A stretch of 64,000 nt of DNA, taken from positions 868,001 through 932,000 of the forward strand of contig NZ_CP052909.1 in assembly GCF_014295415.1 (NCBI RefSeq). Direction: 5' to 3'. Source of the DNA: Constantimarinum furrinae. Its GTDB lineage: Bacteria > Bacteroidota > Bacteroidia > Flavobacteriales > Flavobacteriaceae. The position numbers were made by a program, and so were the translations under genes. The notes beneath the pieces are model-generated. The model did no database searches and was not told the origin of the DNA. It was given only the letters and a program-made list of their open reading frames with translations. Of this stretch, positions 1 through 64,000 are shown piece by piece; position 1 is the first letter of the stretch; every line of letters starts with the position of its first letter.

Positions 1-1105
1 TATTTACTCCTTCGCTAAATTCTTCATAGGTTATGTCTGCAGGAATTTTAAGTTTCAGTTTTCCAAGCACATAGGAACGTGTGTATTTTTCGTTCCCTTC
101 AATTTCAACTTCAGTAATATAGAGTTGATCATTGGTTTGAAAACTAACCTTTTTTCTTTCTGAAGGCAGTTGCCTTCCGGCAATTTCGGTAAGGATATCC
201 AGTTTGGATTCGGCTTCATTTACCCCTGCCTCTATGATCTTTCTACCCTCATTAAAAGAAACTACGGTAAAGTCATCAATATTGGGTTGAATATAGACAT
301 CGGTACGGTTGCGTTTTTCGACCATATCATTTATGGTTCTGTAGTTATTGATCTGTACCAGCACATCGAATGCCGATTTAAGTTTCTTCCGGCTTCGCAG
401 ACTATCCTGAACATCCACGCCAATTACAATATCTGCGCCCATCGCACGCACCTCATCCACCGGATAATTATTTACCACACCCCCGTCAATAAGCAAGGAA
501 TCGTTAATGATCACGGGGCTAAAGATCGTAGGTAGTGCCCCACTTGCGGTGATGGCTCTGGGAAGATACCCCTTGTTTAATATTACTGCCTTTCCTGTCT
601 CGGCATTGGTGGCGACACAAAAGAACGGGATGGGCAATTTGTTAAAATCGGAAATCGTATTGACATGGGCCGTAAGCTTGGAAAGCAGATTATACACATT
701 TTGCCCCTTTGAGAGTCCGGAAGGAAAACTTATCTGAAATTTATCGAAAGGGAGGGTGATGGCATATTTTTCTGAAGCATCTTTTTCGAAAAAGGTTTTT
801 GCGCTTCGCGGAATATCATCCTGAATAAGGGTGTTAAAATCTAACTCATTAAAAATAGAATCCAGTTGCCGCGCCGAATAACCGGAGGCATATAAGGCCC
901 CTATGATGGCTCCCATACTGGTTCCTCCTATGTAATCGACCCTAATTCCCGAATCTTCGATCACTTTTAAGGCTCCAATATGTGCAAGACCTTTTGCTCC
1001 GCCGCCGCTTAATACAAGCCCTACTTTAAGATCCTCTTGTTGAGGCTCCTGAGTAAAACCCAGCACAGGTATTAGTAAAAATAGTATGGTTCCTATGTAC
1101 TTCAT
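1..1105 (-). CDS. Patatin-like phospholipase with POTRA domain, C-terminus outside window (partial)
   Basis: The first 368 residues are present and the gene runs off the left edge. A signal peptide (residues 1-19, ending GFTQ) is followed by a patatin domain: oxyanion-hole GGGAKG at 34-39, nucleophile GTSMG with Ser63, and the catalytic dyad Asp in IDGG at about 207. After about residue 325 the sequence (YITEVEIEGNEKYTR) looks like a POTRA repeat. In Bacteroidota this order is usually completed by an Omp85 barrel, giving a type Vd/PlpD-like secreted or surface lipase. The barrel lies outside the window, so that part is inference. The start is the first Met before the signal peptide. It is divergent from nothing nearby and lies downstream of uvrC on the same strand. 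Confidence 0.92.
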   Translation of the reverse strand, partial: MKYIGTILFLLIPVLGFTQEPQQEDLKVGLVLSGGGAKGLAHIGALKVIEDSGIRVDYIGGTSMGAIIGALYASGYSARQLDSIFNELDFNTLIQDDIPRSAKTFFEKDASEKYAITLPFDKFQISFPSGLSKGQNVYNLLSKLTAHVNTISDFNKLPIPFFCVATNAETGKAVILNKGYLPRAITASGALPTIFSPVIINDSLLIDGGVVNNYPVDEVRAMGADIVIGVDVQDSLRSRKKLKSAFDVLVQINNYRTINDMVEKRNRTDVYIQPNIDDFTVVSFNEGRKIIEAGVNEAESKLDILTEIAGRQLPSERKKVSFQTNDQLYITEVEIEGNEKYTRSYVLGKLKLKIPADITYEEFSEGVN

Positions 1106-1181
1106 TGTTGGGGTCTGAAATAATTATTTTATTCCTTCAATTCTTATCGTGCAACTTAATTGGTTGGTCGTAACCTCTCTT

Positions 1182-2984
1182 TTATGTATCTTCGGTTGCC
1201 TGAAAGTGCAACTTAATTTTCTTGGCGCGACTCGAACCCACTATTTTGGCGAGCTCTTCAAAACTGGCCTGTGTGATGCGCTTTGTACTCTTAAAGTGCT
1301 TTAAGAGCGCTACAACTGTTTTTTCTCCTATCCCGGGTATGGTTTCCAGGGCCGTATTTAAAGCGTCTTTACTGCGTTTGTCGCGATGAAAGGTAATTCC
1401 AAACCTATGAGCTTCATTACGCAATTGCTGAATGATCTTTAAAGTCTCCGATTTTTTATCAAGATACAACGGAATGGGATCGTCTGGATAAAAAAGTTCT
1501 TCAAGCCGTTTGGCGATCCCGATAATGGCTATCTTTCCTCTTAAATCGAGCCGCTCAAGACTTTTTAAAGCCGATGATAACTGACCCTTTCCTCCGTCTA
1601 TGATGATCAATTGGGGCAATGGTTGCTCCTCTTCCTTTAATCTTTTATAGCGTCGGTAAACCACTTCTTCCATAGAAGCATAATCATCGGGTCCTGCTAC
1701 GGTCTTGATATTGAATTTACGATAATCTTTCTTACTCGGTTTCCCGTTTTTAAATACTACACAGGCCGCCACCGGATGTGTTCCCTGTATGTTACTATTA
1801 TCGAAACACTCTATATGTCTTGGTTCTACCGAAAGTCTAAGGTCCTTTTTCATCTGCGCCATGATCCGGTTTTCATGCCTGTTGGGGTCGACGATCTTTG
1901 CTTGCTTAAAGCGTTCCATTCTGAAATACTTGGCGTTCCTTACAGAGAGATCCAGAATCTGTTTCTTATCGCCTGCCTTCGGAATATGTACTTTTAAGCC
2001 TGCTTCTGTATCGATAGGAAAGGGCACATAAATCTCCTTGCAGATGGACTGAAACCGTTGTCTCAACTCCACTACCGCAAGTTCCAGCAACTCTTTGTCG
2101 GTTTCGTCCAGTTTCTTTCTAATTTCCAGAGTATGTGAACGTATGATGGAACCATACGATATCTGAAGGTAATTCACATAGGCATAACTTTCGTCCGAAA
2201 CGATAGAAAATACATCAACATTATTGATCTTCGGATTTACAATAGTCGATTTTGACTGATAATTCTCCAGCACATCAATTTTTTCCTTTACGCGTTGGGC
2301 ATCTTCAAACATTAGGTCTTTAGCGAGGACCTTCATCTGTTTTTTGAAACGACCCAGGGAATCCTTAAAATTTCCTTTTAGTATATTTCGGATTGCCTCT
2401 ATGTTTTCCTGATAGGCTTCTTCGGAAAAAAATCCTTCACAGGGTCCGGCACAGTTTCCGAGGTGATATTCCAGACATAGCTTGTATTTTCCGGCTCGAA
2501 TCTTTTCTTCCGAAAGATCGTAGTTACAGGTACGAAGCGGGTATAATCCTTTTATAAGTTCTAGCAGGGTGTGTACCGTTTTCATGCTGGTATACGGTCC
2601 GAAATATTCAGAACCGTCCTTGATCAGCCTTCGGGTGGAAAACACTCTGGGAAATCGTTCATTCTTGATACAGATCCACGGATACGTCTTATCGTCCTTT
2701 AGCATGACATTGTATCTCGGCTGATATTTTTTTATAAGATTATTCTCCAGCAATAATGCATCGGTTTCGCTGGCCACCACGATATGCCTGATCTTTTTTA
2801 TTTTTTTAACCAACAGGCGGGTACGGGCATTATCCTGTTGTTTGGTGAAATAAGAAGAAACTCTTTTTTTGATATTCTTGGCCTTTCCAACATACAACAA
2901 CGTATCCTCCTTGTCATAATATTGGTATACCCCGGGATCATTGGGAAGTGTAGCGATTTGTAATGTGACCGAAGTTTCTGGCAT
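1182..2984 (-). CDS. uvrC: Excinuclease ABC subunit C (UvrC)
   Basis: UvrC makes the two incisions around a bulky DNA lesion in nucleotide excision repair, together with UvrA and UvrB. The 600-residue length is normal. The N-terminal GIY-YIG nuclease is visible as G18-V19-Y20 and Y31-V32-G33. A four-Cys cluster follows at about 153-183 (CNYD, KLCLEY, NCAGPCEG), then a UvrB-binding helical segment at about 205-245. The C-terminal RNase H-like nuclease contains ECFDNSNIQG and IIDGGKGQL. A helix-hairpin-helix (IPGIGEKTV) lies near 550. It is transcribed divergently from the rimK operon across 132 bp. No frameshift or missing motif is seen. Confidence 0.98.
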   Translation of the reverse strand: MPETSVTLQIATLPNDPGVYQYYDKEDTLLYVGKAKNIKKRVSSYFTKQQDNARTRLLVKKIKKIRHIVVASETDALLLENNLIKKYQPRYNVMLKDDKTYPWICIKNERFPRVFSTRRLIKDGSEYFGPYTSMKTVHTLLELIKGLYPLRTCNYDLSEEKIRAGKYKLCLEYHLGNCAGPCEGFFSEEAYQENIEAIRNILKGNFKDSLGRFKKQMKVLAKDLMFEDAQRVKEKIDVLENYQSKSTIVNPKINNVDVFSIVSDESYAYVNYLQISYGSIIRSHTLEIRKKLDETDKELLELAVVELRQRFQSICKEIYVPFPIDTEAGLKVHIPKAGDKKQILDLSVRNAKYFRMERFKQAKIVDPNRHENRIMAQMKKDLRLSVEPRHIECFDNSNIQGTHPVAACVVFKNGKPSKKDYRKFNIKTVAGPDDYASMEEVVYRRYKRLKEEEQPLPQLIIIDGGKGQLSSALKSLERLDLRGKIAIIGIAKRLEELFYPDDPIPLYLDKKSETLKIIQQLRNEAHRFGITFHRDKRSKDALNTALETIPGIGEKTVVALLKHFKSTKRITQASFEELAKIVGSSRAKKIKLHFQATEDT

Positions 2985-3116
2985 ATTTTCAAAGATAATT
3001 GATGTTTTTCGTTATGCATTAAATCCGGTTTTAAAATTTGTTGATTCCGGGTTAATTCTATTTTAACATTTAGACCACTTAAGTTTTTCATTACATTGCA
3101 GTAGTAATTTTAAGGA

Positions 3117-3989
3117 ATGAACATCGCCATATTATCCCGTGGAGAGAATCTCTATTCGACTCAAAGTCTGCTGAAAGCGGGTAAAGTGAGGAATCACGAT
3201 ATTGAAGTTATCGATCCTGCCTTATGTACGCTTGCGGTTGAAGACGGGAAGCCTACCCTTTATTATTGTAACGAACCCCTTAACGATCTGCATGCTGTGA
3301 TTCCCAGAATAGGTGCATCAAATACTTATTTTGGCACGTCGTTGGTTCGTCATTTTGAATCTATGGGTGTTTTTTGTGCGGTTTCTTCGGAAGCGATCTT
3401 GCAATCCCGGAATAAATGGACCAGTTTTCAGATACTATCAGCGGCACAAATTGCTGTTCCGAAAACCGTGTTGGGAAATGCGCTGGATTCTGAAGCCGTA
3501 CTGGAAATGTTCGAAAATAAACCTGTAATATTAAAAATGCTTCAGGGCACTCATGGTCATGGGGTGATCCTGGCCGAAACCTACCAATCGGCCTTATCGA
3601 CAATTGAGACATTAAAATCGACTAATATTCGATTTGTAATTCAGGAGTTTATTGCCGAATCCAAAGGTGCCGATATACGGGTGATCGTTGTGGATGGTGT
3701 TGCGGTGGCATCGATGAAGCGGCAGTGTAAGATCGGGGAGTTCCGGTCTAACCTTCACCGGGGAGGAACGTCTGAAGTAATTAAGTTGAGTTATGAGGAG
3801 GAACGTCTGGCAATACGTGCTGCAAAAGCGCTTCGGTTGGGAGTTTGCGGTGTTGATCTCTTACAATCAGACAGGGGACCAATGGTTCTTGAAGTAAATT
3901 CAACTCCGGGTCTGGAGGGCATAGAAACCACCACGGGCAAGAATATTTCAAAAAGTATTATAGGTTTTATTGAGCGCAATAAACGTTAA
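3117..3989 (+). CDS. rimK: RimK-family ATP-grasp amino-acid ligase, first copy
   Basis: A 290-residue ATP-grasp protein of the RimK family, which adds glutamate to the C-terminus of ribosomal protein S6 or makes other alpha-linked peptide tails using ATP. Visible family blocks are the N-terminal [16 protein letters not shown], the ATP-binding loop GTHGHGV, QEFI, the MKRQ...FRSNLHRGG active-site region and the metal-binding EVNSTPGLEGIE. The region usually written MKRQxxxGxFRSN is conserved, but CKI fills the variable positions. It is the first gene of a tight plus-strand operon. A TAATTTTA box at 3105-3112 lies only 4 nt before the start codon. Whether S6 is the substrate cannot be told from sequence. 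Confidence 0.93.
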   Translation: MNIAILSRGENLYSTQSLLKAGKVRNHDIEVIDPALCTLAVEDGKPTLYYCNEPLNDLHAVIPRIGASNTYFGTSLVRHFESMGVFCAVSSEAILQSRNKWTSFQILSAAQIAVPKTVLGNALDSEAVLEMFENKPVILKMLQGTHGHGVILAETYQSALSTIETLKSTNIRFVIQEFIAESKGADIRVIVVDGVAVASMKRQCKIGEFRSNLHRGGTSEVIKLSYEEERLAIRAAKALRLGVCGVDLLQSDRGPMVLEVNSTPGLEGIETTTGKNISKSIIGFIERNKR

Positions 3990-4077
3990 TTTCCGCCTAT
4001 TTGATATAGAATAACCCCGTTTTTAGGAATTGTTCAGATGGCATTTTTTATCTTGCAGGTATCAAAATAAATTACTT

Positions 4078-4509
4078 TTGAAAAGAAAGATCGGAAGAGT
4101 AGACAAAGCAGATTTCCCTTTACTGGATTTATACGATGTGGATGTAAAAATTGATACAGGCGCATACACTTCAACCATTCATTGTAAGAATGTTACCGTA
4201 GAGGACAATTATTTAAAATGTAACTTTCTGGATGAAGATCATCCCGAATACCATGAGAGGGAAATTATTTTTGACGAATACGACGTGAAAGTAGTGCGAA
4301 GCAGCAATGGAGCTTCTCAGGCGCGATACAGAATTCTGACAGAAATTGAATTGTTCGGGAAAAGATATCCTATTTTCCTTACCCTAAGCGATCGTGAAGA
4401 GATGCGTTATCCTGTTTTATTAGGCAGGAAATTTTTAACAAAGCGATTTTTTGTCGATATCAATAAAACCAATCTGTCGCACAAACTAAAACGTAAAAAT
4501 GAACATTAA
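4078..4509 (+). CDS. RimK-associated retropepsin-like zinc protease (Zn_protease family)
   Basis: A small aspartic-protease-fold protein (143 residues from TTG 4078) of the ATP-dependent zinc protease family that recurs next to RimK ligases. The hallmark is [13 protein letters not shown], with D26-T27-G28-A29 as the retropepsin-like active-site motif, followed by the conserved core ending PVLLGRKFL. No ATG fits. TTG 4078 is preferred because the conserved start [10 protein letters not shown] follows directly, and an upstream TTG at 4030 would add 16 unconserved residues. It sits between two rimK copies and overlaps the second by 11 nt, so translation is probably coupled. In Pseudomonas a protein of this kind works on RimK-tailed S6. 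Transfer of that role here is inference. Confidence 0.85.
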
Positions 4510-5374
4510 GATATTATCGGCAAGCCCTGGTCTATACTCCACGCAACGACTTGTTGAAGCCGGAAAAAAAAGAAAGCATACGGTAGAGATCATCGACCAC
4601 ACCAAATGCGATATTGTTATCGAAAAAAAGAATCCGTGTATTTACTATAAGGGAAAAAAAATCGAAAACACCGATGCTGTGATCCCGAGAATTGGTGCTT
4701 CAGTTACATTTTACGGTACCGCAGTGGTGCGGCAGTTCGAAATGATGCGTGTCTTTTCGACTACCGAATCTATGGCTTTGGTAAGATCCAGGGATAAACT
4801 GAGAAGTCTTCAGATACTTTCACGAGCGGGATTGGGTTTACCTAAAACTATTTTCACAAATTACTCTAAGAACGTAAAGGAAATTGTGGAACAGGTAGGA
4901 GGTGCTCCTGTGATCATAAAACTGCTGGAAGGGACTCAGGGCATTGGTGTGATTCTCGCCGAAACCAAAAAGGCAGCAGAATCGGTAATCGAAGCCTTTA
5001 ATAATCTACAGGCCAGGGTTATTGTTCAGGAGTTTATTAAGGAAGCCGGTGGTGCCGACATTCGTGCTTTTGTTGTCGACGGTCATGTTGTGGGTGCCAT
5101 GAAACGACAGGGAGCCGAAGGTGAGTTTCGCTCAAACCTTCATCGGGGTGGAAATGCCACTGTGATCCAGTTGAGCGATGCCGAAGAAATTGCGGCCATA
5201 AAGGCAGCAAAAGCCATGGGCCTTGGCATTGCTGGGGTCGATATGTTACAAAGTGACCGGGGTCCCTTAATTCTGGAAGTGAATTCTTCACCGGGTCTTG
5301 AAGGTATTGAAGCCGCAACCGGAAAAGACATAGCCGAAACCATCATAAAATATATAGAACGGAACGTAGAATAA
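4499..5374 (+). CDS. rimK: RimK-family ATP-grasp amino-acid ligase, second copy
   Basis: A 291-residue paralogue of the ligase one gene upstream, colinear over its whole length. It shares [55 protein letters not shown] and [17 protein letters not shown]. This copy matches the usual bacterial RimK active-site wording more closely than the first copy. Its start overlaps the zinc protease by 11 nt, and its stop abuts the ATG of the deacylase gene (TAA then ATG). Two ligases in one operon suggest either two different protein substrates or different chain initiation and elongation roles. This is inference from gene order only. Confidence 0.94.
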
Positions 5375-6367
5375 ATGGAAACGGATATACTTGAAATTTT
5401 AAATGAAAAAATAGGTCCGGGCGAGCGCAAGACCATTAATTTCAATATAGCCAAACTTTATACCTCCACAGAGGTTGATATTCCGGTAATCATTGAACGT
5501 GCATCAAAGCCCGGCCCTACGGTGCTGTTAACAGCGGGCATACACGGTGATGAAATTAACGGGGTGGAGATCGTTAGACAGGTTATCGCAAAAAAGATCA
5601 ATAAGCCAAAATCCGGAACTGTGATCTGTATTCCCATCCTTAATATTTTCGGCTTTCTGAATGCGGATAGAGCTTTTCCGGATGGTCGTGATCTCAACCG
5701 GGTCTTTCCCGGAACTAAAACAGGTTCACTGGCGAGTAGAGTTGCCTGGCATTTTACCAAAGAAATTCTGCCTCATGCCGATTATTGTATGGATTTTCAC
5801 ACCGGAGGCGCCAGTAGATTCAATGCGCCACAGGTTAGAATTAGACCCGATGATGAGGAGTTACTAAAACTTGCAAGGATCTTCAATGCTCCTTTCACCG
5901 TTTATTCGCCCAATATTGAAAAGTCTTACCGATCCACCTGTCAAAAAATGGGAATTCCAACCTTGTTGTTTGAAGGAGGTAAATCGTTAGACAGCAACAA
6001 ACATATCGTGAAAAACGGGGTGGACGGTGTAATGCGGGTACTTAATTCTTTAGAAATGCTTCGAGATACATTTAAATCATCGGAAGTTAAAACAAATACA
6101 GTGATCATTGAAAAAAGCAAGTGGATCCGTGCACAAAAAAGCGGTCTTCTGCACAACAAGATAGACTGTAATAAATTTGTGGTAAAAGGAGAATTTTTAG
6201 CGACCATTACCGACCCTTTCGGCACTATGAGATTTAAGGTGTTATCCCCCAACGACGGGTACATTATTAATGTGAATCAAGCACCCATAGTACACCAGGG
6301 AGATGCGATTTTTCATATTTCTACCGTGGATTCTACCACCAACCCGGAAGATACATCAGAACATTAA
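5375..6367 (+). CDS. Succinylglutamate desuccinylase/aspartoacylase family zinc hydrolase
   Basis: A 330-residue M14-like metallohydrolase. The zinc ligands are visible as H57 and E60 in GIHGDEINGVEI and H142 in CMDFHTGG. The family block GRDLNRVFPG lies at 104-113. The C-terminal third (after about 240) is the beta-rich substrate-gating domain ending GDAIFHI. Relatives remove acyl or amino-acid groups, for example from N-acyl-aspartate or succinyl-glutamate. Members are often encoded beside RimK ligases. Here it immediately follows rimK copy 2 (zero-gap TAA-ATG) and precedes the folate gene without a gap. A plausible job is hydrolysis of a RimK-made amide, but the substrate is unknown. Confidence 0.9.
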   Translation: METDILEILNEKIGPGERKTINFNIAKLYTSTEVDIPVIIERASKPGPTVLLTAGIHGDEINGVEIVRQVIAKKINKPKSGTVICIPILNIFGFLNADRAFPDGRDLNRVFPGTKTGSLASRVAWHFTKEILPHADYCMDFHTGGASRFNAPQVRIRPDDEELLKLARIFNAPFTVYSPNIEKSYRSTCQKMGIPTLLFEGGKSLDSNKHIVKNGVDGVMRVLNSLEMLRDTFKSSEVKTNTVIIEKSKWIRAQKSGLLHNKIDCNKFVVKGEFLATITDPFGTMRFKVLSPNDGYIINVNQAPIVHQGDAIFHISTVDSTTNPEDTSEH

Positions 6368-6928
6368 ATGGAAAAGGAAATTCTTCGGACGAAATACAGG
6401 AAGCTACGTGAAAAGCTTTCCTTTGAAAAAATTGAAGTACTGAGCCTTGAAATAGCCAACAAGCTACTGGAAATGGACATTTGGGAAAAAACCTATTATC
6501 ATATTTTCCTCCCAATAACTGGGAAAAAAGAGGTGAATACCGAATACATCCTGCATATTCTACAAGGGAAGGATAAAAGTGTGATCATTCCTAAAACAAA
6601 TTTTGAATCGGGTGAAATGACCCACATACTATTACAGGAACATACCGCTTTAAAAATTTCAAATTACGGTATTCCCGAGCCCGAATCGGGGATCGAAGTA
6701 CTTCCCGGGCAAATTGAAATCGTATTTGTTCCGTTATTGGCCTATGATGTAAAAGGCAACAGGGTTGGATACGGAAAGGGGTTTTACGACCGGTTTTTAG
6801 CACAATGCGATCCGGAAGCAGTGTTTATCGGGCTGTCCTTCTTCGAACCGGAGGCTTCCATCCTCCATGAATTCATAGATATTCCGCTAAATTTTTGTGT
6901 TACACCGCATCGAACATATAAATTCTGA
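6368..6928 (+). CDS. 5-formyltetrahydrofolate cyclo-ligase
   Basis: This enzyme converts 5-formyl-THF to 5,10-methenyl-THF using ATP, returning a dead-end folate to one-carbon metabolism. The 186-residue protein begins with the basic ATP-binding segment (LRTKYRKLREKL) and carries the signature GYGKGFYDRFL at about 134-144. The conserved tail ends IPLNFCVTPH. It is the last gene of the rimK operon and starts directly after the deacylase stop (6367/6368). The link to the RimK system is unexplained, although it is a known kind of genomic neighbour for such hydrolases. No obvious terminator hairpin follows. Confidence 0.95.
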   Translation: MEKEILRTKYRKLREKLSFEKIEVLSLEIANKLLEMDIWEKTYYHIFLPITGKKEVNTEYILHILQGKDKSVIIPKTNFESGEMTHILLQEHTALKISNYGIPEPESGIEVLPGQIEIVFVPLLAYDVKGNRVGYGKGFYDRFLAQCDPEAVFIGLSFFEPEASILHEFIDIPLNFCVTPHRTYKF

Positions 6929-6982
6929 AAAAAAGATTCTATATTTAATTTATAAAATAGTATTAATCAATTAAATATACTC

Positions 6983-7279
6983 ATGGAAACAACTAACAAC
7001 CCAATCAACACCCCGATAAACAAACCGCCCGACAACAACCTTGTCTGGGCCATAATTTGCACCGTTTTATGCTGTTTGCCGTTAGGTATCGTGTCGATCA
7101 TAAAGTCCACAAAAGTGAAGGAATTATGGGCACAAGGAAACCATGTCGAGGCTCAAAAACATGCCGATGATGCCAAGAAATGGGCAGTATGGGGTATTAT
7201 TGCCGGAGCTTCTGTCTGGATCATTTATTTCATCTTAATGGCTCTTGGCGTAGCAGGTGGACTTTTTGCCGGGTACTAA
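6983..7279 (+). CDS. CD225/dispanin-type small membrane protein
   Basis: A 98-residue protein with a Pro/Asn-rich N-terminus (residues 1-20) and two hydrophobic segments, at about 22-42 and 68-95. It has the dispanin layout: a membrane segment ending CCLPLGIVSIIKSTKV, then a short amphipathic stretch (LWAQGNHVEAQKHADDAKKWAVWG), then a second membrane segment. The bacterial function is unknown. Animal relatives are the IFITM proteins. Its stop overlaps the start of the DUF2752 gene, a pairing seen repeatedly in Bacteroidota. An AT-rich 54-bp gap separates it from the folate gene. Confidence 0.85.
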   Translation: METTNNPINTPINKPPDNNLVWAIICTVLCCLPLGIVSIIKSTKVKELWAQGNHVEAQKHADDAKKWAVWGIIAGASVWIIYFILMALGVAGGLFAGY

Positions 7280-7661
7280 TAAATACATAAAACCTGCCCT
7301 CTTACTGCTTATTCTAGGGGGCGGTTTTGTATTTTATTTTCTATTCAACCCGGCCGATCATTCATTTTTTCTTCCTTGTCCGTTTAAGCTAATAACAGGC
7401 TATGATTGTCCCGGTTGTGGATCACAGCGGGCAATACATCAGTTGCTACACGGGAATATTGTAGCCGCCTTTCATTTAAATCCTTTACTGATTCTCTCAC
7501 TTCCCTTAATTTTCTATGGTTTGGGTATTCACCTTTGGAATTATTTTTCAGAACGAAAACTCACCGCCTGGCTGTTTTACAGTAATCTGTTTATTTACAT
7601 ATATTTCGGACTTGTAGTAATTTTTTGGATCCTTCGGAATCTATCTTTCTATCCCTGGTAA
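7257..7661 (+). CDS. DUF2752 membrane protein
   Basis: A 134-residue integral membrane protein with three hydrophobic segments (about 12-32, 65-88 and 101-125). The family signature is visible between the first two: PCPFKLITGYDCPGCGSQRA, giving a Cys triad that could bind a metal. The gene uses GTG at 7257 and overlaps the CD225-like gene by 23 nt. TTG 7266 is an alternative start. No biochemical role is established for the family, and I do not assign one. Co-translation with the upstream small membrane protein is likely. Confidence 0.85.
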   Translation: MDFLPGTNKYIKPALLLLILGGGFVFYFLFNPADHSFFLPCPFKLITGYDCPGCGSQRAIHQLLHGNIVAAFHLNPLLILSLPLIFYGLGIHLWNYFSERKLTAWLFYSNLFIYIYFGLVVIFWILRNLSFYPW

Positions 7662-7746
7662 GCACAAAATATTTACGCTACTTTTTGAAAGAATTATCCT
7701 ACATGTAAAGTTTTTTTGTATATTTCGGTCGTCAACTAACATGTAA

Positions 7747-8886
7747 ATGAACTTTTTAGCTCAAAAGAGAAGTAAAATATTCTTACAAGATAAGCCCCCT
7801 AAACAGCCTGAAACACGGGTGTTTAGTGATTTCTATTACAAAGAAGTGGCCAAGTTGACAGCGGCGGGCGGATTTAGCGTAAATTTCGCCGAAAAACTAA
7901 GCTTTATAGACCCTGAAGCAAGACGAATTCTACAAACCCCGCTAAATTTTCAACCATCGTTAAAAGCGTCATTGCAATTTTATGCTCAAGACCACAGAGA
8001 TAAAGCCGAAGAATTGTTTCATAATTGTTGTCGAGGTATCGCGTTTTCAACAACCATAAAGATGCGCACCTATACCGGAAAAGAATTCTGGGCAAAAGCC
8101 GTTGGGAAGCCGGTATACGATGAAGATGAAAACGTAATAGGGATTCAGGGTGTTTTTCAGGATATTCATTCAGAAAAAACAAAAGAACTGAATTTACTAA
8201 AGAGTTTTAAAACAATAGAATCGCAGCACTCAAAGCTTAACAATTTCGCGAAGATCGTTTCTCACAGTCTACGATCCCATGCGAGCAATCTTCAGCTAAC
8301 CCTGGAGCTTCTCAGATCTTCCGAAAGTGAACTGGAGGCGCACGAATTAAAGACGAGTCTCTATCATATTTCAGAAAATATAAACGCAACTGTGGGGCAT
8401 ATCTCCGAGCTGGTTTCCATACAATCGATGGCAAAAGAAACTACAGAAATCGTTAGTCTGGACAATACGCTTCGCAAAGTAAAGGACGACATTAGCCTGC
8501 TGCTGCTGGAGAGTGGCACCGAGATCTATTCAGATTTTAGTGAAGTTACAGAGATTGAATATATCCCAAACTATTTGGAGAGTATTCTATTTAATCTAAT
8601 CACCAATGCCATCAAGTTTAGGCATGAGGAACGAAATCCGGTGATCGAGATCTATACTTATAAAGAAAACGACGAAACCTATTTAATGGTGCGGGACAAC
8701 GGTTCAGGTATTGATCTGGAAAAACACGGCAACAGGTTATTCAACATCTATCAGACCTTTCACGACGTAAAGGATTCAGTTGGCGTAGGACTTTTTCTTA
8801 TAAAGAATCAGATAGAAGCACTTCAGGGGAATATCACCGTTAAAAGTACCGTTAATCAAGGTACGACCTTTACGATCAAATTTTAA
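7747..8886 (+). CDS. PAS-domain sensor histidine kinase without membrane segments
   Basis: A 379-residue, apparently cytoplasmic histidine kinase. Residues about 30-145 resemble a PAS/PAC sensor (GFSVNFAEKLSFID ... DENVIGIQGVFQDI). The phospho-accepting His is H173 in KIVSHSLRSH. The HATPase domain shows the N-box NLITNAIKFRH, the G1 box VRDNGSGID and GVGLFLIKNQIEA. No response-regulator gene lies nearby, so it is an orphan kinase. The start ATG is directly preceded by ATGTAA, a minimal start-stop pair. Its 3' end overlaps the convergent lspA stop by 4 nt. The input signal is unknown. Confidence 0.9.
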   Translation: MNFLAQKRSKIFLQDKPPKQPETRVFSDFYYKEVAKLTAAGGFSVNFAEKLSFIDPEARRILQTPLNFQPSLKASLQFYAQDHRDKAEELFHNCCRGIAFSTTIKMRTYTGKEFWAKAVGKPVYDEDENVIGIQGVFQDIHSEKTKELNLLKSFKTIESQHSKLNNFAKIVSHSLRSHASNLQLTLELLRSSESELEAHELKTSLYHISENINATVGHISELVSIQSMAKETTEIVSLDNTLRKVKDDISLLLLESGTEIYSDFSEVTEIEYIPNYLESILFNLITNAIKFRHEERNPVIEIYTYKENDETYLMVRDNGSGIDLEKHGNRLFNIYQTFHDVKDSVGVGLFLIKNQIEALQGNITVKSTVNQGTTFTIKF

Positions 8887-9500
8887 GCTGTTTCTTCTTC
8901 CTCCTTTTTTGGAAATGCCTTCTTATTAAAGATAAGTAGCAAGATCACCCCTATGCTTATTGACGAATCGGCAATATTAAATACAGGATCGAAGAACGAA
9001 AAGTAAGTACCGCCAAGAAAAGGCACCCAATCGGGAAGAATACCGCCGTACAACGGAAAGGACAACATATCGACTACTTTTCCATGAAACAGTGTTCCGT
9101 AACCTCCTTCTGGAGGGAAGAATGTTGCCACTTGCTGCGTACTGTCGTTAAAGATAAGGCCATAAAAGACCGAATCGATAATATTTCCAAAAGCTCCGGC
9201 AAATATCATGGCAATGGAAATAATTAGAATTCGAGGTGCATTGTTCTTAACAGAGGTCCATAACCAGTACCCTATACCTACAATAGCCACTAATCGAAAT
9301 AGGGTTAAAATAAGTTTTCCGTATTCTCCGGGGATCTTTGCCCCCCATGCCATACCTTCATTTTCCACAAAGTGAATTTTAAACCAGCTAAACACATCAA
9401 CTTCTTCACCCAATATAAAATTTGTCTTAATATAGATCTTGGAAATCTGATCTATGAGAAGAATAATTACAATGATTATTGCTGCCTTTTTTATTGACAT
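8883..9500 (-). CDS. lspA: Lipoprotein signal peptidase (LspA)
   Basis: LspA is the inner-membrane aspartic protease that cleaves signal peptides of diacylated prolipoproteins. The 205 residues are somewhat longer than the usual ~160 because of an insertion between the catalytic motifs, common in Bacteroidota. The motifs are GAFGNIIDSVFYG with the first Asp and VFNIADSSISIG with the second. Hydrophobic segments lie near 6-24, 67-86, 95-115 and 170-192. It lies downstream of the GIN-like gene on the same strand and follows the ileS-dksA unit typical of the group. The last residues are charged (KKEEEETA). Confidence 0.96.
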   Translation of the reverse strand: MSIKKAAIIIVIILLIDQISKIYIKTNFILGEEVDVFSWFKIHFVENEGMAWGAKIPGEYGKLILTLFRLVAIVGIGYWLWTSVKNNAPRILIISIAMIFAGAFGNIIDSVFYGLIFNDSTQQVATFFPPEGGYGTLFHGKVVDMLSFPLYGGILPDWVPFLGGTYFSFFDPVFNIADSSISIGVILLLIFNKKAFPKKEEEETA

Positions 9501-9570
9501 ATTACTTATTTTAAGGACGGACCATCAACGCAGTTGAACGCAATGATATGAGTTGGCAAAAATAGAAAAT

Positions 9571-10197
9571 TTATTGGGTTCTAAGCAGTTTCACCGTACC
9601 ATATAAACTTTCGGCTTCAATAAGGTACTTTTTACGTTTTGGCAGTTCATTTATCGCCATTCCATACCGGGAAATCGCTTTCCCGCTAACCCCATTACCG
9701 GCGCTAACCAAAATAGTTCCCTGTTTGGTGTGTAACTTCGCATTTCCTGTAAAATCTGATAGAAAACAACTTCCGGATGCAAGGCTAACATCAAATCGTT
9801 GAAAGTTTCCCGAACCATAGACGGTCGCTAAATTGGATTCTACAACCACCGTTATACCTTCCGGCACCGTTAGGGTCATTTCCGCCGAAATAACTTTATG
9901 TGCCGTGAGCTTATCGTTTCGAGGTACGTAGAATGGCGTAAAAGCCGTGCCAATTTTCAGTACTCCGTAAGTGTTTACCGATGTAACTAAAATATTTTCA
10001 AACGTTTCCCCTTCAATAGCGGTAACAAGCGATATTTTCTTCGACTTTGAGGATTCAACTGTCACTTTAAAAACGTTATCGGCTTCAATTTCGACCCTGT
10101 GAATTGCTTCGGCATCGAATTCCTTAGTACTCAGTTTTTGGCCAAAACCTGCAAGACACGGTAACATTATTGCTATGGCGACTAATCTTTTCAGCAT
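9571..10197 (-). CDS. Secreted protein resembling GIN/DUF2807-type head domain
   Basis: A 208-residue protein starting MLKRLVAIAIMLPC, with a signal peptide ending near GFGQ. The mature part is a run of short beta-strands with repeated polar/hydrophobic alternation (AEMTLTVPEGITVVVESN, FDVSLASGSCFLSDF), as in the right-handed beta-helix head domains annotated DUF2807/GIN in Bacteroidota. Ten upstream codons are open, but they lie inside the terminator hairpin of the preceding unit, so the start at 10197 is preferred. The function is unknown. A surface or periplasmic location is inferred from the signal peptide. Confidence 0.62.
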   Translation of the reverse strand: MLKRLVAIAIMLPCLAGFGQKLSTKEFDAEAIHRVEIEADNVFKVTVESSKSKKISLVTAIEGETFENILVTSVNTYGVLKIGTAFTPFYVPRNDKLTAHKVISAEMTLTVPEGITVVVESNLATVYGSGNFQRFDVSLASGSCFLSDFTGNAKLHTKQGTILVSAGNGVSGKAISRYGMAINELPKRKKYLIEAESLYGTVKLLRTQ

Positions 10198-10233
10198 AAA
10201 AAAAGCCCCGATTAAAGGCCAGGGCAATTTTTT
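10198..10233 (-). terminator. Rho-independent terminator of the ileS-dksA unit
   Basis: Read on the minus strand, GCCCT pairs with GGGGC across an 11-nt loop and is followed by a run of seven T. It lies 36 nt beyond the TraR/DksA-like stop and just before the ATG of the GIN-like gene. This supports the downstream start chosen for that gene. Confidence 0.6.
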
Positions 10234-10268
10234 AAAATATCGGTTTCAAATTAAAAGTGATCTGCAAC

Positions 10269-10652
10269 TTACTTCTGCATATTTTTAGCTTCAATACTAA
10301 GCGTGGCATGTGGCACCAGTTTAAGGCGTTCGGGATTGATCAATTTCCCGGTTACACGGCAAATTCCGTAGGTTTTATTCTCGATTCGAATAAGCGCATT
10401 CTTTAGATCCCGAATAAATTTTTCCTGCCGTATCGCCAATTGAGAGGAAGTTTCCTTACTCATCACTTCACTTCCTTCATCGAAGGCCTTGAATGTAGGC
10501 GACGTATCGTCTGTTCCGTTGTTACTATCGTTCTTATAGGCACTCTTTATAAGTTCGAGTTGCTCTTTTGCCTTATCTATTTTTTCCTGAATAAGCACTT
10601 TAAACTCTTCGAGTTCTTTATCGCTGTATCTGCTTTTTACTTCTTCTGCCAT
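10269..10652 (-). CDS. TraR/DksA-family protein with degenerate zinc finger
   Basis: A 127-residue protein with the DksA layout: a long acidic coiled coil (about 8-85, including LEEFKVLIQEKIDKAKEQLELIKS) and a C-terminal globular part ending near the zinc-finger position. In DksA four Cys hold zinc. Here the segment reads YGICRVTGKLINPERL...TLSIEAKN, so only the first Cys remains. The protein probably still enters the RNA polymerase secondary channel, but that is family inference. It directly follows ileS with a 5-nt gap, a conserved arrangement in flavobacteria, and is closed by a terminator. Confidence 0.88.
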   Translation of the reverse strand: MAEEVKSRYSDKELEEFKVLIQEKIDKAKEQLELIKSAYKNDSNNGTDDTSPTFKAFDEGSEVMSKETSSQLAIRQEKFIRDLKNALIRIENKTYGICRVTGKLINPERLKLVPHATLSIEAKNMQK

Positions 10653-10657
10653 GATAA

Positions 10658-13600
10658 TTAATGTTTTTTGATATGTAAACGGGTTGCAATATCGTCAAAA
10701 GAAATTTCTGTACCATTGCTTAGGTCTTCTTCAAACTGCAAGACTTCCGTTAAAGTTTCTTGTTTAATATACGCTATATTCTGAGCTACCGCATCTTCCA
10801 GTTGAGCTTCTTTTTGAATGGTAACCTCAACCCTGTCTGTAACTTCAAAACCTGAGTCCTTTCTAATGTTCTGAATGCGATTTACCAACTCCCGCGCTAT
10901 CCCTTCGTTTTTAAGATCATCGGTGATGGTAACATCCAATGCGACGGTAATTCCGTCACTGTTTGCAACGAGCCACCCCTCTATATCCTGAGAGCTTATG
11001 ACGACGTCATCAAGGTTCAATTTAACATTTTTTTCGCTAACCAAAATGTTTATTTCCCCTTCTTTTTCCAATTCTGAAATTTCATTGGCAGTAAAAGCGT
11101 TAATCGCCTGTGCCACAGCTTTCATGTCCTTTCCGAAACGGGGTCCTAATTTTTTAAAATCGGGTTTTATTTGTTTCACCAGGATACCCGATCCTTCATC
11201 GATCAGTTCGATCTCCTTTACGTTTACTTCAGACTTTATAAGATCGGATACCGCCAGAATCTCTTCTCGCTGAGATTTATCTAATACCGGTATCATTATT
11301 TTCTGAAGGGGCTGCCGTACTTTAATCTTCTCGCGTTGTCGTAACGATAATACCAAGGAAGATATTGTTTGCGCCTTCTGCATTTTTCGCTCCAACACAG
11401 TGTTTACAAACCTATTATCCGCTATTGGGAAATCACTTAAGTGTACCGATTTCGCACCTCCATCCTGGGTGGCGCTCGTAAGGTCTTTATACAGCCGGTC
11501 CATAAAGAAAGGCGCTATAGGAGCTCCCAGTTGCGACACGGTTACAAGACATCGGTATAAGGTTTGGTAGGCCGAAATTTTATCTTCGCCGTAACTTCCT
11601 TTCCAGAATCGCCTTCTGCTTAGACGTACATACCAGTTACTGAGGTTTTCCTGCACAAATTCTGAAATGACCCTTGCCGCTTTGGTAGGTTCATAGTCTG
11701 AATAGGCTTCATCAACTTTTGCTATTAAGGTATGTAGTTCTGAAAGTATCCAACGGTCGATCTCCGGTCTCTTTTCTAATGGTATGTCTGCTTCGGAATA
11801 ATCGAAATTATCCAGATTCGCATATAAACTGAAGAAACTATAGGTATTGTAAAGCGTTCCGAAGAATTTATTACGGACTTCAGCAATCCCTTCCACATCA
11901 AATTTGAGGTTATCCCAGGGATTGGCATTGCTTATCATGTACCAACGTGTAGCATCGGGCCCATAGGTTTCAAGGGTTTCAAAAGGATCTGTGGCATTCC
12001 CTAAACGTTTAGACATCTTTTGTCCGTTCTTATCCAAAACCAGTCCGTTGGAAACAACATTTTTATAAGCAACATCATCAAAAAGCATGGTTGCGATGGC
12101 GTGAAGGGTATAGAACCATCCCCGTGTCTGGTCTACACCTTCGGCAATAAAATCGGCTTTACGCCATGTATTTTCAACCTTTTCCTTATTTTCAAAAGGA
12201 TAGTGCCACTGTGCATAAGGCATGCTTCCACTATCGAACCATACATCTATAAGATCGGCTTCACGCTTCATAGGTTTTCCGCCTTCAGAAACCAAAACGA
12301 TGCCATCTACAATGTTTTTATGGAGATCTACATTGGCGTAGTTCTCTTCGGAAAGATCTCCGTTTTTAAAGCTTTCAAAGATATCCTTGTTCATTAAACC
12401 GGCCGAAACCGATTTTTGCATTTCACTCTTGAGCTCTTCTACGCTGCCAATACATTTTTCTTCCTTACCGTCCTCGGTACGCCACAATGGCAATGGAATA
12501 CCCCAATACCGCGATCGGCTTAGATTCCAGTCATTTGCATTTGCCAGCCAGTTTCCAAATCGTCCTTCTCCTGTTGCTTTGGGCTTCCAATTGATGGTTT
12601 CATTCAGCTGGAACATGCGATCCCTGAACTCGGTTACTTTAATGAACCATGAATCCAGTGGATAGTACAAAATAGGCTTATCGGTTCGCCAGCAGTTCGG
12701 ATAACTGTGGGTATATTTTTCAACCTTAAAGGCCTTGTTCTCAGTTTTTAATTTAATGGCGAGCTCCACATCCACGCTCTTCTCAGGAGCTTCATCATCT
12801 TTGTAATATTCATTTTTAACATATTTCCCGGCAAATTCACCCATTTCCGGTCTAAATTTCCCTTGTAGATCGACCAGAGGAACCAAATTTCCGTTTTCAT
12901 CCTTTACCAACATAGGTGGAACTTCAGGAACCGCCTCCTTGGCAACTTTGGCATCATCTGCACCAAAAGTGGGTGCAATATGTACGATCCCTGTACCGTC
13001 TTCGGTTGTTACGAAATCTCCTAAGATCACTCTAAACGCATTTTCGGGAGTATCATGAGGCTGGGTATACGGTAATAATTGTTCATACCGGATTCCAGCA
13101 AGTTTCTTCCCTGTAAACTCTTCAAGGATGCAATACGGGATAAGGCTATCACCTTGTTTATAGTTATCAAGGGTGTCCGGGTTTTCCTTTTCCTCGAATT
13201 TTTTTCCGAACAGAGAGGACACCAGATTCTTTGCCAATACCACATGTACAGGCTGAAAAGTATACTGATTAAAGGTTTTCACCAATACGTAATCGATTTT
13301 TGGTCCCACCGCCAATGCCGTGTTACTGGGCAGAGTCCATGGTGTTGTGGTCCAGGCAAGAAACCAGATATTGTTAGAATGCTCGGCCAAAAGATCGGGC
13401 AAGGTATCGGCAGCAGCCTTAAATTGAGCCACAACGGTGGTATCGGTCACATCCTGATAGGTCCCCGGCTGATTAAGTTCATGAGAACTTAAACCCGTTC
13501 CCGCTTTTGGAGAATACGGTTGGATGGTATATCCTTTATACAGCAGCCCCTTATCGTAGATCTGTTTCAGGATCCACCAAACGGTCTCCATATATTTAGG

Positions 13601-14062
13601 CTTGTAGGTGATATAAGGGTCTTCCATATCCACCCAATAGCCGTAACGTTCGGTTACTTTATTCCAGACATCGGTATAGCGCATCACTGCTTTTCGGCAG
13701 GCCTCATTATAGGCCTCCACAGAGATCTTTTTACCGATATCCTCCTTTGTGATCCCCAGCTCCTTTTCAACTCCCAATTCGATGGGTAATCCGTGAGTGT
13801 CCCATCCGGCTTTACGATCTACTTTATAACCCTTTTGGGTTTTATATCTGCAAAAAATATCTTTAATGGCCCGGGCCATCACATGATGAATTCCCGGCAA
13901 ACCGTTAGCAGATGGTGGGCCTTCAAAAAACACAAATGGCTCTGCACCTTCCCGAATGGAAATACTCTCCTCGAAAATGTTTTCACTTTTCCAGAAATCG
14001 AGTACCTCTTCGCCAAGTTTGGGGAGGTCTAAGCCCTTGTATTCTTTAAACTTTGTGCTCAT
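10658..14062 (-). CDS. ileS: Isoleucyl-tRNA synthetase, type 2 (eukaryal-like) with GXHH signature
   Basis: A 1134-residue class I synthetase that charges tRNA-Ile. The active-site signature normally written HXGH reads G57-I58-H59-H60, and the second signature KMSKR is intact at 682-686. GWDTHGLPIE, the long C-terminal region and the lack of a terminal zinc-finger Cys motif match the eukaryal-like type 2 enzymes rather than bacterial type 1. Type 2 enzymes are insensitive to mupirocin, and the GXHH swap has been reported to raise that resistance further. The editing (CP1) domain includes FLAWTTTPWTLPSNTA. It leads a minus-strand unit with the TraR/DksA-like gene. Confidence 0.97.
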   Translation of the reverse strand: MSTKFKEYKGLDLPKLGEEVLDFWKSENIFEESISIREGAEPFVFFEGPPSANGLPGIHHVMARAIKDIFCRYKTQKGYKVDRKAGWDTHGLPIELGVEKELGITKEDIGKKISVEAYNEACRKAVMRYTDVWNKVTERYGYWVDMEDPYITYKPKYMETVWWILKQIYDKGLLYKGYTIQPYSPKAGTGLSSHELNQPGTYQDVTDTTVVAQFKAAADTLPDLLAEHSNNIWFLAWTTTPWTLPSNTALAVGPKIDYVLVKTFNQYTFQPVHVVLAKNLVSSLFGKKFEEKENPDTLDNYKQGDSLIPYCILEEFTGKKLAGIRYEQLLPYTQPHDTPENAFRVILGDFVTTEDGTGIVHIAPTFGADDAKVAKEAVPEVPPMLVKDENGNLVPLVDLQGKFRPEMGEFAGKYVKNEYYKDDEAPEKSVDVELAIKLKTENKAFKVEKYTHSYPNCWRTDKPILYYPLDSWFIKVTEFRDRMFQLNETINWKPKATGEGRFGNWLANANDWNLSRSRYWGIPLPLWRTEDGKEEKCIGSVEELKSEMQKSVSAGLMNKDIFESFKNGDLSEENYANVDLHKNIVDGIVLVSEGGKPMKREADLIDVWFDSGSMPYAQWHYPFENKEKVENTWRKADFIAEGVDQTRGWFYTLHAIATMLFDDVAYKNVVSNGLVLDKNGQKMSKRLGNATDPFETLETYGPDATRWYMISNANPWDNLKFDVEGIAEVRNKFFGTLYNTYSFFSLYANLDNFDYSEADIPLEKRPEIDRWILSELHTLIAKVDEAYSDYEPTKAARVISEFVQENLSNWYVRLSRRRFWKGSYGEDKISAYQTLYRCLVTVSQLGAPIAPFFMDRLYKDLTSATQDGGAKSVHLSDFPIADNRFVNTVLERKMQKAQTISSLVLSLRQREKIKVRQPLQKIMIPVLDKSQREEILAVSDLIKSEVNVKEIELIDEGSGILVKQIKPDFKKLGPRFGKDMKAVAQAINAFTANEISELEKEGEINILVSEKNVKLNLDDVVISSQDIEGWLVANSDGITVALDVTITDDLKNEGIARELVNRIQNIRKDSGFEVTDRVEVTIQKEAQLEDAVAQNIAYIKQETLTEVLQFEEDLSNGTEISFDDIATRLHIKKH

Positions 14063-14218
14063 AAAGCAATGCCTTTTAATAAGGCTGCGAATTTACGGAA
14101 TTTTGTATAAAAAGCCCGTGGGTTCAATTTTAAAATTTGAATTCACTGTCTATATTTCTTGCAAAGGGAAAATCGGAATAAAAGTTTATATTTATAAAAA
14201 CCAATTGAACCCGGACAT

Positions 14219-15136
14219 TTGAAAAAACAGCTACTTCTTTTTATTCTTTTTCCGTTGTTTTGCCAGTCACAAAACTATGTAGATCTCTTTAAACTAGGCT
14301 ATGGACAAACCATTAATAATGAATTTGTGGACGCTCCCGGAAGTACCTATGTAAAATCCCTGGAAGCCGACCTCACTTTTCCTGTGGTTCTCAATGAGCG
14401 CCACGCCCTTATTACCGGAGTCGCTTTTAGCCGAAACAATCTCGAACTTTCGCCTGCTTTTGACTTTACCAGCCTGTACAGCACCACTTTAAAATTAGGG
14501 CTCGCATCAACTTACAACAACAAATGGAGCAGCACTATTGTACTGTTGCCAAAAATAGCGTCCGATTATAAAAATATATCAGGTGATGATTTTTATATTG
14601 GTGGATTTGCTTTATTAAAACTGAAGAAAAAGGAAAATCTTATCTACCGTTTTGGTCTGTATGGAACTTCCGAAGCCTTTGGAATATTTACCACACCCAT
14701 CATTGGCTGGTATTATCTAAGTGATAACGGGCGTTTTGAAATGGATATGTCGTTGCCTATTGCGGCCGATATAAATTATTGCCTGGGAATTACCACGATT
14801 GGTCTCGATTACTACGGAATTGGAAGAAGTTTCAATATCACCGAAGACGGTGCAGCGCCGGTTTACGTCGACCTAAGCTCTTTGGAATTTGCAAGTTATT
14901 TACAGTTCAATGCCCTTCAAAAGAGCGTATTATTGCGTGCAAAATTTGGATATTCCAGTAATAATTACGAAGTTTATGAACAAGGTTCTAAGATCGATCT
15001 AGGTCTTTCAGCCTTTAGTTTTGGAGACGACCGAACTCAACTTAATCCCGATATAAGTGGCGGCTTCTTCTTAAAATTTGAAGCAATCTACCGGTTCAAC
15101 ATATCAAAAACAGAAGACAAAACTTCTGCAGACTAA
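14219..15136 (+). CDS. Outer-membrane beta-barrel protein, DUF6268-like
   Basis: A 305-residue protein starting at TTG 14219 with a signal peptide (KKQLLLFILFPLFCQSQ). The rest is a series of amphipathic strands such as FYIGGFALLKLKKKENLIYRFGLYG, and the protein ends IYRFNISKTEDKTSAD. The layout suggests an 8-12 strand outer-membrane barrel of the DUF6268 type. No function is known. No ATG exists near the signal peptide, which makes TTG the best start. It is divergent from ileS across 156 bp and ends in a strong terminator. Confidence 0.7.
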   Translation: MKKQLLLFILFPLFCQSQNYVDLFKLGYGQTINNEFVDAPGSTYVKSLEADLTFPVVLNERHALITGVAFSRNNLELSPAFDFTSLYSTTLKLGLASTYNNKWSSTIVLLPKIASDYKNISGDDFYIGGFALLKLKKKENLIYRFGLYGTSEAFGIFTTPIIGWYYLSDNGRFEMDMSLPIAADINYCLGITTIGLDYYGIGRSFNITEDGAAPVYVDLSSLEFASYLQFNALQKSVLLRAKFGYSSNNYEVYEQGSKIDLGLSAFSFGDDRTQLNPDISGGFFLKFEAIYRFNISKTEDKTSAD

Positions 15137-15149
15137 CTCCCATATAATG

Positions 15150-15190
15150 AAAACCCTCTCCCCATTTGCGGGTTGAGGGTTTTCTCGTTT
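15150..15190 (+). terminator. Rho-independent terminator after the barrel protein
   Basis: AAAACCCTC at 15150-15158 pairs perfectly with GAGGGTTTT at 15175-15183 across a 16-nt loop. T-rich sequence (ctcgtttt) follows. Confidence 0.8.
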
Positions 15191-15206
15191 TAAAACAGTG
15201 TTAGTC

Positions 15207-15569
15207 ATGGATAAAACATGTCCCGAATGCGGAAACAGGCTTATAGGTCGCGCCGATAAAAAATTTTGCTGCGATTCCTGTCGAAACGCCTTTAATAATG
15301 CATTGAATAAAGATCATAAGAAGTTGCTGCGTAATATCAACAACCGGCTTCGGAAGAACTACAGGATACTGGAAGCCTTAAATTCGAACAACAAAACCAA
15401 AGTCACAAAAATGAGCTTGTCTCAAAGAGGGTTTAACTTCGAATATTTTACGGGTATTTATACCACCAAAGCGGGTACCATCTACTATTATTTATACGAT
15501 CAGGGGTATTTGCCGCTGGACAACGACTACTATCTGCTGGTGAAAAAAGATATTGTTTTACTTTCGTAG
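15207..15569 (+). CDS. Conserved hypothetical protein with N-terminal zinc ribbon
   Basis: A 120-residue cytoplasmic protein. The first 25 residues form a C4 zinc-ribbon candidate: CPECG ... FCCDSCRNAF. A very basic helical stretch (KDHKKLLRNINNRLRKNYRILEALN) and a Tyr-rich C-terminal half (TTKAGTIYYYLYDQGYLPL) follow. It looks like a small nucleic-acid-binding protein, but I do not recognise a named function. ATG 15207 is preferred over an in-frame GTG at 15198. It is convergent with the CBS gene, 11 bp away. Confidence 0.75.
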   Translation: MDKTCPECGNRLIGRADKKFCCDSCRNAFNNALNKDHKKLLRNINNRLRKNYRILEALNSNNKTKVTKMSLSQRGFNFEYFTGIYTTKAGTIYYYLYDQGYLPLDNDYYLLVKKDIVLLS

Positions 15570-15580
15570 GTGCAAATTAC

Positions 15581-16045
15581 TTATTTCCAGGTCTGCCCCT
15601 TAAGCTTTAATGCAGCGATCAAAACATCCTTCTGACTTATCTGTCCTACAAGTTTTCCGTGTTCCACGATGGGGAATCGTCTGTGTTTGGAGGTCAGGAA
15701 TTTATTGGCCGCATCAAAAACATTCATATTACCGTCTATGGTTTCCACATTTTTAGCCATATGTTGCTCCACTTTAATGTCTTCCATCGGCTGATTGTAA
15801 TACCTACTTTCACTTATCTGTTTCATACAATCTCCTTCTGAAATGATCCCCACCAATTCATATTTATCATTTACCACAGGCCCTCCTGAAATTTTCTTTT
15901 TAATGAGGGTTTCCATTACTTCCAAAACCGATTGATCTGCTCTGAAGGTTGTGAGATTCTTACTCATATAGTCTGAAACCTTAATATTTTCACTACTCCC
16001 TTTTGTAGGCTTGGCACGCCTACCCATAAAACTTTTGATTCCCAT
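15581..16045 (-). CDS. CBS-pair domain protein
   Basis: A 154-residue cytoplasmic protein made almost entirely of two CBS motifs, at about 24-80 (VSDYMSKNLTTFRADQSVLEVMETL) and 90-150 (VEQHMAKNVETIDGNMNVFDAANKFL). The internal anchor is KYELVGIISEGD. Such stand-alone CBS pairs bind adenosine nucleotides and act as energy sensors. The partner is not visible here. The N-terminus (KSFMGRRAKPTKG) is basic and unstructured. It is divergent from the M28 peptidase gene across 115 bp. Confidence 0.9.
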   Translation of the reverse strand: MGIKSFMGRRAKPTKGSSENIKVSDYMSKNLTTFRADQSVLEVMETLIKKKISGGPVVNDKYELVGIISEGDCMKQISESRYYNQPMEDIKVEQHMAKNVETIDGNMNVFDAANKFLTSKHRRFPIVEHGKLVGQISQKDVLIAALKLKGQTWK

Positions 16046-16160
16046 AATGTCGGTTTTTAAGCTGTTCTAAGATAATCAATTTTATAGATTTCCCTTACCT
16101 TCAACCCATTCACCACTTTTAATTGGTAAAATCGTACTTTTAATTCTTCAAAACCTTCCA

Positions 16161-18524
16161 ATGAGAAATAGTACCGCCATTCTTTCCCTGCTCCTAATTA
16201 TTGGGCTTTGTTTCTATAGTTTTTATTCGTTAATGCCTTCGGAAGCAGTACCGGATTCTGCTTCGGCCGAATCCTTCTCTGCCGAAAGAGCGCTTATCCC
16301 GCTAAAAGAAATTACCAAAAAACCTCACTACCTGGGTTCTGAAGAGCACGAAAAAGTAAGGAATTTCCTTATAACACAATTACAGGATCTGGGTTTGGAG
16401 GTGGAAGTACAATCCAACTGGGTTTTGGATCAGCAGTACCGCTCTATCGTAAAACCGAGAAATGTTGTTGCCAGGCTTCAGGGCAGTGAGTCCGGAAATG
16501 CCTTGATGGTCTTATCACATTACGACAGTGCCAAAGTTCCCTCTTTTGGTGCAAGCGATGCCGGAAGCGGAGTAGTAACCATCCTGGAAGGTCTGCGTGC
16601 CTATCTCGCCAGCGGTAAGACCCCTAAGAATGATATTGTTGTGGTGTTTACAGATTCGGAAGAACTGGGTCTGGATGGCGCCGACTTGTTCGTAAACGAA
16701 CATCCCTGGGCAAAAGATGTGCGTCTTGCCCTGAATTTTGAAGCCCGGGGAAGTGGAGGCCCCAGCAATATGATCCTGGAAACTAATCAAGGGAATGCCA
16801 ACCTCATCCAGGCATTTATTGAGGCTGATCCTGAGTATCCGTTGGCTTCCTCTTTAATGTACAGTATTTATAAAATGCTTCCTAACGATACCGATTCTAC
16901 GGTGTTAAGAGAGGATGGTGACATAGACGGCTACTTTTTTGCTTTTATCGACGATCATTTCGATTACCATACGGCCAACGATAATTTTGAAAACTTAGAC
17001 AGAAATACCCTTCAACATCAGGGAAGTTATCTGCTTCCACTATTGCATTATTTTGCCGAAGCGAACCTTTCTAACCTTAAATCTAATGAAGATCTGGTGT
17101 ATGTAAATTTTCCTGTTGTAAAAATGATAAGTTACCCGTTTAGCTGGATCCTTTGGATGTTATTACTGGCCATTGTTTTGTTTATCGCGATTGTTATTTG
17201 GGGCATTTTTAAGGGAAGGCTTCAGGGCCGCACGATAGGCAGAGGTTTTCTGGCATTCCTAATACCGTTGGTCGTGTGTGGTCTTACCGGTTTCTTCGGT
17301 TGGAAATTACTGCTTTGGCTGTATCCACACTACGGGGAAATTCAGCATGGATTCACGTATAATGGTCATTTGTATATCGCATTCTTTGTATTTCTGTCGC
17401 TGGCGATCTCATTCCGAACCTATAAAAAATTTAAATCTTCAACCTCGGTGGCAAGCTTTATGGTTGCCCCGCTCTTCTTTTGGATATTGATCAACGTAGT
17501 AGTATTTCTATATCTGAAGGGAGCCGCATATTTTATCATCCCGGTTTTCTTTGCCCTCCTGTCAATGGTGGTGATGATACGACAGGAAAAACCAAGCCTG
17601 TTATTGTTAACACTTTTTACAATTCCTGCTATACTCTTATTTGCCCCTCTGATCCAGTTCTTTCCGGTAGGTCTCGGACTTAAAATGCTGGTGTTGACCT
17701 GTGTTTTTACCGTTTTGACCTTTGGTTTAGTACTTCCGGTATTCGGGTATTATCGCTGGAAGAATTTCCTGTCAGCAGGCAGTCTGCTTTTAGCCATTCT
17801 ATTCTTTCTTCTATCGCATTTTAAAAGTGATTTTTCTGAAGATCGTCAAAAACCAAACAGTCTGGTGTATTATGAGGATATGGATCTGGGAAAAGCCTAC
17901 TGGCTCACTTATGATCTCCTACTCGACGACTGGACTCGCGGATATTTGGGTGAAGACCCCGAAGTAGCATCTACTTATATCACAAATGTCGCCGGAAGTA
18001 AGTATAATACCGGTTATTCCTTTGCTAAGGAAGCACCGTCTAAGGAAATACACTCATTTGATGTACTGCTTTACACTGACACCCTCATTGATTCGAAACG
18101 CACTGTTTCCTTTTCACTTGTTCCGAAGCGAAAGCTCAATCAGCTTATCCTTTATACAGACACGTTAACTGTGTTCACCTCTTTTAAGGTTAACGGCATC
18201 GCATTAGAAAAAGACAGTTTAGGCCAGGCAGGTGGAAAGCGAGGTAGCAGGTATTTGTTGGGATACAGTCTAAGTGATTCAGATTCATTGAAGATCGACT
18301 ATACCACAGCCCAACAATCACCGGTAACGTTTACAACCATGGAATATTCTTACGACCTTTTAGACCACCCACAATTTACCATCAACAAAAGAGCAAAATG
18401 GATGATGCCTAAACCCTTTGTGAATACCGATGCTATTGTGGTAAAACGAAGCTTTACTGTTGATGAATTCAATTTAATTGACAGGGATCGTCTAATTACA
18501 GAAACACCTGAGACGAATGAATAA
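16161..18524 (+). CDS. M28-family zinc aminopeptidase with multi-TM C-terminal half
   Basis: A 787-residue membrane peptidase. An N-terminal membrane anchor (about 5-27) is followed by the M28 domain with metal and catalytic residues in LSHYDSAKV, FGASDAGSGV, FTDSEELGLDG and LNFEARGSGG. A conserved late His is plausible in DDHFDYHTANDN. From about 330 to 550 there are about eight membrane helices, then an extracytoplasmic beta-rich tail. The arrangement resembles vacuolar-membrane-type M28 peptidases. The catalytic domain probably faces the periplasm and trims peptides. It overlaps the following SDR gene by 8 nt. Confidence 0.92.
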   Translation: MRNSTAILSLLLIIGLCFYSFYSLMPSEAVPDSASAESFSAERALIPLKEITKKPHYLGSEEHEKVRNFLITQLQDLGLEVEVQSNWVLDQQYRSIVKPRNVVARLQGSESGNALMVLSHYDSAKVPSFGASDAGSGVVTILEGLRAYLASGKTPKNDIVVVFTDSEELGLDGADLFVNEHPWAKDVRLALNFEARGSGGPSNMILETNQGNANLIQAFIEADPEYPLASSLMYSIYKMLPNDTDSTVLREDGDIDGYFFAFIDDHFDYHTANDNFENLDRNTLQHQGSYLLPLLHYFAEANLSNLKSNEDLVYVNFPVVKMISYPFSWILWMLLLAIVLFIAIVIWGIFKGRLQGRTIGRGFLAFLIPLVVCGLTGFFGWKLLLWLYPHYGEIQHGFTYNGHLYIAFFVFLSLAISFRTYKKFKSSTSVASFMVAPLFFWILINVVVFLYLKGAAYFIIPVFFALLSMVVMIRQEKPSLLLLTLFTIPAILLFAPLIQFFPVGLGLKMLVLTCVFTVLTFGLVLPVFGYYRWKNFLSAGSLLLAILFFLLSHFKSDFSEDRQKPNSLVYYEDMDLGKAYWLTYDLLLDDWTRGYLGEDPEVASTYITNVAGSKYNTGYSFAKEAPSKEIHSFDVLLYTDTLIDSKRTVSFSLVPKRKLNQLILYTDTLTVFTSFKVNGIALEKDSLGQAGGKRGSRYLLGYSLSDSDSLKIDYTTAQQSPVTFTTMEYSYDLLDHPQFTINKRAKWMMPKPFVNTDAIVVKRSFTVDEFNLIDRDRLITETPETNE

Positions 18525-19323
18525 AACCATTGTAATTACCGGCTTGGGATGGTTGGGAACTCCTCTGGCCCGACATTTAATGCAAAAGAGATATAGCGTA
18601 AAGGGATCGGTCACTAGTCTGCAAAAAGCTACAAAACTTCAAGCTAATGGAATAGACGCCTACCCGCTATTACTTTCAGAATGTGGAATTGACGGAGACC
18701 CAAATCCTCTTTTCAAGAATTCCGATTTTTTGATAGTAATGATCCCACCGGGGTTACGGAAGAACACCGGTGCCAACTATGTTTTAAAAATGTCCCATTT
18801 TTTAAAGCAAATTCAACAATCGAGTGTTTCCAAGGTCGTTTTCGTTAGCAGTACTTCGGTTTATGGAGATTATCAAGGAAGGGTGACTGAAGCCATTAAG
18901 CCTGAACCCGATACGGAAGCAGGGAAGCAGATATTAACTGTTGAGAACATGTTTTTTTCTTCGGAACAATTTAGCTGTAGCATTGTGCGTTTTGGAGGTT
19001 TAATAGGCGGGTCCAGACAACCGGTGCGTTATCTGGCGGGGAGAAGCGACTTGAATAACGGAACAGCACCCGTAAACCTCATCCACAGGGAAGATTGTAT
19101 CGCTATTCTTTCAGAAATCATTGCACAGGATGCCTTCGGATATGTATTCAATGCCGTTCATCCGCATCATCCTTTAAAGCAGGAATACTATCTTCAGAAA
19201 GCGAAGGAACTACATGTAAGTCCGCCCCAGTTTTCAGAAGATAAGAACGACCAATCTCATAAACAGGTCGATTCAGAAAGCCTGAAAGAAATCCTGAACT
19301 ATACATTTCGACGTTCCATATAA
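18517..19323 (+). CDS. Atypical SDR (YeeZ-like NAD(P)-binding epimerase family)
   Basis: A 268-residue Rossmann-fold protein. The nucleotide loop is ITGLGWLGTPLA near residues 7-18, and the active-site Ser segment is VFVSSTSVYG. The usual SDR YxxxK is not intact: the region after VYG reads EAGKQILTVENMF, as in atypical YeeZ-type members, so classical dehydrogenase chemistry is uncertain. Translation is probably coupled to the M28 gene through the 8-nt overlap. The substrate is unknown. Confidence 0.85.
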   Translation: MNKTIVITGLGWLGTPLARHLMQKRYSVKGSVTSLQKATKLQANGIDAYPLLLSECGIDGDPNPLFKNSDFLIVMIPPGLRKNTGANYVLKMSHFLKQIQQSSVSKVVFVSSTSVYGDYQGRVTEAIKPEPDTEAGKQILTVENMFFSSEQFSCSIVRFGGLIGGSRQPVRYLAGRSDLNNGTAPVNLIHREDCIAILSEIIAQDAFGYVFNAVHPHHPLKQEYYLQKAKELHVSPPQFSEDKNDQSHKQVDSESLKEILNYTFRRSI

Positions 19324-19363
19324 AAAATCCCTCGACACTGTAACAGTAGCAAGGGATTTTCCA
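19323..19363. terminator. Bidirectional terminator between convergent genes
   Basis: AAATCCCT and AGGGATTT form an 8-bp stem. An ACTGT/ACAGT pair in the loop extends the fold. A-rich and T-rich flanks on the two sides let it serve both the SDR gene and the convergent M13 peptidase gene. Confidence 0.75.
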
Positions 19364-19382
19364 TCATTTTATTTAGTTACTC

Positions 19383-21452
19383 CTACCAGATCTTTACCCG
19401 TTCCTCGGGTGCCAGGTACATGGCATCACCTTCTTTAATATCGAAGGCTTCGTAAAAAGCATCGATATTTAATAGGGGTTGAGTAGCTCGGTACATTCCG
19501 GGAGAATGCGGATCGGTTTGAACCTGAGTACGCGTATACTCGTCGCGTTGTTTGGTTCTCCAAACCGTAGCCCAACTCATAAAGAAGCGCTGCTCGGGAG
19601 TAAATCCGTCGATAGGTTCCGGCCGTCCGTTCTCTTTGTAAAAACGCATTAAGCCATCATAGGCCCCAAGCAATCCGCCGAGATCCCCAATATTTTCACC
19701 CAATGTGAATTTTCCATTGATATACACGCTATCGAGAACTTCAATGTTACTGTATTGTTCGGCCAGTTTATCACCCCGGGCCGTAAAGTTTTCCAGATCT
19801 GACTCGGTCCACCAGTTTACTAAATTTCCATTGGCATCAAAACGCGAACCACTATCATCGAAAGCATGCGAGATCTCATGGCCAATTACCGCTCCTATTC
19901 CTCCATAATTTACGGCTTCGTCTGCTTTGTAGTCATAAAAAGGTGGTTGTAATATGGCTGCAGGGAAAACGATCTCGTTGTTAAACGGATTGAAATAGGC
20001 GTTCACTGTTTGTGGGGACATTCCCCATTCGGTACGGTCTACCGGTTCGTCAATTCTTCTCAAATTATCTTTAAGCTGCCATTCGGCAACAGCAACCATA
20101 TTGTCGTAATAGGTATTCCCCGGTTTTACATCCATACTGGAATAATCCTTCCATTTATCTGGATAGCCAATCTTAACAGTAAATTTATCAAGCTTTTCAT
20201 TGGCTTTTACTTTTGTACTGTCGCTCATCCAATCCAGAGCATTGATGCGTTCTTTATAGGCGGCGATAATATTGTCGATCATTTTTTCGGCCTTTGCCTT
20301 TGCTTCAGGAGGGAACATTTCATCCACATATAATTTTCCCAAGGCTTCTCCTACACTTCCGTTTACCGTGGCCAAGGCTCTTTCATCTGCAGGTTTTTGT
20401 TTTTTTGCTCCGTTAAGCGTTTTGCTGTAGAAATCCCAGTTTGCCTTTTCTATCTCTGTAGAGAGTGATCCGGCTGCAGAATTCAACGTCGCCCAACGCA
20501 TGGCTGTTTTCCAAAGTTCTATATTGCCTTCAGCAAAAATATTCTGAAGTGTCTTCATATAATCCAACTGCATTACCAAAACGGTATCCACTTTTTTGGT
20601 CACCCCAAGATCTTTAAATGCCTGTTTCCACTGAAAGGCAGGAACCATTTTCTGAAGATCATCCATGGAACGCGGATTGTTAAAATTTCTGAAGTCACGC
20701 ATCGCAACCTTATCAAGTTGTGGTGTTGCCAAACGTGTTTCGAAAGCCAGAATGTCGTTTGCCTGTTTACGTGCAGATGCTTCGCTATCTCCAATAAACT
20801 GAAGCATTCGGGTGATGTGATCTACATATTGCTGACGAATCTCCACCGATTTCGCATCTTTCTTTATGTAATAATCTCTATCCGGCAAGCCCAACTGACC
20901 CGTAGTGATATAGGCCGAATTCATAGCACTGTTGCTGGGATTTGAAAACGCTGCGATACCAATGAACGGTTGCCCGATCTCGGCAGCATTTGTTGTCATT
21001 ACCTGTTGAAGGTCAGCCAACGTCTTGATTCCGGCAATTTTGTCTAACGCCGGTTGCAACGGAGTGATGCCGGCTTCATTTCTGGCAACAGTGTCCAGTT
21101 CAGATTCGAAGATCATGATTGCCTTCGCCTGATCGGTTTCCGGAGCATATTTATCGCTCTTCATGGCCTTATCCAGAATTTCGAGCACATCGGCATCGGT
21201 AGATTTACGGAGTACCCCAAAGCCACCCCATCGCACTTGATCATCGGGAATTTCGGTATTTTTCATCCAGTTTCCGTTGACGTAGTTGTAAAAATCGGTT
21301 TTAGGACTAACGGTAGTATCCATATTTGCGAGAATGATCCCGCGTGGTTCATTATCGGCTTCAGCCATAGTGTCCTTTTTGTCCTCACAGGCACCTGCCA
21401 AAACGGCCAGCACTGCTATACCAAAGGTTGATCTAATAATATTGGTTTTCAT
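19383..21452 (-). CDS. M13-family (neprilysin-like) zinc metallopeptidase lipoprotein
   Basis: A 689-residue lipoprotein. The signal peptide ends LAGAC with the lipidated Cys at 22. The gluzincin motif HEISHAFDD provides two His ligands and the catalytic Glu, and ENIGDLGGL supplies the third ligand. The substrate-binding block NAYFNPFNNEIVFPA and the C-terminal WRTKQRDEYTRTQVQTDPHSPG are typical of PepO/neprilysin enzymes that cut oligopeptides. The length is normal for bacterial M13. The protein is probably anchored in the periplasm or at the surface. It follows a small lipoprotein gene on the same strand with an 80-bp gap. Confidence 0.96.
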   Translation of the reverse strand: MKTNIIRSTFGIAVLAVLAGACEDKKDTMAEADNEPRGIILANMDTTVSPKTDFYNYVNGNWMKNTEIPDDQVRWGGFGVLRKSTDADVLEILDKAMKSDKYAPETDQAKAIMIFESELDTVARNEAGITPLQPALDKIAGIKTLADLQQVMTTNAAEIGQPFIGIAAFSNPSNSAMNSAYITTGQLGLPDRDYYIKKDAKSVEIRQQYVDHITRMLQFIGDSEASARKQANDILAFETRLATPQLDKVAMRDFRNFNNPRSMDDLQKMVPAFQWKQAFKDLGVTKKVDTVLVMQLDYMKTLQNIFAEGNIELWKTAMRWATLNSAAGSLSTEIEKANWDFYSKTLNGAKKQKPADERALATVNGSVGEALGKLYVDEMFPPEAKAKAEKMIDNIIAAYKERINALDWMSDSTKVKANEKLDKFTVKIGYPDKWKDYSSMDVKPGNTYYDNMVAVAEWQLKDNLRRIDEPVDRTEWGMSPQTVNAYFNPFNNEIVFPAAILQPPFYDYKADEAVNYGGIGAVIGHEISHAFDDSGSRFDANGNLVNWWTESDLENFTARGDKLAEQYSNIEVLDSVYINGKFTLGENIGDLGGLLGAYDGLMRFYKENGRPEPIDGFTPEQRFFMSWATVWRTKQRDEYTRTQVQTDPHSPGMYRATQPLLNIDAFYEAFDIKEGDAMYLAPEERVKIW

Positions 21453-21531
21453 TTTGAAGTTGTTTAATTGTTTTTTTTCTGAAAGAGTTATTGTGTAATT
21501 GGTACTATTATATGATGTTTCGTTACAGTTT

Positions 21532-22128
21532 TCAGTTGTTTTTATCCCTGAGTTCGGCGCGGTACACCGAATCTATAAATCGCTTTTGTTTTTCGAGTTC
21601 CTTTTGTTCGTCATCCTTCCGCTGCTCATCGATCTCATCCTTTTGAAATTTCTCATTGATCTGAAGGAACAAATTTTTAGCGGCATTATTAAATTCCGTT
21701 AAATAATTCTGTATTTGAAGGGAATCGGCCCTATCCTTTCGTACTGCCTGATGCAATAAATGAACTCTGGAACTAACAACTATAAGTCTGGAATAGATAG
21801 GATTGCTGAATAGATCATTAGGTATCTTCTTTGCCAGAGAATCGGTATGCACCTGAAGGCGTTCGGTTTTATTACGTAAGTCCGGAATAGTATTATGATT
21901 CAAGCCCCGTACTTCAATCTCAAAATCTTCGAACGGAGACCATTTCGCCACGGCTTCCTGAGCTCTAGGAGATAGTACAGGAACATTGAAATCCCTATCC
22001 CCATATCTTGCGTTAAGATCCATAGCTTCTATTTCTTGGAGATCTTCTTCCCCTGTAATATTATTGCAGCATATAAGAAGGAGTCCTAAAAGGAGAAAGA
22101 GCCCAGTGTACCCAAAATATCGCTTCAT
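21532..22128 (-). CDS. Hypothetical lipoprotein with C-terminal coiled coil
   Basis: About 198 residues from ATG 22128. Sixteen upstream codons are open, but the signal peptide (MKRYFGYTGLFLLLGLLLICC) begins at 22128. LLIC gives a lipobox. The mature region has no motif I recognise. The last 50 residues (KFQKDEIDEQRKDDEQKE ... RFIDSVYRAEL) are a highly charged coiled coil. The arrangement suggests an envelope-attached helper protein. The function is unknown. It lies upstream of the M13 peptidase on the same strand and is divergent from the threonine dehydrogenase gene. Confidence 0.7.
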   Translation of the reverse strand: MKRYFGYTGLFLLLGLLLICCNNITGEEDLQEIEAMDLNARYGDRDFNVPVLSPRAQEAVAKWSPFEDFEIEVRGLNHNTIPDLRNKTERLQVHTDSLAKKIPNDLFSNPIYSRLIVVSSRVHLLHQAVRKDRADSLQIQNYLTEFNNAAKNLFLQINEKFQKDEIDEQRKDDEQKELEKQKRFIDSVYRAELRDKNN

Positions 22129-22245
22129 TCTAAGAATCATAGAGGTTACAAATATAAACGTTCTTTTAGCAACCAAACGTATATTAATTAGAAAGTAATT
22201 CCCTTAGAATATCACTATCTTTACGCTTCCATTTTAATTCTACCC

Positions 22246-23199
22246 ATGAAAAAAAGAATTCTTATCATAGGTGCCTCAGGCCAGATTGGCACCGAGCTTA
22301 CCGCTTTTTTACGAAAAGAATACGGTTCCCATAAAGTTATAGCGAGTGACATTGTTGAAGGCGATGCCCAAATGATGGCCAGCGGACCATTTGAAATTCT
22401 AGATGCGATGGATTATGATGCGGTGCAGGATGTTGTGATACGTCATGAAATCACCGATGTGTATTTAATGGCTGCAATGCTTTCAGCTACAGCCGAAAAG
22501 TTTCCCATGAAAGCATGGAACCTCAATATGAATTCACTTTTCAATGTGTTGAATCTTGCGAGGGATAAAAAGATCGAAAAGATCTTCTGGCCTTCCAGCA
22601 TCGCCGTATTTGGACCCACCACGCCCAAGGCCGATACTCCCCAGCGCACCGTGATGGAACCTTCAACCGTATATGGAATCAGCAAGCAAACGGGAGAACG
22701 TTGGTGTGAGTATTATTACAAGAAATATGGAGTAGATGTACGAAGTATTCGATACCCCGGGCTTATTAGTTATACAGCTCCTCCTGGTGGCGGAACAACA
22801 GATTATGCCGTAGATATTTATCACAAGGCTCTAAAACATGGAAAATATATTTGCTTTCTTAATGCCGATACCACGCTGCCTATGATGTATATGGACGATG
22901 CGATAAAAGCTACGGTGGGAATTATGCAGGCAAATGCCGGGGATGTGAAAATTAGAAGCTCTTATAATCTGGCAGCCTTCAGTTTTAATCCCGACGAGTT
23001 ATCCCAAAGTATTAAAAAGCACTTACCCGATTTTACAATTGACTACGATCCCGACTTCCGCCAAGCCATAGCCGATTCCTGGCCGCAGACTATTGATGAT
23101 TCAGAGGCAAGAAATGATTGGGGTTGGGAACACAAGATCTCAATTGATGAAATGACAAAGATCATGATCGAGAACCTAAGGAAAGAGTATAAAAAATAG
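22246..23199 (+). CDS. L-threonine 3-dehydrogenase, short-chain (SDR) type
   Basis: A 317-residue extended SDR. It has the NAD loop IIGASGQIGTEL near residues 5-16, catalytic Ser in WPSSIAVFGP, and YGISKQTGERW containing YxxxK. The family-specific stretch GTTDYAVDIYHKAL and TLPMMYMDDAI match the UDP-galactose-epimerase-like threonine dehydrogenases of Bacteroidota. These oxidise L-Thr to 2-amino-3-ketobutyrate, which Kbl then cleaves to glycine and acetyl-CoA. No kbl lies in the window. A general NDP-sugar epimerase is the less likely alternative. Confidence 0.88.
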   Translation: MKKRILIIGASGQIGTELTAFLRKEYGSHKVIASDIVEGDAQMMASGPFEILDAMDYDAVQDVVIRHEITDVYLMAAMLSATAEKFPMKAWNLNMNSLFNVLNLARDKKIEKIFWPSSIAVFGPTTPKADTPQRTVMEPSTVYGISKQTGERWCEYYYKKYGVDVRSIRYPGLISYTAPPGGGTTDYAVDIYHKALKHGKYICFLNADTTLPMMYMDDAIKATVGIMQANAGDVKIRSSYNLAAFSFNPDELSQSIKKHLPDFTIDYDPDFRQAIADSWPQTIDDSEARNDWGWEHKISIDEMTKIMIENLRKEYKK

Positions 23200-23205
23200 T
23201 AGGTT

Positions 23206-23913
23206 TCAAGAGCTTTTCTTTCTTCTCTTATCCCACCAAACATATAATACAAATAAGATAAGACTCACCACAGAGCCCCAAATGAGACCTGTTTTCATAG
23301 ATTCTGTATTATTTCCCAGTATTGCTATAAAAAGAATCAATGGACTTATTCCCAGTAATGTGGCTCCAATAAACCGCCAATACCCCATTTTAAGAACACC
23401 TCCCACAAAGCTAATCGCATCATTAGACAAAAACGGATTAAAACGAGTGATCACCACGGCCCAGAATCCGTAGTCATTAATAAAATTTTCTAATTTTTCT
23501 TCTGAAGAGGAACCGATCATTTTTTTTACGAGTACGGGTCCGAAATATTTACCGATTACATATCCAGTTGTGGAAGCCACAAAAACTCCTGATGCCGAAA
23601 TAATACTCCCCCATACCGGTCCATAAGCTAATACCGCAACAACCATCAAGGCTAGGCTGGGAATCACGATAAGAAACATCTGAAATACCATCGCCAGAAT
23701 CAACACTACAGGTCCAAACCAGCCAAACTCACTCACCCAGTTTTCGATACGTGTTTCATCATTACTGGTAAGCACCTGCCATGCCTCGTTCAAAAATTGC
23801 TGATAAGAAGGAACTAAAAAGTACAGGAGGATTAAAACAATGATAATTCCAAGTGAAACAAATAACGGAGCTTTGCTTTGTTGAATATCGGATTTCGAGT
23901 TTTTCTTGGTCAT
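23206..23913 (-). CDS. TVP38/TMEM64 (SNARE-associated Golgi/DedA-like) membrane protein
   Basis: A 235-residue membrane protein with about five hydrophobic segments. The family core is visible: FLIVIPSLALMVVAVLAYG, then YVIGKYFGPVLVKK, and the re-entrant FNPFLSNDAISFVGGVLKMGYWRF. Relatives act in membrane lipid or undecaprenyl-phosphate handling, but this subfamily has no settled function. It is convergent with the threonine dehydrogenase gene (6 bp apart). The upstream region on the minus strand holds the foldable element and tRNA-Asn. Confidence 0.9.
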   Translation of the reverse strand: MTKKNSKSDIQQSKAPLFVSLGIIIVLILLYFLVPSYQQFLNEAWQVLTSNDETRIENWVSEFGWFGPVVLILAMVFQMFLIVIPSLALMVVAVLAYGPVWGSIISASGVFVASTTGYVIGKYFGPVLVKKMIGSSSEEKLENFINDYGFWAVVITRFNPFLSNDAISFVGGVLKMGYWRFIGATLLGISPLILFIAILGNNTESMKTGLIWGSVVSLILFVLYVWWDKRRKKSS

Positions 23914-23999
23914 TTAAAGGTACCATTCAAGCAGCTAAAGGTACAAGAGTTTATAGCAAATCACTTCTAAACTTTTCTTAATTGTTTTCTGAAAGACAG

Positions 24000-24088
24000 G
24001 CTCGAACCGGACCGAGTGTTTGAAAAATGTCCGGTGGACATTTTCAACGAGGGGCCAGCCGGCGCTTGGCAGGGGAACTGATTCGAGC
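24000..24088. repeat. GC-rich foldable element bounded by a 7-bp inverted repeat
   Basis: GCTCGAA at 24000-24006 and TTCGAGC at 24082-24088 are perfect inverted ends. Inside lies a 12-bp stem with one bulged A (24020-24032 pairing with 24036-24047, loop GGT), then GCCA/TGGC near 24055-24070. CCGGAC at 24007 can alternatively pair with GTCCGG at 24029. The block is much richer in GC than its surroundings and encodes no convincing protein. It could be a REP-like mobile repeat or an uncharacterised structured RNA. Confidence 0.5.
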
Positions 24089-24110
24089 ACTGAAACAGAT
24101 GTCACGGCAT

Positions 24111-24139
24111 AAAAAAACCCTCACATCAAGGTGAAGGTT
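24111..24139 (-). terminator. Terminator of tRNA-Asn
   Basis: On the minus strand AACCTTCAC pairs with GTGAGGGTT (8 Watson-Crick pairs plus one G-U) around a 6-nt loop and is followed by seven T. It begins about 10 nt after the 3' end of the tRNA. Confidence 0.8.
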
Positions 24140-24148
24140 TCAAAATTG

Positions 24149-24222
24149 CTCCTCAGACTGGGCTCGAACCAGTGACCCTCTGATTAACAGTCAGATGCTC
24201 TAACCAACTGAGCTACTGAGGA
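24149..24222 (-). tRNA. tRNA-Asn (GTT anticodon)
   Basis: A 74-nt gene without encoded CCA. The acceptor stem is TCCTCAG with CTGAGGA, followed by discriminator G. The D-arm AGCTCAGTTGGTTAGAGC is standard. The anticodon loop CTGTTAA gives GTT for Asn. The T-arm contains GGTTCGAGCC. It stands alone, with a terminator 10 nt downstream. The 420-bp gap between rseP and the TVP38-like gene is filled by this tRNA, its terminator and the foldable element. Confidence 0.97.
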
Positions 24223-24333
24223 ATTTCTTGTTGCCCTTTTGGGGCAGGGTACTACCAAAACAACTACTTGGTTGCGAAGGCGGGTGCAAATATAAATTAT
24301 TTTCTATCTGCTGCAAAAACAAATTTACTTTTT

Positions 24334-25647
24334 TTATTTCCCTACTATGGCCCTGTAAATATCGTTTCCATTGGCAAACAATACCAACGCGATGAGTAAA
24401 AAGAATCCCACCATTTGTGCATATTCCATAAACTTATCGTTCGGCTTTCTTCCGGTTACCATTTCATAAAGCAAAAACATCACATGTCCACCGTCCAGCG
24501 CCGGAATAGGCAATACATTCATAAATGCTAAAATGATCGAAATTAGTGCTGTTGTTTGCCAAAAAGCGATCCAGCTCCATTGCGATGGAAACAGATTCCC
24601 TATGGCTCCAAATCCGCCGACCTGAGTCGCTCCTTTTGCCGTAAACACATATTTAAATTGCTTCACGTAGTCTTTAAGAATATTATACCCGTAGCTTACT
24701 CCTCCCGTCACACTTTCTCCAAAAGTATAATCGATATTACGCGTAATTCCAGCAATATTGATCCCCACAATTCCGTCTTCGTTAGGAACTACACTCAAGG
24801 TTTCTTCAACACCATCCCGGTTAACAACTACCGAGTTGGACGCCGTTACGTCCTTATTTAAATTCAATTTAAACTCATGCCAGTAAGTTATCGGGGTACC
24901 GTTAACAGAAACTATTCGGTCTCCTTTTTTAAATCCGGCAGCATAGCCCGGATGATCGCTGAGAACCGTGTCGATTACCGGCGGAACCCGTTCCACAAAA
25001 GGAGTAAGAATGTCCTTTTGAAACATCTCGGTTCCAATATCTTCAGGAAGTGCAATCGTTTCGGTATTACCGTCGGTATGTGTTACGGTAACGGTTTCAA
25101 CATCACGCAGAAACAGATATTTATTGATTTGTGTTACAAAGGGGAAATCCTCGCCATTTACCTTCTGGATCATATCTCCATCTCTAAAGCCAAACTCCTT
25201 GAACTCCTCTGCAACTGCAAATCCCTGTGGTAGGTCTTCATTGAGGGTTACATCCCTTCCGTAGAAATTTAGGATCCCAATATAGATCACAAAACCTACA
25301 ATAATGTTTACCGTTACCCCTCCCAACATGATTATTAAACGCTGCCAGGCCGGTTTACTTCTAAATTCCCAAGGCTGTGGAGGTTGGGCCATCTGCTCCT
25401 TATCCATACTTTCGTCGATCATCCCCGAGATCTTCACATAACCCCCCAAAGGAAGCCATCCAATACCGTAGACCGTATCTCCTATTTTCTTTTTAACTAA
25501 AGCAAATTTTACATCGAAGAACAGGAAAAATTTCTCAACCCGGGTTTTAAATAGCTTGGCGGGAATAAAATGTCCTAGTTCATGAAGGACAATTAATATA
25601 GATAAGCTTAATAAAAGCTGAAGTGCTTTAACAGCAAATGGACTCAT
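24334..25647 (-). CDS. rseP: Site-2 protease RseP
   Basis: A 437-residue intramembrane zinc protease. The active site is H22-E23-L-G-H26 in the first membrane helix, and the distal metal ligand is in PIPALDGGHVMF near residue 385. The periplasmic part has two PDZ-like segments (GFAVAEEFKEFGFRDGD and HPGYAAGFKKGDRIVSVNG). Three or four membrane helices are present. RseP cleaves anti-sigma factors and remnant signal peptides. Its usual neighbours are absent. It is divergent from the SCO gene across 148 bp. Confidence 0.96.
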   Translation of the reverse strand: MSPFAVKALQLLLSLSILIVLHELGHFIPAKLFKTRVEKFFLFFDVKFALVKKKIGDTVYGIGWLPLGGYVKISGMIDESMDKEQMAQPPQPWEFRSKPAWQRLIIMLGGVTVNIIVGFVIYIGILNFYGRDVTLNEDLPQGFAVAEEFKEFGFRDGDMIQKVNGEDFPFVTQINKYLFLRDVETVTVTHTDGNTETIALPEDIGTEMFQKDILTPFVERVPPVIDTVLSDHPGYAAGFKKGDRIVSVNGTPITYWHEFKLNLNKDVTASNSVVVNRDGVEETLSVVPNEDGIVGINIAGITRNIDYTFGESVTGGVSYGYNILKDYVKQFKYVFTAKGATQVGGFGAIGNLFPSQWSWIAFWQTTALISIILAFMNVLPIPALDGGHVMFLLYEMVTGRKPNDKFMEYAQMVGFFLLIALVLFANGNDIYRAIVGK

Positions 25648-25770
25648 AGTTCGTGTAAATTAGGGCACAAAAGTAATCTATTCTACCCTGTTAAAAAAAT
25701 AATTGAATCGTTGTCATTGGTCTTACCAAACTTTAATACGTTACACATTCGAAAAAAGTATTTTAGGTCG

Positions 25771-25778
25771 TAATTTTG
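25771..25778 (+). promoter_or_regulatory. Bacteroidota -7 promoter element (TAATTTTG) for the SCO gene
   Basis: This is a perfect match to TAnnTTTG 17 nt before the ATG of the SCO-family gene. No clear -33 TTG is seen at the expected distance, so it is called on the -7 box alone. Confidence 0.5.
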
Positions 25779-25795
25779 CATCAAATTTATAAGGT

Positions 25796-26464
25796 ATGCT
25801 TCAGTTTTTTGCCAAATATAAATTCTTGGCGATCGTATTACTAGTGCTTTCAGTTATTATTATTTCAGTAATTTATACAATTCTGAAGCCCAAAGAGATC
25901 CTTCCTGTCTATCAACCCTCGGGCTCCGGACTTAACCCGGAACTCATCGACAGTACCGTACAATATGTGCGGAAATATCATACCATAGCAGATTTTTCAT
26001 TGACCAACCAAAATGGGACGAACGTCACTCAACAGGATTATGAAGGCAAGATCTATGTTGCCGATTTCTTTTTTACGACCTGCCAGACCATTTGCCCTGT
26101 AATGACCGATCATATGCTGGAAATTCAGCAAGAATTAAAAAATGATCAGGAGGTATTGTTACTTTCTCATACAGTGATGCCCGAAACCGATTCAGTTCAT
26201 ATTTTAAAAAAATATGCCCTTGAAAAAGGAGTCAACGATAAAAAATGGAATCTGGTAACAGGGGATAAGAAACAGATCTATGATCTCGCCCGTAAATCCT
26301 ACCTCGCAGCAAAGGATAACCCCTATAACGAATACGACCTCATCCATACCGAAAATTTTGTGCTGGTAGATAAGAAGCGAAGAATTCGAGGCTTCTATGA
26401 TGGCACCGACCCCGAAGCGATCTCAAAATTACTGGAGGACATCAAGCTGCTAAAAGCCGAATAA
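25796..26464 (+). CDS. SCO1/SenC-family copper-binding thioredoxin-fold protein
   Basis: A 222-residue membrane-anchored protein. One N-terminal helix (about 9-30) precedes a thioredoxin-fold domain beginning DFSLTNQNGTNVTQQDY. The copper/redox motif TTCQTICPVMTDHM provides the CxxxC pair, and a conserved His is likely in LIHTENF. SCO proteins deliver copper to the CuA centre of cytochrome oxidase or act as thiol reductases. No oxidase genes are adjacent. It precedes feoA by 100 bp, probably as a separate transcript because feoA has its own promoter. Confidence 0.93.
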   Translation: MLQFFAKYKFLAIVLLVLSVIIISVIYTILKPKEILPVYQPSGSGLNPELIDSTVQYVRKYHTIADFSLTNQNGTNVTQQDYEGKIYVADFFFTTCQTICPVMTDHMLEIQQELKNDQEVLLLSHTVMPETDSVHILKKYALEKGVNDKKWNLVTGDKKQIYDLARKSYLAAKDNPYNEYDLIHTENFVLVDKKRRIRGFYDGTDPEAISKLLEDIKLLKAE

Positions 26465-26526
26465 GCCGCCTTTCAACGCAATAAAAATAGGCGTCCTTAC
26501 TTCTTGCACACCATAGGAATTGTTGT

Positions 26527-26556
26527 TACATTTGCATTGTTTAAAATCAATCTAAA
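26527..26556 (+). promoter_or_regulatory. feoAB promoter and 17-bp imperfect palindromic operator
   Basis: The -7 element TACATTTG lies at 26527-26534, and TTG at 26503 is a possible -33 box. It is followed by TTTAAAATCAATCTAAA at 26540-26556, an imperfect palindrome whose arms match at 6 of 8 positions about one central base. It overlies the expected transcription start and ends 8 nt before the feoA ATG, as expected for a repressor site. It resembles the perfect palindrome at 51021-51039. Confidence 0.55.
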
Positions 26557-26564
26557 TAAAGATA

Positions 26565-26795
26565 ATGGGTACTATTGCCACGCTCAAAAAAGGACAGCGA
26601 GCTATCATCACCGAATTCTCGGTAGATGTGATCCCTTTAAAATTACTTGAAATGGGCTGTCTGCCTGGTAATGAAGTCTCATTGGTACAAACCGCACCCT
26701 TTAAAGATCCTCTTTATATCAACATCAACGGAAGTCATCTCGCCATCAGAAAAGAAACAGCCGCACAAATTACTATTGAACTGATCATCAACTAA
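26565..26795 (+). CDS. feoA: FeoA ferrous iron transport accessory protein
   Basis: A 76-residue SH3-like protein. It has the FeoA pattern LKKGQRAIITEF, LLEMGCLPGNEVSLV, PLYININGSHLAIRKETA. FeoA is a small cytoplasmic partner of the FeoB Fe(II) permease. Its TAA overlaps the feoB ATG by one base, so the two are translationally coupled. The palindrome and promoter just upstream suggest iron-dependent repression. Confidence 0.96.
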   Translation: MGTIATLKKGQRAIITEFSVDVIPLKLLEMGCLPGNEVSLVQTAPFKDPLYININGSHLAIRKETAAQITIELIIN

Positions 26796-28894
26796 TGGCA
26801 AGACAAATTAACGTTGCGCTTATTGGAAATCCTAATACCGGGAAAACTTCGGTTTTTAACCGACTTACAGGGCTTAATCAAAAAGTTGGTAATTACCCCG
26901 GCATTACCGTAGAAAAAAAGCAAGGTATCTGCAAACTCCCAAGAGGAATAAAAGCTCATGTGCTCGATCTTCCGGGAACTTATAGTTTAAATGCCTCCTC
27001 CCTGGATGAAAATGTGGTGATCGAACTTTTGTTGAACAAAAACGACAAGGATTTTCCCGATGTAGCCGTAGTGGTTGCAGAAATTGAAAATTTGAAGCGT
27101 AACTTGTTATTGTTTACCCAGATCAAGGATCTCGGAATCCCAACTATTCTTGCCATTAACATGGCCGATAGAATGAAGAGAAAGGCAATTTCGCTGGATG
27201 TGGAAACTCTTGAAGAAGCACTGGAGACCAAAATTGTACTTATCAGTTCCAGAAAAAATGAAGGTTTTACCGAACTGAAAGAATACATCACCCATTACAC
27301 CCAACTTTCTACAAAGCCTTGTCTAAATGCTTCTTCTATCGCACCTGAATATTTTGACAGGCTTCGGAAGGCATTCCCCAAACAGGATCTGTATAAACTT
27401 TGGCTGGTAATTACTCAGGATGTAAACTTCGGAAAACTGGATAGACAAGAGCTGAAAGGAGTAGCGACATTTCAAACTGAATCTGTTAGCAATCTGAAAC
27501 GTCTTCAGCAAAAAGAGACCATTGCCCGGTATCAGTTCATCAACAATGCACTTAAAGAAACGCTTACTATCGATACTGCGAATGCGAAAGACCTTCGTGC
27601 ACGTTTAGACCGGATACTTACGCATAAGGTATGGGGTTATTTTATTTTCTTCGGAATTCTCTTATTGATATTTCAGGCCATATTCGACTGGAGTAGCTAC
27701 CCCATGGAGTTTATCGACAGTACCTTTGCTTCCTTAAGTGAATGGATGAAAAATTCACTCCCTCCGGGAGACTTTACCAACCTCATTGCAGAGGGAATAA
27801 TACCAGGACTGGGAGGTATAGTGATCTTTATTCCGCAAATCGCCTTTCTATTTCTCTTTATTTCCATTCTGGAGGAAAGCGGATATATGAGTAGAGTCGT
27901 TTTTTTAATGGACCGCGTAATGCGACGTTTTGGGTTAAGCGGAAAGAGCGTGGTTCCATTGGTATCTGGAACAGCTTGCGCTATCCCCGCCATTATGGCG
28001 ACACGTAATATTGAAAACTGGAAAGAACGACTAATAACCATACTAGTTACACCGTTTACCACTTGCTCTGCCCGACTTCCCGTTTATCTTATCATAATTG
28101 CTTTGGTGATTCCCGAGCAGCGCGTTTTAGGTATTTTTAGTTTGCAGGGAATTACTCTTATGTTCCTTTATTTATTGGGCTTTGGTGCAGCAATATTTTC
28201 AGCATATATTCTAGATAAGATCCTTAAAATTAGAAGCCGCACCTTCTTTGTGGTCGAAATGCCAAATTACAAGCTCCCTATGTTTAAAAATGTGGTGATC
28301 ACGGTAATCGAAAAAACAAAATCTTTCGTGGTAGGGGCAGGGAAGATCATATTGGCGATCTCTATCATCCTTTGGGTACTCGCATCTTATGGTCCGGGTG
28401 ATTTTAATGATGCCGAAGCCATTGTCACTCAACAAAGTACTTCAGAAAATATCAGCGAAGAGGAACTGGAAACCAGGATCGCATCCTTTAAACTCGAAAA
28501 CTCCTATATCGGTATTATCGGTAAAGGGATTGAACCAGCCGTACGACCCTTGGGTTACGACTGGAAGATCGGGATAGCGATCGTTAGTTCCTTTGCGGCA
28601 CGGGAGGTTTTTGTTGGGACCTTAGCCACCATTTACAGTGTGGGGAGTGAAGAAGAGGAAACTATCAAAAATCGAATGGCCGCTGAAGTAAATCCTGTTT
28701 TGGGAACACCATTGTTCAATTTTGCAAGCGGTGTATCCCTATTATTATTCTATGCCTTTGCCATGCAGTGTATGAGTACTCTGGCAATCGTAAAAAGAGA
28801 AACCAACAGTTGGAAATGGCCGCTTTGGCAACTATTTGCCATGTCGGCTATTGCATATATCGTCGCGCTGGCTGCCTATCAATTTTTAAAATAA
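26795..28894 (+). CDS. feoB: FeoB ferrous iron transporter
   Basis: A 699-residue inner-membrane Fe(II) permease. The N-terminal G-domain shows G1 at 11-18 (GNPNTGKT), switch VGNYPGITVEKK and G3 DLPGTY. A helical GDI-like segment follows, then about ten membrane helices from residue 280 with the two Gate motifs (RVVFLMDRVMRRFGLSGKS and FAAREVFVGTLATIYSVG). The length is slightly below the E. coli protein. It forms the feoA-feoB unit, with the 52-aa Cys-rich gene 13 bp downstream. Confidence 0.97.
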   Translation: MARQINVALIGNPNTGKTSVFNRLTGLNQKVGNYPGITVEKKQGICKLPRGIKAHVLDLPGTYSLNASSLDENVVIELLLNKNDKDFPDVAVVVAEIENLKRNLLLFTQIKDLGIPTILAINMADRMKRKAISLDVETLEEALETKIVLISSRKNEGFTELKEYITHYTQLSTKPCLNASSIAPEYFDRLRKAFPKQDLYKLWLVITQDVNFGKLDRQELKGVATFQTESVSNLKRLQQKETIARYQFINNALKETLTIDTANAKDLRARLDRILTHKVWGYFIFFGILLLIFQAIFDWSSYPMEFIDSTFASLSEWMKNSLPPGDFTNLIAEGIIPGLGGIVIFIPQIAFLFLFISILEESGYMSRVVFLMDRVMRRFGLSGKSVVPLVSGTACAIPAIMATRNIENWKERLITILVTPFTTCSARLPVYLIIIALVIPEQRVLGIFSLQGITLMFLYLLGFGAAIFSAYILDKILKIRSRTFFVVEMPNYKLPMFKNVVITVIEKTKSFVVGAGKIILAISIILWVLASYGPGDFNDAEAIVTQQSTSENISEEELETRIASFKLENSYIGIIGKGIEPAVRPLGYDWKIGIAIVSSFAAREVFVGTLATIYSVGSEEEETIKNRMAAEVNPVLGTPLFNFASGVSLLLFYAFAMQCMSTLAIVKRETNSWKWPLWQLFAMSAIAYIVALAAYQFLK

Positions 28895-28895
28895 G

Positions 28896-28903
28896 TATCT
28901 TTG
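28896..28903 (+). promoter_or_regulatory. -7 promoter element (TATCTTTG) for the FeoB-associated small gene
   Basis: This is a perfect TAnnTTTG match placed just after the feoB stop codon and exactly 4 nt before the ATG at 28908. It would allow a separate, leaderless transcript of the small gene. Confidence 0.45.
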
Positions 28904-28907
28904 TACT

Positions 28908-29066
28908 ATGCAAACCGTATTAGTTCTCATAACGTTCACTCTTGCTGCAGGATATCTGCTCAAGAAATTTGTTTGGAACCCTATTTTTGAAGGTCGTCAG
29001 AGATCATCGGGGACTCTGGACGGCGGAAAGACGAAATGTGGTGATAAAGACTGTGGTTGTCATTGA
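28908..29066 (+). CDS. FeoB-associated Cys-rich membrane protein
   Basis: A 52-residue protein with one N-terminal membrane helix (VLVLITFTLAAGYLL), a basic stretch, and the C-terminal cluster KCGDKDCGCH, giving three Cys and one His. Small single-pass Cys-rich proteins of this kind directly follow feoB in many bacteria (FeoC-like or FeoB-associated families) and may bind iron or protect the pore. It starts 13 bp after feoB. The stop is immediately followed by the stop of the convergent gene at 29067. Confidence 0.88.
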   Translation: MQTVLVLITFTLAAGYLLKKFVWNPIFEGRQRSSGTLDGGKTKCGDKDCGCH

Positions 29067-29483
29067 TCATTCAGGTTTTTTTACGTTTACCACCAGACAG
29101 TAATCAAGTTTTTCTCCCGCCTCTTTCGGGTATGGTGTTACCGCAATACCTTCAATCATCATCTCAGAGGCCGTATAGATGGTTTTTTCAGCAGTCTCTT
29201 GCAGACGTACTTTTCCGAAGATCAATTCCTTAATACTAGAATCGTCATTCACTCGGCCAACTTCAACATGAATTCTTATTCTTCCTTCCCAGATACATTC
29301 TACCTGTGCAGGACAGCGTGAATCTTCCAAAACTTCAGAAAATTTTACGGCAACCCCATTTAACTCAACAGTTTCACCCAGAGCTATTTTTATCCCGATT
29401 TTTGGGACTTTAATAGTATCGTCCTGTGAAAAGGCCAATGCGCTTACAAAAAAGAAGAGCATTAAAAGTGTCTTGTTCATCAT
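29067..29483 (-). CDS. Secreted hypothetical protein with RCPxxxxCxWEG motif
   Basis: A 138-residue protein with a signal peptide ending at ALAFSQ. The mature part is beta-rich and carries the conserved segment DSRCPAQVECIWEGR, with two Cys likely forming a disulfide or binding a ligand. Similar short exported proteins are widespread in Bacteroidota, without an assigned role as far as I recognise. It is convergent with the FeoB-associated gene (stops adjacent) and lies downstream of the metal ABC operon on the same strand, so a role in metal physiology is possible but unproven. Confidence 0.72.
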   Translation of the reverse strand: MMNKTLLMLFFFVSALAFSQDDTIKVPKIGIKIALGETVELNGVAVKFSEVLEDSRCPAQVECIWEGRIRIHVEVGRVNDDSSIKELIFGKVRLQETAEKTIYTASEMMIEGIAVTPYPKEAGEKLDYCLVVNVKKPE

Positions 29484-29530
29484 TTTCTTTTTCTGTTTTA
29501 AAGATATAGGAAAAATAGTGCCAAATCAAC

Positions 29531-30691
29531 CTAGCCGCGGAACAAAAAGAAATCATCTTTCATAGGTTCGATTTTATCATCCTTGTTGGTGATAATATAT
29601 TCTAAGGCCAGATCTGTAAATTCCTTTCCTTTATCGGTAAGAGACACTACTTCATTGTCAATGGTGATCATATTGTTCTTTAGTGCAAGATCCAGCACTG
29701 TTTTTGAACGCACCTTCTGCCAGTTAATGTGTTCGTTTAAATGATTTATATGACGTTCGTTTTCTTCGGAATGGTTATTTAAATGAAGGAGGAAAGTTAG
29801 TAATGAAACTTCGGTACGCTGCTGTTTTTGTCGGTACAGCACTGAAAGTAATCCCTTCCGTGGCGCAAACAAATAGACCATTAAAAAAACGAACCCGAGT
29901 ACGGTGGTCATCGAACCCGATATGGATGCATCCAACCAATGTGCAAACCAATATCCTCCTATAGCCGAAAATATCCCGAAACCAATGGATAACCACAGCA
30001 TTTTCTTCAGGTCGGATGTAAGTAAGTAGGCTGTTGCTGCAGGAGCGATCATTAGTGCGACTACTAGTATTGCTCCAACGGCATCAAAGGCACCAACTAC
30101 TGTTACCGAAGAAACCGACATGAGTCCGTAATGCATTACAACAGGAGAAATCCCCAATGCTGCCGACAAGCCCGAATCGAAGGTGCTCACCTTCAATTCC
30201 TTAAAAAACATAAACAACAACACCAGACTTATTAGCAAGATACCGCCCATGATCCATAAGGACTTGGGACCCATGTCCATGCCCATCATCAGCAGTCGGT
30301 CGAAAGGAGCAAAAGCCAATTCACCTAATAAAACCGCATCAACATCCAGATGCACATCGTTGGCATTTTTTGCGATCAGGATCACTCCAATACTAAATAG
30401 GGCAGGAAACACCAATCCAATAGCTGTATCTTCCTTCACCAAACCTGTTCTTTGAATAGCCTCGACCAGAACCACCGTGATCACACCGGTGATGGCCGCG
30501 AGTAAAATAAGCAATGGCGAATTAAGGTCGTGTGTGATAAAAAATCCGAGTACGATTCCGGGTAGGATCGAATGACTTATGGCATCACTTATAAGTGCCA
30601 TTTTCCGAAGTACCAAAAACACGCCCGGGATGGCACAGGCTACTGCAACTACCGCTGCGATGAGCTGTATTTCAAGTTGCGGACTAGTCAT
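29531..30691 (-). CDS. Metal ABC transporter permease with C-terminal winged-helix-like tail (second permease)
   Basis: A 386-residue protein. Residues 1-280 are a ZnuB/MntB-type permease with eight or nine hydrophobic segments and family blocks LRKMALISDAISHSILPG, GAFDAVGAILVVALMIAP and FLFAPRKGLL. Normal family members end there. About 100 more residues follow (HLNEHINWQKVRSKTVLDL, then NMITIDNEVVSLTDKGKEF), which read as a winged helix of the DtxR/MarR kind with wing and terminal helix. The tail should face the cytoplasm. It overlaps the other permease by 8 nt and is the last gene of the metal operon. Confidence 0.92.
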   Translation of the reverse strand: MTSPQLEIQLIAAVVAVACAIPGVFLVLRKMALISDAISHSILPGIVLGFFITHDLNSPLLILLAAITGVITVVLVEAIQRTGLVKEDTAIGLVFPALFSIGVILIAKNANDVHLDVDAVLLGELAFAPFDRLLMMGMDMGPKSLWIMGGILLISLVLLFMFFKELKVSTFDSGLSAALGISPVVMHYGLMSVSSVTVVGAFDAVGAILVVALMIAPAATAYLLTSDLKKMLWLSIGFGIFSAIGGYWFAHWLDASISGSMTTVLGFVFLMVYLFAPRKGLLSVLYRQKQQRTEVSLLTFLLHLNNHSEENERHINHLNEHINWQKVRSKTVLDLALKNNMITIDNEVVSLTDKGKEFTDLALEYIITNKDDKIEPMKDDFFLFRG

Positions 30692-31808
30692 GTGGTTTTT
30701 GTTGGTTATAAAGGTTCTCTGCTTCAGTAAAACCTTCAGCTGTCATGGACCACTGTTGCCCATCGATCGTAATCCATTCCTTATCTTCCAGCTTCTGAAG
30801 TGATCTTCTTGTAAATCCCTGAAAATTATTGAGTATTCGTATCGCATGAGGGTGTGATATATCCTCGTGATTCTTAGCGATGCCATACATAAACTGAAGC
30901 GTTTTTTTAAGCTGAAGGTCATTTCGGTTCTTTCGAAATCTGATCTCACGGAATAGCAGTCCGCGACCGGGTGAAAAAACAAATGAGAACAACACAAAGA
31001 CTGCCGCAACCAATACGATTACCGGCCCTGTAGACAGATTATTCTCACTGGCGCTTATGGCCGTGCCCACTACCCCCGAAAAAGCTCCGAAGATCGCGGC
31101 CAATACGATCATAGTACTTAATTTATTCGTCCACTGGCGGGCGGCGGCTGCCGGTGCTAATAGCATAGCGCTCATAAGCACCACCCCAACCGTCTGCAGA
31201 CCTAACACTATGGCTAATACTATAAAGAAAGTGATTAAAATATCGATAAAGCGTGTATTAAACCCAAGTGTTTTGGTATAATCGGCATCGAATAGTAATA
31301 TTTTGAATTCTTTCCAAAACAGCAATAGAATCACCAAACAAATTCCGGTAACGATCACCATTAATCGCACATCGCTTTCGACCAGTGTTGCGGCTTGACC
31401 AAACAAATATTTATCCAGCCCGGCCTGATTGGCGTTGGGTTGTTTCTGAATAAAAGTGAGTAACAACATCCCGAAACCAAAAAATAATGAGAGAATCAAG
31501 CCTAATGCAGTATCGCTTTTAAGATGAGTCTTTGAGGTCATTCCTCGTATCCAGAAGGTGCCAATTAATCCGCTAATTAAAGCACCAATCAACAATATAT
31601 TCGAATCCTTTGCTCCTGTAATTAGAAAGGCTAATGCAATCCCGGGTAAGGCAGCATGTGAAATGGCATCTCCTAATAGGCTTTGCTTCCGAAGTACGGC
31701 AAAACTTCCCAACATCCCGCAAATCGCTCCCAATACCGCCGTCCCCATAGTGATGGTACGCAGGGTGTAATCTGAAAACAGCTGTTCGAAATATTCGACT
31801 AAGGACAT
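30684..31808 (-). CDS. Metal ABC transporter permease with C-terminal winged-helix-like tail (first permease)
   Basis: A 374-residue permease paralogous to the next gene. The membrane part (1-280) has LRKQSLLGDAISHAALPGIA, LQTVGVVLMSAMLLAPAAAARQW and VFSPGRGLL. The extension (280-374) contains LQFMYGIAKNHED, then GFTRRSLQKLEDKEWI and WSMTAEGFTEAENL, again like a recognition helix plus wing. MntB/ZnuB permeases of about 280 residues lack this. It resembles the chlamydial YtgCR permease-repressor fusion in principle. A 127-bp gap with a period-7 repeat separates it from the ATPase gene. Confidence 0.92.
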   Translation of the reverse strand: MSLVEYFEQLFSDYTLRTITMGTAVLGAICGMLGSFAVLRKQSLLGDAISHAALPGIALAFLITGAKDSNILLIGALISGLIGTFWIRGMTSKTHLKSDTALGLILSLFFGFGMLLLTFIQKQPNANQAGLDKYLFGQAATLVESDVRLMVIVTGICLVILLLFWKEFKILLFDADYTKTLGFNTRFIDILITFFIVLAIVLGLQTVGVVLMSAMLLAPAAAARQWTNKLSTMIVLAAIFGAFSGVVGTAISASENNLSTGPVIVLVAAVFVLFSFVFSPGRGLLFREIRFRKNRNDLQLKKTLQFMYGIAKNHEDISHPHAIRILNNFQGFTRRSLQKLEDKEWITIDGQQWSMTAEGFTEAENLYNQQKPHD

Positions 31809-31872
31809 CGTTTTTCTATTATCGATTTTTTTGTTTAAGAACTCAGAAGTTTACATCAAATTTCACAAATGA

Positions 31873-31928
31873 ACCTCTACCTTCGCTCTTGAGTCTTCAA
31901 TCTTCCGCCTGCTGACTTCCGACTTCCA
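31873..31928. repeat. Degenerate period-7 tandem repeat in an operon gap
   Basis: Eight successive 7-nt units fit the stretch (acctcta, ccttcgc, tcttgag, tcttcaa, tcttccg, cctgctg, acttccg, acttcca), with a loose consensus nCTTCnn. It fills part of the only sizeable gap inside an otherwise tightly packed metal-uptake operon. It is too short and too variable for a CRISPR. A slipped-strand microsatellite or purine-rich mRNA tract (minus strand) is possible. Confidence 0.5.
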
Positions 31929-31935
31929 ACATTTA

Positions 31936-32676
31936 TCATTTATTAATCGCGACCTTATAATTAATCCCATAGGTTTTCGTAAGGTTGTCGTCATTAAAGA
32001 TCTCTTTAACCGGTCCGGTGGCAATCTTTTTGACGTTCAGGAAAGTAACCCAGTCAAAATATTCGGGCACGGTTTGTAGGTCATGATGGACTACAACTAC
32101 TGTTTTTCCGGCTTTTCTAAGTTCCTTTAAAATGTTGATGATGGCAATTTCAGTAGTGGCATCCACCCCTTGAAACGGTTCATCCATAAAGTATATAGAT
32201 GCATTTTGAACCAGCGCTCGCGCCAGGAAGACCCGTTGTTGCTGGCCCCCGCTCAACTGACTTATTTGACGATTCTTAAATGACAGCATCCCTACTTTTT
32301 CGAGAGCTTCGAGGGAGGCCTTCTTTTCCTTTTGCCCCGGTCGCTTTATCCATCCAAGATTTCCATAGGTTCCCATCATCACAACATCCAGTGCGGTGGT
32401 TGGGAAATCCCAGTCTACGCTACCTTTTTGAGGCACATAGCCTACCAGTTTCCGCTGCTTGTCGTACGGTTTGTCGTAGATCGCTACACTACCGGCTATT
32501 GGTTTAATGATCCCTAATATTGCTTTTATCAAGGTGGATTTTCCCGCACCGTTTGGCCCCACTATTGCCATTAATACACCTTCCGGAACCGTGAGATCTA
32601 TATCCCACAGCACTGGCTTATAGTTATACGCAACCGTAAGATCATCTACCTGTATGGCATTTTTTGTGGTGGTCAT
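31936..32676 (-). CDS. Metal ABC transporter ATP-binding protein
   Basis: A 246-residue ABC ATPase of the ZnuC/MntA type. It has Walker [10 protein letters not shown] at 40-48, Q-loop [14 protein letters not shown], signature LSGGQQQR near 141, Walker [13 protein letters not shown], and the switch His in [10 protein letters not shown]. The WDFPTT wording after the Q-loop is common in manganese/iron importers. The start overlaps the binding-protein stop by one base, showing tight coupling. Confidence 0.96.
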
Positions 32677-33584
32677 TATTTTAATTCGTTAACTATGGTA
32701 TTTACGTTGTACCGGAACATCCCCAAATAAGTACCTTCTACAGTATCCGGATCTCCCAGTGCATCACTATACAATGATCCTCCAATTTTAACTTCATGTC
32801 CCTTCGACAGTACCGCCGCTTGTAATGCTTCTATAGTCCGTCTGGGAACCGAACTCTCAATAAAGATAGCCTTTACATCCTTTTCTATGATAAATTGCGA
32901 CAATCGCTGTACGTCCTGAACACCGGCTTCAGTGGCAGTGGATAAACCCTGTAGGCCAACAACTTCAAAGTCATAAGCCTTTCCGAAGTAATTAAACGCA
33001 TCATGCGCTGTAACCAGAATTCTCTTTTCCTTCGGAAGAGTTTCAATGGTAGCCTTTACTTCAGTTTCCAGAGCTTCTAATTTTTGCAAATAGGTTTCCT
33101 TATTCTTGATATAAAACTCGGCATTTGTCGGATCATTTTCAGCTAAAACCTCAGCAACCCGTTCGGCAAATTGCTTAAAATAAGAAATATCGAACCAAAC
33201 ATGCGGATCGAAACTCGATGCAAAATATTCTGAACCTATAAGGTTACTTTTATCAAGAGCTTCGGCCAGTGGCACCTGAATTTTTTCCTGTGATTCCATC
33301 TTTTCAAAGACTTCTACCAGCTTTCCTTCCAAATGGAGTCCGTTGTAGATGATAATGTTTGCTTGATACAATTTAGACACATCCCCCTCGCTGGCCTTGT
33401 ACAGGTGTGGATCGACCCCTGCCCCCATTAATCCCTCAACATCGATAAGGTTACCTCCTATATTTTTCACAAGATCGGTGATCATGGTAGTAGTGGTCAC
33501 GACCTTAAGTCTGTTTGATTCATTTTCAGGATTCTTACATCCGAAAAGGCTAACTGCAATAACGACAATAAGGATCTTCTTCAT
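32676..33584 (-). CDS. Metal-binding ABC substrate-binding lipoprotein (cluster A-1)
   Basis: A 302-residue lipoprotein with Cys16 after SLFG. It belongs to the TroA/MntC/ZnuA family. Metal ligands are expected in [27 protein letters not shown] (Glu) and [10 protein letters not shown] (Asp). The His-His-Glu-Asp set resembles Mn/Fe-type proteins more than Zn-type proteins, and there is no His-rich loop. The substrate is therefore probably manganese or iron, but zinc cannot be excluded. It sits 12 bp after the outer-membrane gene. Confidence 0.93.
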
Positions 33585-33607
33585 GGTTTTTTTCTTCTTT
33601 TTATTTG

Positions 33608-34396
33608 TTATTTCGGAATTCTAAAACTAACTCCAGCACTTAATAATATGTCTTGTCCTTCAGTAAAACTTCTGCCTATGGTAGCATCCAATTGCAGGTT
33701 CGGCTGAAGCAGATAAGTGAACCCGGCATCCCAAAAATGATTTGCACGACTGTCTTCGGGCAGATCACCATATACTTCGGCGTAAACACCAAATTTATCA
33801 GTAATGCTATACCCATACACCAGCGTATACACATAAGCAGCTTCGGGAGAATCATCTCCCCATTGTGCTCCAAGATTGTACGCAATGCTGGAATTTTCAC
33901 TCACCGTATGCGCAAAAGAAAACCTGAAATCCACAGCTGTAGTTTCAGGACGGTAGTCTGAAGCCGCCGTAAACGGAAACATAAAATGACCCAGCAATCC
34001 GATCTCGGGCATCCAGCCTTTTTCTTCAGTGATCTCTACTTTCATACCTGCCAGCAACGGCGACATACCGCTTAACACATTTGGTTGTTCCAATCCATTC
34101 GCCGTGAATGTAACCTCTTCAAAATTCCAGCCGAGTCGCAGTTCAAAATTCTCAAGCAGTCCGTAGCGCAGTAGAGTCGTATTATAGACGAAGGTTTCAG
34201 TTTGAAGGGAATTCTCTTTAAAAGATTCGTAAAAAGCTCCTGTTTCTACTTGAAAATATCCTTTGGGGACCGTATTTGGTGATTCAGTGGCATCGGGTCG
34301 GTCTGTAATGAGTTCAGGGATAGATGCTTCGTTTTGAGCACTTATTCCGAAGGAAATTCCGAAGCATAAAACGTATAACGTTCTTTTATATATCAT
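33608..34396 (-). CDS. Outer-membrane transporter-like beta-barrel protein (PF13557-like)
   Basis: About 262 residues from ATG 34396. The signal peptide runs MIYKRTLYVLCFGISFGISAQ. The mature protein begins ITDRPDATESPNTVPKGYFQVETG, the typical opening of the MetA-pathway/transporter barrel family, and continues as amphipathic strands ending VSFRIPK. ATG 34396 lies one base past the dtxR stop. An upstream in-frame start would run into dtxR. The position between the regulator and binding-protein genes suggests a metal-specific outer-membrane channel, an inference from context. Confidence 0.85.
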   Translation of the reverse strand: MIYKRTLYVLCFGISFGISAQNEASIPELITDRPDATESPNTVPKGYFQVETGAFYESFKENSLQTETFVYNTTLLRYGLLENFELRLGWNFEEVTFTANGLEQPNVLSGMSPLLAGMKVEITEEKGWMPEIGLLGHFMFPFTAASDYRPETTAVDFRFSFAHTVSENSSIAYNLGAQWGDDSPEAAYVYTLVYGYSITDKFGVYAEVYGDLPEDSRANHFWDAGFTYLLQPNLQLDATIGRSFTEGQDILLSAGVSFRIPK

Positions 34397-34397
34397 T

Positions 34398-35054
34398 TTA
34401 GTTGGTTTGTACATATAGGTTTTCTGCAATTTTTTGTGAGATAAAGAATTGGTCGCTTCCAACCTGAATGATCATAGAACTATCAAAAAACTCCTTCCCA
34501 AGTACTTTGATCTTTGTGCCGATACTTATTTTTCTTTTGTCGAGATATTGTAAAAATTCTACGCTGGACTCCTTTACGCCAACGCAGACACCTTGCTGAT
34601 TCTTATTACATTCAGACAACAACTTTTTCTCTGTTCTTTTTACATTTCCGTGTTTATCGGGAATCGGATCCCCATGGGGATCGAAATCGGGGTGACCCAA
34701 ATATTTATCCAGACGCCTTACGAGTTCTTCACTTTGAACATGTTCGAGTTGTTCTGCGATCTCATGTACCTCATCCCAGTGAAAATTGAGCTTTTCTACA
34801 AGAAATACTTCCCACAGACGATGTTTTCTTATAACGTTTGCCGCTATCTTTCTACCGCTTGGGGTCAATAAGGTTCCTTTATACTTCTTATAAGAAAGCA
34901 CTTCTTTATCAGCTAATTTTTGTACCATATCGGTTACCGAAGACGGTTTTGTATCCATCCGATCTGCAATGGCATTAGTACTGACCTCCCCCTGAATTTC
35001 CTGCTCCAGATGGTAGATCGCTTTTAGGTAATTTTCTTCTGCTAATGAAAACAT
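34398..35054 (-). CDS. DtxR/MntR-family metal-dependent transcriptional regulator
   Basis: A 218-residue regulator. The N-terminal winged helix (LAEENYLKAIYHL, TNAIADRMDTKPSSVTDMVQKL) contacts DNA. The dimerisation domain with metal ligands follows (RKHRLWEVFLVEKL, AEQLEHVQSEELVRRLD, HPDFDPHGDPIP), and a C-terminal SH3-like FeoA domain begins about 150. It is the first gene of the metal operon and probably represses it when Mn or Fe is bound. A -7 box lies only 4 nt before its ATG and a TTTAG/CTAAA palindrome is further upstream. Confidence 0.95.
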   Translation of the reverse strand: MFSLAEENYLKAIYHLEQEIQGEVSTNAIADRMDTKPSSVTDMVQKLADKEVLSYKKYKGTLLTPSGRKIAANVIRKHRLWEVFLVEKLNFHWDEVHEIAEQLEHVQSEELVRRLDKYLGHPDFDPHGDPIPDKHGNVKRTEKKLLSECNKNQQGVCVGVKESSVEFLQYLDKRKISIGTKIKVLGKEFFDSSMIIQVGSDQFFISQKIAENLYVQTN

Positions 35055-35058
35055 AGGG

Positions 35059-35066
35059 CAAAGGTA
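35059..35066 (-). promoter_or_regulatory. -7 promoter element (TACCTTTG) of the dtxR-metal operon
   Basis: This is a perfect TAnnTTTG match on the minus strand with only CCCT between it and the ATG at 35054. A transcript from it would be leaderless or nearly so. Confidence 0.55.
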
Positions 35067-35097
35067 AACATATTTTTATATAAATACTGTTTTTATT

Positions 35098-35113
35098 TTT
35101 AGCCTTATCTAAA
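35098..35113. promoter_or_regulatory. Candidate palindromic operator upstream of dtxR
   Basis: TTTAG and CTAAA are perfect inverted 5-bp arms around CCTTAT. The site lies about 32 bp upstream of the -7 element of the dtxR operon. It could be bound by the encoded regulator (autoregulation). The arms match those of the hemA-region palindrome, but the spacing differs by one base. Confidence 0.35.
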
Positions 35114-35169
35114 TTTTGTGGTAAAACACACTATATCAACATAATATTTATATATTTTTAGAAAAAATA

Positions 35170-35907
35170 TTAGAATCCGCGTTCCTTCTGAAGTTGTTCG
35201 TAGGCCTCTTTTACCTTACGGAATTTTTCCTCGGCACCTTTTTGATAGGCTTCATCCATATGTTGAAGTTTATCGGGATGATATTTCTTGGCCATGGTTC
35301 GGTATGCCGCTTTGATCTCGGCTTCAGTTGCACTGCGGTCGATCTCAAGGATCTTATAGGCACTATCGGGATTTTTAAAGAACATTGCCTTGATGCTCTC
35401 GAAATCGCGGTGATTTACGCCCAGATACCCGGCGATCTTATTAATTTCAAGTACTTCGCTTTCGGTCACATGCCCATCGGCATTTGCAATACTAAAGAGA
35501 AAATGTAGTATTTGTAACCGGGATTCGTAGCGGGTACGTTGTCTTAATAGATTACAAATGTTTGTGGCAGATATCTCTCGTTTCTTAATAACTTCATTAA
35601 ACACCTTAAACGTGGCATTGGCACGTTCCTTTCCGTAGGCTTGTACAAAATACAGACGCACATAATCCAATTCACTCTGATTTACAGTGCCGTCTGCCTT
35701 AATGACCAAGGAGGCAAGGGATAAAAGATTCAGTTCAAAATCGGCAGGTGTAACCCGTTCTCCGGGTTGTGAATCAAACATGGAGGTAAATGATTTTCCT
35801 TTCTTTCCACCCAGATTATCCACCAGACTACCCAAAATAAAGCCAATTACCGCTCCTGTAAACCTGTAAAACATAAAACCGACAATGGCACCTAACCAAC
35901 GAATCAT
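35170..35907 (-). CDS. DjlA-like protein (TerB-like plus DnaJ domain)
   Basis: A 245-residue protein. A short Gly-rich membrane-associated N-terminus ([21 protein letters not shown]) is followed by a TerB-like helical domain (about 55-165: [42 protein letters not shown]). A C-terminal J-domain has the HPD motif in [10 protein letters not shown]-domain proteins stimulate DnaK ATPase. The membrane anchor suggests a local chaperone role. It lies upstream of dtxR on the same strand with a 115-bp gap that includes the candidate operator. Confidence 0.93.
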
Positions 35908-35982
35908 AACAATTTAAAATTTGTGCGCAAAGATAAGTATTCCTTTAGAGGTCGTTGTTACAGGTTTTGGTCTAAAATTGGT

Positions 35983-35990
35983 TACCTTTG
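35983..35990 (+). promoter_or_regulatory. -7 promoter element (TACCTTTG) of the bacilliredoxin gene
   Basis: This is a perfect TAnnTTTG match 33 nt before ATG 36024. It rules out the longer reading frame start at 35988, which lies inside it. Confidence 0.6.
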
Positions 35991-36023
35991 TACAAAATTG
36001 TTTTATACTTAAAATTTCAAGTT

Positions 36024-36434
36024 ATGTACCCAGCAGAATTAGTTAAACCCATGCGCGAAGACCTTACCAATATTGGTTTTTCCGAATTATATACCGAAGC
36101 CGATGTGACCAATGCCCTCAATAAAAAAGGGACTACACTAGTGGTCGTAAACTCGGTTTGTGGTTGTGCTGCAGCCAATGCCAGACCTGGAGCTCGTATG
36201 TCACTTCAAAATGCAAAGACACCCGATCATTTGGTGACCGTTTTTGCGGGAGTGGACAAAGAAGCCGTTGACGCCGCAAGAGCACAAATGATGCCTTTCC
36301 CTCCAAGTTCACCATCTATGGCATTATTCAAGGATGGAGAATTGGTTCATATGTTAGAACGTCATCATATAGAAGGGCGCTCTGCCGATATAATTGCAGA
36401 AAATCTTAAGGGAGCGTACGACGAATATTGCTAA
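36024..36434 (+). CDS. BrxA/BrxB-family bacilliredoxin
   Basis: A 136-residue thioredoxin-like protein of the YphP/YqiW family with the CGC active site in VNSVCGCAAANARPGAR and the cis-Pro segment MPFPPSSPSMALF. In Firmicutes these remove bacillithiol from proteins. Bacteroidota also make bacillithiol, so the same role is likely. The start is set at 36024 (MYPAELVKPMRED, the conserved N-terminus) because the upstream open codons overlap the promoter. A strong terminator follows. Confidence 0.93.
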   Translation: MYPAELVKPMREDLTNIGFSELYTEADVTNALNKKGTTLVVVNSVCGCAAANARPGARMSLQNAKTPDHLVTVFAGVDKEAVDAARAQMMPFPPSSPSMALFKDGELVHMLERHHIEGRSADIIAENLKGAYDEYC

Positions 36435-36452
36435 ATCCTTCTATTATAAAAT

Positions 36453-36485
36453 AAAACCGCCGCTGTTTTGCAGGCGGTTTTTTAT
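36453..36485 (+). terminator. Rho-independent terminator after the bacilliredoxin gene
   Basis: AAAACCGCC pairs with GGCGGTTTT across an 11-nt loop, followed by further T. The T-tail overlaps a TATTTTTG -7 element (36483-36490) that probably serves plsC 7 nt later. Confidence 0.88.
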
Positions 36486-36497
36486 TTTTGAGACGAA

Positions 36498-37244
36498 ATG
36501 AAAAAGCTGCTACACATCTTAAGCTATCCCGTTACTGCAATTTTCTATCTGTTCTTCGGATTGAATTTAGTAGTGTTCGACCTGATACAACGTGTTTGTT
36601 TGAAACTGTTCGGTTATCAGGCACACAAGGTAAGTGTGGATTATTTTAATGCCCTCATCGTTAGATTGCTTCATATTTTGGGTACGCGGATTCATTTTTC
36701 AGACCGCAGCAGTATTCCGAATAATGTACCCATCATCATTGTAGCCAATCATCAAAGTTTGTGGGATATTCCGCCCCTCATCTGGTTTCTGCGTCGCTAT
36801 CACCCAAAATTTATTTCCAAGATAGAGTTGGGGAAGGGTTTGCCTTCTATTTCCTATAACCTGAAATATGGTGGTTCGGTGTTAATTGATCGGAAAAACC
36901 CCAAACAATCGATGGAGCAGATTACCCGGATCGGTAAATATGTGGCTCAATACCACCGAAGTGTTGTGATCTTCCCGGAAGGTACCCGAAGTCGAACGGG
37001 CGAGCCAAAACCTTTCAAACGAAAGGGATTACAGATCTTATTTGAAAATGCTCCGGAAGCCTATGTACTTCCCGTTAGTATAAGTAATTCGTGGAAGCTT
37101 CAGAAATACGGGATGTTTCCAATGCCCCTAGGTGTAGTATTGAAATTTAAAGTACATCCGGCCATAAAAGTTTCAGAATATGAACCACTGGCACTCATCA
37201 ATGAGGTTGAGCGCATTGTTCTGGGTTCGATTGAGTCAGTTTAA
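36498..37244 (+). CDS. 1-acyl-sn-glycerol-3-phosphate acyltransferase (PlsC family)
   Basis: A 248-residue inner-membrane acyltransferase that makes phosphatidic acid. The catalytic HX4D motif is NHQSLWD near 92-98, and the glycerol-phosphate-binding motif FPEGTRSR is near 160. A membrane helix (about 10-30) precedes the catalytic domain. It is convergent with the 1010-aa protein gene, with a 9-nt overlap. A TATTTTTG promoter element lies 7 nt before the ATG. Confidence 0.94.
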   Translation: MKKLLHILSYPVTAIFYLFFGLNLVVFDLIQRVCLKLFGYQAHKVSVDYFNALIVRLLHILGTRIHFSDRSSIPNNVPIIIVANHQSLWDIPPLIWFLRRYHPKFISKIELGKGLPSISYNLKYGGSVLIDRKNPKQSMEQITRIGKYVAQYHRSVVIFPEGTRSRTGEPKPFKRKGLQILFENAPEAYVLPVSISNSWKLQKYGMFPMPLGVVLKFKVHPAIKVSEYEPLALINEVERIVLGSIESV

Positions 37245-40200
37245 AAGCGTATCCAAAGTGACTTTTGTATTGTGTTCGCTTAACTTAAGGATCATTTCTT
37301 CCTGTGTTTCTTCCGGCAATCCGTAGTTTCTGAATAAGGTATACTTTATGTATGTTGGATTCACAACGGTTTCATCGCCCAAATTCTGAATGTTGATAAG
37401 CCATTTTCCCACTTCGGCATCATCGATAATAAATTCTTTAAGGCTGTACCCATATTTCAATTCCTTGCTGATCTCCTCGCGACTATTAAACACCGTATGG
37501 TCCATCGTAAAAAATTTGTTGTTGGAATCTACGAACTGGATCTCAAATTCGCTCATAGAATCGGTCCAGTCAAAGACTATACGAATATCCTGTTTAAAGC
37601 CAAGTTCAAGAAGTTCCTTCGGAATAGATTTAAGATCTATTTGTGAACGGTGGTTTGTAATCAAATGCTGAAATTCATTGATCACAACATCGCCAATCTC
37701 TGTAAAATCAACATTAGGAATACTATTGGAATACATTTGTAGGTATAGCGAAACCGCTTCATCGAATTCTTTATTCTTATAATGGATAAGTGCCATATCC
37801 CTGTATGCCTCGGCGCTTCTTGGAATTAGATCTATTATGTGAGCATAAACCGCTTTAGCTTCCTTCAGTCTTCCCAACGATTCCAGCTTAAGAGCGAGGA
37901 TCTTCAGCGCTTTCGGATTTTTTGAGGCCAATACAGCGAGATTGGACAATACTGCATAGGAAAACTCTTTGTCCCATTTCAGAAAGTAATCAGATACATC
38001 CACATAAAAACTCACAGAACTTTCGACTTCTTCCAGATAATTGAAATAAATGGCTTTGGCTTCATTAAAAGTGCCGGCACTTGTAAGTTTCTCGAGATAA
38101 TCGGGAATAGTCCCACTCCCGGCCAGTTCTGTGATCATCGGGATACTTTCCATATAATCATTTCCTGAAACCAACAGTGTATCGATGGAATCAACCGAGC
38201 TGTCCTTGGCTTTTGAATAGGTTTTTGTCTCTATCACTATAGCCCCATAAGCTGCGGCAGAACCATACCTGATCGTTCCGGCCGCCGATTGAAGAAATAG
38301 AATGCTCTCTATTTGCTGAGGATCAATAGGTGGAACTGTTACAAATGGCATGTTTTGATCATAAACGATCCCGTCAATCACCACTGCAGCATACGTTTCC
38401 AATTGGAAGCTCGCATGTTTAAATTTTCTGAACCTATACTTAAACTCACCGGGGACACCCTGGGCAACTGCATCTATTCCAACCCCCCAGTTCAAGAGTT
38501 GCGCCAGATCTGTATGTGTATCCTTAATGTCCTCGCTGGTAATTTTTTTATGAACCGAGATTCCTATCTCTTCTCTGCTTTTCATCCCAAAGGGTGTCGA
38601 TATATTCTTTTCAGGGTTCCTTTTCCCCGTCACTATCACTTCCTCTATCAATTCGCCATTGGGCGTTAATGGGATATGTAATTTTTTTAATTCAGATACA
38701 AGTGTATCCTTTCGTAGCATTCCCAATGCCTCGATTCGTAATACATCTCCCGGTTTAGCATTTATTCGGTATTCACCATTATTGTTAGACCTTACCTCGT
38801 ACAAACTGTTCTTTACCGAAATCACTGCGCCTTCTATCAATCCCGATTCATTGTAGACGGTCCCATAAACAAAATTACGTTCGTCGATTTCTTCGGAAGC
38901 TTCATAATCGTTTTGATCTTTAGCGGAGACGCGTAGCGCTTCAACGGCTTGCTTGGGGTTGTATTTTGTGAGGTTTAAATAATAGCCCCCCGAATACAAT
39001 CCCAGATCCTGCAGTTCCTGATGCGGAGCATCCTTGTAGGAATTCACCACAAAGACCGGAATATCAATCTGTGATCGAAGCGGCTCAAAGAGTGTTTTTC
39101 CGTTGGTAAACAACAGGGCAGTCTCAGCCTTGGATTCATTGGTTTTCAACACTTTTGAAAAATCTGAAGAACCATTATATCGAGTGTCTTCAAGAAAACT
39201 GATCAATTCCTTACATTTTCCTTTCTTACATTTAAACGTTTGAGATTCATAAAACCCGGTACTGAATTTTACCGCTTCCACCTCAACGGTTTTTAATTCT
39301 TTGATATAATTATAAAGAACCTCCAACTCTTCATCTCTGTTCCTGCTCTCCATGCCCAGAGCACTGTCCCAATACAACAGAATTTTTTCGGGTTTTGGCC
39401 TTGTTTCAACTACACCTTCCTTTTCATTAGTGGGATGCGAGGTGAGTAAGTTGAAACTCAGACTAATATCCCTGTACACTTCCCAGCGATCCTGACTGTA
39501 TTCCCGGGTAAAGGATAGTCCTTTATACGGACTAGCAGAAATAGCAAAATACAAGGTGTCCCCATAGATCTCGACCAACTCAATGCTAACGACGATATCG
39601 TCATCTACATAGATATTGTAATCTTCCAACGGAATGGTTTCCTTACCGCTTTTTTTAGAGATGATATGATAGATATTCTCATTCAGAAGATTCTTTCCGG
39701 GGTTTCCGCGATCGTAGTGATATACATTTACGCGAACAAGTATACTATCGGACAGGTTTTCGATAATATTGAAACTCAAATTATGTAGTTTCGTGCGCTT
39801 CCTTTTCACGCGAATCACTGACGAAATTTCGCCTCCTAAGGCAAAACTATTTCGCCAGTACCCATAATCGGCACTTGTATAGGCTGTGCTCCCGATGATC
39901 TTTTTTTCCCGTGCGGTACCGTTTAATACAACCGTTTGTAGTCCGTATGCCTTAGGTTGCAACTTTAAAATAACCTTATATGAAATCAATTCTTTAAGCT
40001 CGGCTTTGTTAAGAAGTCTGGTTTCATAACCTATGGAAGAAATTTGCAATACGTCGTCTTTGGAAATTGCAGAAGATTTGTAGGTGAGTTTAAAATTTCC
40101 TTCCGCGTTACTTACCGTGCCAATTCCTTTTTCAGCAAATCCAATATTAACAAATTCGATGGGTTCACCGGTCTTTGCATCCTGAATACGCGCCGCTATA

Positions 40201-40268
40201 GTGGTCACGTCCTGTGCAAGACAAGGCAACGAAATACACAATAGACTAAAAAGTAGGAATGAACGCAT
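37236..40268 (-). CDS. Mosaic exported protein: carboxypeptidase-regulatory domains, degenerate VWA-like region, TonB plug without barrel, TPR region
   Basis: A 1010-residue protein with a signal peptide (ends CLAQ). Order of parts: CarboxypepD_reg-like domain (about 24-105); a region resembling a degenerate von Willebrand A fold (about 295-415) that lacks the metal-site DxSxS; a second CarboxypepD_reg-like domain (about 463-535); a TonB-receptor plug-like domain (about 545-690, with VVIDGIVYDQ and SAAAYGAIVIET); helical TPR-like repeats (about 720-865); and a C-terminal beta domain (about 885-1000). No 22-strand barrel follows the plug, so it is not a normal TonB-dependent receptor. The function is unknown. 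Confidence 0.8.
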   Translation of the reverse strand: MRSFLLFSLLCISLPCLAQDVTTIAARIQDAKTGEPIEFVNIGFAEKGIGTVSNAEGNFKLTYKSSAISKDDVLQISSIGYETRLLNKAELKELISYKVILKLQPKAYGLQTVVLNGTAREKKIIGSTAYTSADYGYWRNSFALGGEISSVIRVKRKRTKLHNLSFNIIENLSDSILVRVNVYHYDRGNPGKNLLNENIYHIISKKSGKETIPLEDYNIYVDDDIVVSIELVEIYGDTLYFAISASPYKGLSFTREYSQDRWEVYRDISLSFNLLTSHPTNEKEGVVETRPKPEKILLYWDSALGMESRNRDEELEVLYNYIKELKTVEVEAVKFSTGFYESQTFKCKKGKCKELISFLEDTRYNGSSDFSKVLKTNESKAETALLFTNGKTLFEPLRSQIDIPVFVVNSYKDAPHQELQDLGLYSGGYYLNLTKYNPKQAVEALRVSAKDQNDYEASEEIDERNFVYGTVYNESGLIEGAVISVKNSLYEVRSNNNGEYRINAKPGDVLRIEALGMLRKDTLVSELKKLHIPLTPNGELIEEVIVTGKRNPEKNISTPFGMKSREEIGISVHKKITSEDIKDTHTDLAQLLNWGVGIDAVAQGVPGEFKYRFRKFKHASFQLETYAAVVIDGIVYDQNMPFVTVPPIDPQQIESILFLQSAAGTIRYGSAAAYGAIVIETKTYSKAKDSSVDSIDTLLVSGNDYMESIPMITELAGSGTIPDYLEKLTSAGTFNEAKAIYFNYLEEVESSVSFYVDVSDYFLKWDKEFSYAVLSNLAVLASKNPKALKILALKLESLGRLKEAKAVYAHIIDLIPRSAEAYRDMALIHYKNKEFDEAVSLYLQMYSNSIPNVDFTEIGDVVINEFQHLITNHRSQIDLKSIPKELLELGFKQDIRIVFDWTDSMSEFEIQFVDSNNKFFTMDHTVFNSREEISKELKYGYSLKEFIIDDAEVGKWLINIQNLGDETVVNPTYIKYTLFRNYGLPEETQEEMILKLSEHNTKVTLDTLLN

Positions 40269-40367
40269 ATTGATGATGGTATAATGGTTCCAATCAAGCT
40301 ACGAAATAAATGAATAGATCGTCATTAATTTTTCCGATCATTTATAAATTTCGACCTATTACACGAT

Positions 40368-41438
40368 TTAAAAAAGCCTCATTTGCGGGTCTTTTATGGC
40401 CAAATAATGCGATCGGTCTAAACTTTCCTTATTTCGGGTTTTGAGGTATTTGTTCTTTGCTATGGTCATCGTATTCTTAACCTGCATCGCAATGGCTCCG
40501 TCCCCTTTAATCCTTCTTCCCCAATGACTGTCATTTAGATTTCCTCCATGGCATTCGGCGATCTGATTAAGAATTCTTTCGGCACGATCGGGAATGGTTT
40601 TCTTTGCCCAATCGGCAAAAATTTCACCTATTTGTCCGTTTAAACGGACTATGGTATAAGACACATCTCGGGCGCCCAGTTCGACTACTTTTTTAACCAG
40701 AGGCAGTATTTCATGGCTGTTTAGTGATGGGATAATGGGAGCCATCATCACCCGCACAGGAATGTTATGTTCTGAAAGCATCTCCACCGTTTTTAGCCGT
40801 TGCTTTATACTGGCCGTTCGGGGTTCCAGGAGTCGGCGTGTATCTTCGGAAAGAGAAGTGATCGAAAGATAGACTGAAATAATATTCAGCTTTGCCATCT
40901 CTTGTAGAATATCTAGATCCCGAAGGATCAATGCATTCTTAGTGATGATCCCGGTTGGGTGTTTCCATTTCAGCATTACTTCAAGACATTTTCTGGTAAT
41001 TCCCAGTTTGCGCTCAATTGGCTGATAACAATCGGTATTTCCTGAGAATACTATGGTATTGGGTTGCCAGGAACGTTTTTTAAGCTGTTCTTCCAGTAGG
41101 AATGGCGCATTTTGTTTTACGAGTATGTTCCGTTCAAAATCCAATCCCGCACCATACCCCCAATATTCATGACTGTTTCGCGCATAGCAGTACACGCAAC
41201 CATGCTCACATCCCTGATATGGATTGGCCGAATATTGCATCCCTACATCTGGACTGGTCACCTTATTTACAAAGGTCTTTGGATAAACATCGATATATTT
41301 CGATTTATTTTGGTCGGCTTCTTCCCCTTCAGCTATACAAAAATTCAGGAAATCGTCGCGTATTTCGTGATTTAATTTGAAAAATCGGTTGTGCACCTTT
41401 TTTTGGGCTCCACGCCCCTTCAAAAAATCTTCAGGCAT
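40368..41438 (-). CDS. PA0069/Rv2578c-family radical SAM protein
   Basis: 356 residues from ATG 41438. The [4Fe-4S]/SAM-binding CxxxCxxC is C77, C81 and C84 in GCEHGCVYCYARN. It is followed by IVFSGNTDCYQPIE and a TIM-barrel-like core with MMAPIIPSLN. Relatives resemble spore photoproduct lyase-like enzymes, but no reaction is established for this family. The TTG at 41465 is rejected as a start because it lies inside a perfect -7 element (TAACTTTG, minus strand). It follows the enoyl-CoA hydratase gene on the same strand. Confidence 0.88.
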   Translation of the reverse strand: MPEDFLKGRGAQKKVHNRFFKLNHEIRDDFLNFCIAEGEEADQNKSKYIDVYPKTFVNKVTSPDVGMQYSANPYQGCEHGCVYCYARNSHEYWGYGAGLDFERNILVKQNAPFLLEEQLKKRSWQPNTIVFSGNTDCYQPIERKLGITRKCLEVMLKWKHPTGIITKNALILRDLDILQEMAKLNIISVYLSITSLSEDTRRLLEPRTASIKQRLKTVEMLSEHNIPVRVMMAPIIPSLNSHEILPLVKKVVELGARDVSYTIVRLNGQIGEIFADWAKKTIPDRAERILNQIAECHGGNLNDSHWGRRIKGDGAIAMQVKNTMTIAKNKYLKTRNKESLDRSHYLAIKDPQMRLF

Positions 41439-41462
41439 AAAAAAACTTTGAATTGTAAAATC

Positions 41463-41470
41463 CAAAGTTA
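41463..41470 (-). promoter_or_regulatory. -7 promoter element (TAACTTTG) of the radical SAM gene
   Basis: This is a perfect TAnnTTTG match on the minus strand, 24 nt before ATG 41438. It fixes the translation start. Confidence 0.5.
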
Positions 41471-41480
41471 TTCTAAATTT

Positions 41481-41517
41481 GGAATATTTCCTATTTCAAT
41501 TGGAATATTTCCTATTT
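41481..41517. repeat. Two 16-bp direct repeats at 21-bp spacing (GGAATATTTCCTATTT)
   Basis: Identical copies occupy 41481-41496 and 41502-41517. Each contains the inverted pair GGAA-tat-TTCC. The 21-bp period puts both on the same DNA face, upstream of the radical SAM promoter. The second copy reaches into the stop codon of the enoyl-CoA hydratase gene. A shorter match, GGAATATTT, occurs at 43852. Confidence 0.6.
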
Positions 41518-42298
41518 ACTTGCCCGGAAATTTTGCTTTGCGCTTTTCAAGGAACGCCTGAGTTCCTTCCTGGAAGTCGGCTGTACCAAAACACTTCCCG
41601 AATTGAGTGATCTCCTCGTCAAAGCCATTTTCACCGTCTTCATAACCGGCATTGATGGCAGTAATCGCAGCAGATATAGCCACAGAAGAATTACGGCTGA
41701 TCTTTTCGGCAATCTTGTTGGTAAATTCCATAAGCGCTTCGGGGCTGGTCACATGATTTACGAGTCCGTATTGCAGCGCCTGAGCGGCATCGATCATTCC
41801 TGCGGTCATGATCATCTCCATAGCGCGTCCTTTTCCTACCAGTTGAGGAAGGCGTTGTGTCCCTCCATAACCGGGAATTACCCCTAAAGAAACCTCAGGT
41901 AGCCCCATTTTTGCATTGTCGCTGGCCGTTCTAAAGTGTGCTGCCATGGCTAATTCCAGTCCACCACCCAAAGCAAAACCATTAATGGCGGCGATAACCG
42001 GCGTTGACAAGTGAGCCACATAATCGAATAATACCGCCTGCCCCTGTGCAGCAAGATCCTGACCCTGAGCTACGGAAAAATCTGCAAATTCGCTGATATC
42101 GGCCCCGGCTACAAAGGCCTTCTCTCCGGCACCGGTAATAATGATCACTTTTACCGATCTATTGGAGTCGGCTGTTTTAAACGCATCGTGAAGTTCATTG
42201 ATCGTCGCTTTGTTAAGCGCATTGAGTTTTGATGGTCTGTTAATGGTGATCGTAGCGATATGTTCGTTTTGCGCTACGAGAATGTTGTTGTATTTCAT
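41516..42298 (-). CDS. Enoyl-CoA hydratase/isomerase family protein
   Basis: A 260-residue crotonase-fold enzyme that hydrates trans-2-enoyl-CoA in fatty-acid or butyrate-type metabolism. The oxyanion-hole segments are AFVAGADISEF and AINGFALGGGLELAMAAHFR. The catalytic Glu pair sits in GGGLELA and LPEVSLGVIPGYGGTQRL. The C-terminal FLEKRKAKFPGK is typical of short-chain (crotonase) enzymes. It follows the NtrY-like kinase gene on the same strand with a 50-bp gap and is probably transcribed separately. Confidence 0.93.
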   Translation of the reverse strand: MKYNNILVAQNEHIATITINRPSKLNALNKATINELHDAFKTADSNRSVKVIIITGAGEKAFVAGADISEFADFSVAQGQDLAAQGQAVLFDYVAHLSTPVIAAINGFALGGGLELAMAAHFRTASDNAKMGLPEVSLGVIPGYGGTQRLPQLVGKGRAMEMIMTAGMIDAAQALQYGLVNHVTSPEALMEFTNKIAEKISRNSSVAISAAITAINAGYEDGENGFDEEITQFGKCFGTADFQEGTQAFLEKRKAKFPGK

Positions 42299-42348
42299 GT
42301 TATTTTAGGTTTGTGGGGGAAATTACATCCCTAAAATTACAAAAATAC

Positions 42349-43809
42349 TTAGGATTGCTTCGGAAATGTAACCTTAAAAATTGTTCCTTTCTCTACCGAA
42401 GATTCAAAACTAATTTTACCCTTATAGGTTTCAACAATTTTCTTAACCATCGCAAGACCGAGCCCCATACCGGAAGATTTTGTTGTAAACTTCGGTTCAA
42501 AAACCCGTTGCATGTTTTCTTCAGCTACCCCAATACCATTATCCATTACTGCAATAACCGCTACGCCCGGTTCAGCAAACACCTTTACTTCAATTCGGGG
42601 TTCTTCAGGTTGTTTTTGCTCCACGGCCTGAATACTGTTTTTAACAAGATTAGTGATCACGCGTATTAACTGCGTACGGTCAAATCTGGCGATGATCTCT
42701 TCTTCTTCAGAAAAGAAATAGATATAGTCTTCATTAAAAATATCAAGAGCTAGTTTTGTGATCTTTACCACATTGAGGGTTTCATCCTGCTGCGCCGGCA
42801 TTTGTGCATAGGTGGAAAATGCCGAGGCGATCGAGCTCATGGTGTCTATTTGTTGAATTAGCGTATTGCTATACTCGTCAATTTTCTTCTGAGCATCGGG
42901 GTCTTCCGGGTCGAATTTACGTTGAAAACTCTGTACCGTGAGGCGCATAGGGGTCAACGGATTCTTAATTTCATGTGCTACCTGCTTCGCCATTTCACGC
43001 CAGGCGGCTTCCCGCTCACTGGCAGCCAATTGAGCCGCGCTGCTTTCTAATTCATCGATCATTCCGTTATAGGCCTTCACAAGATTTGTGATTTCCTCAG
43101 TGGTATTTTTGGCGATATCGATTCTTTTATTTCGCTTATTAAGACGCGTATCGATAATCTTCTCGCTTATCTCGTTGAGGGATCGTGTTATATACGTAGA
43201 GAGAAAATAGGCTAAAGTAATCGCGATAAGGATCATAAAGATATAAGCCATTCCAAGCCTCGTAAGATTTTCTTTAAGCTCTTTTTTTATAAATCCATCG
43301 TCCTCAATATACGGCAGGTTAAGTATGGCAAGAGGCTTAAAATAGCTGTCTGTGAGATAGGTATAAGAGGATTGATATTCCTGTCCGTCTTCTTCAAACT
43401 CCTCTACATAACTTTTAGAGGATGTATTCTGAAGGGCATCCATTACATATTTTGGGATCTTGCTATGCGCGGTATCTTTAAAAAATGAGGCCTTAGAAGA
43501 CTTTAGCAAATTCCCGTCGAGATCGTATAAGTAGATCTCCAAATTGTGAATATCCTTTAATTCGTATATCTTATCTTTAAAAATAAGTGGCAACTGGTCG
43601 GTTTGAACCGGATAGGTGGTATTCCTAAGGACATAGTTTATATTTTCACGTATGTTTATTTCCTTACGCTGAAGACGTTCCCTGTGGTAGTCCTGCGCTT
43701 CTTCTCTGTATTGATAAATCGTTACTATAGCAATTAGAATGGACGCCCCGACGACCAGCAGCAGCATAGAGAGAAATATTCGAAAGCGCAATGATCTGGA
43801 GAGCCTCAT
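42349..43809 (-). CDS. NtrY-like membrane sensor histidine kinase
   Basis: A 486-residue kinase. Membrane helices at about 8-30 and 180-202 flank an extracytoplasmic sensor of about 150 residues with no recognisable ligand motif. HAMP (about 203-255) is followed by the phospho-accepting H279 in KQVAHEIKNPLTPMRL. The HATPase domain has ITNLVKNSIQAVEQ, VMDNGIGV, FEPKFTTKSSGMGLGLAMVKKI. The KNPLTPMRLTVQSF wording is typical of NtrY kinases. No partner regulator is adjacent. It lies downstream of the HemJ-like gene with a 73-bp gap. Confidence 0.93.
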   Translation of the reverse strand: MRLSRSLRFRIFLSMLLLVVGASILIAIVTIYQYREEAQDYHRERLQRKEINIRENINYVLRNTTYPVQTDQLPLIFKDKIYELKDIHNLEIYLYDLDGNLLKSSKASFFKDTAHSKIPKYVMDALQNTSSKSYVEEFEEDGQEYQSSYTYLTDSYFKPLAILNLPYIEDDGFIKKELKENLTRLGMAYIFMILIAITLAYFLSTYITRSLNEISEKIIDTRLNKRNKRIDIAKNTTEEITNLVKAYNGMIDELESSAAQLAASEREAAWREMAKQVAHEIKNPLTPMRLTVQSFQRKFDPEDPDAQKKIDEYSNTLIQQIDTMSSIASAFSTYAQMPAQQDETLNVVKITKLALDIFNEDYIYFFSEEEEIIARFDRTQLIRVITNLVKNSIQAVEQKQPEEPRIEVKVFAEPGVAVIAVMDNGIGVAEENMQRVFEPKFTTKSSGMGLGLAMVKKIVETYKGKISFESSVEKGTIFKVTFPKQS

Positions 43810-43882
43810 GACCTAATTTTTTGAAAATCCGAGCAATAATTGCACCATTCTGGAATATTTAATTGGGAATTGCCCATACTTC

Positions 43883-44425
43883 TTATTCGTCATTTTTTTG
43901 ACGTATTCGTTTGTACATTCGATAGCCTAACATGATTAACACCGAAAAAACGATGATACCCATAGTTCCGTAGATCCAGTTTACGGCATTTTTCAGAATT
44001 ACCAGAAATACAACAGCAAACAGAATAATGGTAGCCCCTTCATTAAAAAGGCGCATAAAATTTGACGAATGCTTTACTATATCCTTTTGAAGCTGTTTAA
44101 AAATAGTATGGCATTTAAAATGATAAATGATCAACAGGAATACAAAAACCAGTTTTACCTGCATCCATGCATCAGTAAGGTAAAAGGGTCGTAAGGCAAC
44201 TACCCAGATCCCAAAACCCAAAGCCAGAATCATGGACGGCCAGGTAATGATCGTCCACAATCGTTTTGCCATGATCTTAAATTGTTTTCCAAGGATTTCC
44301 TTTTCCGGAGGTGGTTTATGGAACGCTTCGATCTGGTAAACAAATAATCTCACAATGTAGAAAAGTCCGGCGAACCAGGTAATCACAAAAATGAGATGCA
44401 AGGATTTTATATAGTCGTATTCCAT
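43883..44425 (-). CDS. HemJ-like/CopD-family membrane protein, candidate protoporphyrinogen IX oxidase
   Basis: A 180-residue protein with four or five membrane helices. The N-terminal block YIKSLHLIFVITWFAGLFYIVRLFVY matches HemJ, with the conserved His10 and an Arg in RLFVY. The second block RLWTIITWPSMILALGFGIWV and KLVFVFLLIIYHF fit too. HemJ oxidises protoporphyrinogen IX to protoporphyrin IX. No hemG or hemY is visible in the nearby heme cluster, so this gene would fill the step between HemF and HemH. Generic CopD annotation is the alternative. It starts 22 bp after the Asp-box protein gene. Confidence 0.8.
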   Translation of the reverse strand: MEYDYIKSLHLIFVITWFAGLFYIVRLFVYQIEAFHKPPPEKEILGKQFKIMAKRLWTIITWPSMILALGFGIWVVALRPFYLTDAWMQVKLVFVFLLIIYHFKCHTIFKQLQKDIVKHSSNFMRLFNEGATIILFAVVFLVILKNAVNWIYGTMGIIVFSVLIMLGYRMYKRIRQKNDE

Positions 44426-44447
44426 GTTGTTTCAAATGGAGTAACAA

Positions 44448-47400
44448 TTACTCTTCGCTGTCTTCAACAAATAAATAATTCAGGTTTTTGCTGTTAAATT
44501 CACGGTTAAAGGAAACGATTTCCTGAGAGATCAAAGCATCGAATTTAGCCAGCTCTGCGTTGATCTTCTGGGTTAACTCGTCCTTTACGGCTACGTCCTG
44601 TACTGTGGGCGGAAAGTCGTCCATTCCCACCAAACTGTTTAAATGTGCAAGTTTGTTGGTGAGCCTAATAGGAAAATTCAACGGATCCTGTCCGCTCTTA
44701 TTCTGGGTCTGGTACAGCGCTTTTTCAATTTCCGAAAACTTCTCACTTAGCTCCTTAGCCTTTTCAACCAGCGGTTTAACGTCTTCATTATCTTTATATT
44801 GCTCTTGAAAAGCTTTAAGCTGTCCATTAATATCCCTTATTTTTTTAATCGATTTATGCGCCTTGTCAATGGTTTTATTCACATCGGTAATAAAATCGAA
44901 TTGTCGTTGCATGCCTGCTGCATCGGTTTCGGCATTCCCATCGGGTAGGATGGTAAAGGTCTGACTGTAGTTTTCTCCGTCTACAGTTAATATCACCTTG
45001 TACTGTCCCGGAACCGCCTGAGGTGCTTCGGTGCTTGCCCACCAAAGGATCATTCCTTTAAGGCGTTCGGCTCCTTTACCTCGCATGTCCCAGATATGAT
45101 AGTTCGCTCCCTTTTCCACTTTTAGTTTGTCTTCTTTGCCCTTTGTACTAAAAGACTTGATGGTATCGTTTTTAGCGTTGAGGTAGCTCAGTTTTATTTC
45201 TTTTTCTGAAGGGTCATTCACATAAAAGTAGGTCATTACCCCGGCCGGATGATTGGTTCCTGTCGTTAATGATCCACTACGAGAATTCCCACCCATGCGA
45301 TAAGTGTCCTTGGGTTTGAAAAGATATACTTCCTTGCCTTTCGCATCGGCCAGTTGGTGTATCACTGACAGATCATCGATGATCCACAAACTTCTTCCCT
45401 GTGTAGCTACGATAAGGTTATTGTTCTTAAGTGCAAGATCGGTGATGGGTACTATGGGTAGATTTAGTTGAAATGGCTTCCAGTTGACACCATCATCGAA
45501 GGAGATATACATTCCGGTTTCAGTACCCGCATATAAGAGGCCTTTGCGCTTAGGGTCTTCTCTTACTACTCTCGTAAAATGTTCTTCTGCAATTCCGTTG
45601 GTGATCTTCTTCCAGCTTTTTCCGTAATCTGTGGTTTTGTATAAATAGGGCGCAAAATCGCCAGTTTTATACTTTGTCCCAGCGATATAGCAGGTCCCCG
45701 AATCGAATACCGAAGGCTCTACACTGTTAATCATCATCCACTCGGGCATTCCTTTAGGGGTGACATTTTCCCAATTCTTTCCGCCATCACGGGATATGTG
45801 TACCAATCCGTCATCACTCCCGGTCCAAAGTAATCCGGGGGTTATAGGCGATTCGGCAGCGGCAAAAATGGTACAATAATATTCTACCGAAGTATTGTCC
45901 TGGGTAATTGGTCCGCCAGAGGATTTTAGTTTTTCGGGGTCATTTCGGGTAAGATCGGGGCTAATTACCTCCCAACTTTCCCCTTCATTAGTGGTAACGT
46001 GCAAATGATTTGAAGCTGTATACAACTTGTTAGGGTCGTGAGGTGAAAAGAAAATAGGAAAGTTCCACTGAAAGCGGTATTTCATCTCTTCTGCTCCATG
46101 CCCCATAGGATTGTCCGGCCATACACTTACGCTTCTTACGGTTCCGGTTTCGTGATTATAGCGGGTTAGAAAACCGTCGTAACTCCCTCCGTAAACAATG
46201 TCGTTATTTTCGGGGTCTACCGCGATATGCGCACTTTCTCCTCCGGCTGTCGATTCCCAATCTTCCTCGTTGATATTCCAGCCTTCATTTCGATGGGTAA
46301 TTCGTATGGTGGAATTGTCCTGCTGAGCCGCATATATGCGATACGGAAATGAATTATCTGTCGTCACTCTGTAAAACTGAGAAGTTGGCTGATTGTGATA
46401 AGTGCTCCAGGTTTCGCCTCCGTCATAAGTAACCTGTGCTCCACCATCATCTCCAATGATCATTCTCTTAGGGTTTTCAGGGGCGATCCAAAGATCGTGA
46501 TGGTCTCCATGTGGTGCGTTATGGGTACTGTATGTTTTACCTCCATCGGTACTTTTGTGGTATCGTACATTTAATACATACACGGCGTCAATATCTTTAG
46601 AATCTGCATAGATACGCGTATAATACCAAGCGCGTTGCCTTAAACTGCGCTCACTGTTAATAAGACTCCAGGTATCACCTCCGTCATCACTTCGGTACAC
46701 TCCTCCTTCATCCTTGTTCTCAACAATGGCCCAAACACGTTCGCTATTTACAGGAGAAACAGTAACACCAATAATTCCTAAAGTTCCTTTTGCAAACCCT
46801 GTGTTGGTTGAGATTTCCTTCCAAGTTTCTCCGCTATCTGTACTTTTCCAAAGCGCAGACCCGTCTCCCCCGCTACTCAAACTATATGGAGTTCTTCGTA
46901 CGTTCCATGTTGATGCATATAAGATTCGCGGATTATTTGGATCCATGATAAGATCTACTGCCCCGGCATCTTCATTGGCAAATAGTATTTTATTCCAGCT
47001 CTTACCGCCATCGATACTTTTATACACGCCACGCTCCTGAGTAGGTTTATAGATATTTCCTAAAACGGCAGCGTAGACGATGTTGTGATCCCTTGGGTGG
47101 GTAGTAATTCTGGGGATATGTCTGCTATTCTTTAAGCCCATATTCGTCCAAGTCTTTCCTGCATCGACCGTCTTCCAGATTCCGTAACCTGAAGATACGT
47201 TCCCCCTAACTGTCTTTTCACCTCCACCTACGTAGATCACATTCGGATCATCTTCAGCTACTTCAATAGCTCCTATAGAGCCTCCAAAAAATCCGTCCGA
47301 AATATTTTTCCAACTGCGCCCGCCGTCTTCAGTTTTCCACACACCGCCTCCTGTAGCTCCAAAATAGAAAAGATTCGGTTTGTTGGGAACTCCGGTAACC

Positions 47401-47555
47401 GCTGCACTTCGGCCACCCCTAAAAGGGCCGATTAATCTGTATTCCAGCGCTCCGTAAAGTGATTCGTCATAGGATTGTGCCTGCGTGGATTCGGGGAAAA
47501 TTCCGAAGAAAATAATAGAAATATAAAAACTTAGGGTTAGTGTAAATCGGGTCAT
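44448..47555 (-). CDS. VPS10/BNR-like Asp-box repeat exported protein
   Basis: A 1035-residue protein with a signal peptide (to about 27, ending STQAQ). The body is a beta-propeller series of about eleven Asp-box motifs of the form S/T-x-D-x-G-x-x-W, for example KTEDGGRSWKNI, KSIDGGKSWNKI, KSTDSGETWKEI and ISRDGGKNWENV. They occupy roughly 65-700, like sortilin/BNR glycosidase-like propellers. A C-terminal domain (about 740-1035) with coiled-coil character follows and is unlike a T9SS tag. The substrate is unknown. It overlaps nothing and is followed by the HemJ-like gene. Confidence 0.9.
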   Translation of the reverse strand: MTRFTLTLSFYISIIFFGIFPESTQAQSYDESLYGALEYRLIGPFRGGRSAAVTGVPNKPNLFYFGATGGGVWKTEDGGRSWKNISDGFFGGSIGAIEVAEDDPNVIYVGGGEKTVRGNVSSGYGIWKTVDAGKTWTNMGLKNSRHIPRITTHPRDHNIVYAAVLGNIYKPTQERGVYKSIDGGKSWNKILFANEDAGAVDLIMDPNNPRILYASTWNVRRTPYSLSSGGDGSALWKSTDSGETWKEISTNTGFAKGTLGIIGVTVSPVNSERVWAIVENKDEGGVYRSDDGGDTWSLINSERSLRQRAWYYTRIYADSKDIDAVYVLNVRYHKSTDGGKTYSTHNAPHGDHHDLWIAPENPKRMIIGDDGGAQVTYDGGETWSTYHNQPTSQFYRVTTDNSFPYRIYAAQQDNSTIRITHRNEGWNINEEDWESTAGGESAHIAVDPENNDIVYGGSYDGFLTRYNHETGTVRSVSVWPDNPMGHGAEEMKYRFQWNFPIFFSPHDPNKLYTASNHLHVTTNEGESWEVISPDLTRNDPEKLKSSGGPITQDNTSVEYYCTIFAAAESPITPGLLWTGSDDGLVHISRDGGKNWENVTPKGMPEWMMINSVEPSVFDSGTCYIAGTKYKTGDFAPYLYKTTDYGKSWKKITNGIAEEHFTRVVREDPKRKGLLYAGTETGMYISFDDGVNWKPFQLNLPIVPITDLALKNNNLIVATQGRSLWIIDDLSVIHQLADAKGKEVYLFKPKDTYRMGGNSRSGSLTTGTNHPAGVMTYFYVNDPSEKEIKLSYLNAKNDTIKSFSTKGKEDKLKVEKGANYHIWDMRGKGAERLKGMILWWASTEAPQAVPGQYKVILTVDGENYSQTFTILPDGNAETDAAGMQRQFDFITDVNKTIDKAHKSIKKIRDINGQLKAFQEQYKDNEDVKPLVEKAKELSEKFSEIEKALYQTQNKSGQDPLNFPIRLTNKLAHLNSLVGMDDFPPTVQDVAVKDELTQKINAELAKFDALISQEIVSFNREFNSKNLNYLFVEDSEE

Positions 47556-47602
47556 AATATACGTATCTATAGATTTTTTTAAAGATACATATTTCAGAAA
47601 AA

Positions 47603-48979
47603 TCAGCGCAAGGTTCTTCGCACTTCTTTATTCAGATAGTATCCGGTTACTACAGTAGCCAACACATCGGCAATGGGAAAAGAGATCCAAACTCCCCATA
47701 CTCCATAAAATGCCGGAAGGATAAGAATTAGCGGGATAAGAAAAAAGCCTTGCTTCGTTAAACTTAATAGAAGTGCCGGAACGGCCTTACCAATGGCTTG
47801 GAAATAGGATGCCCCTATAAGTTGTACTGCAATAATAGGTGTTGCGGCAAACACCCAGCGCAATGCAGATGGCGTACGGTTCAGAATCTCTGCATTATCC
47901 GCAAGTGTTTTGGCATCCAAAGTTTCATTATTACTTATAAATATTGACACGATATCGGTAGGGAAGATCATGATGAGGGTAAATATGAACAATGCAAGTC
48001 CTCCCGAATATTTAATGGATGTATTAATAGACTCCCGCACTCTCTGATAATATCCCGCTCCGTAATTGTATCCCGCGATTGGCAAAAACCCTTGGTTTAC
48101 ACCAATGACAGGGAAAAGAGCGAACATGAGCATTCGGCTTATAATTCCGTAGGAAGCCACATCCAGAGCATCCCCTACAGAGATAAGAACGTTATTGAGC
48201 AGTATGGTAAGCACACTAATGGTGGCTTGCCTTGCCAGGGTTACAAAGCTTAAACTGCTTATTTCTGTCACTAATTTCTTCTGAAGTTTTAAATAAGAGG
48301 CGGTAATTCTCAATTCACTTTTAAAAATGAAAAACCAGAGGATAAATGCAAAACAGATGGCATAGCTGATAAAGGTTGCCCAAGCGGCACCTTCCATGCC
48401 AAAATCGAATACATTGATTAAGATATAATCCATAAAAATATTCCCAATGGCCGGTAACATCATGGCGTACATTGCAAATTTAGGCTTGCCTTCTGCCCGT
48501 ATCACGTTGTTCCCCATCATACACATGGCAAGCATCACGATACCGTACATCACAATACGGTAATAAATAAGTGCGAGATCCTTAAACGACTCGTCGGCTC
48601 CAAAGAATTCAATGAAAAAATCCTGAAAAATTAGGCCAATGATAGCCAGTAACCCTGAAGATAAAAAAGTAAGCGTGATCTGGTTTCCGAAAACACGATG
48701 TGCTTTATCTTCATTCCCTGAACCCAGAGCTCTGGAAAGCACCGAACTTCCGCCAATTCCTATGGAGAGTCCGATGGCTCCAATAAAAAAAGTCACCGGA
48801 ATAACCACGGTGATGGCAGAGATCGCTAACGGACCGATCCATCTTCCCACGAAAATGGTGTCGACGATCATATTGAGTGACATTACCAAGATTCCGATGG
48901 AGGCAGGAACTGCCTGCATTACCAGTAGTTTACTGATGGAGTTGGTGCCCAATATCGATGATCGTTTCTGATCTGCCAT
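47603..48979 (-). CDS. MATE-family efflux transporter
   Basis: A 458-residue antiporter with twelve predicted hydrophobic segments and the repeated half-structure of MATE pumps. It starts with SISKLLVMQAVPASIGILVMSLNMIVDTIFVG, and the second half begins near 230 with SSLSFVTLARQATISVLTILLNN. MATE pumps export cationic drugs or metabolites using Na+ or H+. The ATG overlaps the hemH stop by one base, so the two are translationally linked. Export of porphyrin precursors is a possible but unproven link. Confidence 0.94.
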   Translation of the reverse strand: MADQKRSSILGTNSISKLLVMQAVPASIGILVMSLNMIVDTIFVGRWIGPLAISAITVVIPVTFFIGAIGLSIGIGGSSVLSRALGSGNEDKAHRVFGNQITLTFLSSGLLAIIGLIFQDFFIEFFGADESFKDLALIYYRIVMYGIVMLAMCMMGNNVIRAEGKPKFAMYAMMLPAIGNIFMDYILINVFDFGMEGAAWATFISYAICFAFILWFFIFKSELRITASYLKLQKKLVTEISSLSFVTLARQATISVLTILLNNVLISVGDALDVASYGIISRMLMFALFPVIGVNQGFLPIAGYNYGAGYYQRVRESINTSIKYSGGLALFIFTLIMIFPTDIVSIFISNNETLDAKTLADNAEILNRTPSALRWVFAATPIIAVQLIGASYFQAIGKAVPALLLSLTKQGFFLIPLILILPAFYGVWGVWISFPIADVLATVVTGYYLNKEVRRTLR

Positions 48980-50019
48980 TAAGCTATTGCATTTTTATGA
49001 TCTACGATTCGCCATTCGTCGATCTTTCCTGCCAGAAACGAGGCAAAATCATCCCGATCGTTGAGGCATGGGACGGTTGTAAATTCCTTTCCTCCAACCT
49101 CATGAAAAATTTCTTCTCCCTCCATGGCGATCTCTTCGAGAGTTTCCAGGCAGTCACTTACGAAGGCCGGAGTAACGATTACCATTTTCCGAATCCCGGA
49201 TTTTCCCAATCGTTCAATGGTCCGGTCGGTGTAAGGCTGCAGCCAGGGATCGAACCCAAGACGGGATTGAAATGAAGTTGAATAGGTTCCTTCTTGAAGG
49301 TTTAATGCGTCTACTACAAGTTTAGTGGTTTCAAGACATTGGTGGCGATAACAAAAGCGATGGGCTGCAGAGGGAGTTACACAGCATGTATTATCTATTT
49401 TACAATGCGATCTTGTAATGTCACTTTTGCGAATATGTCTTTCGGGAACCCCGTGATAACTAAATAAAAGATGCTCATAATCGAGACCTTCCAGGGCTTC
49501 AGAGATGCTTTTTGAGAGTATTTTAATGTATTCCGGCTGATTATAGAAAGCCGGTAAAGAAGTAATTTCCATCGTAGGGAAAAATTCTTTACGAAGTTCT
49601 TCCACTTTTACGTTAATCGTTTCAGTCGTTGCCATTGCAAACTGAGGATATAGTGGAACCACCAGCACATCATCTACGCCCTGATCACGCAATTCCTGCA
49701 ACCCTTTTTTCAGCGTTAAACTTCCATATCGCATCGCCAGAGCAACAGGGAGGGTCACATTGTCCTGTACTTTCTTCTGAAGTCTTCGTGAGATCACTAT
49801 TAAGGGGGAACCTTCATCCCACCATATTCTTTTATATGCGGCGGCCGATTGCTTTGGCCGGGTGTTTAATATAATACCGCGAACCAGGAGAATACGAGCC
49901 CAACGGGGAACATCGATTACCCTCGGATCCATTAAAAATTCATCGAGATATCGCTTTACATCTTTAGTGTCGGTGCTATCCGGGGAACCTAAATTAACAA
50001 GCAGAACTCCTTTTTTCAT
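48979..50019 (-). CDS. hemH: Ferrochelatase (HemH)
   Basis: A 346-residue enzyme that inserts Fe(II) into protoporphyrin IX, the last step of heme synthesis. The N-terminal MKKGVLLVNLGSPDSTDTKDV, the catalytic His about 189 in FSYHGVPERH, and the signature SFQSRLGFDPWLQPYTD with the C-terminal PAFVSDCLETLEEI are all present. It is divergent from the AraC gene only by arrangement: both are on the minus strand with 90 bp between them. It overlaps the MATE start by one base. Confidence 0.97.
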   Translation of the reverse strand: MKKGVLLVNLGSPDSTDTKDVKRYLDEFLMDPRVIDVPRWARILLVRGIILNTRPKQSAAAYKRIWWDEGSPLIVISRRLQKKVQDNVTLPVALAMRYGSLTLKKGLQELRDQGVDDVLVVPLYPQFAMATTETINVKVEELRKEFFPTMEITSLPAFYNQPEYIKILSKSISEALEGLDYEHLLFSYHGVPERHIRKSDITRSHCKIDNTCCVTPSAAHRFCYRHQCLETTKLVVDALNLQEGTYSTSFQSRLGFDPWLQPYTDRTIERLGKSGIRKMVIVTPAFVSDCLETLEEIAMEGEEIFHEVGGKEFTTVPCLNDRDDFASFLAGKIDEWRIVDHKNAIA

Positions 50020-50109
50020 AGTAATTTTTCAGCAGCACAAAAATACTGCTATTATTTAAAATAAAGCCTTTAGGGTGTAGATAGAATCTATGGAGCTATA
50101 ATTAAAATG

Positions 50110-51006
50110 TTATGCCGATAAAGACATAACAAATTTCTTGGGAGTAGTTCCGTATTTCTTCTTGAAGGCAGCAATAAAATGACTTGAGGTACTATAGCCC
50201 ACTTTAAGTCCTACTTCATTCACATTGTGAGAACCTGTTGCCAGTAATTGTCGCGCCACCTCCATCTTGTAATCGTATAAAAAACTGAAGACCGAGTCTC
50301 CGTAAATTTGCTTAAAGCCTTCCTTTAATCGGTTTAGCGGCAAGTGAATCTCCTTAGACAGCTCCTGTAGGGTGGGTGGCTCGGCCATTCGGGCTATGAT
50401 GATCTCCTTTGCTCTTTTGATCTTCGATACATTTTCTTCATCCACCAAAAATGGACATTGTTCTACATCGACATTAGAAGGTCGATTAAAATACAGACTC
50501 AGCAATTCGTAACATTTCCCTTTAAAATAAAGAGTTTTTACTGAAGGGTGTAGGCTAAAATTGAACAACTGGTTTAACACAATAGCCATGGAAGGTGTGA
50601 TCTGCCCGTCTTTATAATACTTGCGATCCTTATTCTCTTCACTTAAAAAGCTAATGTAATTGGCTTCCCGCGAAAACAATCCGTGAAACTTTTTGATGGG
50701 TAACAATACTGAAAGCACCCAGGAATTGCTGTTTATGGTAATATCCAGTGGCAGGTCACGCTGCGGGTTGTACAATAATAGAGACATATCCTCTTTTAGT
50801 GGTAAGCGATAGGTACCGTCGTTAAAACTGAGACTGGCCGATCCTTTCAGACAAAAATGAAACTGAATAAAATTTGAGTTGATTTCTCGTTTACTATTTT
50901 GATAATCAGTAGTTTCATTATCAAAACGCAGTATAAAAAACCCATCTTCTATCGATGTTTCGGTATATAAACTTGCAGCGACATTTTTTTTAGAAATTTC
51001 ATTCAT
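50110..51006 (-). CDS. AraC-family transcriptional regulator in the heme cluster
   Basis: A 298-residue regulator. The N-terminal half (1-190) is a cupin-like sensor with no recognised ligand. The C-terminal AraC domain has helix-turn-helix LQELSKEIHLPLNRLKEGFKQIYG and the second element LKVGYSTSSHFIAAFKKKYGTTPKKF. It sits between hemH and hemA and is divergent from hemA across a perfect palindrome. Control of the heme operon by iron or heme status is the obvious hypothesis but is not shown by sequence. AraC sites are usually direct repeats, so the palindrome more likely binds a different protein. Confidence 0.9.
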   Translation of the reverse strand: MNEISKKNVAASLYTETSIEDGFFILRFDNETTDYQNSKREINSNFIQFHFCLKGSASLSFNDGTYRLPLKEDMSLLLYNPQRDLPLDITINSNSWVLSVLLPIKKFHGLFSREANYISFLSEENKDRKYYKDGQITPSMAIVLNQLFNFSLHPSVKTLYFKGKCYELLSLYFNRPSNVDVEQCPFLVDEENVSKIKRAKEIIIARMAEPPTLQELSKEIHLPLNRLKEGFKQIYGDSVFSFLYDYKMEVARQLLATGSHNVNEVGLKVGYSTSSHFIAAFKKKYGTTPKKFVMSLSA

Positions 51007-51020
51007 AGCTTTGTCGTTTT

Positions 51021-51039
51021 ATTTAGAATTATTCTAAAT
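51021..51039. promoter_or_regulatory. Perfect 19-bp palindrome between the AraC gene and hemA
   Basis: ATTTAGAAT and ATTCTAAAT are perfect 9-bp arms around a single T. The core TTAGAATTATTCTAA is a 7-1-7 layout differing from the B. subtilis PerR box (TTATAATNATTATAA) at one symmetric pair. It lies just upstream of the AraC start and 133 bp upstream of the hemA -7 box. It is likely a Fur-family operator. Confidence 0.65.
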
Positions 51040-51171
51040 CACACTATTCAAATTCTCGTTATGCCCTGCAAAAATAGGGAATTTGCAGTAAAGTCATGAA
51101 TTTTACAATTCTTTTTACAGCTTTCGACATAAATGATACTTCTGGCGTTATTTATTGATTAATTCAAATAA

Positions 51172-51179
51172 TATTTTTG
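51172..51179 (+). promoter_or_regulatory. -7 promoter element (TATTTTTG) of the hem operon
   Basis: This is a perfect TAnnTTTG match 11 nt before ATG 51191. It lies inside the longer reading frame that would begin at 51155, which rules that start out. Confidence 0.5.
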
Positions 51180-51190
51180 CCGTGTTCGAT

Positions 51191-52462
51191 ATGAAAAATA
51201 ACGGAAAACGACTTACCACTATTCCTTTGGAAGGAACTTTTTACGCGATTGGTCTCAATTATAAAAAGGCAGACGCCGAAATTAGGGGGCATTTTAGTAT
51301 TGCTGAAGAGGCCAAGCCCGCCATCCTGAAGCATGCAAAGGAAGAGGGAATTTCGGCCCTCACCGTCATTTCCACATGTAATAGAACCGAGCTCTACGGA
51401 ATTGCCGAACACCCCTTTCAACTCATAAAGTTATTATGTGAGCACACCCACGGTTCTATCGATGAATTTGAGAAAGTGGCTTATGTCCATAAAAACCATG
51501 AAGCGGTTGAACATCTATTTAGAGTCGCTACCGGACTCGACAGTCAGATCCTTGGAGACTTTGAAATAATAAGTCAATTGAGAACGAGTTTCCGATTGTC
51601 TAAAAAACTCGGGCTCATGAGTCCGTATCTGGAACGGCTTGCCAATGCTGTGATACAGGCGAGTAAGCGTATTAAGAATGAGACGGGAATATCCACCGGC
51701 GCAACGTCAGTTAGTTTTGCGGCTGTACAATATATTATGGCGCGTGTTCCTTATGTTTCAGAAAAAAACATTTTACTCTTCGGAACCGGCAAAATTGGTA
51801 GAAATACCTGCGAAAATCTAATAAAGCACACCAAAAACGAGCATATAACGCTCATAAATAGGACAAAAACCAAAGCTGAAGCCGTGGCGGGGAAATTCAA
51901 CCTCATCGTTAAGGACTACGCCAACATTCAAAGCGAGATCTCTCAAAGTGATATCCTTATAGTTGCCACCGGAGCCCAGCAGCCTACCATTTCGAAGGAA
52001 TTGTTGTATCTAAAGAAACCATTGCTTATTCTGGATCTTTCGATTCCCAGGAATGTTGCAACGGAGGTGAAGGAAAACAAATTGGTCACGCTCATTCATC
52101 TCGATGAGCTATCTTCCGTAACCGATAAAACCCTCGAACACAGGGCATCTCAGATCCCAAGGGCAGAGGTTATTATCAATGAAATTCTAACCGATTTCAA
52201 CAGCTGGACAGAGCATAGAAAGTTTGCACCAACCATAAAGGCTTTAAAAAGCAAATTATCTGAAATAAAATCCAATGAAATCGATTTTCAGCGTAAAAAA
52301 CGGAGTGACTTCAATGAGGAACAGGCTGAGATCATAAGCGACAGGATCATTCAAAAGATCACCACACATTTTGCCAATCACTTAAAAGACGATGCCGCCT
52401 CAACTCAAGAAAGTATGGAATTGATCCATAGGGTTTTTCAACTTTCAAAAACCAACCCATGA
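51191..52462 (+). CDS. hemA: Glutamyl-tRNA reductase (HemA)
   Basis: A 423-residue enzyme that reduces glutamyl-tRNA to glutamate-1-semialdehyde, the first step of C5-pathway heme synthesis. The catalytic Cys is C63 in STCNRTELYG. The NADPH domain shows LFGTGKIGRNTCENL, and the dimerisation helix is C-terminal. ATG 51191 is chosen because the -7 box lies between it and the TTG at 51155. It is the first gene of an operon through hemB, and hemC overlaps by 4 nt. Control by the upstream palindrome is likely. Confidence 0.96.
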   Translation: MKNNGKRLTTIPLEGTFYAIGLNYKKADAEIRGHFSIAEEAKPAILKHAKEEGISALTVISTCNRTELYGIAEHPFQLIKLLCEHTHGSIDEFEKVAYVHKNHEAVEHLFRVATGLDSQILGDFEIISQLRTSFRLSKKLGLMSPYLERLANAVIQASKRIKNETGISTGATSVSFAAVQYIMARVPYVSEKNILLFGTGKIGRNTCENLIKHTKNEHITLINRTKTKAEAVAGKFNLIVKDYANIQSEISQSDILIVATGAQQPTISKELLYLKKPLLILDLSIPRNVATEVKENKLVTLIHLDELSSVTDKTLEHRASQIPRAEVIINEILTDFNSWTEHRKFAPTIKALKSKLSEIKSNEIDFQRKKRSDFNEEQAEIISDRIIQKITTHFANHLKDDAASTQESMELIHRVFQLSKTNP

Positions 52463-53367
52463 AGAAAGTCATAAGAATAGGTACTCGTGACAGCGAACTG
52501 GCCTTATGGCAGGCAGAAACTGTACAAAACGGGTTAGAACAATTAGGCTATAGCACCGAGCTTGTTGCCGTAAAATCTACCGGAGACCTACAATTGGACC
52601 AACCGTTGTACGAGTTGGGAATTACCGGAATATTTACAAAAACGCTGGATGTCGCCATGTTAAATGGGACAGTAGATATAGCGGTGCATAGCATGAAAGA
52701 TGTTCCAACACTGCTTCCAGAGGGAATAGTCCAATCGGCAGTATTGCCAAGAGCTTCTTCAGATGATATTCTTGTTTCGAATTCAGAATTCAAGTACGAT
52801 GAGCCTTGCACAATCGCAACCGGAAGTTTACGTAGAAAAGCGCAGTGGCTCCACCGCTATCCACACCACAAAGTGGTGGGTTTACGTGGTAACGTAAACT
52901 CGAGGTTGAAAAAGCTCGAGGATAGCGGGTGGCAGGGGGCCATCTTTGCCAAAGCGGGATTGGAACGAATTAACTTATTACCTAAACACTATACAACTCT
53001 CGAATGGATGATTCCGGCTCCTGCACAAGGTGCCATGGTAATTGCTGCTTTAGAAAATGACGCCTACGCGCTTGAAGCGACTCAAAAGCTTAACGACTTA
53101 AATTCTGAAGTTTGCACACATATGGAGCGCGAGTTTTTGAAAACTCTGGAGGGGGGTTGTACGGCACCTATAGGCGCTATTGCTCAGATTATTAACGACA
53201 AGATTCAGTTTAAGGGAGCTTTATTTTCATTGGACGGAGTTACCAAACTTGAGATCGAAAAGTCTGTTTCCATAAACGAATTTGAAGACTTCGGAAAAAA
53301 GTGCGCTCTTGAAATATTGGAAAACGGGGGTAAGGAGGTCATGGAATCGATACGAACAAAGCTGTGA
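52459..53367 (+). CDS. hemC: Hydroxymethylbilane synthase (HemC)
   Basis: A 302-residue enzyme that polymerises four porphobilinogens into hydroxymethylbilane. It has RIGTRDSELALWQ at the N-terminus, the catalytic Asp region IAVHSMKDVPT, ATGSLRRKAQW, and the dipyrromethane-cofactor Cys234 in LEGGCTAPIG. It overlaps hemA and hemD by 4 nt each. Confidence 0.98.
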   Translation: MKKVIRIGTRDSELALWQAETVQNGLEQLGYSTELVAVKSTGDLQLDQPLYELGITGIFTKTLDVAMLNGTVDIAVHSMKDVPTLLPEGIVQSAVLPRASSDDILVSNSEFKYDEPCTIATGSLRRKAQWLHRYPHHKVVGLRGNVNSRLKKLEDSGWQGAIFAKAGLERINLLPKHYTTLEWMIPAPAQGAMVIAALENDAYALEATQKLNDLNSEVCTHMEREFLKTLEGGCTAPIGAIAQIINDKIQFKGALFSLDGVTKLEIEKSVSINEFEDFGKKCALEILENGGKEVMESIRTKL

Positions 53368-54035
53368 GGGTGCTTTCAACAAAAAAATTAAGTGTGTCAC
53401 AAATGAATCTGTTGTTGAATGCCGGTATTTCGGTCATCGATTACAACGCCATTTCGATTGAATTTTTGGATTTTGCCATTCCTGAAGGAGCAAAAAATGC
53501 CATTTTTACGAGTCAGAATTCGGTACGAGCGATGTTGGCAAAAAATCTTCTAGACAAGGCAAAAGATTCACCGTTTCAATCGATCTTCTGTGTAGGTGAA
53601 AAAACAAAGCGACTTTTAGAAGAACATAACCAAAAAGTGTCATTTTTTGCGCAAAATGGTTCAGAATTAGCAAATTTTATTGTAAATAATGATAAAAACA
53701 AGCTATTTCATTATTTCTGCGGAACAAGACGTAGAGATGAACTTCCTGAAATTCTAAAAAATGAAAATATCGAACTTTTTGAAGTAAAATCATACAAAAC
53801 TGAGCTAAATCCGATTAAATTCGATCAATTATTCAACGGAATTCTGTTTTTTAGTCCGAGTGGCGTTGAAAGTTTCTGTTTACACAATTCCATGGGAAAC
53901 AGCATGGCATTTTGTATTGGAGAAACTACCGCTTCCGAAGCAAAAAAACATACCCATAATATAAAAATCGCCAATGCTGCAACTGTGGAGAGTGTGATCG
54001 CAAAGGCTGTGAAAATTTTAAAGGAAAATGATTAA
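53364..54035 (+). CDS. hemD: Uroporphyrinogen-III synthase (HemD)
   Basis: A 223-residue enzyme that cyclises hydroxymethylbilane with ring-D inversion. The family is poorly conserved. It is called from the two-domain Rossmann-like pattern ([49 protein letters not shown]) and from its place between hemC and hemE. It starts at GTG 53364, overlapping hemC by 4 nt, and overlaps hemE by 8 nt. Confidence 0.9.
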
Positions 54036-55056
54036 AAACGATCTTTTTTTACAAGCCCTTAGAGGAGAAACTGTGGACCGTCCGCCGGTGTGGATGATGC
54101 GACAGGCAGGAAGGTATCTTCCCGAATTTATGGAAATTAAGGCTAAATACGACTTTTTCACCCGTTGCCAAACACCCGAACTTGCCAGTGAGATCACCGT
54201 TCAACCTATACGTAGATACGGTATGGATGCAGCCATACTATTTAGTGATATTCTTGTCATTCCACAGGCGATGAACATAGACGTTGAAATGAAACCCGGT
54301 ATCGGACCCTGGTTGCCAGATCCCATACGTAGTCAGAAAGATCTGGACCGTGTTGTCGTACCCGATATAGACGACACCCTCGGTTATGTGATGGAGGCTA
54401 TTAAAATGACCAAGGAAAAACTCAATGATGAGATTCCGTTAATTGGTTTTGCGGGGAGTCCGTGGACAATTCTTTGTTATTGTGTGCAGGGACAGGGCAG
54501 CAAGAATTTCGACAAAGCCAAAGAATTTTGCTTTACTCAACCGACGGCAGCACATGAACTATTACAAAAGATCACCGATACCACAATTTTATATCTGAAG
54601 AAAAAAGTTACGGCCGGAGTCAACGCAGTTCAGGTATTCGACAGCTGGGGTGGTATGTTGTCGCCTACGGACTATCAGGAATTTAGCTGGCAGTACATAC
54701 AACAGATCATCGATGCCCTAAAAGATGAAACCCATGTGATCGCTTTTGGAAAGGGATGTTGGTTTGCTTTAGACACTATGGCAAAAAGTGGTGCTTCAGC
54801 GTTGGGTGTAGATTGGACCTGTTCTGCTAAGAACGCACGTTATCTTAGCGGTGGTAAAATTACTCTTCAGGGAAATTTCGATCCTACAAGACTCTTTAGT
54901 CCGCCGTCAGAAATTAAACGCATGGTGACTCAAATGATCAACGAATTTGGAAAAGACCGATATATTGTAAATTTAGGTCATGGAATTTTGCCTAATATTC
55001 CGTTGGAAAATGCAGGAGCATTTATTGAAGCCGTAAAAGAATACAAAGTAGAATAG
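54028..55056 (+). CDS. hemE: Uroporphyrinogen decarboxylase (HemE)
   Basis: A 342-residue enzyme that removes four carboxyl groups from uroporphyrinogen III. The N-terminal signature [17 protein letters not shown], the [11 protein letters not shown] block with a catalytic Asp, and [10 protein letters not shown] are intact. The C-terminal [11 protein letters not shown] is also present. It follows hemD by overlap and shares one base with the DUF6973 start. Confidence 0.98.
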
Positions 55057-55544
55057 TGAATATCTGGAAGCGAATAAGCACCTTAAGTTTGAGCCAATTG
55101 GTTCAATTTGGTTTTATTTTTCTGAAAAAACCCTTGCTTATAATTCCAACATTGAAAGCGACAAAACAAACATTTTCAATCTGTAATCGGCTGTACGGGA
55201 AAGCGCATCACAGAGGTAATAAAGCAAACGCGTTCCGACACGCCTTATGGAATGTGTTGATTTGCCAAAAAACACTAAAAATCACAAAAAATGATGAAAA
55301 AAGTGAATTTTGGGCTAAAAAAGTGACCGATTTATACGAAAAAGTAACAAAAAACGACCCATTGGACCAAGCCATGGACCTCCATAATAATAACATAGGA
55401 CGCGTTGTTTTTAGGTCAAAAACCTTTAAAAATGACACGGAAATCATCAATTTTCTTCAAAATATGGCCGAAAATGCTCAAAAAGTCTCGAAAATGAATG
55501 AAATTGAAGATTCTGAAGAAAATCTAATCTATATCGCCCATTAA
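55056..55544 (+). CDS. DUF6973-like protein inside the heme operon
   Basis: A 162-residue protein starting at GTG 55056, sharing a base with the hemE stop. One short hydrophobic N-terminal stretch (LVQFGFIFLKKPLLIIP) could be a membrane anchor. The conserved core has GNKANAFRHALWN and DQAMDLHNNNIGR, with His residues and an Asp that could bind a metal. The family has no known function. Its place between hemE and the EI24 gene in a fully coupled operon argues for a heme- or membrane-linked role. It lies 2 bp before the EI24 gene. Confidence 0.72.
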   Translation: MNIWKRISTLSLSQLVQFGFIFLKKPLLIIPTLKATKQTFSICNRLYGKAHHRGNKANAFRHALWNVLICQKTLKITKNDEKSEFWAKKVTDLYEKVTKNDPLDQAMDLHNNNIGRVVFRSKTFKNDTEIINFLQNMAENAQKVSKMNEIEDSEENLIYIAH

Positions 55545-55546
55545 CC

Positions 55547-56308
55547 ATGATAAAAAATATTATTAGCGGTATTAAAGCCTACGGAGGTAGTTTCAAATTA
55601 ATTGGAACTCTCAACCTATGGCCCTACTTTTTGGTTCCCATTGGTATTAGTTTGATCACAGCCTCAATAATAGGATTTGCAGCCTGGGGGTTATCGGACA
55701 ATATTGGCGGATTGATTTCAAAAATCTGGTTCTGGGAATGGGGTGCCGAAACATTTAGAACTATTAGCGATATTTTAGGAGCTTTTATTGTAATCGCCAT
55801 CGGTCTTATCCTTTATAAACATATTGTAATGGCCTTAAGCGCCCCGTTTATGAGTCCGGTTTCCGAAATTATAGAAACACATATTAGCGGAGCAGACCAT
55901 CTCCATAGAGACACATCCTTTTCCCAGCAATTGTGGCGCGGAACCCGTGTTAACATAAGGAATTTAATGATGGAACTACTACTAACCATCCCTATTTTAC
56001 TCATTGGTTTTATCCCCATTATAGGGTTTATATCGACAATTTTACTCTTTTTGGTTCAATCGTATTACGCCGGCTTCGGAAATATGGACTATACTTTGGA
56101 AAGACATTTAAAATACAAAGAAAGTGTGCAATTTGTAAAAAGACATCGCGGATTTGCCATTGGAAACGGAATAGTTTTTATGGCAATGTTACTTATCCCC
56201 ATTGTTGGGATCATCTTAGTATTACCGCTCTCCGTGACCGCTGCAAGTACTGTAACGGTTGATCTCCTTTGGGAAAAACCAACGCTTAAAGTCGTTCAGC
56301 CATCATGA
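55547..56308 (+). CDS. EI24/CysZ-like membrane protein
   Basis: A 253-residue protein with five to seven hydrophobic segments. It matches EI24/CysZ family wording in the middle and C-terminal half: ALSAPFMSPVSEIIE, LLLTIPILLIGFIPIIGF and GIVFMAMLLIPIVGIILVLPLSVTAASTV. CysZ is a sulfate permease, but Bacteroidota EI24 proteins have no assigned substrate. It overlaps hemF by 4 nt, so it is part of the heme operon. Porphyrin or precursor transport is a hypothesis only. Confidence 0.82.
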   Translation: MIKNIISGIKAYGGSFKLIGTLNLWPYFLVPIGISLITASIIGFAAWGLSDNIGGLISKIWFWEWGAETFRTISDILGAFIVIAIGLILYKHIVMALSAPFMSPVSEIIETHISGADHLHRDTSFSQQLWRGTRVNIRNLMMELLLTIPILLIGFIPIIGFISTILLFLVQSYYAGFGNMDYTLERHLKYKESVQFVKRHRGFAIGNGIVFMAMLLIPIVGIILVLPLSVTAASTVTVDLLWEKPTLKVVQPS

Positions 56309-57207
56309 AAGATCAATTTGTAAACTATATCACCCAATTCCAGAATTCCATCACGTCTCAACTGGAAAAAGTGGATGGAAAAGCTATATTTATCGAAGAT
56401 CTCTGGAAAAGACCGGAAGGTGGAGGCGGAAGGTCCAGGATCATAGAAAATGGTGCGGTCTTCGAAAAAGGGGGTGTCAATACAAGTGAAGTCTTCGGAA
56501 AACTCCCCGAATCCATGCAGCGGTATTTTGGCGTGGAAGAAGCCGATTTTTTTGCCTGTGGTCTTAGTCTGGTGCTTCACCCGGTAAATCCCTTTGTTCC
56601 AACAGTACATGCCAATTGGCGTTATTTTGAATTATACGACGCAAAAGGAAACATCGTCACTCAATGGTTTGGTGGCGGCCAGGATCTTACTCCTTATTAC
56701 CTTTTTGAAGAGGATGCCCGTCATTTTCATACGGTGTGCAAACGTTCCTGTGATGCACATCATCCTAATTTCTACGAACACTATAAAAAACGTTGCGATG
56801 AATACTTTTATAACGCCCATCGCAAGGAAGCCCGGGGTATTGGAGGATTGTTCTTCGATTATTTAAAGGAAACTGAATCGATGAGCATGCAACAATGGTA
56901 TGAGTTTATTACCGAAACAGGGAATAATTTCCTCAATTCCTATCTTCCAATCGTGGAAAAGCGCAAATCGACGCCTTATTCCGAAGAAAACCGATACTGG
57001 CAGGAAATTAGGCGAGGACGTTATGTAGAATTCAACCTTGTGCATGATAAAGGAACGCTATTCGGACTAAAAACCAACGGTCGAATAGAAAGTATCCTAA
57101 TGAGCCTTCCTCCCAAAGTACAATGGAAATACAACCACCAACCCAAACCGGGAAGTGAAGAGGAAAAACTTATAAATGTGCTGAAAAACCCAAAAGACTG
57201 GGTTTAA
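56305..57207 (+). CDS. hemF: Oxygen-dependent coproporphyrinogen-III oxidase (HemF)
   Basis: A 300-residue enzyme that uses O2 to decarboxylate two propionates of coproporphyrinogen III. The signatures GGGGRSR, VHANWRYFELYD, GGGQDLTPYYLFEEDARHFH and RRGRYVEFNLVHDKGT are intact. The presence of HemF rather than only anaerobic HemN fits an aerobic marine lifestyle. It follows the EI24 gene with a 4-nt overlap and precedes hemB by 24 bp. Confidence 0.98.
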   Translation: MKDQFVNYITQFQNSITSQLEKVDGKAIFIEDLWKRPEGGGGRSRIIENGAVFEKGGVNTSEVFGKLPESMQRYFGVEEADFFACGLSLVLHPVNPFVPTVHANWRYFELYDAKGNIVTQWFGGGQDLTPYYLFEEDARHFHTVCKRSCDAHHPNFYEHYKKRCDEYFYNAHRKEARGIGGLFFDYLKETESMSMQQWYEFITETGNNFLNSYLPIVEKRKSTPYSEENRYWQEIRRGRYVEFNLVHDKGTLFGLKTNGRIESILMSLPPKVQWKYNHQPKPGSEEEKLINVLKNPKDWV

Positions 57208-57231
57208 TGATTAGAACCAATTATTAAAACT

Positions 57232-58221
57232 ATGTATCCAATCCGAAGAAACCGCCGTTTACGAACGTCCGAAGCTATTAGAAGTCTGGTAAGAGAAACC
57301 ATCATCACTCCCAATGACTTTTTGGTTCCTATTTTCATCGTAGAAGGCAAAGGTGTAAAAGAAGAAATTGCATCCATGCCGGGATATTACAGATACAGCT
57401 TGGATCTGCTTCCCGTCGAGATCAAGGAATTATGGTCTCTGGGACTAAAAAGTGTACTGCTCTTTGTAAAAGTTCCCGATAATTTAAAGGACAATACCGG
57501 GAAAGAAGCCTTAAATGCCAACGGACTCATGCAACGCGCCATTCAAACGGTTAAAAATACGGTTCCTGAAATGCTTGTAATGACCGATGTAGCCCTCGAT
57601 CCTTACTCGGTGTTTGGTCACGACGGAATCGTTTCCGAAGCAAAAGTCATCAATGACGACACCAACGCAGTACTCGCAGAAATGGCATTGTCTCACGCCA
57701 AAGCCGGGGCCGATTTTGTGGCGCCCAGTGATATGATGGATGGACGAATCTTTGAAATTCGAAGTCTGCTGGAAGACGAAGGATTCCACGACACCGGAAT
57801 TATGAGTTACAGTGCAAAATACGCTTCAGCTTTTTACGGACCCTTCCGCGATGCGCTCGATTCGGCTCCGGTAGACAAGAAAGACATTCCGAAGGACAAA
57901 AAAACGTATCAGATGGATCCTGCCAACCGAAGAGAAGCATTAAAAGAAACTTTGATGGATATAGACGAGGGTGCAGATATTGTAATGGTGAAACCGGGAT
58001 TGTGCTATCTGGATATTGTGAGGGATATTCGTGAAGCTGTAGATGTGCCCGTGGCGGTTTATCAGGTAAGTGGCGAATATGCTATGTTAAAAGCGGCGGC
58101 AGCCAAGGGTTGGCTGGAGCACGATGCTGTGATGATGGAACAAGTCACTGCGATTAAAAGAGCCGGGGCACATATCATTGCGAGTTACTTTGCTAAAGAT
58201 GTCGTGAAATTAATTCAGTAA
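57232..58221 (+). CDS. hemB: Porphobilinogen synthase (HemB), Zn-site-free type
   Basis: A 329-residue enzyme that condenses two 5-aminolevulinates. The Schiff-base lysines are in SYSAKYASAFYGPFRD (near 195) and MVKPGLCYLDIVRDI (near 248). The region that carries a Cys zinc site in some HemBs reads MTDVALDPYSVFGHDGI, without the Cys set, so the enzyme is likely of the Mg/other-metal type. It is the last gene of the hem operon. DinB begins 17 bp later but may have its own promoter. Confidence 0.97.
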   Translation: MYPIRRNRRLRTSEAIRSLVRETIITPNDFLVPIFIVEGKGVKEEIASMPGYYRYSLDLLPVEIKELWSLGLKSVLLFVKVPDNLKDNTGKEALNANGLMQRAIQTVKNTVPEMLVMTDVALDPYSVFGHDGIVSEAKVINDDTNAVLAEMALSHAKAGADFVAPSDMMDGRIFEIRSLLEDEGFHDTGIMSYSAKYASAFYGPFRDALDSAPVDKKDIPKDKKTYQMDPANRREALKETLMDIDEGADIVMVKPGLCYLDIVRDIREAVDVPVAVYQVSGEYAMLKAAAAKGWLEHDAVMMEQVTAIKRAGAHIIASYFAKDVVKLIQ

Positions 58222-58238
58222 GGAAGTATCTTTAACCT

Positions 58239-58757
58239 ATGAAAAATACCTTTTTTACCCTACTTATAGCACTCGTTATTACAATGCCTTACCAAGCTCA
58301 GCAAATTACGCCCAAAGATGCGTTTCTTGAAAAATGGGAAAATTCTAAAATTTATTTGCTGGGAATTGCCGAAGTAATGCCGGCCGATCAATACAATTTT
58401 AAACCTACTGAAAGGCAAATGAGTTTTAAAGAGCAACTCCTTCATATTAAGAGCAATATGGATTGGTTGAGTACTACTTATTTTTCTTCGGAAGAATACG
58501 ATCGTACCAAAAAATATCTTCCTGCAACCAAAGAAGAAACTATTTTACTGCTTGCTTCCTCTTTTGACAAGGTTACAGAACGCATTCTGAATACTTCAGA
58601 AGAAGACTTTTTAACCACCGCGGAGTTCTTTGCCGGAGAAAAAAGTAAGCTTCAAATCCTTAATTTACTGCAAGACCATGTGACACACCACCGAGGACAA
58701 TTAATCGTTTATCTTAACCTTAAAAAAATTGAACCACCTTCTTATGTAGGTTGGTAA
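58239..58757 (+). CDS. DinB-superfamily secreted protein
   Basis: A 172-residue protein with a signal peptide (ends YQAQ) followed by a four-helix DinB fold. Metal ligands are expected at the first His in EQLLHIKSNMDWLS and the HHRGQL pair in DHVTHHRGQLIVYL. DinB-type folds bind a divalent metal, and many act as thiol transferases. An exported copy is common in Bacteroidota, but no substrate is known. A TATCTTTA box lies 4 nt before the ATG, a near match to the promoter motif seen elsewhere. Confidence 0.88.
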   Translation: MKNTFFTLLIALVITMPYQAQQITPKDAFLEKWENSKIYLLGIAEVMPADQYNFKPTERQMSFKEQLLHIKSNMDWLSTTYFSSEEYDRTKKYLPATKEETILLLASSFDKVTERILNTSEEDFLTTAEFFAGEKSKLQILNLLQDHVTHHRGQLIVYLNLKKIEPPSYVGW

Positions 58758-58819
58758 ATTTATGGTTTTTTTAAGCGAGATTTTTTAGTCAAATCTTTAC
58801 CTTGTAACAAAATAAATAG

Positions 58820-59911
58820 ATGACGCTTTTAATAGTTTACGCCTTACTTTCCATCTTTTTTTCTTTTTTATGCTCCATTTTGGAAGCTGCCTTGCTTAGT
58901 TTTACGCCAACATTTATTAAAATAAAAACTAAGGAAGGACGAGGATACGCCAAAACACTTGCAAATTATAAAAAAGATATCGATCAGCCATTGATCGCAA
59001 TACTAACCCTAAACACCATTGCGCACACGGTGGGTGCAATTCTAGTTGGGGTTCAGGCCGAAAAATTACCTTACAAAGTCGAATTTTGGGGAATCAACAT
59101 TGTTGGGATCGTATCGGCGATCATGACCCTACTCATTTTAGTGGTTTCAGAGATCATCCCAAAAACTATTGGAGCTACCTACTGGAAAAAACTAGGTCGA
59201 TTTACGGCAATCTTCCTCAACGTCATCATCATCCCGCTGAAATATACAGGAATCCTGTGGATCCTTACCCTTACCACCAAGCTTATCGGGAAATCGGCAC
59301 ATGTAAGTACCATGAGTAGAGAAGAATTTCTGGCCATTACCGATGCAGCGGAACAGGAAGGCGTTTTTGAAGAAAACGAAAGTGCTGTTATTAAAAACCT
59401 TCTCATTTTTAAATCGGTAACGGCAAAAAATGTTATGACGCCGTTTCCGGTAGTTATTTCTGAAGATGAATCGGTGACACTTTCCGAATTTCACGAACAA
59501 AACAAAAGCTTACGCTTTTCCCGAATTCCGGTGTATGAAGGTAGAAGTCATAACATCACCGGCTTTATTCTTCGGGACGACCTTTTGGAAGAAATTGTGG
59601 AAGAACACGGTGACAAACCGCTTAGCGAAATTAAACGTGAAATGACTGTGGTGCAGAGTGACACCCCCATTCCCGACTTGTTTGATACATTTATAAAACA
59701 ACGTGCACATATTGCGCTGGTCGTCGATGAATTTGGAAATACCACAGGCATCGTTACCATGGAAGACATTATAGAAACCTTGCTGGGTCTTGAGATCATG
59801 GATGAAAGTGACGACATTGAAGATATGCAAGTTCAGGCGCGAAAAAACTGGGAAAGACGTGCCAAACGAATGGGAATCAATCTTCAGGACTCCTCTGAAG
59901 AGAATGAATAA
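58820..59911 (+). CDS. CNNM (DUF21)/CBS-pair hemolysin-family membrane protein
   Basis: A 363-residue protein. An N-terminal CNNM domain with three or four membrane helices (IFFSFLCSILEAALLSF, ILTLNTIAHTVGAILVG, GIVSAIMTLLILVVSEIIPKTIGATYW) is followed by a CBS pair (about 205-330; NVMTPFPVVISEDE, RIPVYEGRSHNITGFI, FGNTTGIVTMEDI). Proteins of this kind (CorC/CNNM, hemolysin-family) export magnesium or cobalt. The CorC_HlyC C-terminal domain is absent, which makes it a short form. Confidence 0.92.
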   Translation: MTLLIVYALLSIFFSFLCSILEAALLSFTPTFIKIKTKEGRGYAKTLANYKKDIDQPLIAILTLNTIAHTVGAILVGVQAEKLPYKVEFWGINIVGIVSAIMTLLILVVSEIIPKTIGATYWKKLGRFTAIFLNVIIIPLKYTGILWILTLTTKLIGKSAHVSTMSREEFLAITDAAEQEGVFEENESAVIKNLLIFKSVTAKNVMTPFPVVISEDESVTLSEFHEQNKSLRFSRIPVYEGRSHNITGFILRDDLLEEIVEEHGDKPLSEIKREMTVVQSDTPIPDLFDTFIKQRAHIALVVDEFGNTTGIVTMEDIIETLLGLEIMDESDDIEDMQVQARKNWERRAKRMGINLQDSSEENE

Positions 59912-59969
59912 TTTTCTTATCGCCCCAATAATTAGCAATATTTTATAAATTGGGTTTCAAATTTTGACC

Positions 59970-59977
59970 TACATTTG
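59970..59977 (+). promoter_or_regulatory. -7 promoter element (TACATTTG) of the 59982 gene
   Basis: This is a perfect TAnnTTTG match with TTG at 59950 as a -33 candidate (17-nt spacer). Only 4 nt separate it from the GTG start at 59982, so the mRNA should be leaderless. Confidence 0.6.
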
Positions 59978-59981
59978 TACG

Positions 59982-60335
59982 GTGAAAACAAGGAAATCTT
60001 TCGGAAGTTTACTCCTTCTCCTGTTGCTGCTTTGTGCTTCAGGGGCTTCGGCATGGGCAATTCCCGGCACCGACAGTCTCACACAAACAGATAGCGGGGA
60101 TAGTTCCCTTACTGCCACACATCAGCACACGCTGTACTTTGAGGAGATTTCTTCGTATAAAGGATCTCAAAACACCTTTAAAGATCATCACAGATCTTAT
60201 GTAGTTTTTGGAACAGGGTTATTAGGTCCTGTATGTGCTTCAGACAGCAACTCAAAATACAAGACGCTGTCCCAAAATAACGACCACAGGGAGCGTCTCA
60301 CAAAACAAATCTTTCCTTTCCATTTTTTCTGGTAA
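59982..60335 (+). CDS. Small secreted hypothetical protein
   Basis: 117 residues from GTG 59982. A signal peptide with a long Leu run (GSLLLLLLLLCASGASA) precedes a polar, Ser/Thr/His-rich mature part with no motif I recognise. The C-terminus ends in an aromatic cluster (IFPFHFFW). The TTG at 59964 is rejected because the -7 box lies between it and GTG. Envelope location is inferred only from the signal peptide. Confidence 0.65.
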   Translation: MKTRKSFGSLLLLLLLLCASGASAWAIPGTDSLTQTDSGDSSLTATHQHTLYFEEISSYKGSQNTFKDHHRSYVVFGTGLLGPVCASDSNSKYKTLSQNNDHRERLTKQIFPFHFFW

Positions 60336-60360
60336 ACTGTTAAATTTTTTTATTAGAATT

Positions 60361-60399
60361 CAGTAGCCAATACTACTGCCAGGGCGTTGTTTACGCCCT
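60361..60399 (+). promoter_or_regulatory. Two adjacent hairpins in the leader of the 60433 gene
   Basis: CAGTAG at 60361-60366 pairs with CTACTG at 60373-60378. Two bases later AGGGCGT at 60381-60387 pairs with ACGCCCT at 60393-60399 (5-nt loop). The second is not followed by a T-run, so it is not a plain terminator. It may be a structured 5' leader. Confidence 0.4.
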
Positions 60400-60432
60400 A
60401 TTCAACTATTTAAAAAATTTAAAATTTACATC

Positions 60433-60903
60433 ATGGATACAGGATCTCTCATCGTAGATATCGTTATAATATTAGTGATCGCCATACCTTTGGCGTATCT
60501 GGTAATTTATTCGTTCAACAGAGAACGAAAAGTAAAAAAGAGTGTGGCTAAATTATGCTCACAAAAAGGAATTAATCTCGGCATTTTCGAAATAAACGGC
60601 AATCTGGTATTAGGAATAGACGATCAGCAAAAAAAGTTGATCCTCACGCATAGAAAGGATACTAATAATGCCTTTCAGATTATTGACCTTCCCCAATTGA
60701 CAGATTGCCAAGTTAAAACCGTGAAACATTCCAAGAATACTCTGGATTGGGTCGGACTAGAACTTGTTGGCACACAACAAAAACAGGACATTGCGTTCTA
60801 TGTAGAGGAAGATGACGAGGATCCGGGAACCAGCGCCGAGATCTGTTTGCAGGCTGCAAGAAAATGGGAAAAATTAATTCGGCCGCTACTAAAGGCATCT
60901 TAA
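60433..60903 (+). CDS. Hypothetical membrane-anchored protein
   Basis: A 156-residue protein with one N-terminal helix (IVDIVIILVIAIPLAYLVIYSF) and a cytoplasmic mixed alpha/beta domain (about 35-150), with features such as NGNLVLGIDDQQKKLILTHR and CQVKTVKHSKNTLDW. I do not recognise a named family. It lies between a small secreted protein gene and a strong terminator, and two hairpins precede it. Confidence 0.72.
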   Translation: MDTGSLIVDIVIILVIAIPLAYLVIYSFNRERKVKKSVAKLCSQKGINLGIFEINGNLVLGIDDQQKKLILTHRKDTNNAFQIIDLPQLTDCQVKTVKHSKNTLDWVGLELVGTQQKQDIAFYVEEDDEDPGTSAEICLQAARKWEKLIRPLLKAS

Positions 60904-60909
60904 TTGAGA

Positions 60910-60936
60910 AAGGGCGGAGATAAACCGCCCTTTTTT
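60910..60936 (+). terminator. Rho-independent terminator
   Basis: AAGGGCGG pairs perfectly with CCGCCCTT across a 7-nt loop, followed by further T. It closes the hypothetical membrane protein gene. Confidence 0.88.
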
Positions 60937-60968
60937 GTATTTTTATTCTTCTGAAGTCATTAAAGAAT

Positions 60969-61442
60969 ATGAAAACAGCTCAAATACAGACTCCAATAGG
61001 AATTCTGGAAATAACCGGTGATGAATTTGGAATTATTTCTGTAGTTTTTATAGATTCTAACGTGTCCCCTTCAAAAGAAGTCCCTTCAGAATTGGAAGCA
61101 GCCGTAACCCAACTCACCGAATATTTTAAAGGCCAGCGCGATCAATTTGAGCTCAAACTTGCTCCGCAAGGCACCGATTTTCAGAAAAAAGTATGGGAAA
61201 CATTGCAAGAGATACCCTTCGGGAAAACAAGCTCCTATCAAAAAGTAGCTAATGTCCTCGGTGACCCCAAAGTAATCCGCGCAGCGGCTTCAGCAAACGG
61301 CAAAAACCCCATTTCCATCATCATTCCCTGTCACCGCGTGATTGGAAGCGACGGTTCCTTAACGGGATATGCCGGCGGACTTCACCGCAAAAAGTGGCTC
61401 CTGGCTCATGAAAATCCGGTGAAACAGGGGGAATTATTCTAA
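60969..61442 (+). CDS. Methylated-DNA-protein-cysteine methyltransferase (Ogt)
   Basis: A 157-residue suicide DNA-repair protein that moves O6-alkyl groups from guanine to its own Cys. The active site is C121 in IIPCHRVIGSDGSLTGYAGG, and the DNA-binding HTH region includes VWETLQEIPFGKTSSYQKVA. The N-terminal domain is short, as in Ogt rather than Ada. It stands 10 bp before the serine hydrolase gene. Confidence 0.96.
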   Translation: MKTAQIQTPIGILEITGDEFGIISVVFIDSNVSPSKEVPSELEAAVTQLTEYFKGQRDQFELKLAPQGTDFQKKVWETLQEIPFGKTSSYQKVANVLGDPKVIRAAASANGKNPISIIIPCHRVIGSDGSLTGYAGGLHRKKWLLAHENPVKQGELF

Positions 61443-61452
61443 TTGTCAGTGA

Positions 61453-62586
61453 ATGAAAAGATTTCTGAAATGGTTTATAGCATTACTCGTTCTTGTTATA
61501 GGTATGCTGTATATCACCGATTATGATTACATCTTAAAGGGCGTACGCGTGGTCTATTTTACAGGACACACCACAGCTTTTATCGATGATCACTCTTATT
61601 TTGAAAACGAAGTAATTCCCGCTAGTTCTAATCCGCGGCCCTGGCCGCTGCATAAAGATTACAATAACACCAAACCTTCAGCAAAACTGATATCTACCAA
61701 TGAAGAGCTTGGCACTGTTGCTTTTCTCATCATTAAAAACGACAGTATTTGGTATGAACATTATGCTGAGGCCTATGGAACCTCCTCCCAAACGAACTCC
61801 TTTTCCATGGCAAAGAGTATTACGACCATATTGTTAGGAAAAGCGATTGCCGACGGATATATTTCGGGGATAGATCAGGAAGTTGGGGATTTCTTTAGTA
61901 AATATAAGGGTTCCGGGATGACGGTAGGAGATCTTTCATCCATGGCATCAGGTCTCAATTGGGATGAATCCTATACCAGTCCGTTTAGCATTACCGCCCG
62001 ATCCTATTATGACGATGATCTTGCAGAAACCATACTCGGGCTGGAAGTTGTTGAAAAGCCAGGAACCTATTTTAAGTACTTAAGCGGTAACACCCAGTTA
62101 TTGGCTATGGTGATTGAAAAAGCGGTTGGCAAACCATTACCTGACTATCTGAACGAAAGTCTATGGCAGCCCCTGGGAATGGAAAAACCTGCACTATGGC
62201 AATTGGACGATGCAGAAAACCGATTGGTTAAAGCCTACTGTTGTATTGCTTCCAATGCCCGTGACTTTGGACGGTTCGGGAAACTTTTTAAGGATAAAGG
62301 ACTGTGGAATGGACAACAGTTGATCGATTCTTCCTTTGTTCAGCTCGCGTCCAAACCAAGATTTCCAGAAAGTCCCGAATACGGCTATGGATTCTGGTTG
62401 AGCGATCATTTAAACAAGGACATTTTCGTAATGAGAGGAATTCTGGGGCAATATGTGATTACTATTCCTGAAGATGATATTATCATTATTAGGCTCGGAC
62501 ACCAGCGGGGTGAAAAAAATGATCAACCCTTTAGCTCAGATTTCTACATATATGTGGAAGAGGTGTATAAAATGCTCAACGAATAG
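61453..62586 (+). CDS. Serine hydrolase, class C beta-lactamase/esterase family
   Basis: A 377-residue protein with one N-terminal membrane helix (about 6-22). The nucleophile Ser118 and general base Lys121 form SMAK (SxxK). The second motif region reads YLSGNTQLL, a variant of YxN. The C-terminal GFWLSDHLNKDIFVMRGILGQ matches the fold. Members include esterases, D-aminopeptidases and true beta-lactamases, and specificity cannot be read from sequence. The catalytic domain probably faces the periplasm. Confidence 0.9.
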   Translation: MKRFLKWFIALLVLVIGMLYITDYDYILKGVRVVYFTGHTTAFIDDHSYFENEVIPASSNPRPWPLHKDYNNTKPSAKLISTNEELGTVAFLIIKNDSIWYEHYAEAYGTSSQTNSFSMAKSITTILLGKAIADGYISGIDQEVGDFFSKYKGSGMTVGDLSSMASGLNWDESYTSPFSITARSYYDDDLAETILGLEVVEKPGTYFKYLSGNTQLLAMVIEKAVGKPLPDYLNESLWQPLGMEKPALWQLDDAENRLVKAYCCIASNARDFGRFGKLFKDKGLWNGQQLIDSSFVQLASKPRFPESPEYGYGFWLSDHLNKDIFVMRGILGQYVITIPEDDIIIIRLGHQRGEKNDQPFSSDFYIYVEEVYKMLNE

Positions 62587-62639
62587 TGGACTATTTTTTG
62601 TAATTTTAACCTCCCTGCTCCCCACAATACTATCAAATA

Positions 62640-63353
62640 ATGCTAAAAAGAATGAATCTGGAACATATCCTGTTTTTGGATATTGAAACCGTTCCGCAAA
62701 TTGAGAATTTTAACGATCTGGATCCGGTGTCCCAAACCCTTTGGGAACAGAAAACGCAATACCAGCGCAAGGAAGAATTTACCCCGGAGGAATTTTATGA
62801 ACGTGCCGGAATCTGGGCCGAATTTGGCCGGATCATTTGTATTTCAGTGGGCTATTTTAAAATGACTGGGGATGTGAGAAGCTTTAGAATTACGAGTTTT
62901 CATGGAGAAGAACCTCTCATTTTAAAGGAATTCAAAATATTATTGGAAACCCATTTTAACCGACCGCATCATTTGCTGTGTGCCCATAACGGTAAGGAAT
63001 TCGATTTTCCGTATATCGCCCGAAGAATGATCATTAACAGCATAGATATTCCATTTAAACTGAATCTCTTCGGAAAAAAACCCTGGGAAGTACCTCATCT
63101 AGACACACTCGAACTATGGAAATTTGGTGACTACAAGACGTTCACTTCATTAAAGCTAATGGCTCATGTTTTGGGGATTCCATCCCCTAAGGACGATATT
63201 GACGGGAGCGATGTTCGCGACGTCTATTACAATGAAAAGGATCTGGATCGAATTATAGAATACTGTGAAAAAGATACCTTAACAGTAGCTCAGATCTTTT
63301 TGCGTCTTCGCAATGAAGAAATTCTCGACGATAATGAAGTGGTTTCCATTTAA
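62640..63353 (+). CDS. Predicted 3'-5' exonuclease (PolB-like, DEDDy)
   Basis: A 237-residue protein of the predicted 3'-5' exonuclease family (PF10108-like). The DEDDy residues are in LFLDIETVP (D, E), HNGKEFDFPY (D) and RIIEYCEKDTLTVAQI (Y..D). An ATG at 62652 is a possible alternative start that would remove four residues. Such stand-alone exonucleases are thought to act in DNA repair. The 60 bp upstream are T-rich. Confidence 0.88.
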   Translation: MLKRMNLEHILFLDIETVPQIENFNDLDPVSQTLWEQKTQYQRKEEFTPEEFYERAGIWAEFGRIICISVGYFKMTGDVRSFRITSFHGEEPLILKEFKILLETHFNRPHHLLCAHNGKEFDFPYIARRMIINSIDIPFKLNLFGKKPWEVPHLDTLELWKFGDYKTFTSLKLMAHVLGIPSPKDDIDGSDVRDVYYNEKDLDRIIEYCEKDTLTVAQIFLRLRNEEILDDNEVVSI

Positions 63354-63413
63354 ATAAAAAACGCTCTTTCTTTATTTTTTTGTAGTTTTAGCCCTCATTT
63401 TAAACTAAATGCT

Positions 63414-63800
63414 ATGAAAATACTGAAAATATCAGCAAAAAAAATAGGTATGGGAATGGTTCTCATTGCCTTGCCTTTGCTTCAATCCTGTAAGGAGAAT
63501 ACAGATGAAAACAAAACCAATGGGGATACAACCCAGAAATCTACCATGGTGAAGGCAAATGAAGTAGTAAAATCTACAGATACAACAGCAACAGGAGCTT
63601 TAAATCCCGCCCACGGACAACCGGGGCACCGTTGTGATCTGCCTGTTGGGGCTCCTTTAACGGGAACTCCGGTGATCAACTCACAACAAACACCTGTATT
63701 GAATTCGGGTAGTACTCCTGCTACGGGTGATTTAAAAGTGAATCCCCCACACGGACAACCGGGACACCGCTGCGATATAAAAGTAGGTGATCCACTATAA
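63414..63800 (+). CDS. Lipoprotein with two HGQPGHRCD repeats
   Basis: A 128-residue lipoprotein. The signal peptide ends LLQSC with Cys at about 26, then a Thr/Lys-rich linker (about 27-58). Two copies of an 18-residue unit follow: NPAHGQPGHRCDLPVGAPL and NPPHGQPGHRCDIKVGDPL, separated by a TP-rich spacer (about 81-105). Each unit has two His, one Cys and one Asp, so metal or heme binding is plausible. I recognise this motif from Bacteroidota hypotheticals but know no function. Confidence 0.8.
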   Translation: MKILKISAKKIGMGMVLIALPLLQSCKENTDENKTNGDTTQKSTMVKANEVVKSTDTTATGALNPAHGQPGHRCDLPVGAPLTGTPVINSQQTPVLNSGSTPATGDLKVNPPHGQPGHRCDIKVGDPL

Positions 63801-63820
63801 GTACCAGATATTAGACAATA

Positions 63821-63857
63821 AAAAAGCCTCCCGCTTGTAATCGGGAGGCTTTTCTTT
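63821..63857. terminator. Terminator between convergent genes
   Basis: AAAAAGCCTCCCG pairs with CGGGAGGCTTTT across an 8-nt loop, with T-runs on the 3' side. It separates the lipoprotein from the T9SS cargo gene and can act on both strands. Confidence 0.9.
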
Positions 63858-63871
63858 TATACCTTATTAAA

Positions 63872-64000
63872 TTATTCCTTAATAAAGCGTTTAACGTATT
63901 TAGCGTTTTCAGTGTTTATCTGAATAATGTACGCGCCACTTTGAAGTGATGATACATCGACCATATTAGTAAAGTCGCCTTCACTAATCACCTGACCTAG
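63872..64000 (-). CDS. T9SS type A C-terminal sorting domain of a secreted protein (partial)
   Basis: Only the last 42 residues are in the window. They end in the typical sorting-domain pattern: MVDVSSLQSGAYIIQI followed by ENAKYVKRFIKE and the stop at 63872-63874. This domain directs proteins through the type IX secretion system to the surface or medium. The catalytic part lies outside the window. Confidence 0.85.
   Translation of the reverse strand, partial: LGQVISEGDFTNMVDVSSLQSGAYIIQINTENAKYVKRFIKE

Follow-up and report, generated by a model that had tools for sequence, protein, structure and literature searches.

Two adjacent metal permease genes in the stretch of DNA analysed here (64,000 nucleotides, hereafter the window) encode proteins that an initial annotation took to run on past their usual end into winged-helix-like tails, which it proposed might couple transport to the control of genes. 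The questions raised by this locus are whether the extensions are real, what they descend from, and whether they act on DNA or on the importer that carries them.

The operon and the permease extensions

The window comes from a genome of 2.99 Mb and, judged by its closest relatives, most likely belongs to the Flavobacteriaceae. The genes of interest are on the minus strand, in the order dtxR, outer-membrane-like gene, binding lipoprotein, ATPase, permease 1 and permease 2, and their coordinates are listed in Table 1. It had been stated initially that the tailed permeases lie downstream of a separate DtxR gene and this was borne out; its product is the only PF02742 match found in a search of the whole genome. 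Both permeases are ABC-3 (cluster A-I) metal permeases, with PF00950 above its curated cut-off in each. The apparent metal ligands of the binding lipoprotein (H, H, E and D) are presumably of the Mn/Fe kind. The start of the outer-membrane-like gene was picked from the sequence (probable ATG at 34396). The ATPase is 246 aa long, with a Pfam ABC match that extends to residue 168 and ABC-ATPase models that reach residue 244. By these models it includes no accessory sensor domain, and the extra domains sit on the permeases.

The PF00950 match ends at residue 278 in permease 1 and 275 in permease 2, and the alignment to a solved manganese ABC permease, 7kyp_B (290 aa), stops at residues 285 and 284, respectively. 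As both comparisons stop within residues 275–285, the approximately 90–106 additional C-terminal residues of each permease are judged to be real. Counted from residue 281, the tails are 94 (permease 1) and 106 (permease 2) residues long, in agreement with the initial estimate of about 100.

Among close relatives, identity to the window is 0.67 for the tail of permease 1 (81 rows including the window) and 0.81 for the tail of permease 2 (78 rows), compared with 0.87 and 0.84 for the membrane parts of the same proteins. These relatives are the best 80 of 270, and tail peptides were among the queries that retrieved them; they gauge conservation, not prevalence. They include three irregular loci, namely L036, which is without a downstream permease 2, L043, which ends inside permease 2, and L076, where the tail is in a different frame. 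Conservation in 78–81 rows rules out a chance extension or a frameshift as the origin of the tails. Permease 2 ends in FFLFRG, six residues that do not vary in the 71 aligned rows from close relatives and are absent in distant relatives.

Table 1. Features of the metal importer operon, with positions in the window
Feature	Position	Strand	Evidence or detail
Permease 1, ABC-3 family, 374 aa	30684–31808	-	PF00950, E 4.7e-73, residues 14–278; 7kyp_B match
Permease 2, ABC-3 family, 386 aa	29531–30691	-	PF00950, E 1.2e-51, residues 10–275; 7kyp_B match
Tail of permease 1, residues 281–374, winged-helix-like, judged DtxR-derived	30687–30968	-	AlphaFold2, fold search, hhalign
Tail of permease 2, residues 281–386, predicted winged helix	29534–29851	-	AlphaFold2, fold search, hhalign
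His segment in tail of permease 1	30846–30869	-	H314 (30867–30869), H319 (30852–30854), H321 (30846–30848)
HxxxH...HxxxHxxW in tail of permease 2	29720–29785	-	H303, H307, H317, H321, W324
C-terminal KDDFFLFRG of permease 2	29534–29560	-	Last six residues invariant, in close relatives only; AlphaFold2 confidence low
Importer ATPase	31936–32676	-	PF00005; NCBIfam manganese/iron ATP-binding models, below cut-off
Substrate-binding lipoprotein, ZnuA/TroA-like	32676–33584	-	PF01297, E 3e-75
Outer-membrane protein-like gene, between dtxR and binding-protein gene	33608–34396	-	PF13557, E 4.4e-29
Separate DtxR/MntR-type repressor with C-terminal FeoA domain	34398–35054	-	PF01325, PF02742, PF04023
Palindrome TTTAG-N6-CTAAA, a likely operator site for the separate DtxR	35098–35113		Pattern search

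Fold, distribution and descent of the tails

The tails were modelled with AlphaFold2 from tail-only alignments of the window and close relatives that started at residue 278 (76 rows for permease 1 and 71 for permease 2). The model of the permease 2 tail has the order H-H-H-E-E-H (mean pLDDT 80.8) and is clearly that of a canonical winged helix (H1-H2-H3-beta hairpin-H4). For the tail of permease 1, the model consists of a long H1, an undefined H2, H3, a hairpin and H4 (mean pLDDT 78.3, about 65 around H2), and its prediction as a winged helix with H2 not defined is less sure. In both models the first element is a single long helix that starts at residue 279 or 280, and no flexible linker is seen from residue 278 onward.

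The match lists obtained with Foldseek and VIA-align are made up mostly of winged-helix proteins (MarR, PadR, CggR, CRP and DtxR kinds), together with some that are unrelated. Both VIA lists contain the DtxR-like Escherichia coli structure 2h09, which we take to be MntR (Z 8.7 with rmsd 3.8 over 87 in one, and Z 7.6 with rmsd 3.4 over 85 in the other). However, single scores are modest, with zero Foldseek matches at E 0.001 or better for either tail and best VIA Z values (9.2 and 8.2) near the background stated for the tool, and the assignment of the fold therefore rests on the consistency of the lists and on the sequence evidence. Pfam searches with single tails returned only weak, sub-threshold names from several winged-helix families and several unrelated ones. 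Searches of the PDB sequences with tail profiles gave weak matches only, among them some DtxR-type regulators, ZitR and ribosomal S10 and S19, the top one being a ribosomal S19. The models and the mainly winged-helix fold matches agree with the winged-helix tails suggested at the outset, less strongly for permease 1.

A search for PF00950 covered 247 Bacteroidota genomes, and 40 stretches were picked by hand from the matches, with tandem genes and long frames preferred. Two architectures were found. In class A, permease 1 has a tail of 150–218 residues that holds the DtxR metal domain (PF02742 in 12/12 scanned, of 14), and any permease 2 present has no tail. In class B, the form seen in the window, both permeases have short tails. 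The tandem pairs in the 40 chosen stretches were 19 short/short, 11 long/none and no mixed pairs; the rest were three long fusions without a partner in the stretch and seven others (singles, other permeases and contig ends). Two of the partnerless long fusions are from genomes with a single PF00950 match each among the matches listed (G037 and G064), and the tailless partner of the third (G204) was found in another stretch, L133. In trees built from the membrane parts, class A and class B each make up one side of a branch that has support of 99/99 for permease 1 (42 rows) and 100/100 for permease 2 (40 rows). Judged from these trees, class A is a sister clade of the same permeases.

When 395 genomes were searched with the tails (E below 1e-20), strong matches to the permease 1 tail were found in 40 and to the permease 2 tail also in 40. 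Both short tails are present in 39 of the 41 genomes with any strong match, the exceptions being G388, without the permease 1 tail, and G332, without the permease 2 tail. The description of the arrangement as unusual was thus only partly right, as two tailed permeases are the usual form in this clade.

Profile comparisons (hhalign) connect the short tails to the long ones. Against the tails of the class A fusions, the class B permease 1 tails scored 98 % and the permease 2 tails 93 %. As the matches persisted after the juxtamembrane part was cut away (97 % and 91 %, respectively), the possibility that they were due only to this shared segment was ruled out. Relative to standalone DtxR, the permease 1 tails scored 88–91 % when distant or pooled rows were used, whereas the permease 2 tails reached 33 % or less. 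With the flavobacterial rows by themselves, the matches to standalone DtxR were weak (29 % and 11 %). The two tails scored 82–89 % against each other with distant or pooled rows.

Weak matches elsewhere in the phylum, obtained by searching genomes with the tail profiles, add independent evidence for DtxR ancestry. Those to the permease 1 tail profile were in 10 long-fusion frames (8 opened) and, in 22 genomes, in frames of 215–238 aa, of which all 3 opened were ordinary DtxR. Of 10 weak matches to the permease 2 tail profile, 7 were to DtxR-FeoA proteins in frames of 328–350 aa (4 opened and 3 assigned by position). On the profile evidence, we regard the descent of the permease 1 tail from DtxR as firm and that of the permease 2 tail as likely. 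A separate descent from MarR or PadR was considered, as many such proteins are in the fold lists, but the sequence profiles favour DtxR, less strongly for the permease 2 tail, which may have such an origin. With the same difference in strength between the two tails, the profile comparisons uphold the kinship with permease-DtxR fusions of the YtgCR kind to which the initial annotation had pointed. This kinship speaks to descent and carries no information about DNA binding.

DNA-reading features, histidines and other DtxR proteins

A recognition-helix signature was defined here from the standalone DtxRs of the phylum, and it provides a contrast, not an independent test. The set used included 50 rows aligned to the DtxR model, 35 from the stretches that were fetched and 15 drawn from the 49 rows of close relatives. 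The helix 3 signature was present in 42/50 of these, and the Y, Y and G of the wing were conserved at 94–100 %. The signature was found in none of the short tails, either across the clade (0/34 for permease 1 and 0/35 for permease 2) or in the close relatives (0/81 and 0/78), and the wing motif Y..[YH].G is absent from the class B tails. It was also missing from the class A long fusions (0/14) and from a group of membrane-anchored DtxR forms described below (0/18). The DtxR metal/dimerisation domain was sought with PF02742 and was not found in either permease of the window.

Conservation of helix 3 differs between the tails. In permease 1, it is variable (mean conservation 0.69 versus 0.74 for the domain), but in permease 2 it is conserved (0.88 versus 0.83), as it is in DtxR (0.90 versus 0.79). 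The conserved helix 3 of permease 2 counts against a simple story of decay, and a DNA-binding or a protein-binding role could equally explain it. Whole permease 1 tails, with the juxtamembrane part counted, are basic, their mean charge being +5.1 to +5.9. Such a charge is common in DNA-binding proteins, and membrane lipids are another explanation. Past the juxtamembrane part, the mean charge of the tail cores is +0.5 for permease 1 and −3.7 for permease 2 (40 close relatives each), compared with +2.0 for DtxR N-domains. Overall, the ability to read DNA seems to have been lost in the tails, and the initial suggestion that they might themselves control genes is weakly supported, given that the metal/dimerisation domain, the recognition-helix signature and the wing motif are all missing.

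Histidines make up a fraction of 0.046–0.053 of the tails versus 0.008–0.015 of the rest of the permeases, and several are invariant. The invariant columns across the clade are R, G, H314, H321, L and W in the permease 1 tail (34/34) and Q, H303, H307, H321, W324 and G in the permease 2 tail (35/35). In the close relatives, H314, H319 and H321 of permease 1 are found in 81/81, and H303, H307, H317, H321 and W324 of permease 2 in 78/78 each. The distant rows of the two clade-wide alignments are only 15–35 % identical to the window, and the five histidine positions are kept throughout. In the AlphaFold2 models, the histidines are placed where H1 ends and within H2 or ahead of it, their proximity being judged by secondary structure only. 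Among the 14 class A tails, every column of the same H1–H2 junction region has histidine in fewer than 3 rows, and stray histidines occur there in 5 rows. This pattern has the look expected of a metal site that replaces the DtxR metal domain, and suggests that the tails may bind metal. Pure histidine sites are a better fit to Zn2+ than to Mn2+.

A third tethered form, besides the class A and class B tails, was found in the phylum. The DtxR-FeoA proteins, of about 340 aa, have one N-terminal hydrophobic segment (called by eye), a DtxR N-domain, a metal domain and FeoA domains, with PF02742 and PF04023 in 6/6 scanned. They are present in 30 of the 247 genomes at E below 1e-80, and in each of the 16 of these 30 loci that were opened the order is standalone DtxR, DtxR-FeoA, FeoB G part and FeoB membrane part. 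The metal domain residues H78, E82, H97, E104, H105 and D125-P-H127 are conserved at 100 % in these membrane-anchored forms and in class A, and E101 at 92–100 %. As this form is found beside a split FeoB and the class A fusions are on ABC permeases, tethered DtxR with an intact metal core and an altered recognition helix accompanies two unrelated importers.

The separate DtxR appears to have its own site. The palindrome TTTAG-N6-CTAAA is found within 200 nt upstream of dtxR, mostly 52–60 nt from the start, in 38 of 41 related loci, defined as those with a dtxR that is over 60 % identical and on the operon strand. These upstream copies are 38 of all 39 copies in the 435,597 bases of the 41 loci. 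When the window is included the count is 39/42, which fell to 0/42 after letter shuffling. However, the bare pattern is not specific alone, as it occurs in 15 of 100 dinucleotide shuffles of the window and at 8 sites in the genome versus 10 for a reversed control, and it is therefore the fixed place across species that constitutes the evidence. It is likely that the separate DtxR binds this box.

Possible roles of the tails

We put at somewhat under an even chance the reading that the tails are metal-feedback modules of the transporter rather than transcription factors, i.e. DtxR-derived winged helices that act on the importer. In the sense of regulation of the transporter, this is also the form in which we favour the membrane-bound regulation raised by the initial annotation. 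They would derive from a DtxR-type repressor that, once fused to the permease, gave up reading DNA and now has the importer as its target. Each tail would follow directly after the last membrane helix, probably in rigid connection with the membrane part, and its own histidine cluster at the H1–H2 junction would stand in for the DtxR metal domain. When cytosolic Mn2+, Fe2+ or Zn2+ is high, metal would bind the tail histidines, and the metal-bound tails may associate with one another or with the ATPases, holding the transport cycle (feedback or trans-inhibition). The separate DtxR would provide slower transcriptional control from its box. Recruitment of DtxR domains as importer-side sensors is, in our judgement, the most economical reading.

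In a review (PMC10710835), fused regulatory domains are presented as a common theme of transporter control, metal transport being rich in examples, and MetNI and ModBC are described as having cytosolic accessory domains that sense substrate and stop transport. These systems provide a comparison for how the proposed feedback might work. However, their sensor domains have other folds and are on the ATPase, as the same review reports for the known trans-inhibition domains of ABC importers, whereas here the extra domains are on the permeases, which weighs against the feedback reading.

A purely structural role is unlikely. The tails would in that case bind one another or the ATPases and keep the subunits of the heteromeric importer assembled, without any sensing, and the histidines would stabilise the fold or a contact. 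The near-strict pairing of the tails (39/41 genomes) and their conserved W, L, T and G core residues fit such an assembly module, but many ABC-3 permeases of the phylum, among the matches listed, are in frames of 266–323 aa and too short for a tail, and the five histidine positions that stay fixed in the distant rows look like ligands rather than packing. It is quite improbable that the tails form a membrane tether that holds the soluble, separate DtxR off DNA according to the transport state, and so couples flux to transcription. A tether fits the position of dtxR, which is the leading gene of the window's operon and lies upstream in many relatives, and it also fits the DtxR descent of the tails, which could allow pairing with DtxR. 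However, the tails lack the DtxR dimerisation domain, and several relatives (e.g. L058, L060 and L081) keep both tails where the DtxR gene found lies on the opposite strand, is far away or has diverged strongly. Slightly less probable again is that the tails are cleaved off, or remain held in the membrane, and bind operator DNA, a reading that was considered first and has in its favour the winged-helix fold, the conserved helix 3 of permease 2 and a chlamydial precedent, YtgR, which binds DNA and is cut from YtgC (PMC5599777 and PMC7755916), but that was lowered by the absence of the metal/dimer domain, signature and wing motif, by tail cores that are near neutral to acidic, by the prediction of no linker within the tails and by the separate DtxR, which has a conserved box upstream and already serves the operon.

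The feedback reading also has to be set against known proteins. YtgCR is a permease-DtxR fusion that has been studied experimentally, with a domain that is cleaved and binds DNA (PMC7755916 and PMC5599777), and orthologous fusions are reported in 11 phyla (PMC5599777). YtgCR, compared here by its published description, resembles the proteins studied here in that a metal permease of the ABC type ends in a domain related to DtxR. It differs in that here both permeases are tailed, the tails are without the metal/dimer domain and the DNA-reading signature, invariant histidines lie within the winged helix, and a separate DtxR is present. The class A fusions of other Bacteroidota (e.g. L119, L124 and L125) are in the same type of operon and have a homologous permease 1 tail and, in most loci opened, a separate DtxR. 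However, their permease 1 tail is long and includes Fe_dep_repr_C, their permease 2 is tailless, and they have no conserved histidine column at H1–H2. Treponema also has two metal permeases, TroC and TroD, together with a separate DtxR-like TroR, and the lengths given are 366/367 aa for TroD versus 304/298 for TroC (PMC2628430). Judged by length alone, TroD may have a tail too, but TroC has no room for one. The DtxR/MntR repressors share the ancestry and the fold of the tails and differ in having the metal/dimer domain and the recognition-helix signature that the tails lack. We propose that the tails work more like the fused regulatory domains of the MetNI/ModBC type and descend from something YtgCR-like.

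In the part of the open-access literature covered by our search, no description of the paired short tails or of the membrane-anchored DtxR-FeoA protein was found. Permease-DtxR fusions were already known, and what is new is the paired, histidine-bearing tails that lack the metal domain. A wider reading is tentative, namely that in Bacteroidota DtxR repressors have become metal valves that reside in the transporter, do not read DNA and would shut import themselves, with gene control left to a separate DtxR. Three forms would be involved: a complete DtxR fused to an ABC permease; the DtxR-FeoA protein, anchored in the membrane and acting with a split FeoB; and, in the clade of the window, a reduced pair of winged helices that bear histidines, on both permeases. 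In the fusion that has been studied, YtgCR, the repressor is released from its permease by cutting. Here, the pattern, with the metal core kept or replaced by histidines, the DNA-reading parts lost and a normal DtxR with a conserved box adjoining, suggests the opposite use, in which repressor domains would sense metal at the importer. If true, this would provide a feedback mechanism for this kind of metal importer.

Permease operon and its neighbours

Across related loci, the TTTAG-N6-CTAAA palindrome is kept in the same place upstream of dtxR. Many relatives have, as the window does, a gene for the outer-membrane-type protein (PF13557) between dtxR and the binding-protein gene; this protein is a candidate outer-membrane metal channel. 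The ATPase and permease 1 genes touch in several relatives (e.g. locus L005), whereas in the window they are separated. The end of the FeoB gene lies about 640 bases from that of the operon, with a single small gene between them.

Coordinates of the features discussed (L prefixes, stretches of other genomes)
Feature	Position	Strand	Remark
FeoB gene	26795-28894	+	
Small gene	29067-29483		Sole gene between FeoB gene and operon
KDDFFLFRG	29534-29560	-	C-terminal end of permease 2
ATPase–permease 1 gap	31809-31935		127 bases
PF13557 gene	33608-34396	-	Between dtxR and binding-protein gene
TTTAG-N6-CTAAA	35098-35113		Begins 44 nt upstream of dtxR start codon
Long-tailed permease 1 fusions	L117:3307-4791; L122:3262-4752		
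Permease 2, L076	L076:6118-7300		
DtxR/DtxR-FeoA/split FeoB operon	L232:4004-8041; L238:5627-9489		Example loci

Permease tails and pairings

The final six residues of permease 2 are invariant across 71 close relatives and absent from distant ones; the end peptide, KDDFFLFRG, is perhaps a contact peptide or a turnover signal. In the class A fusions of L117 and L122, whose genomes have one PF00950 match apiece among the matches listed, the 218-residue tail extends beyond the metal domain and perhaps has a FeoA-like end. Two further variants come from metagenome or uncultured assemblies, namely L076, where the tail of permease 2 is in another frame, and L036, where no permease 2 follows permease 1 (downstream of 6116).

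DtxR-FeoA proteins with split FeoB

In all 16 loci opened (L229-L244), one operon encodes a standalone DtxR, a DtxR-FeoA protein that is about 340 aa long and putatively anchored in the membrane, and a split FeoB, which consists of a G part (254-277 aa) and a membrane part (471-518 aa).
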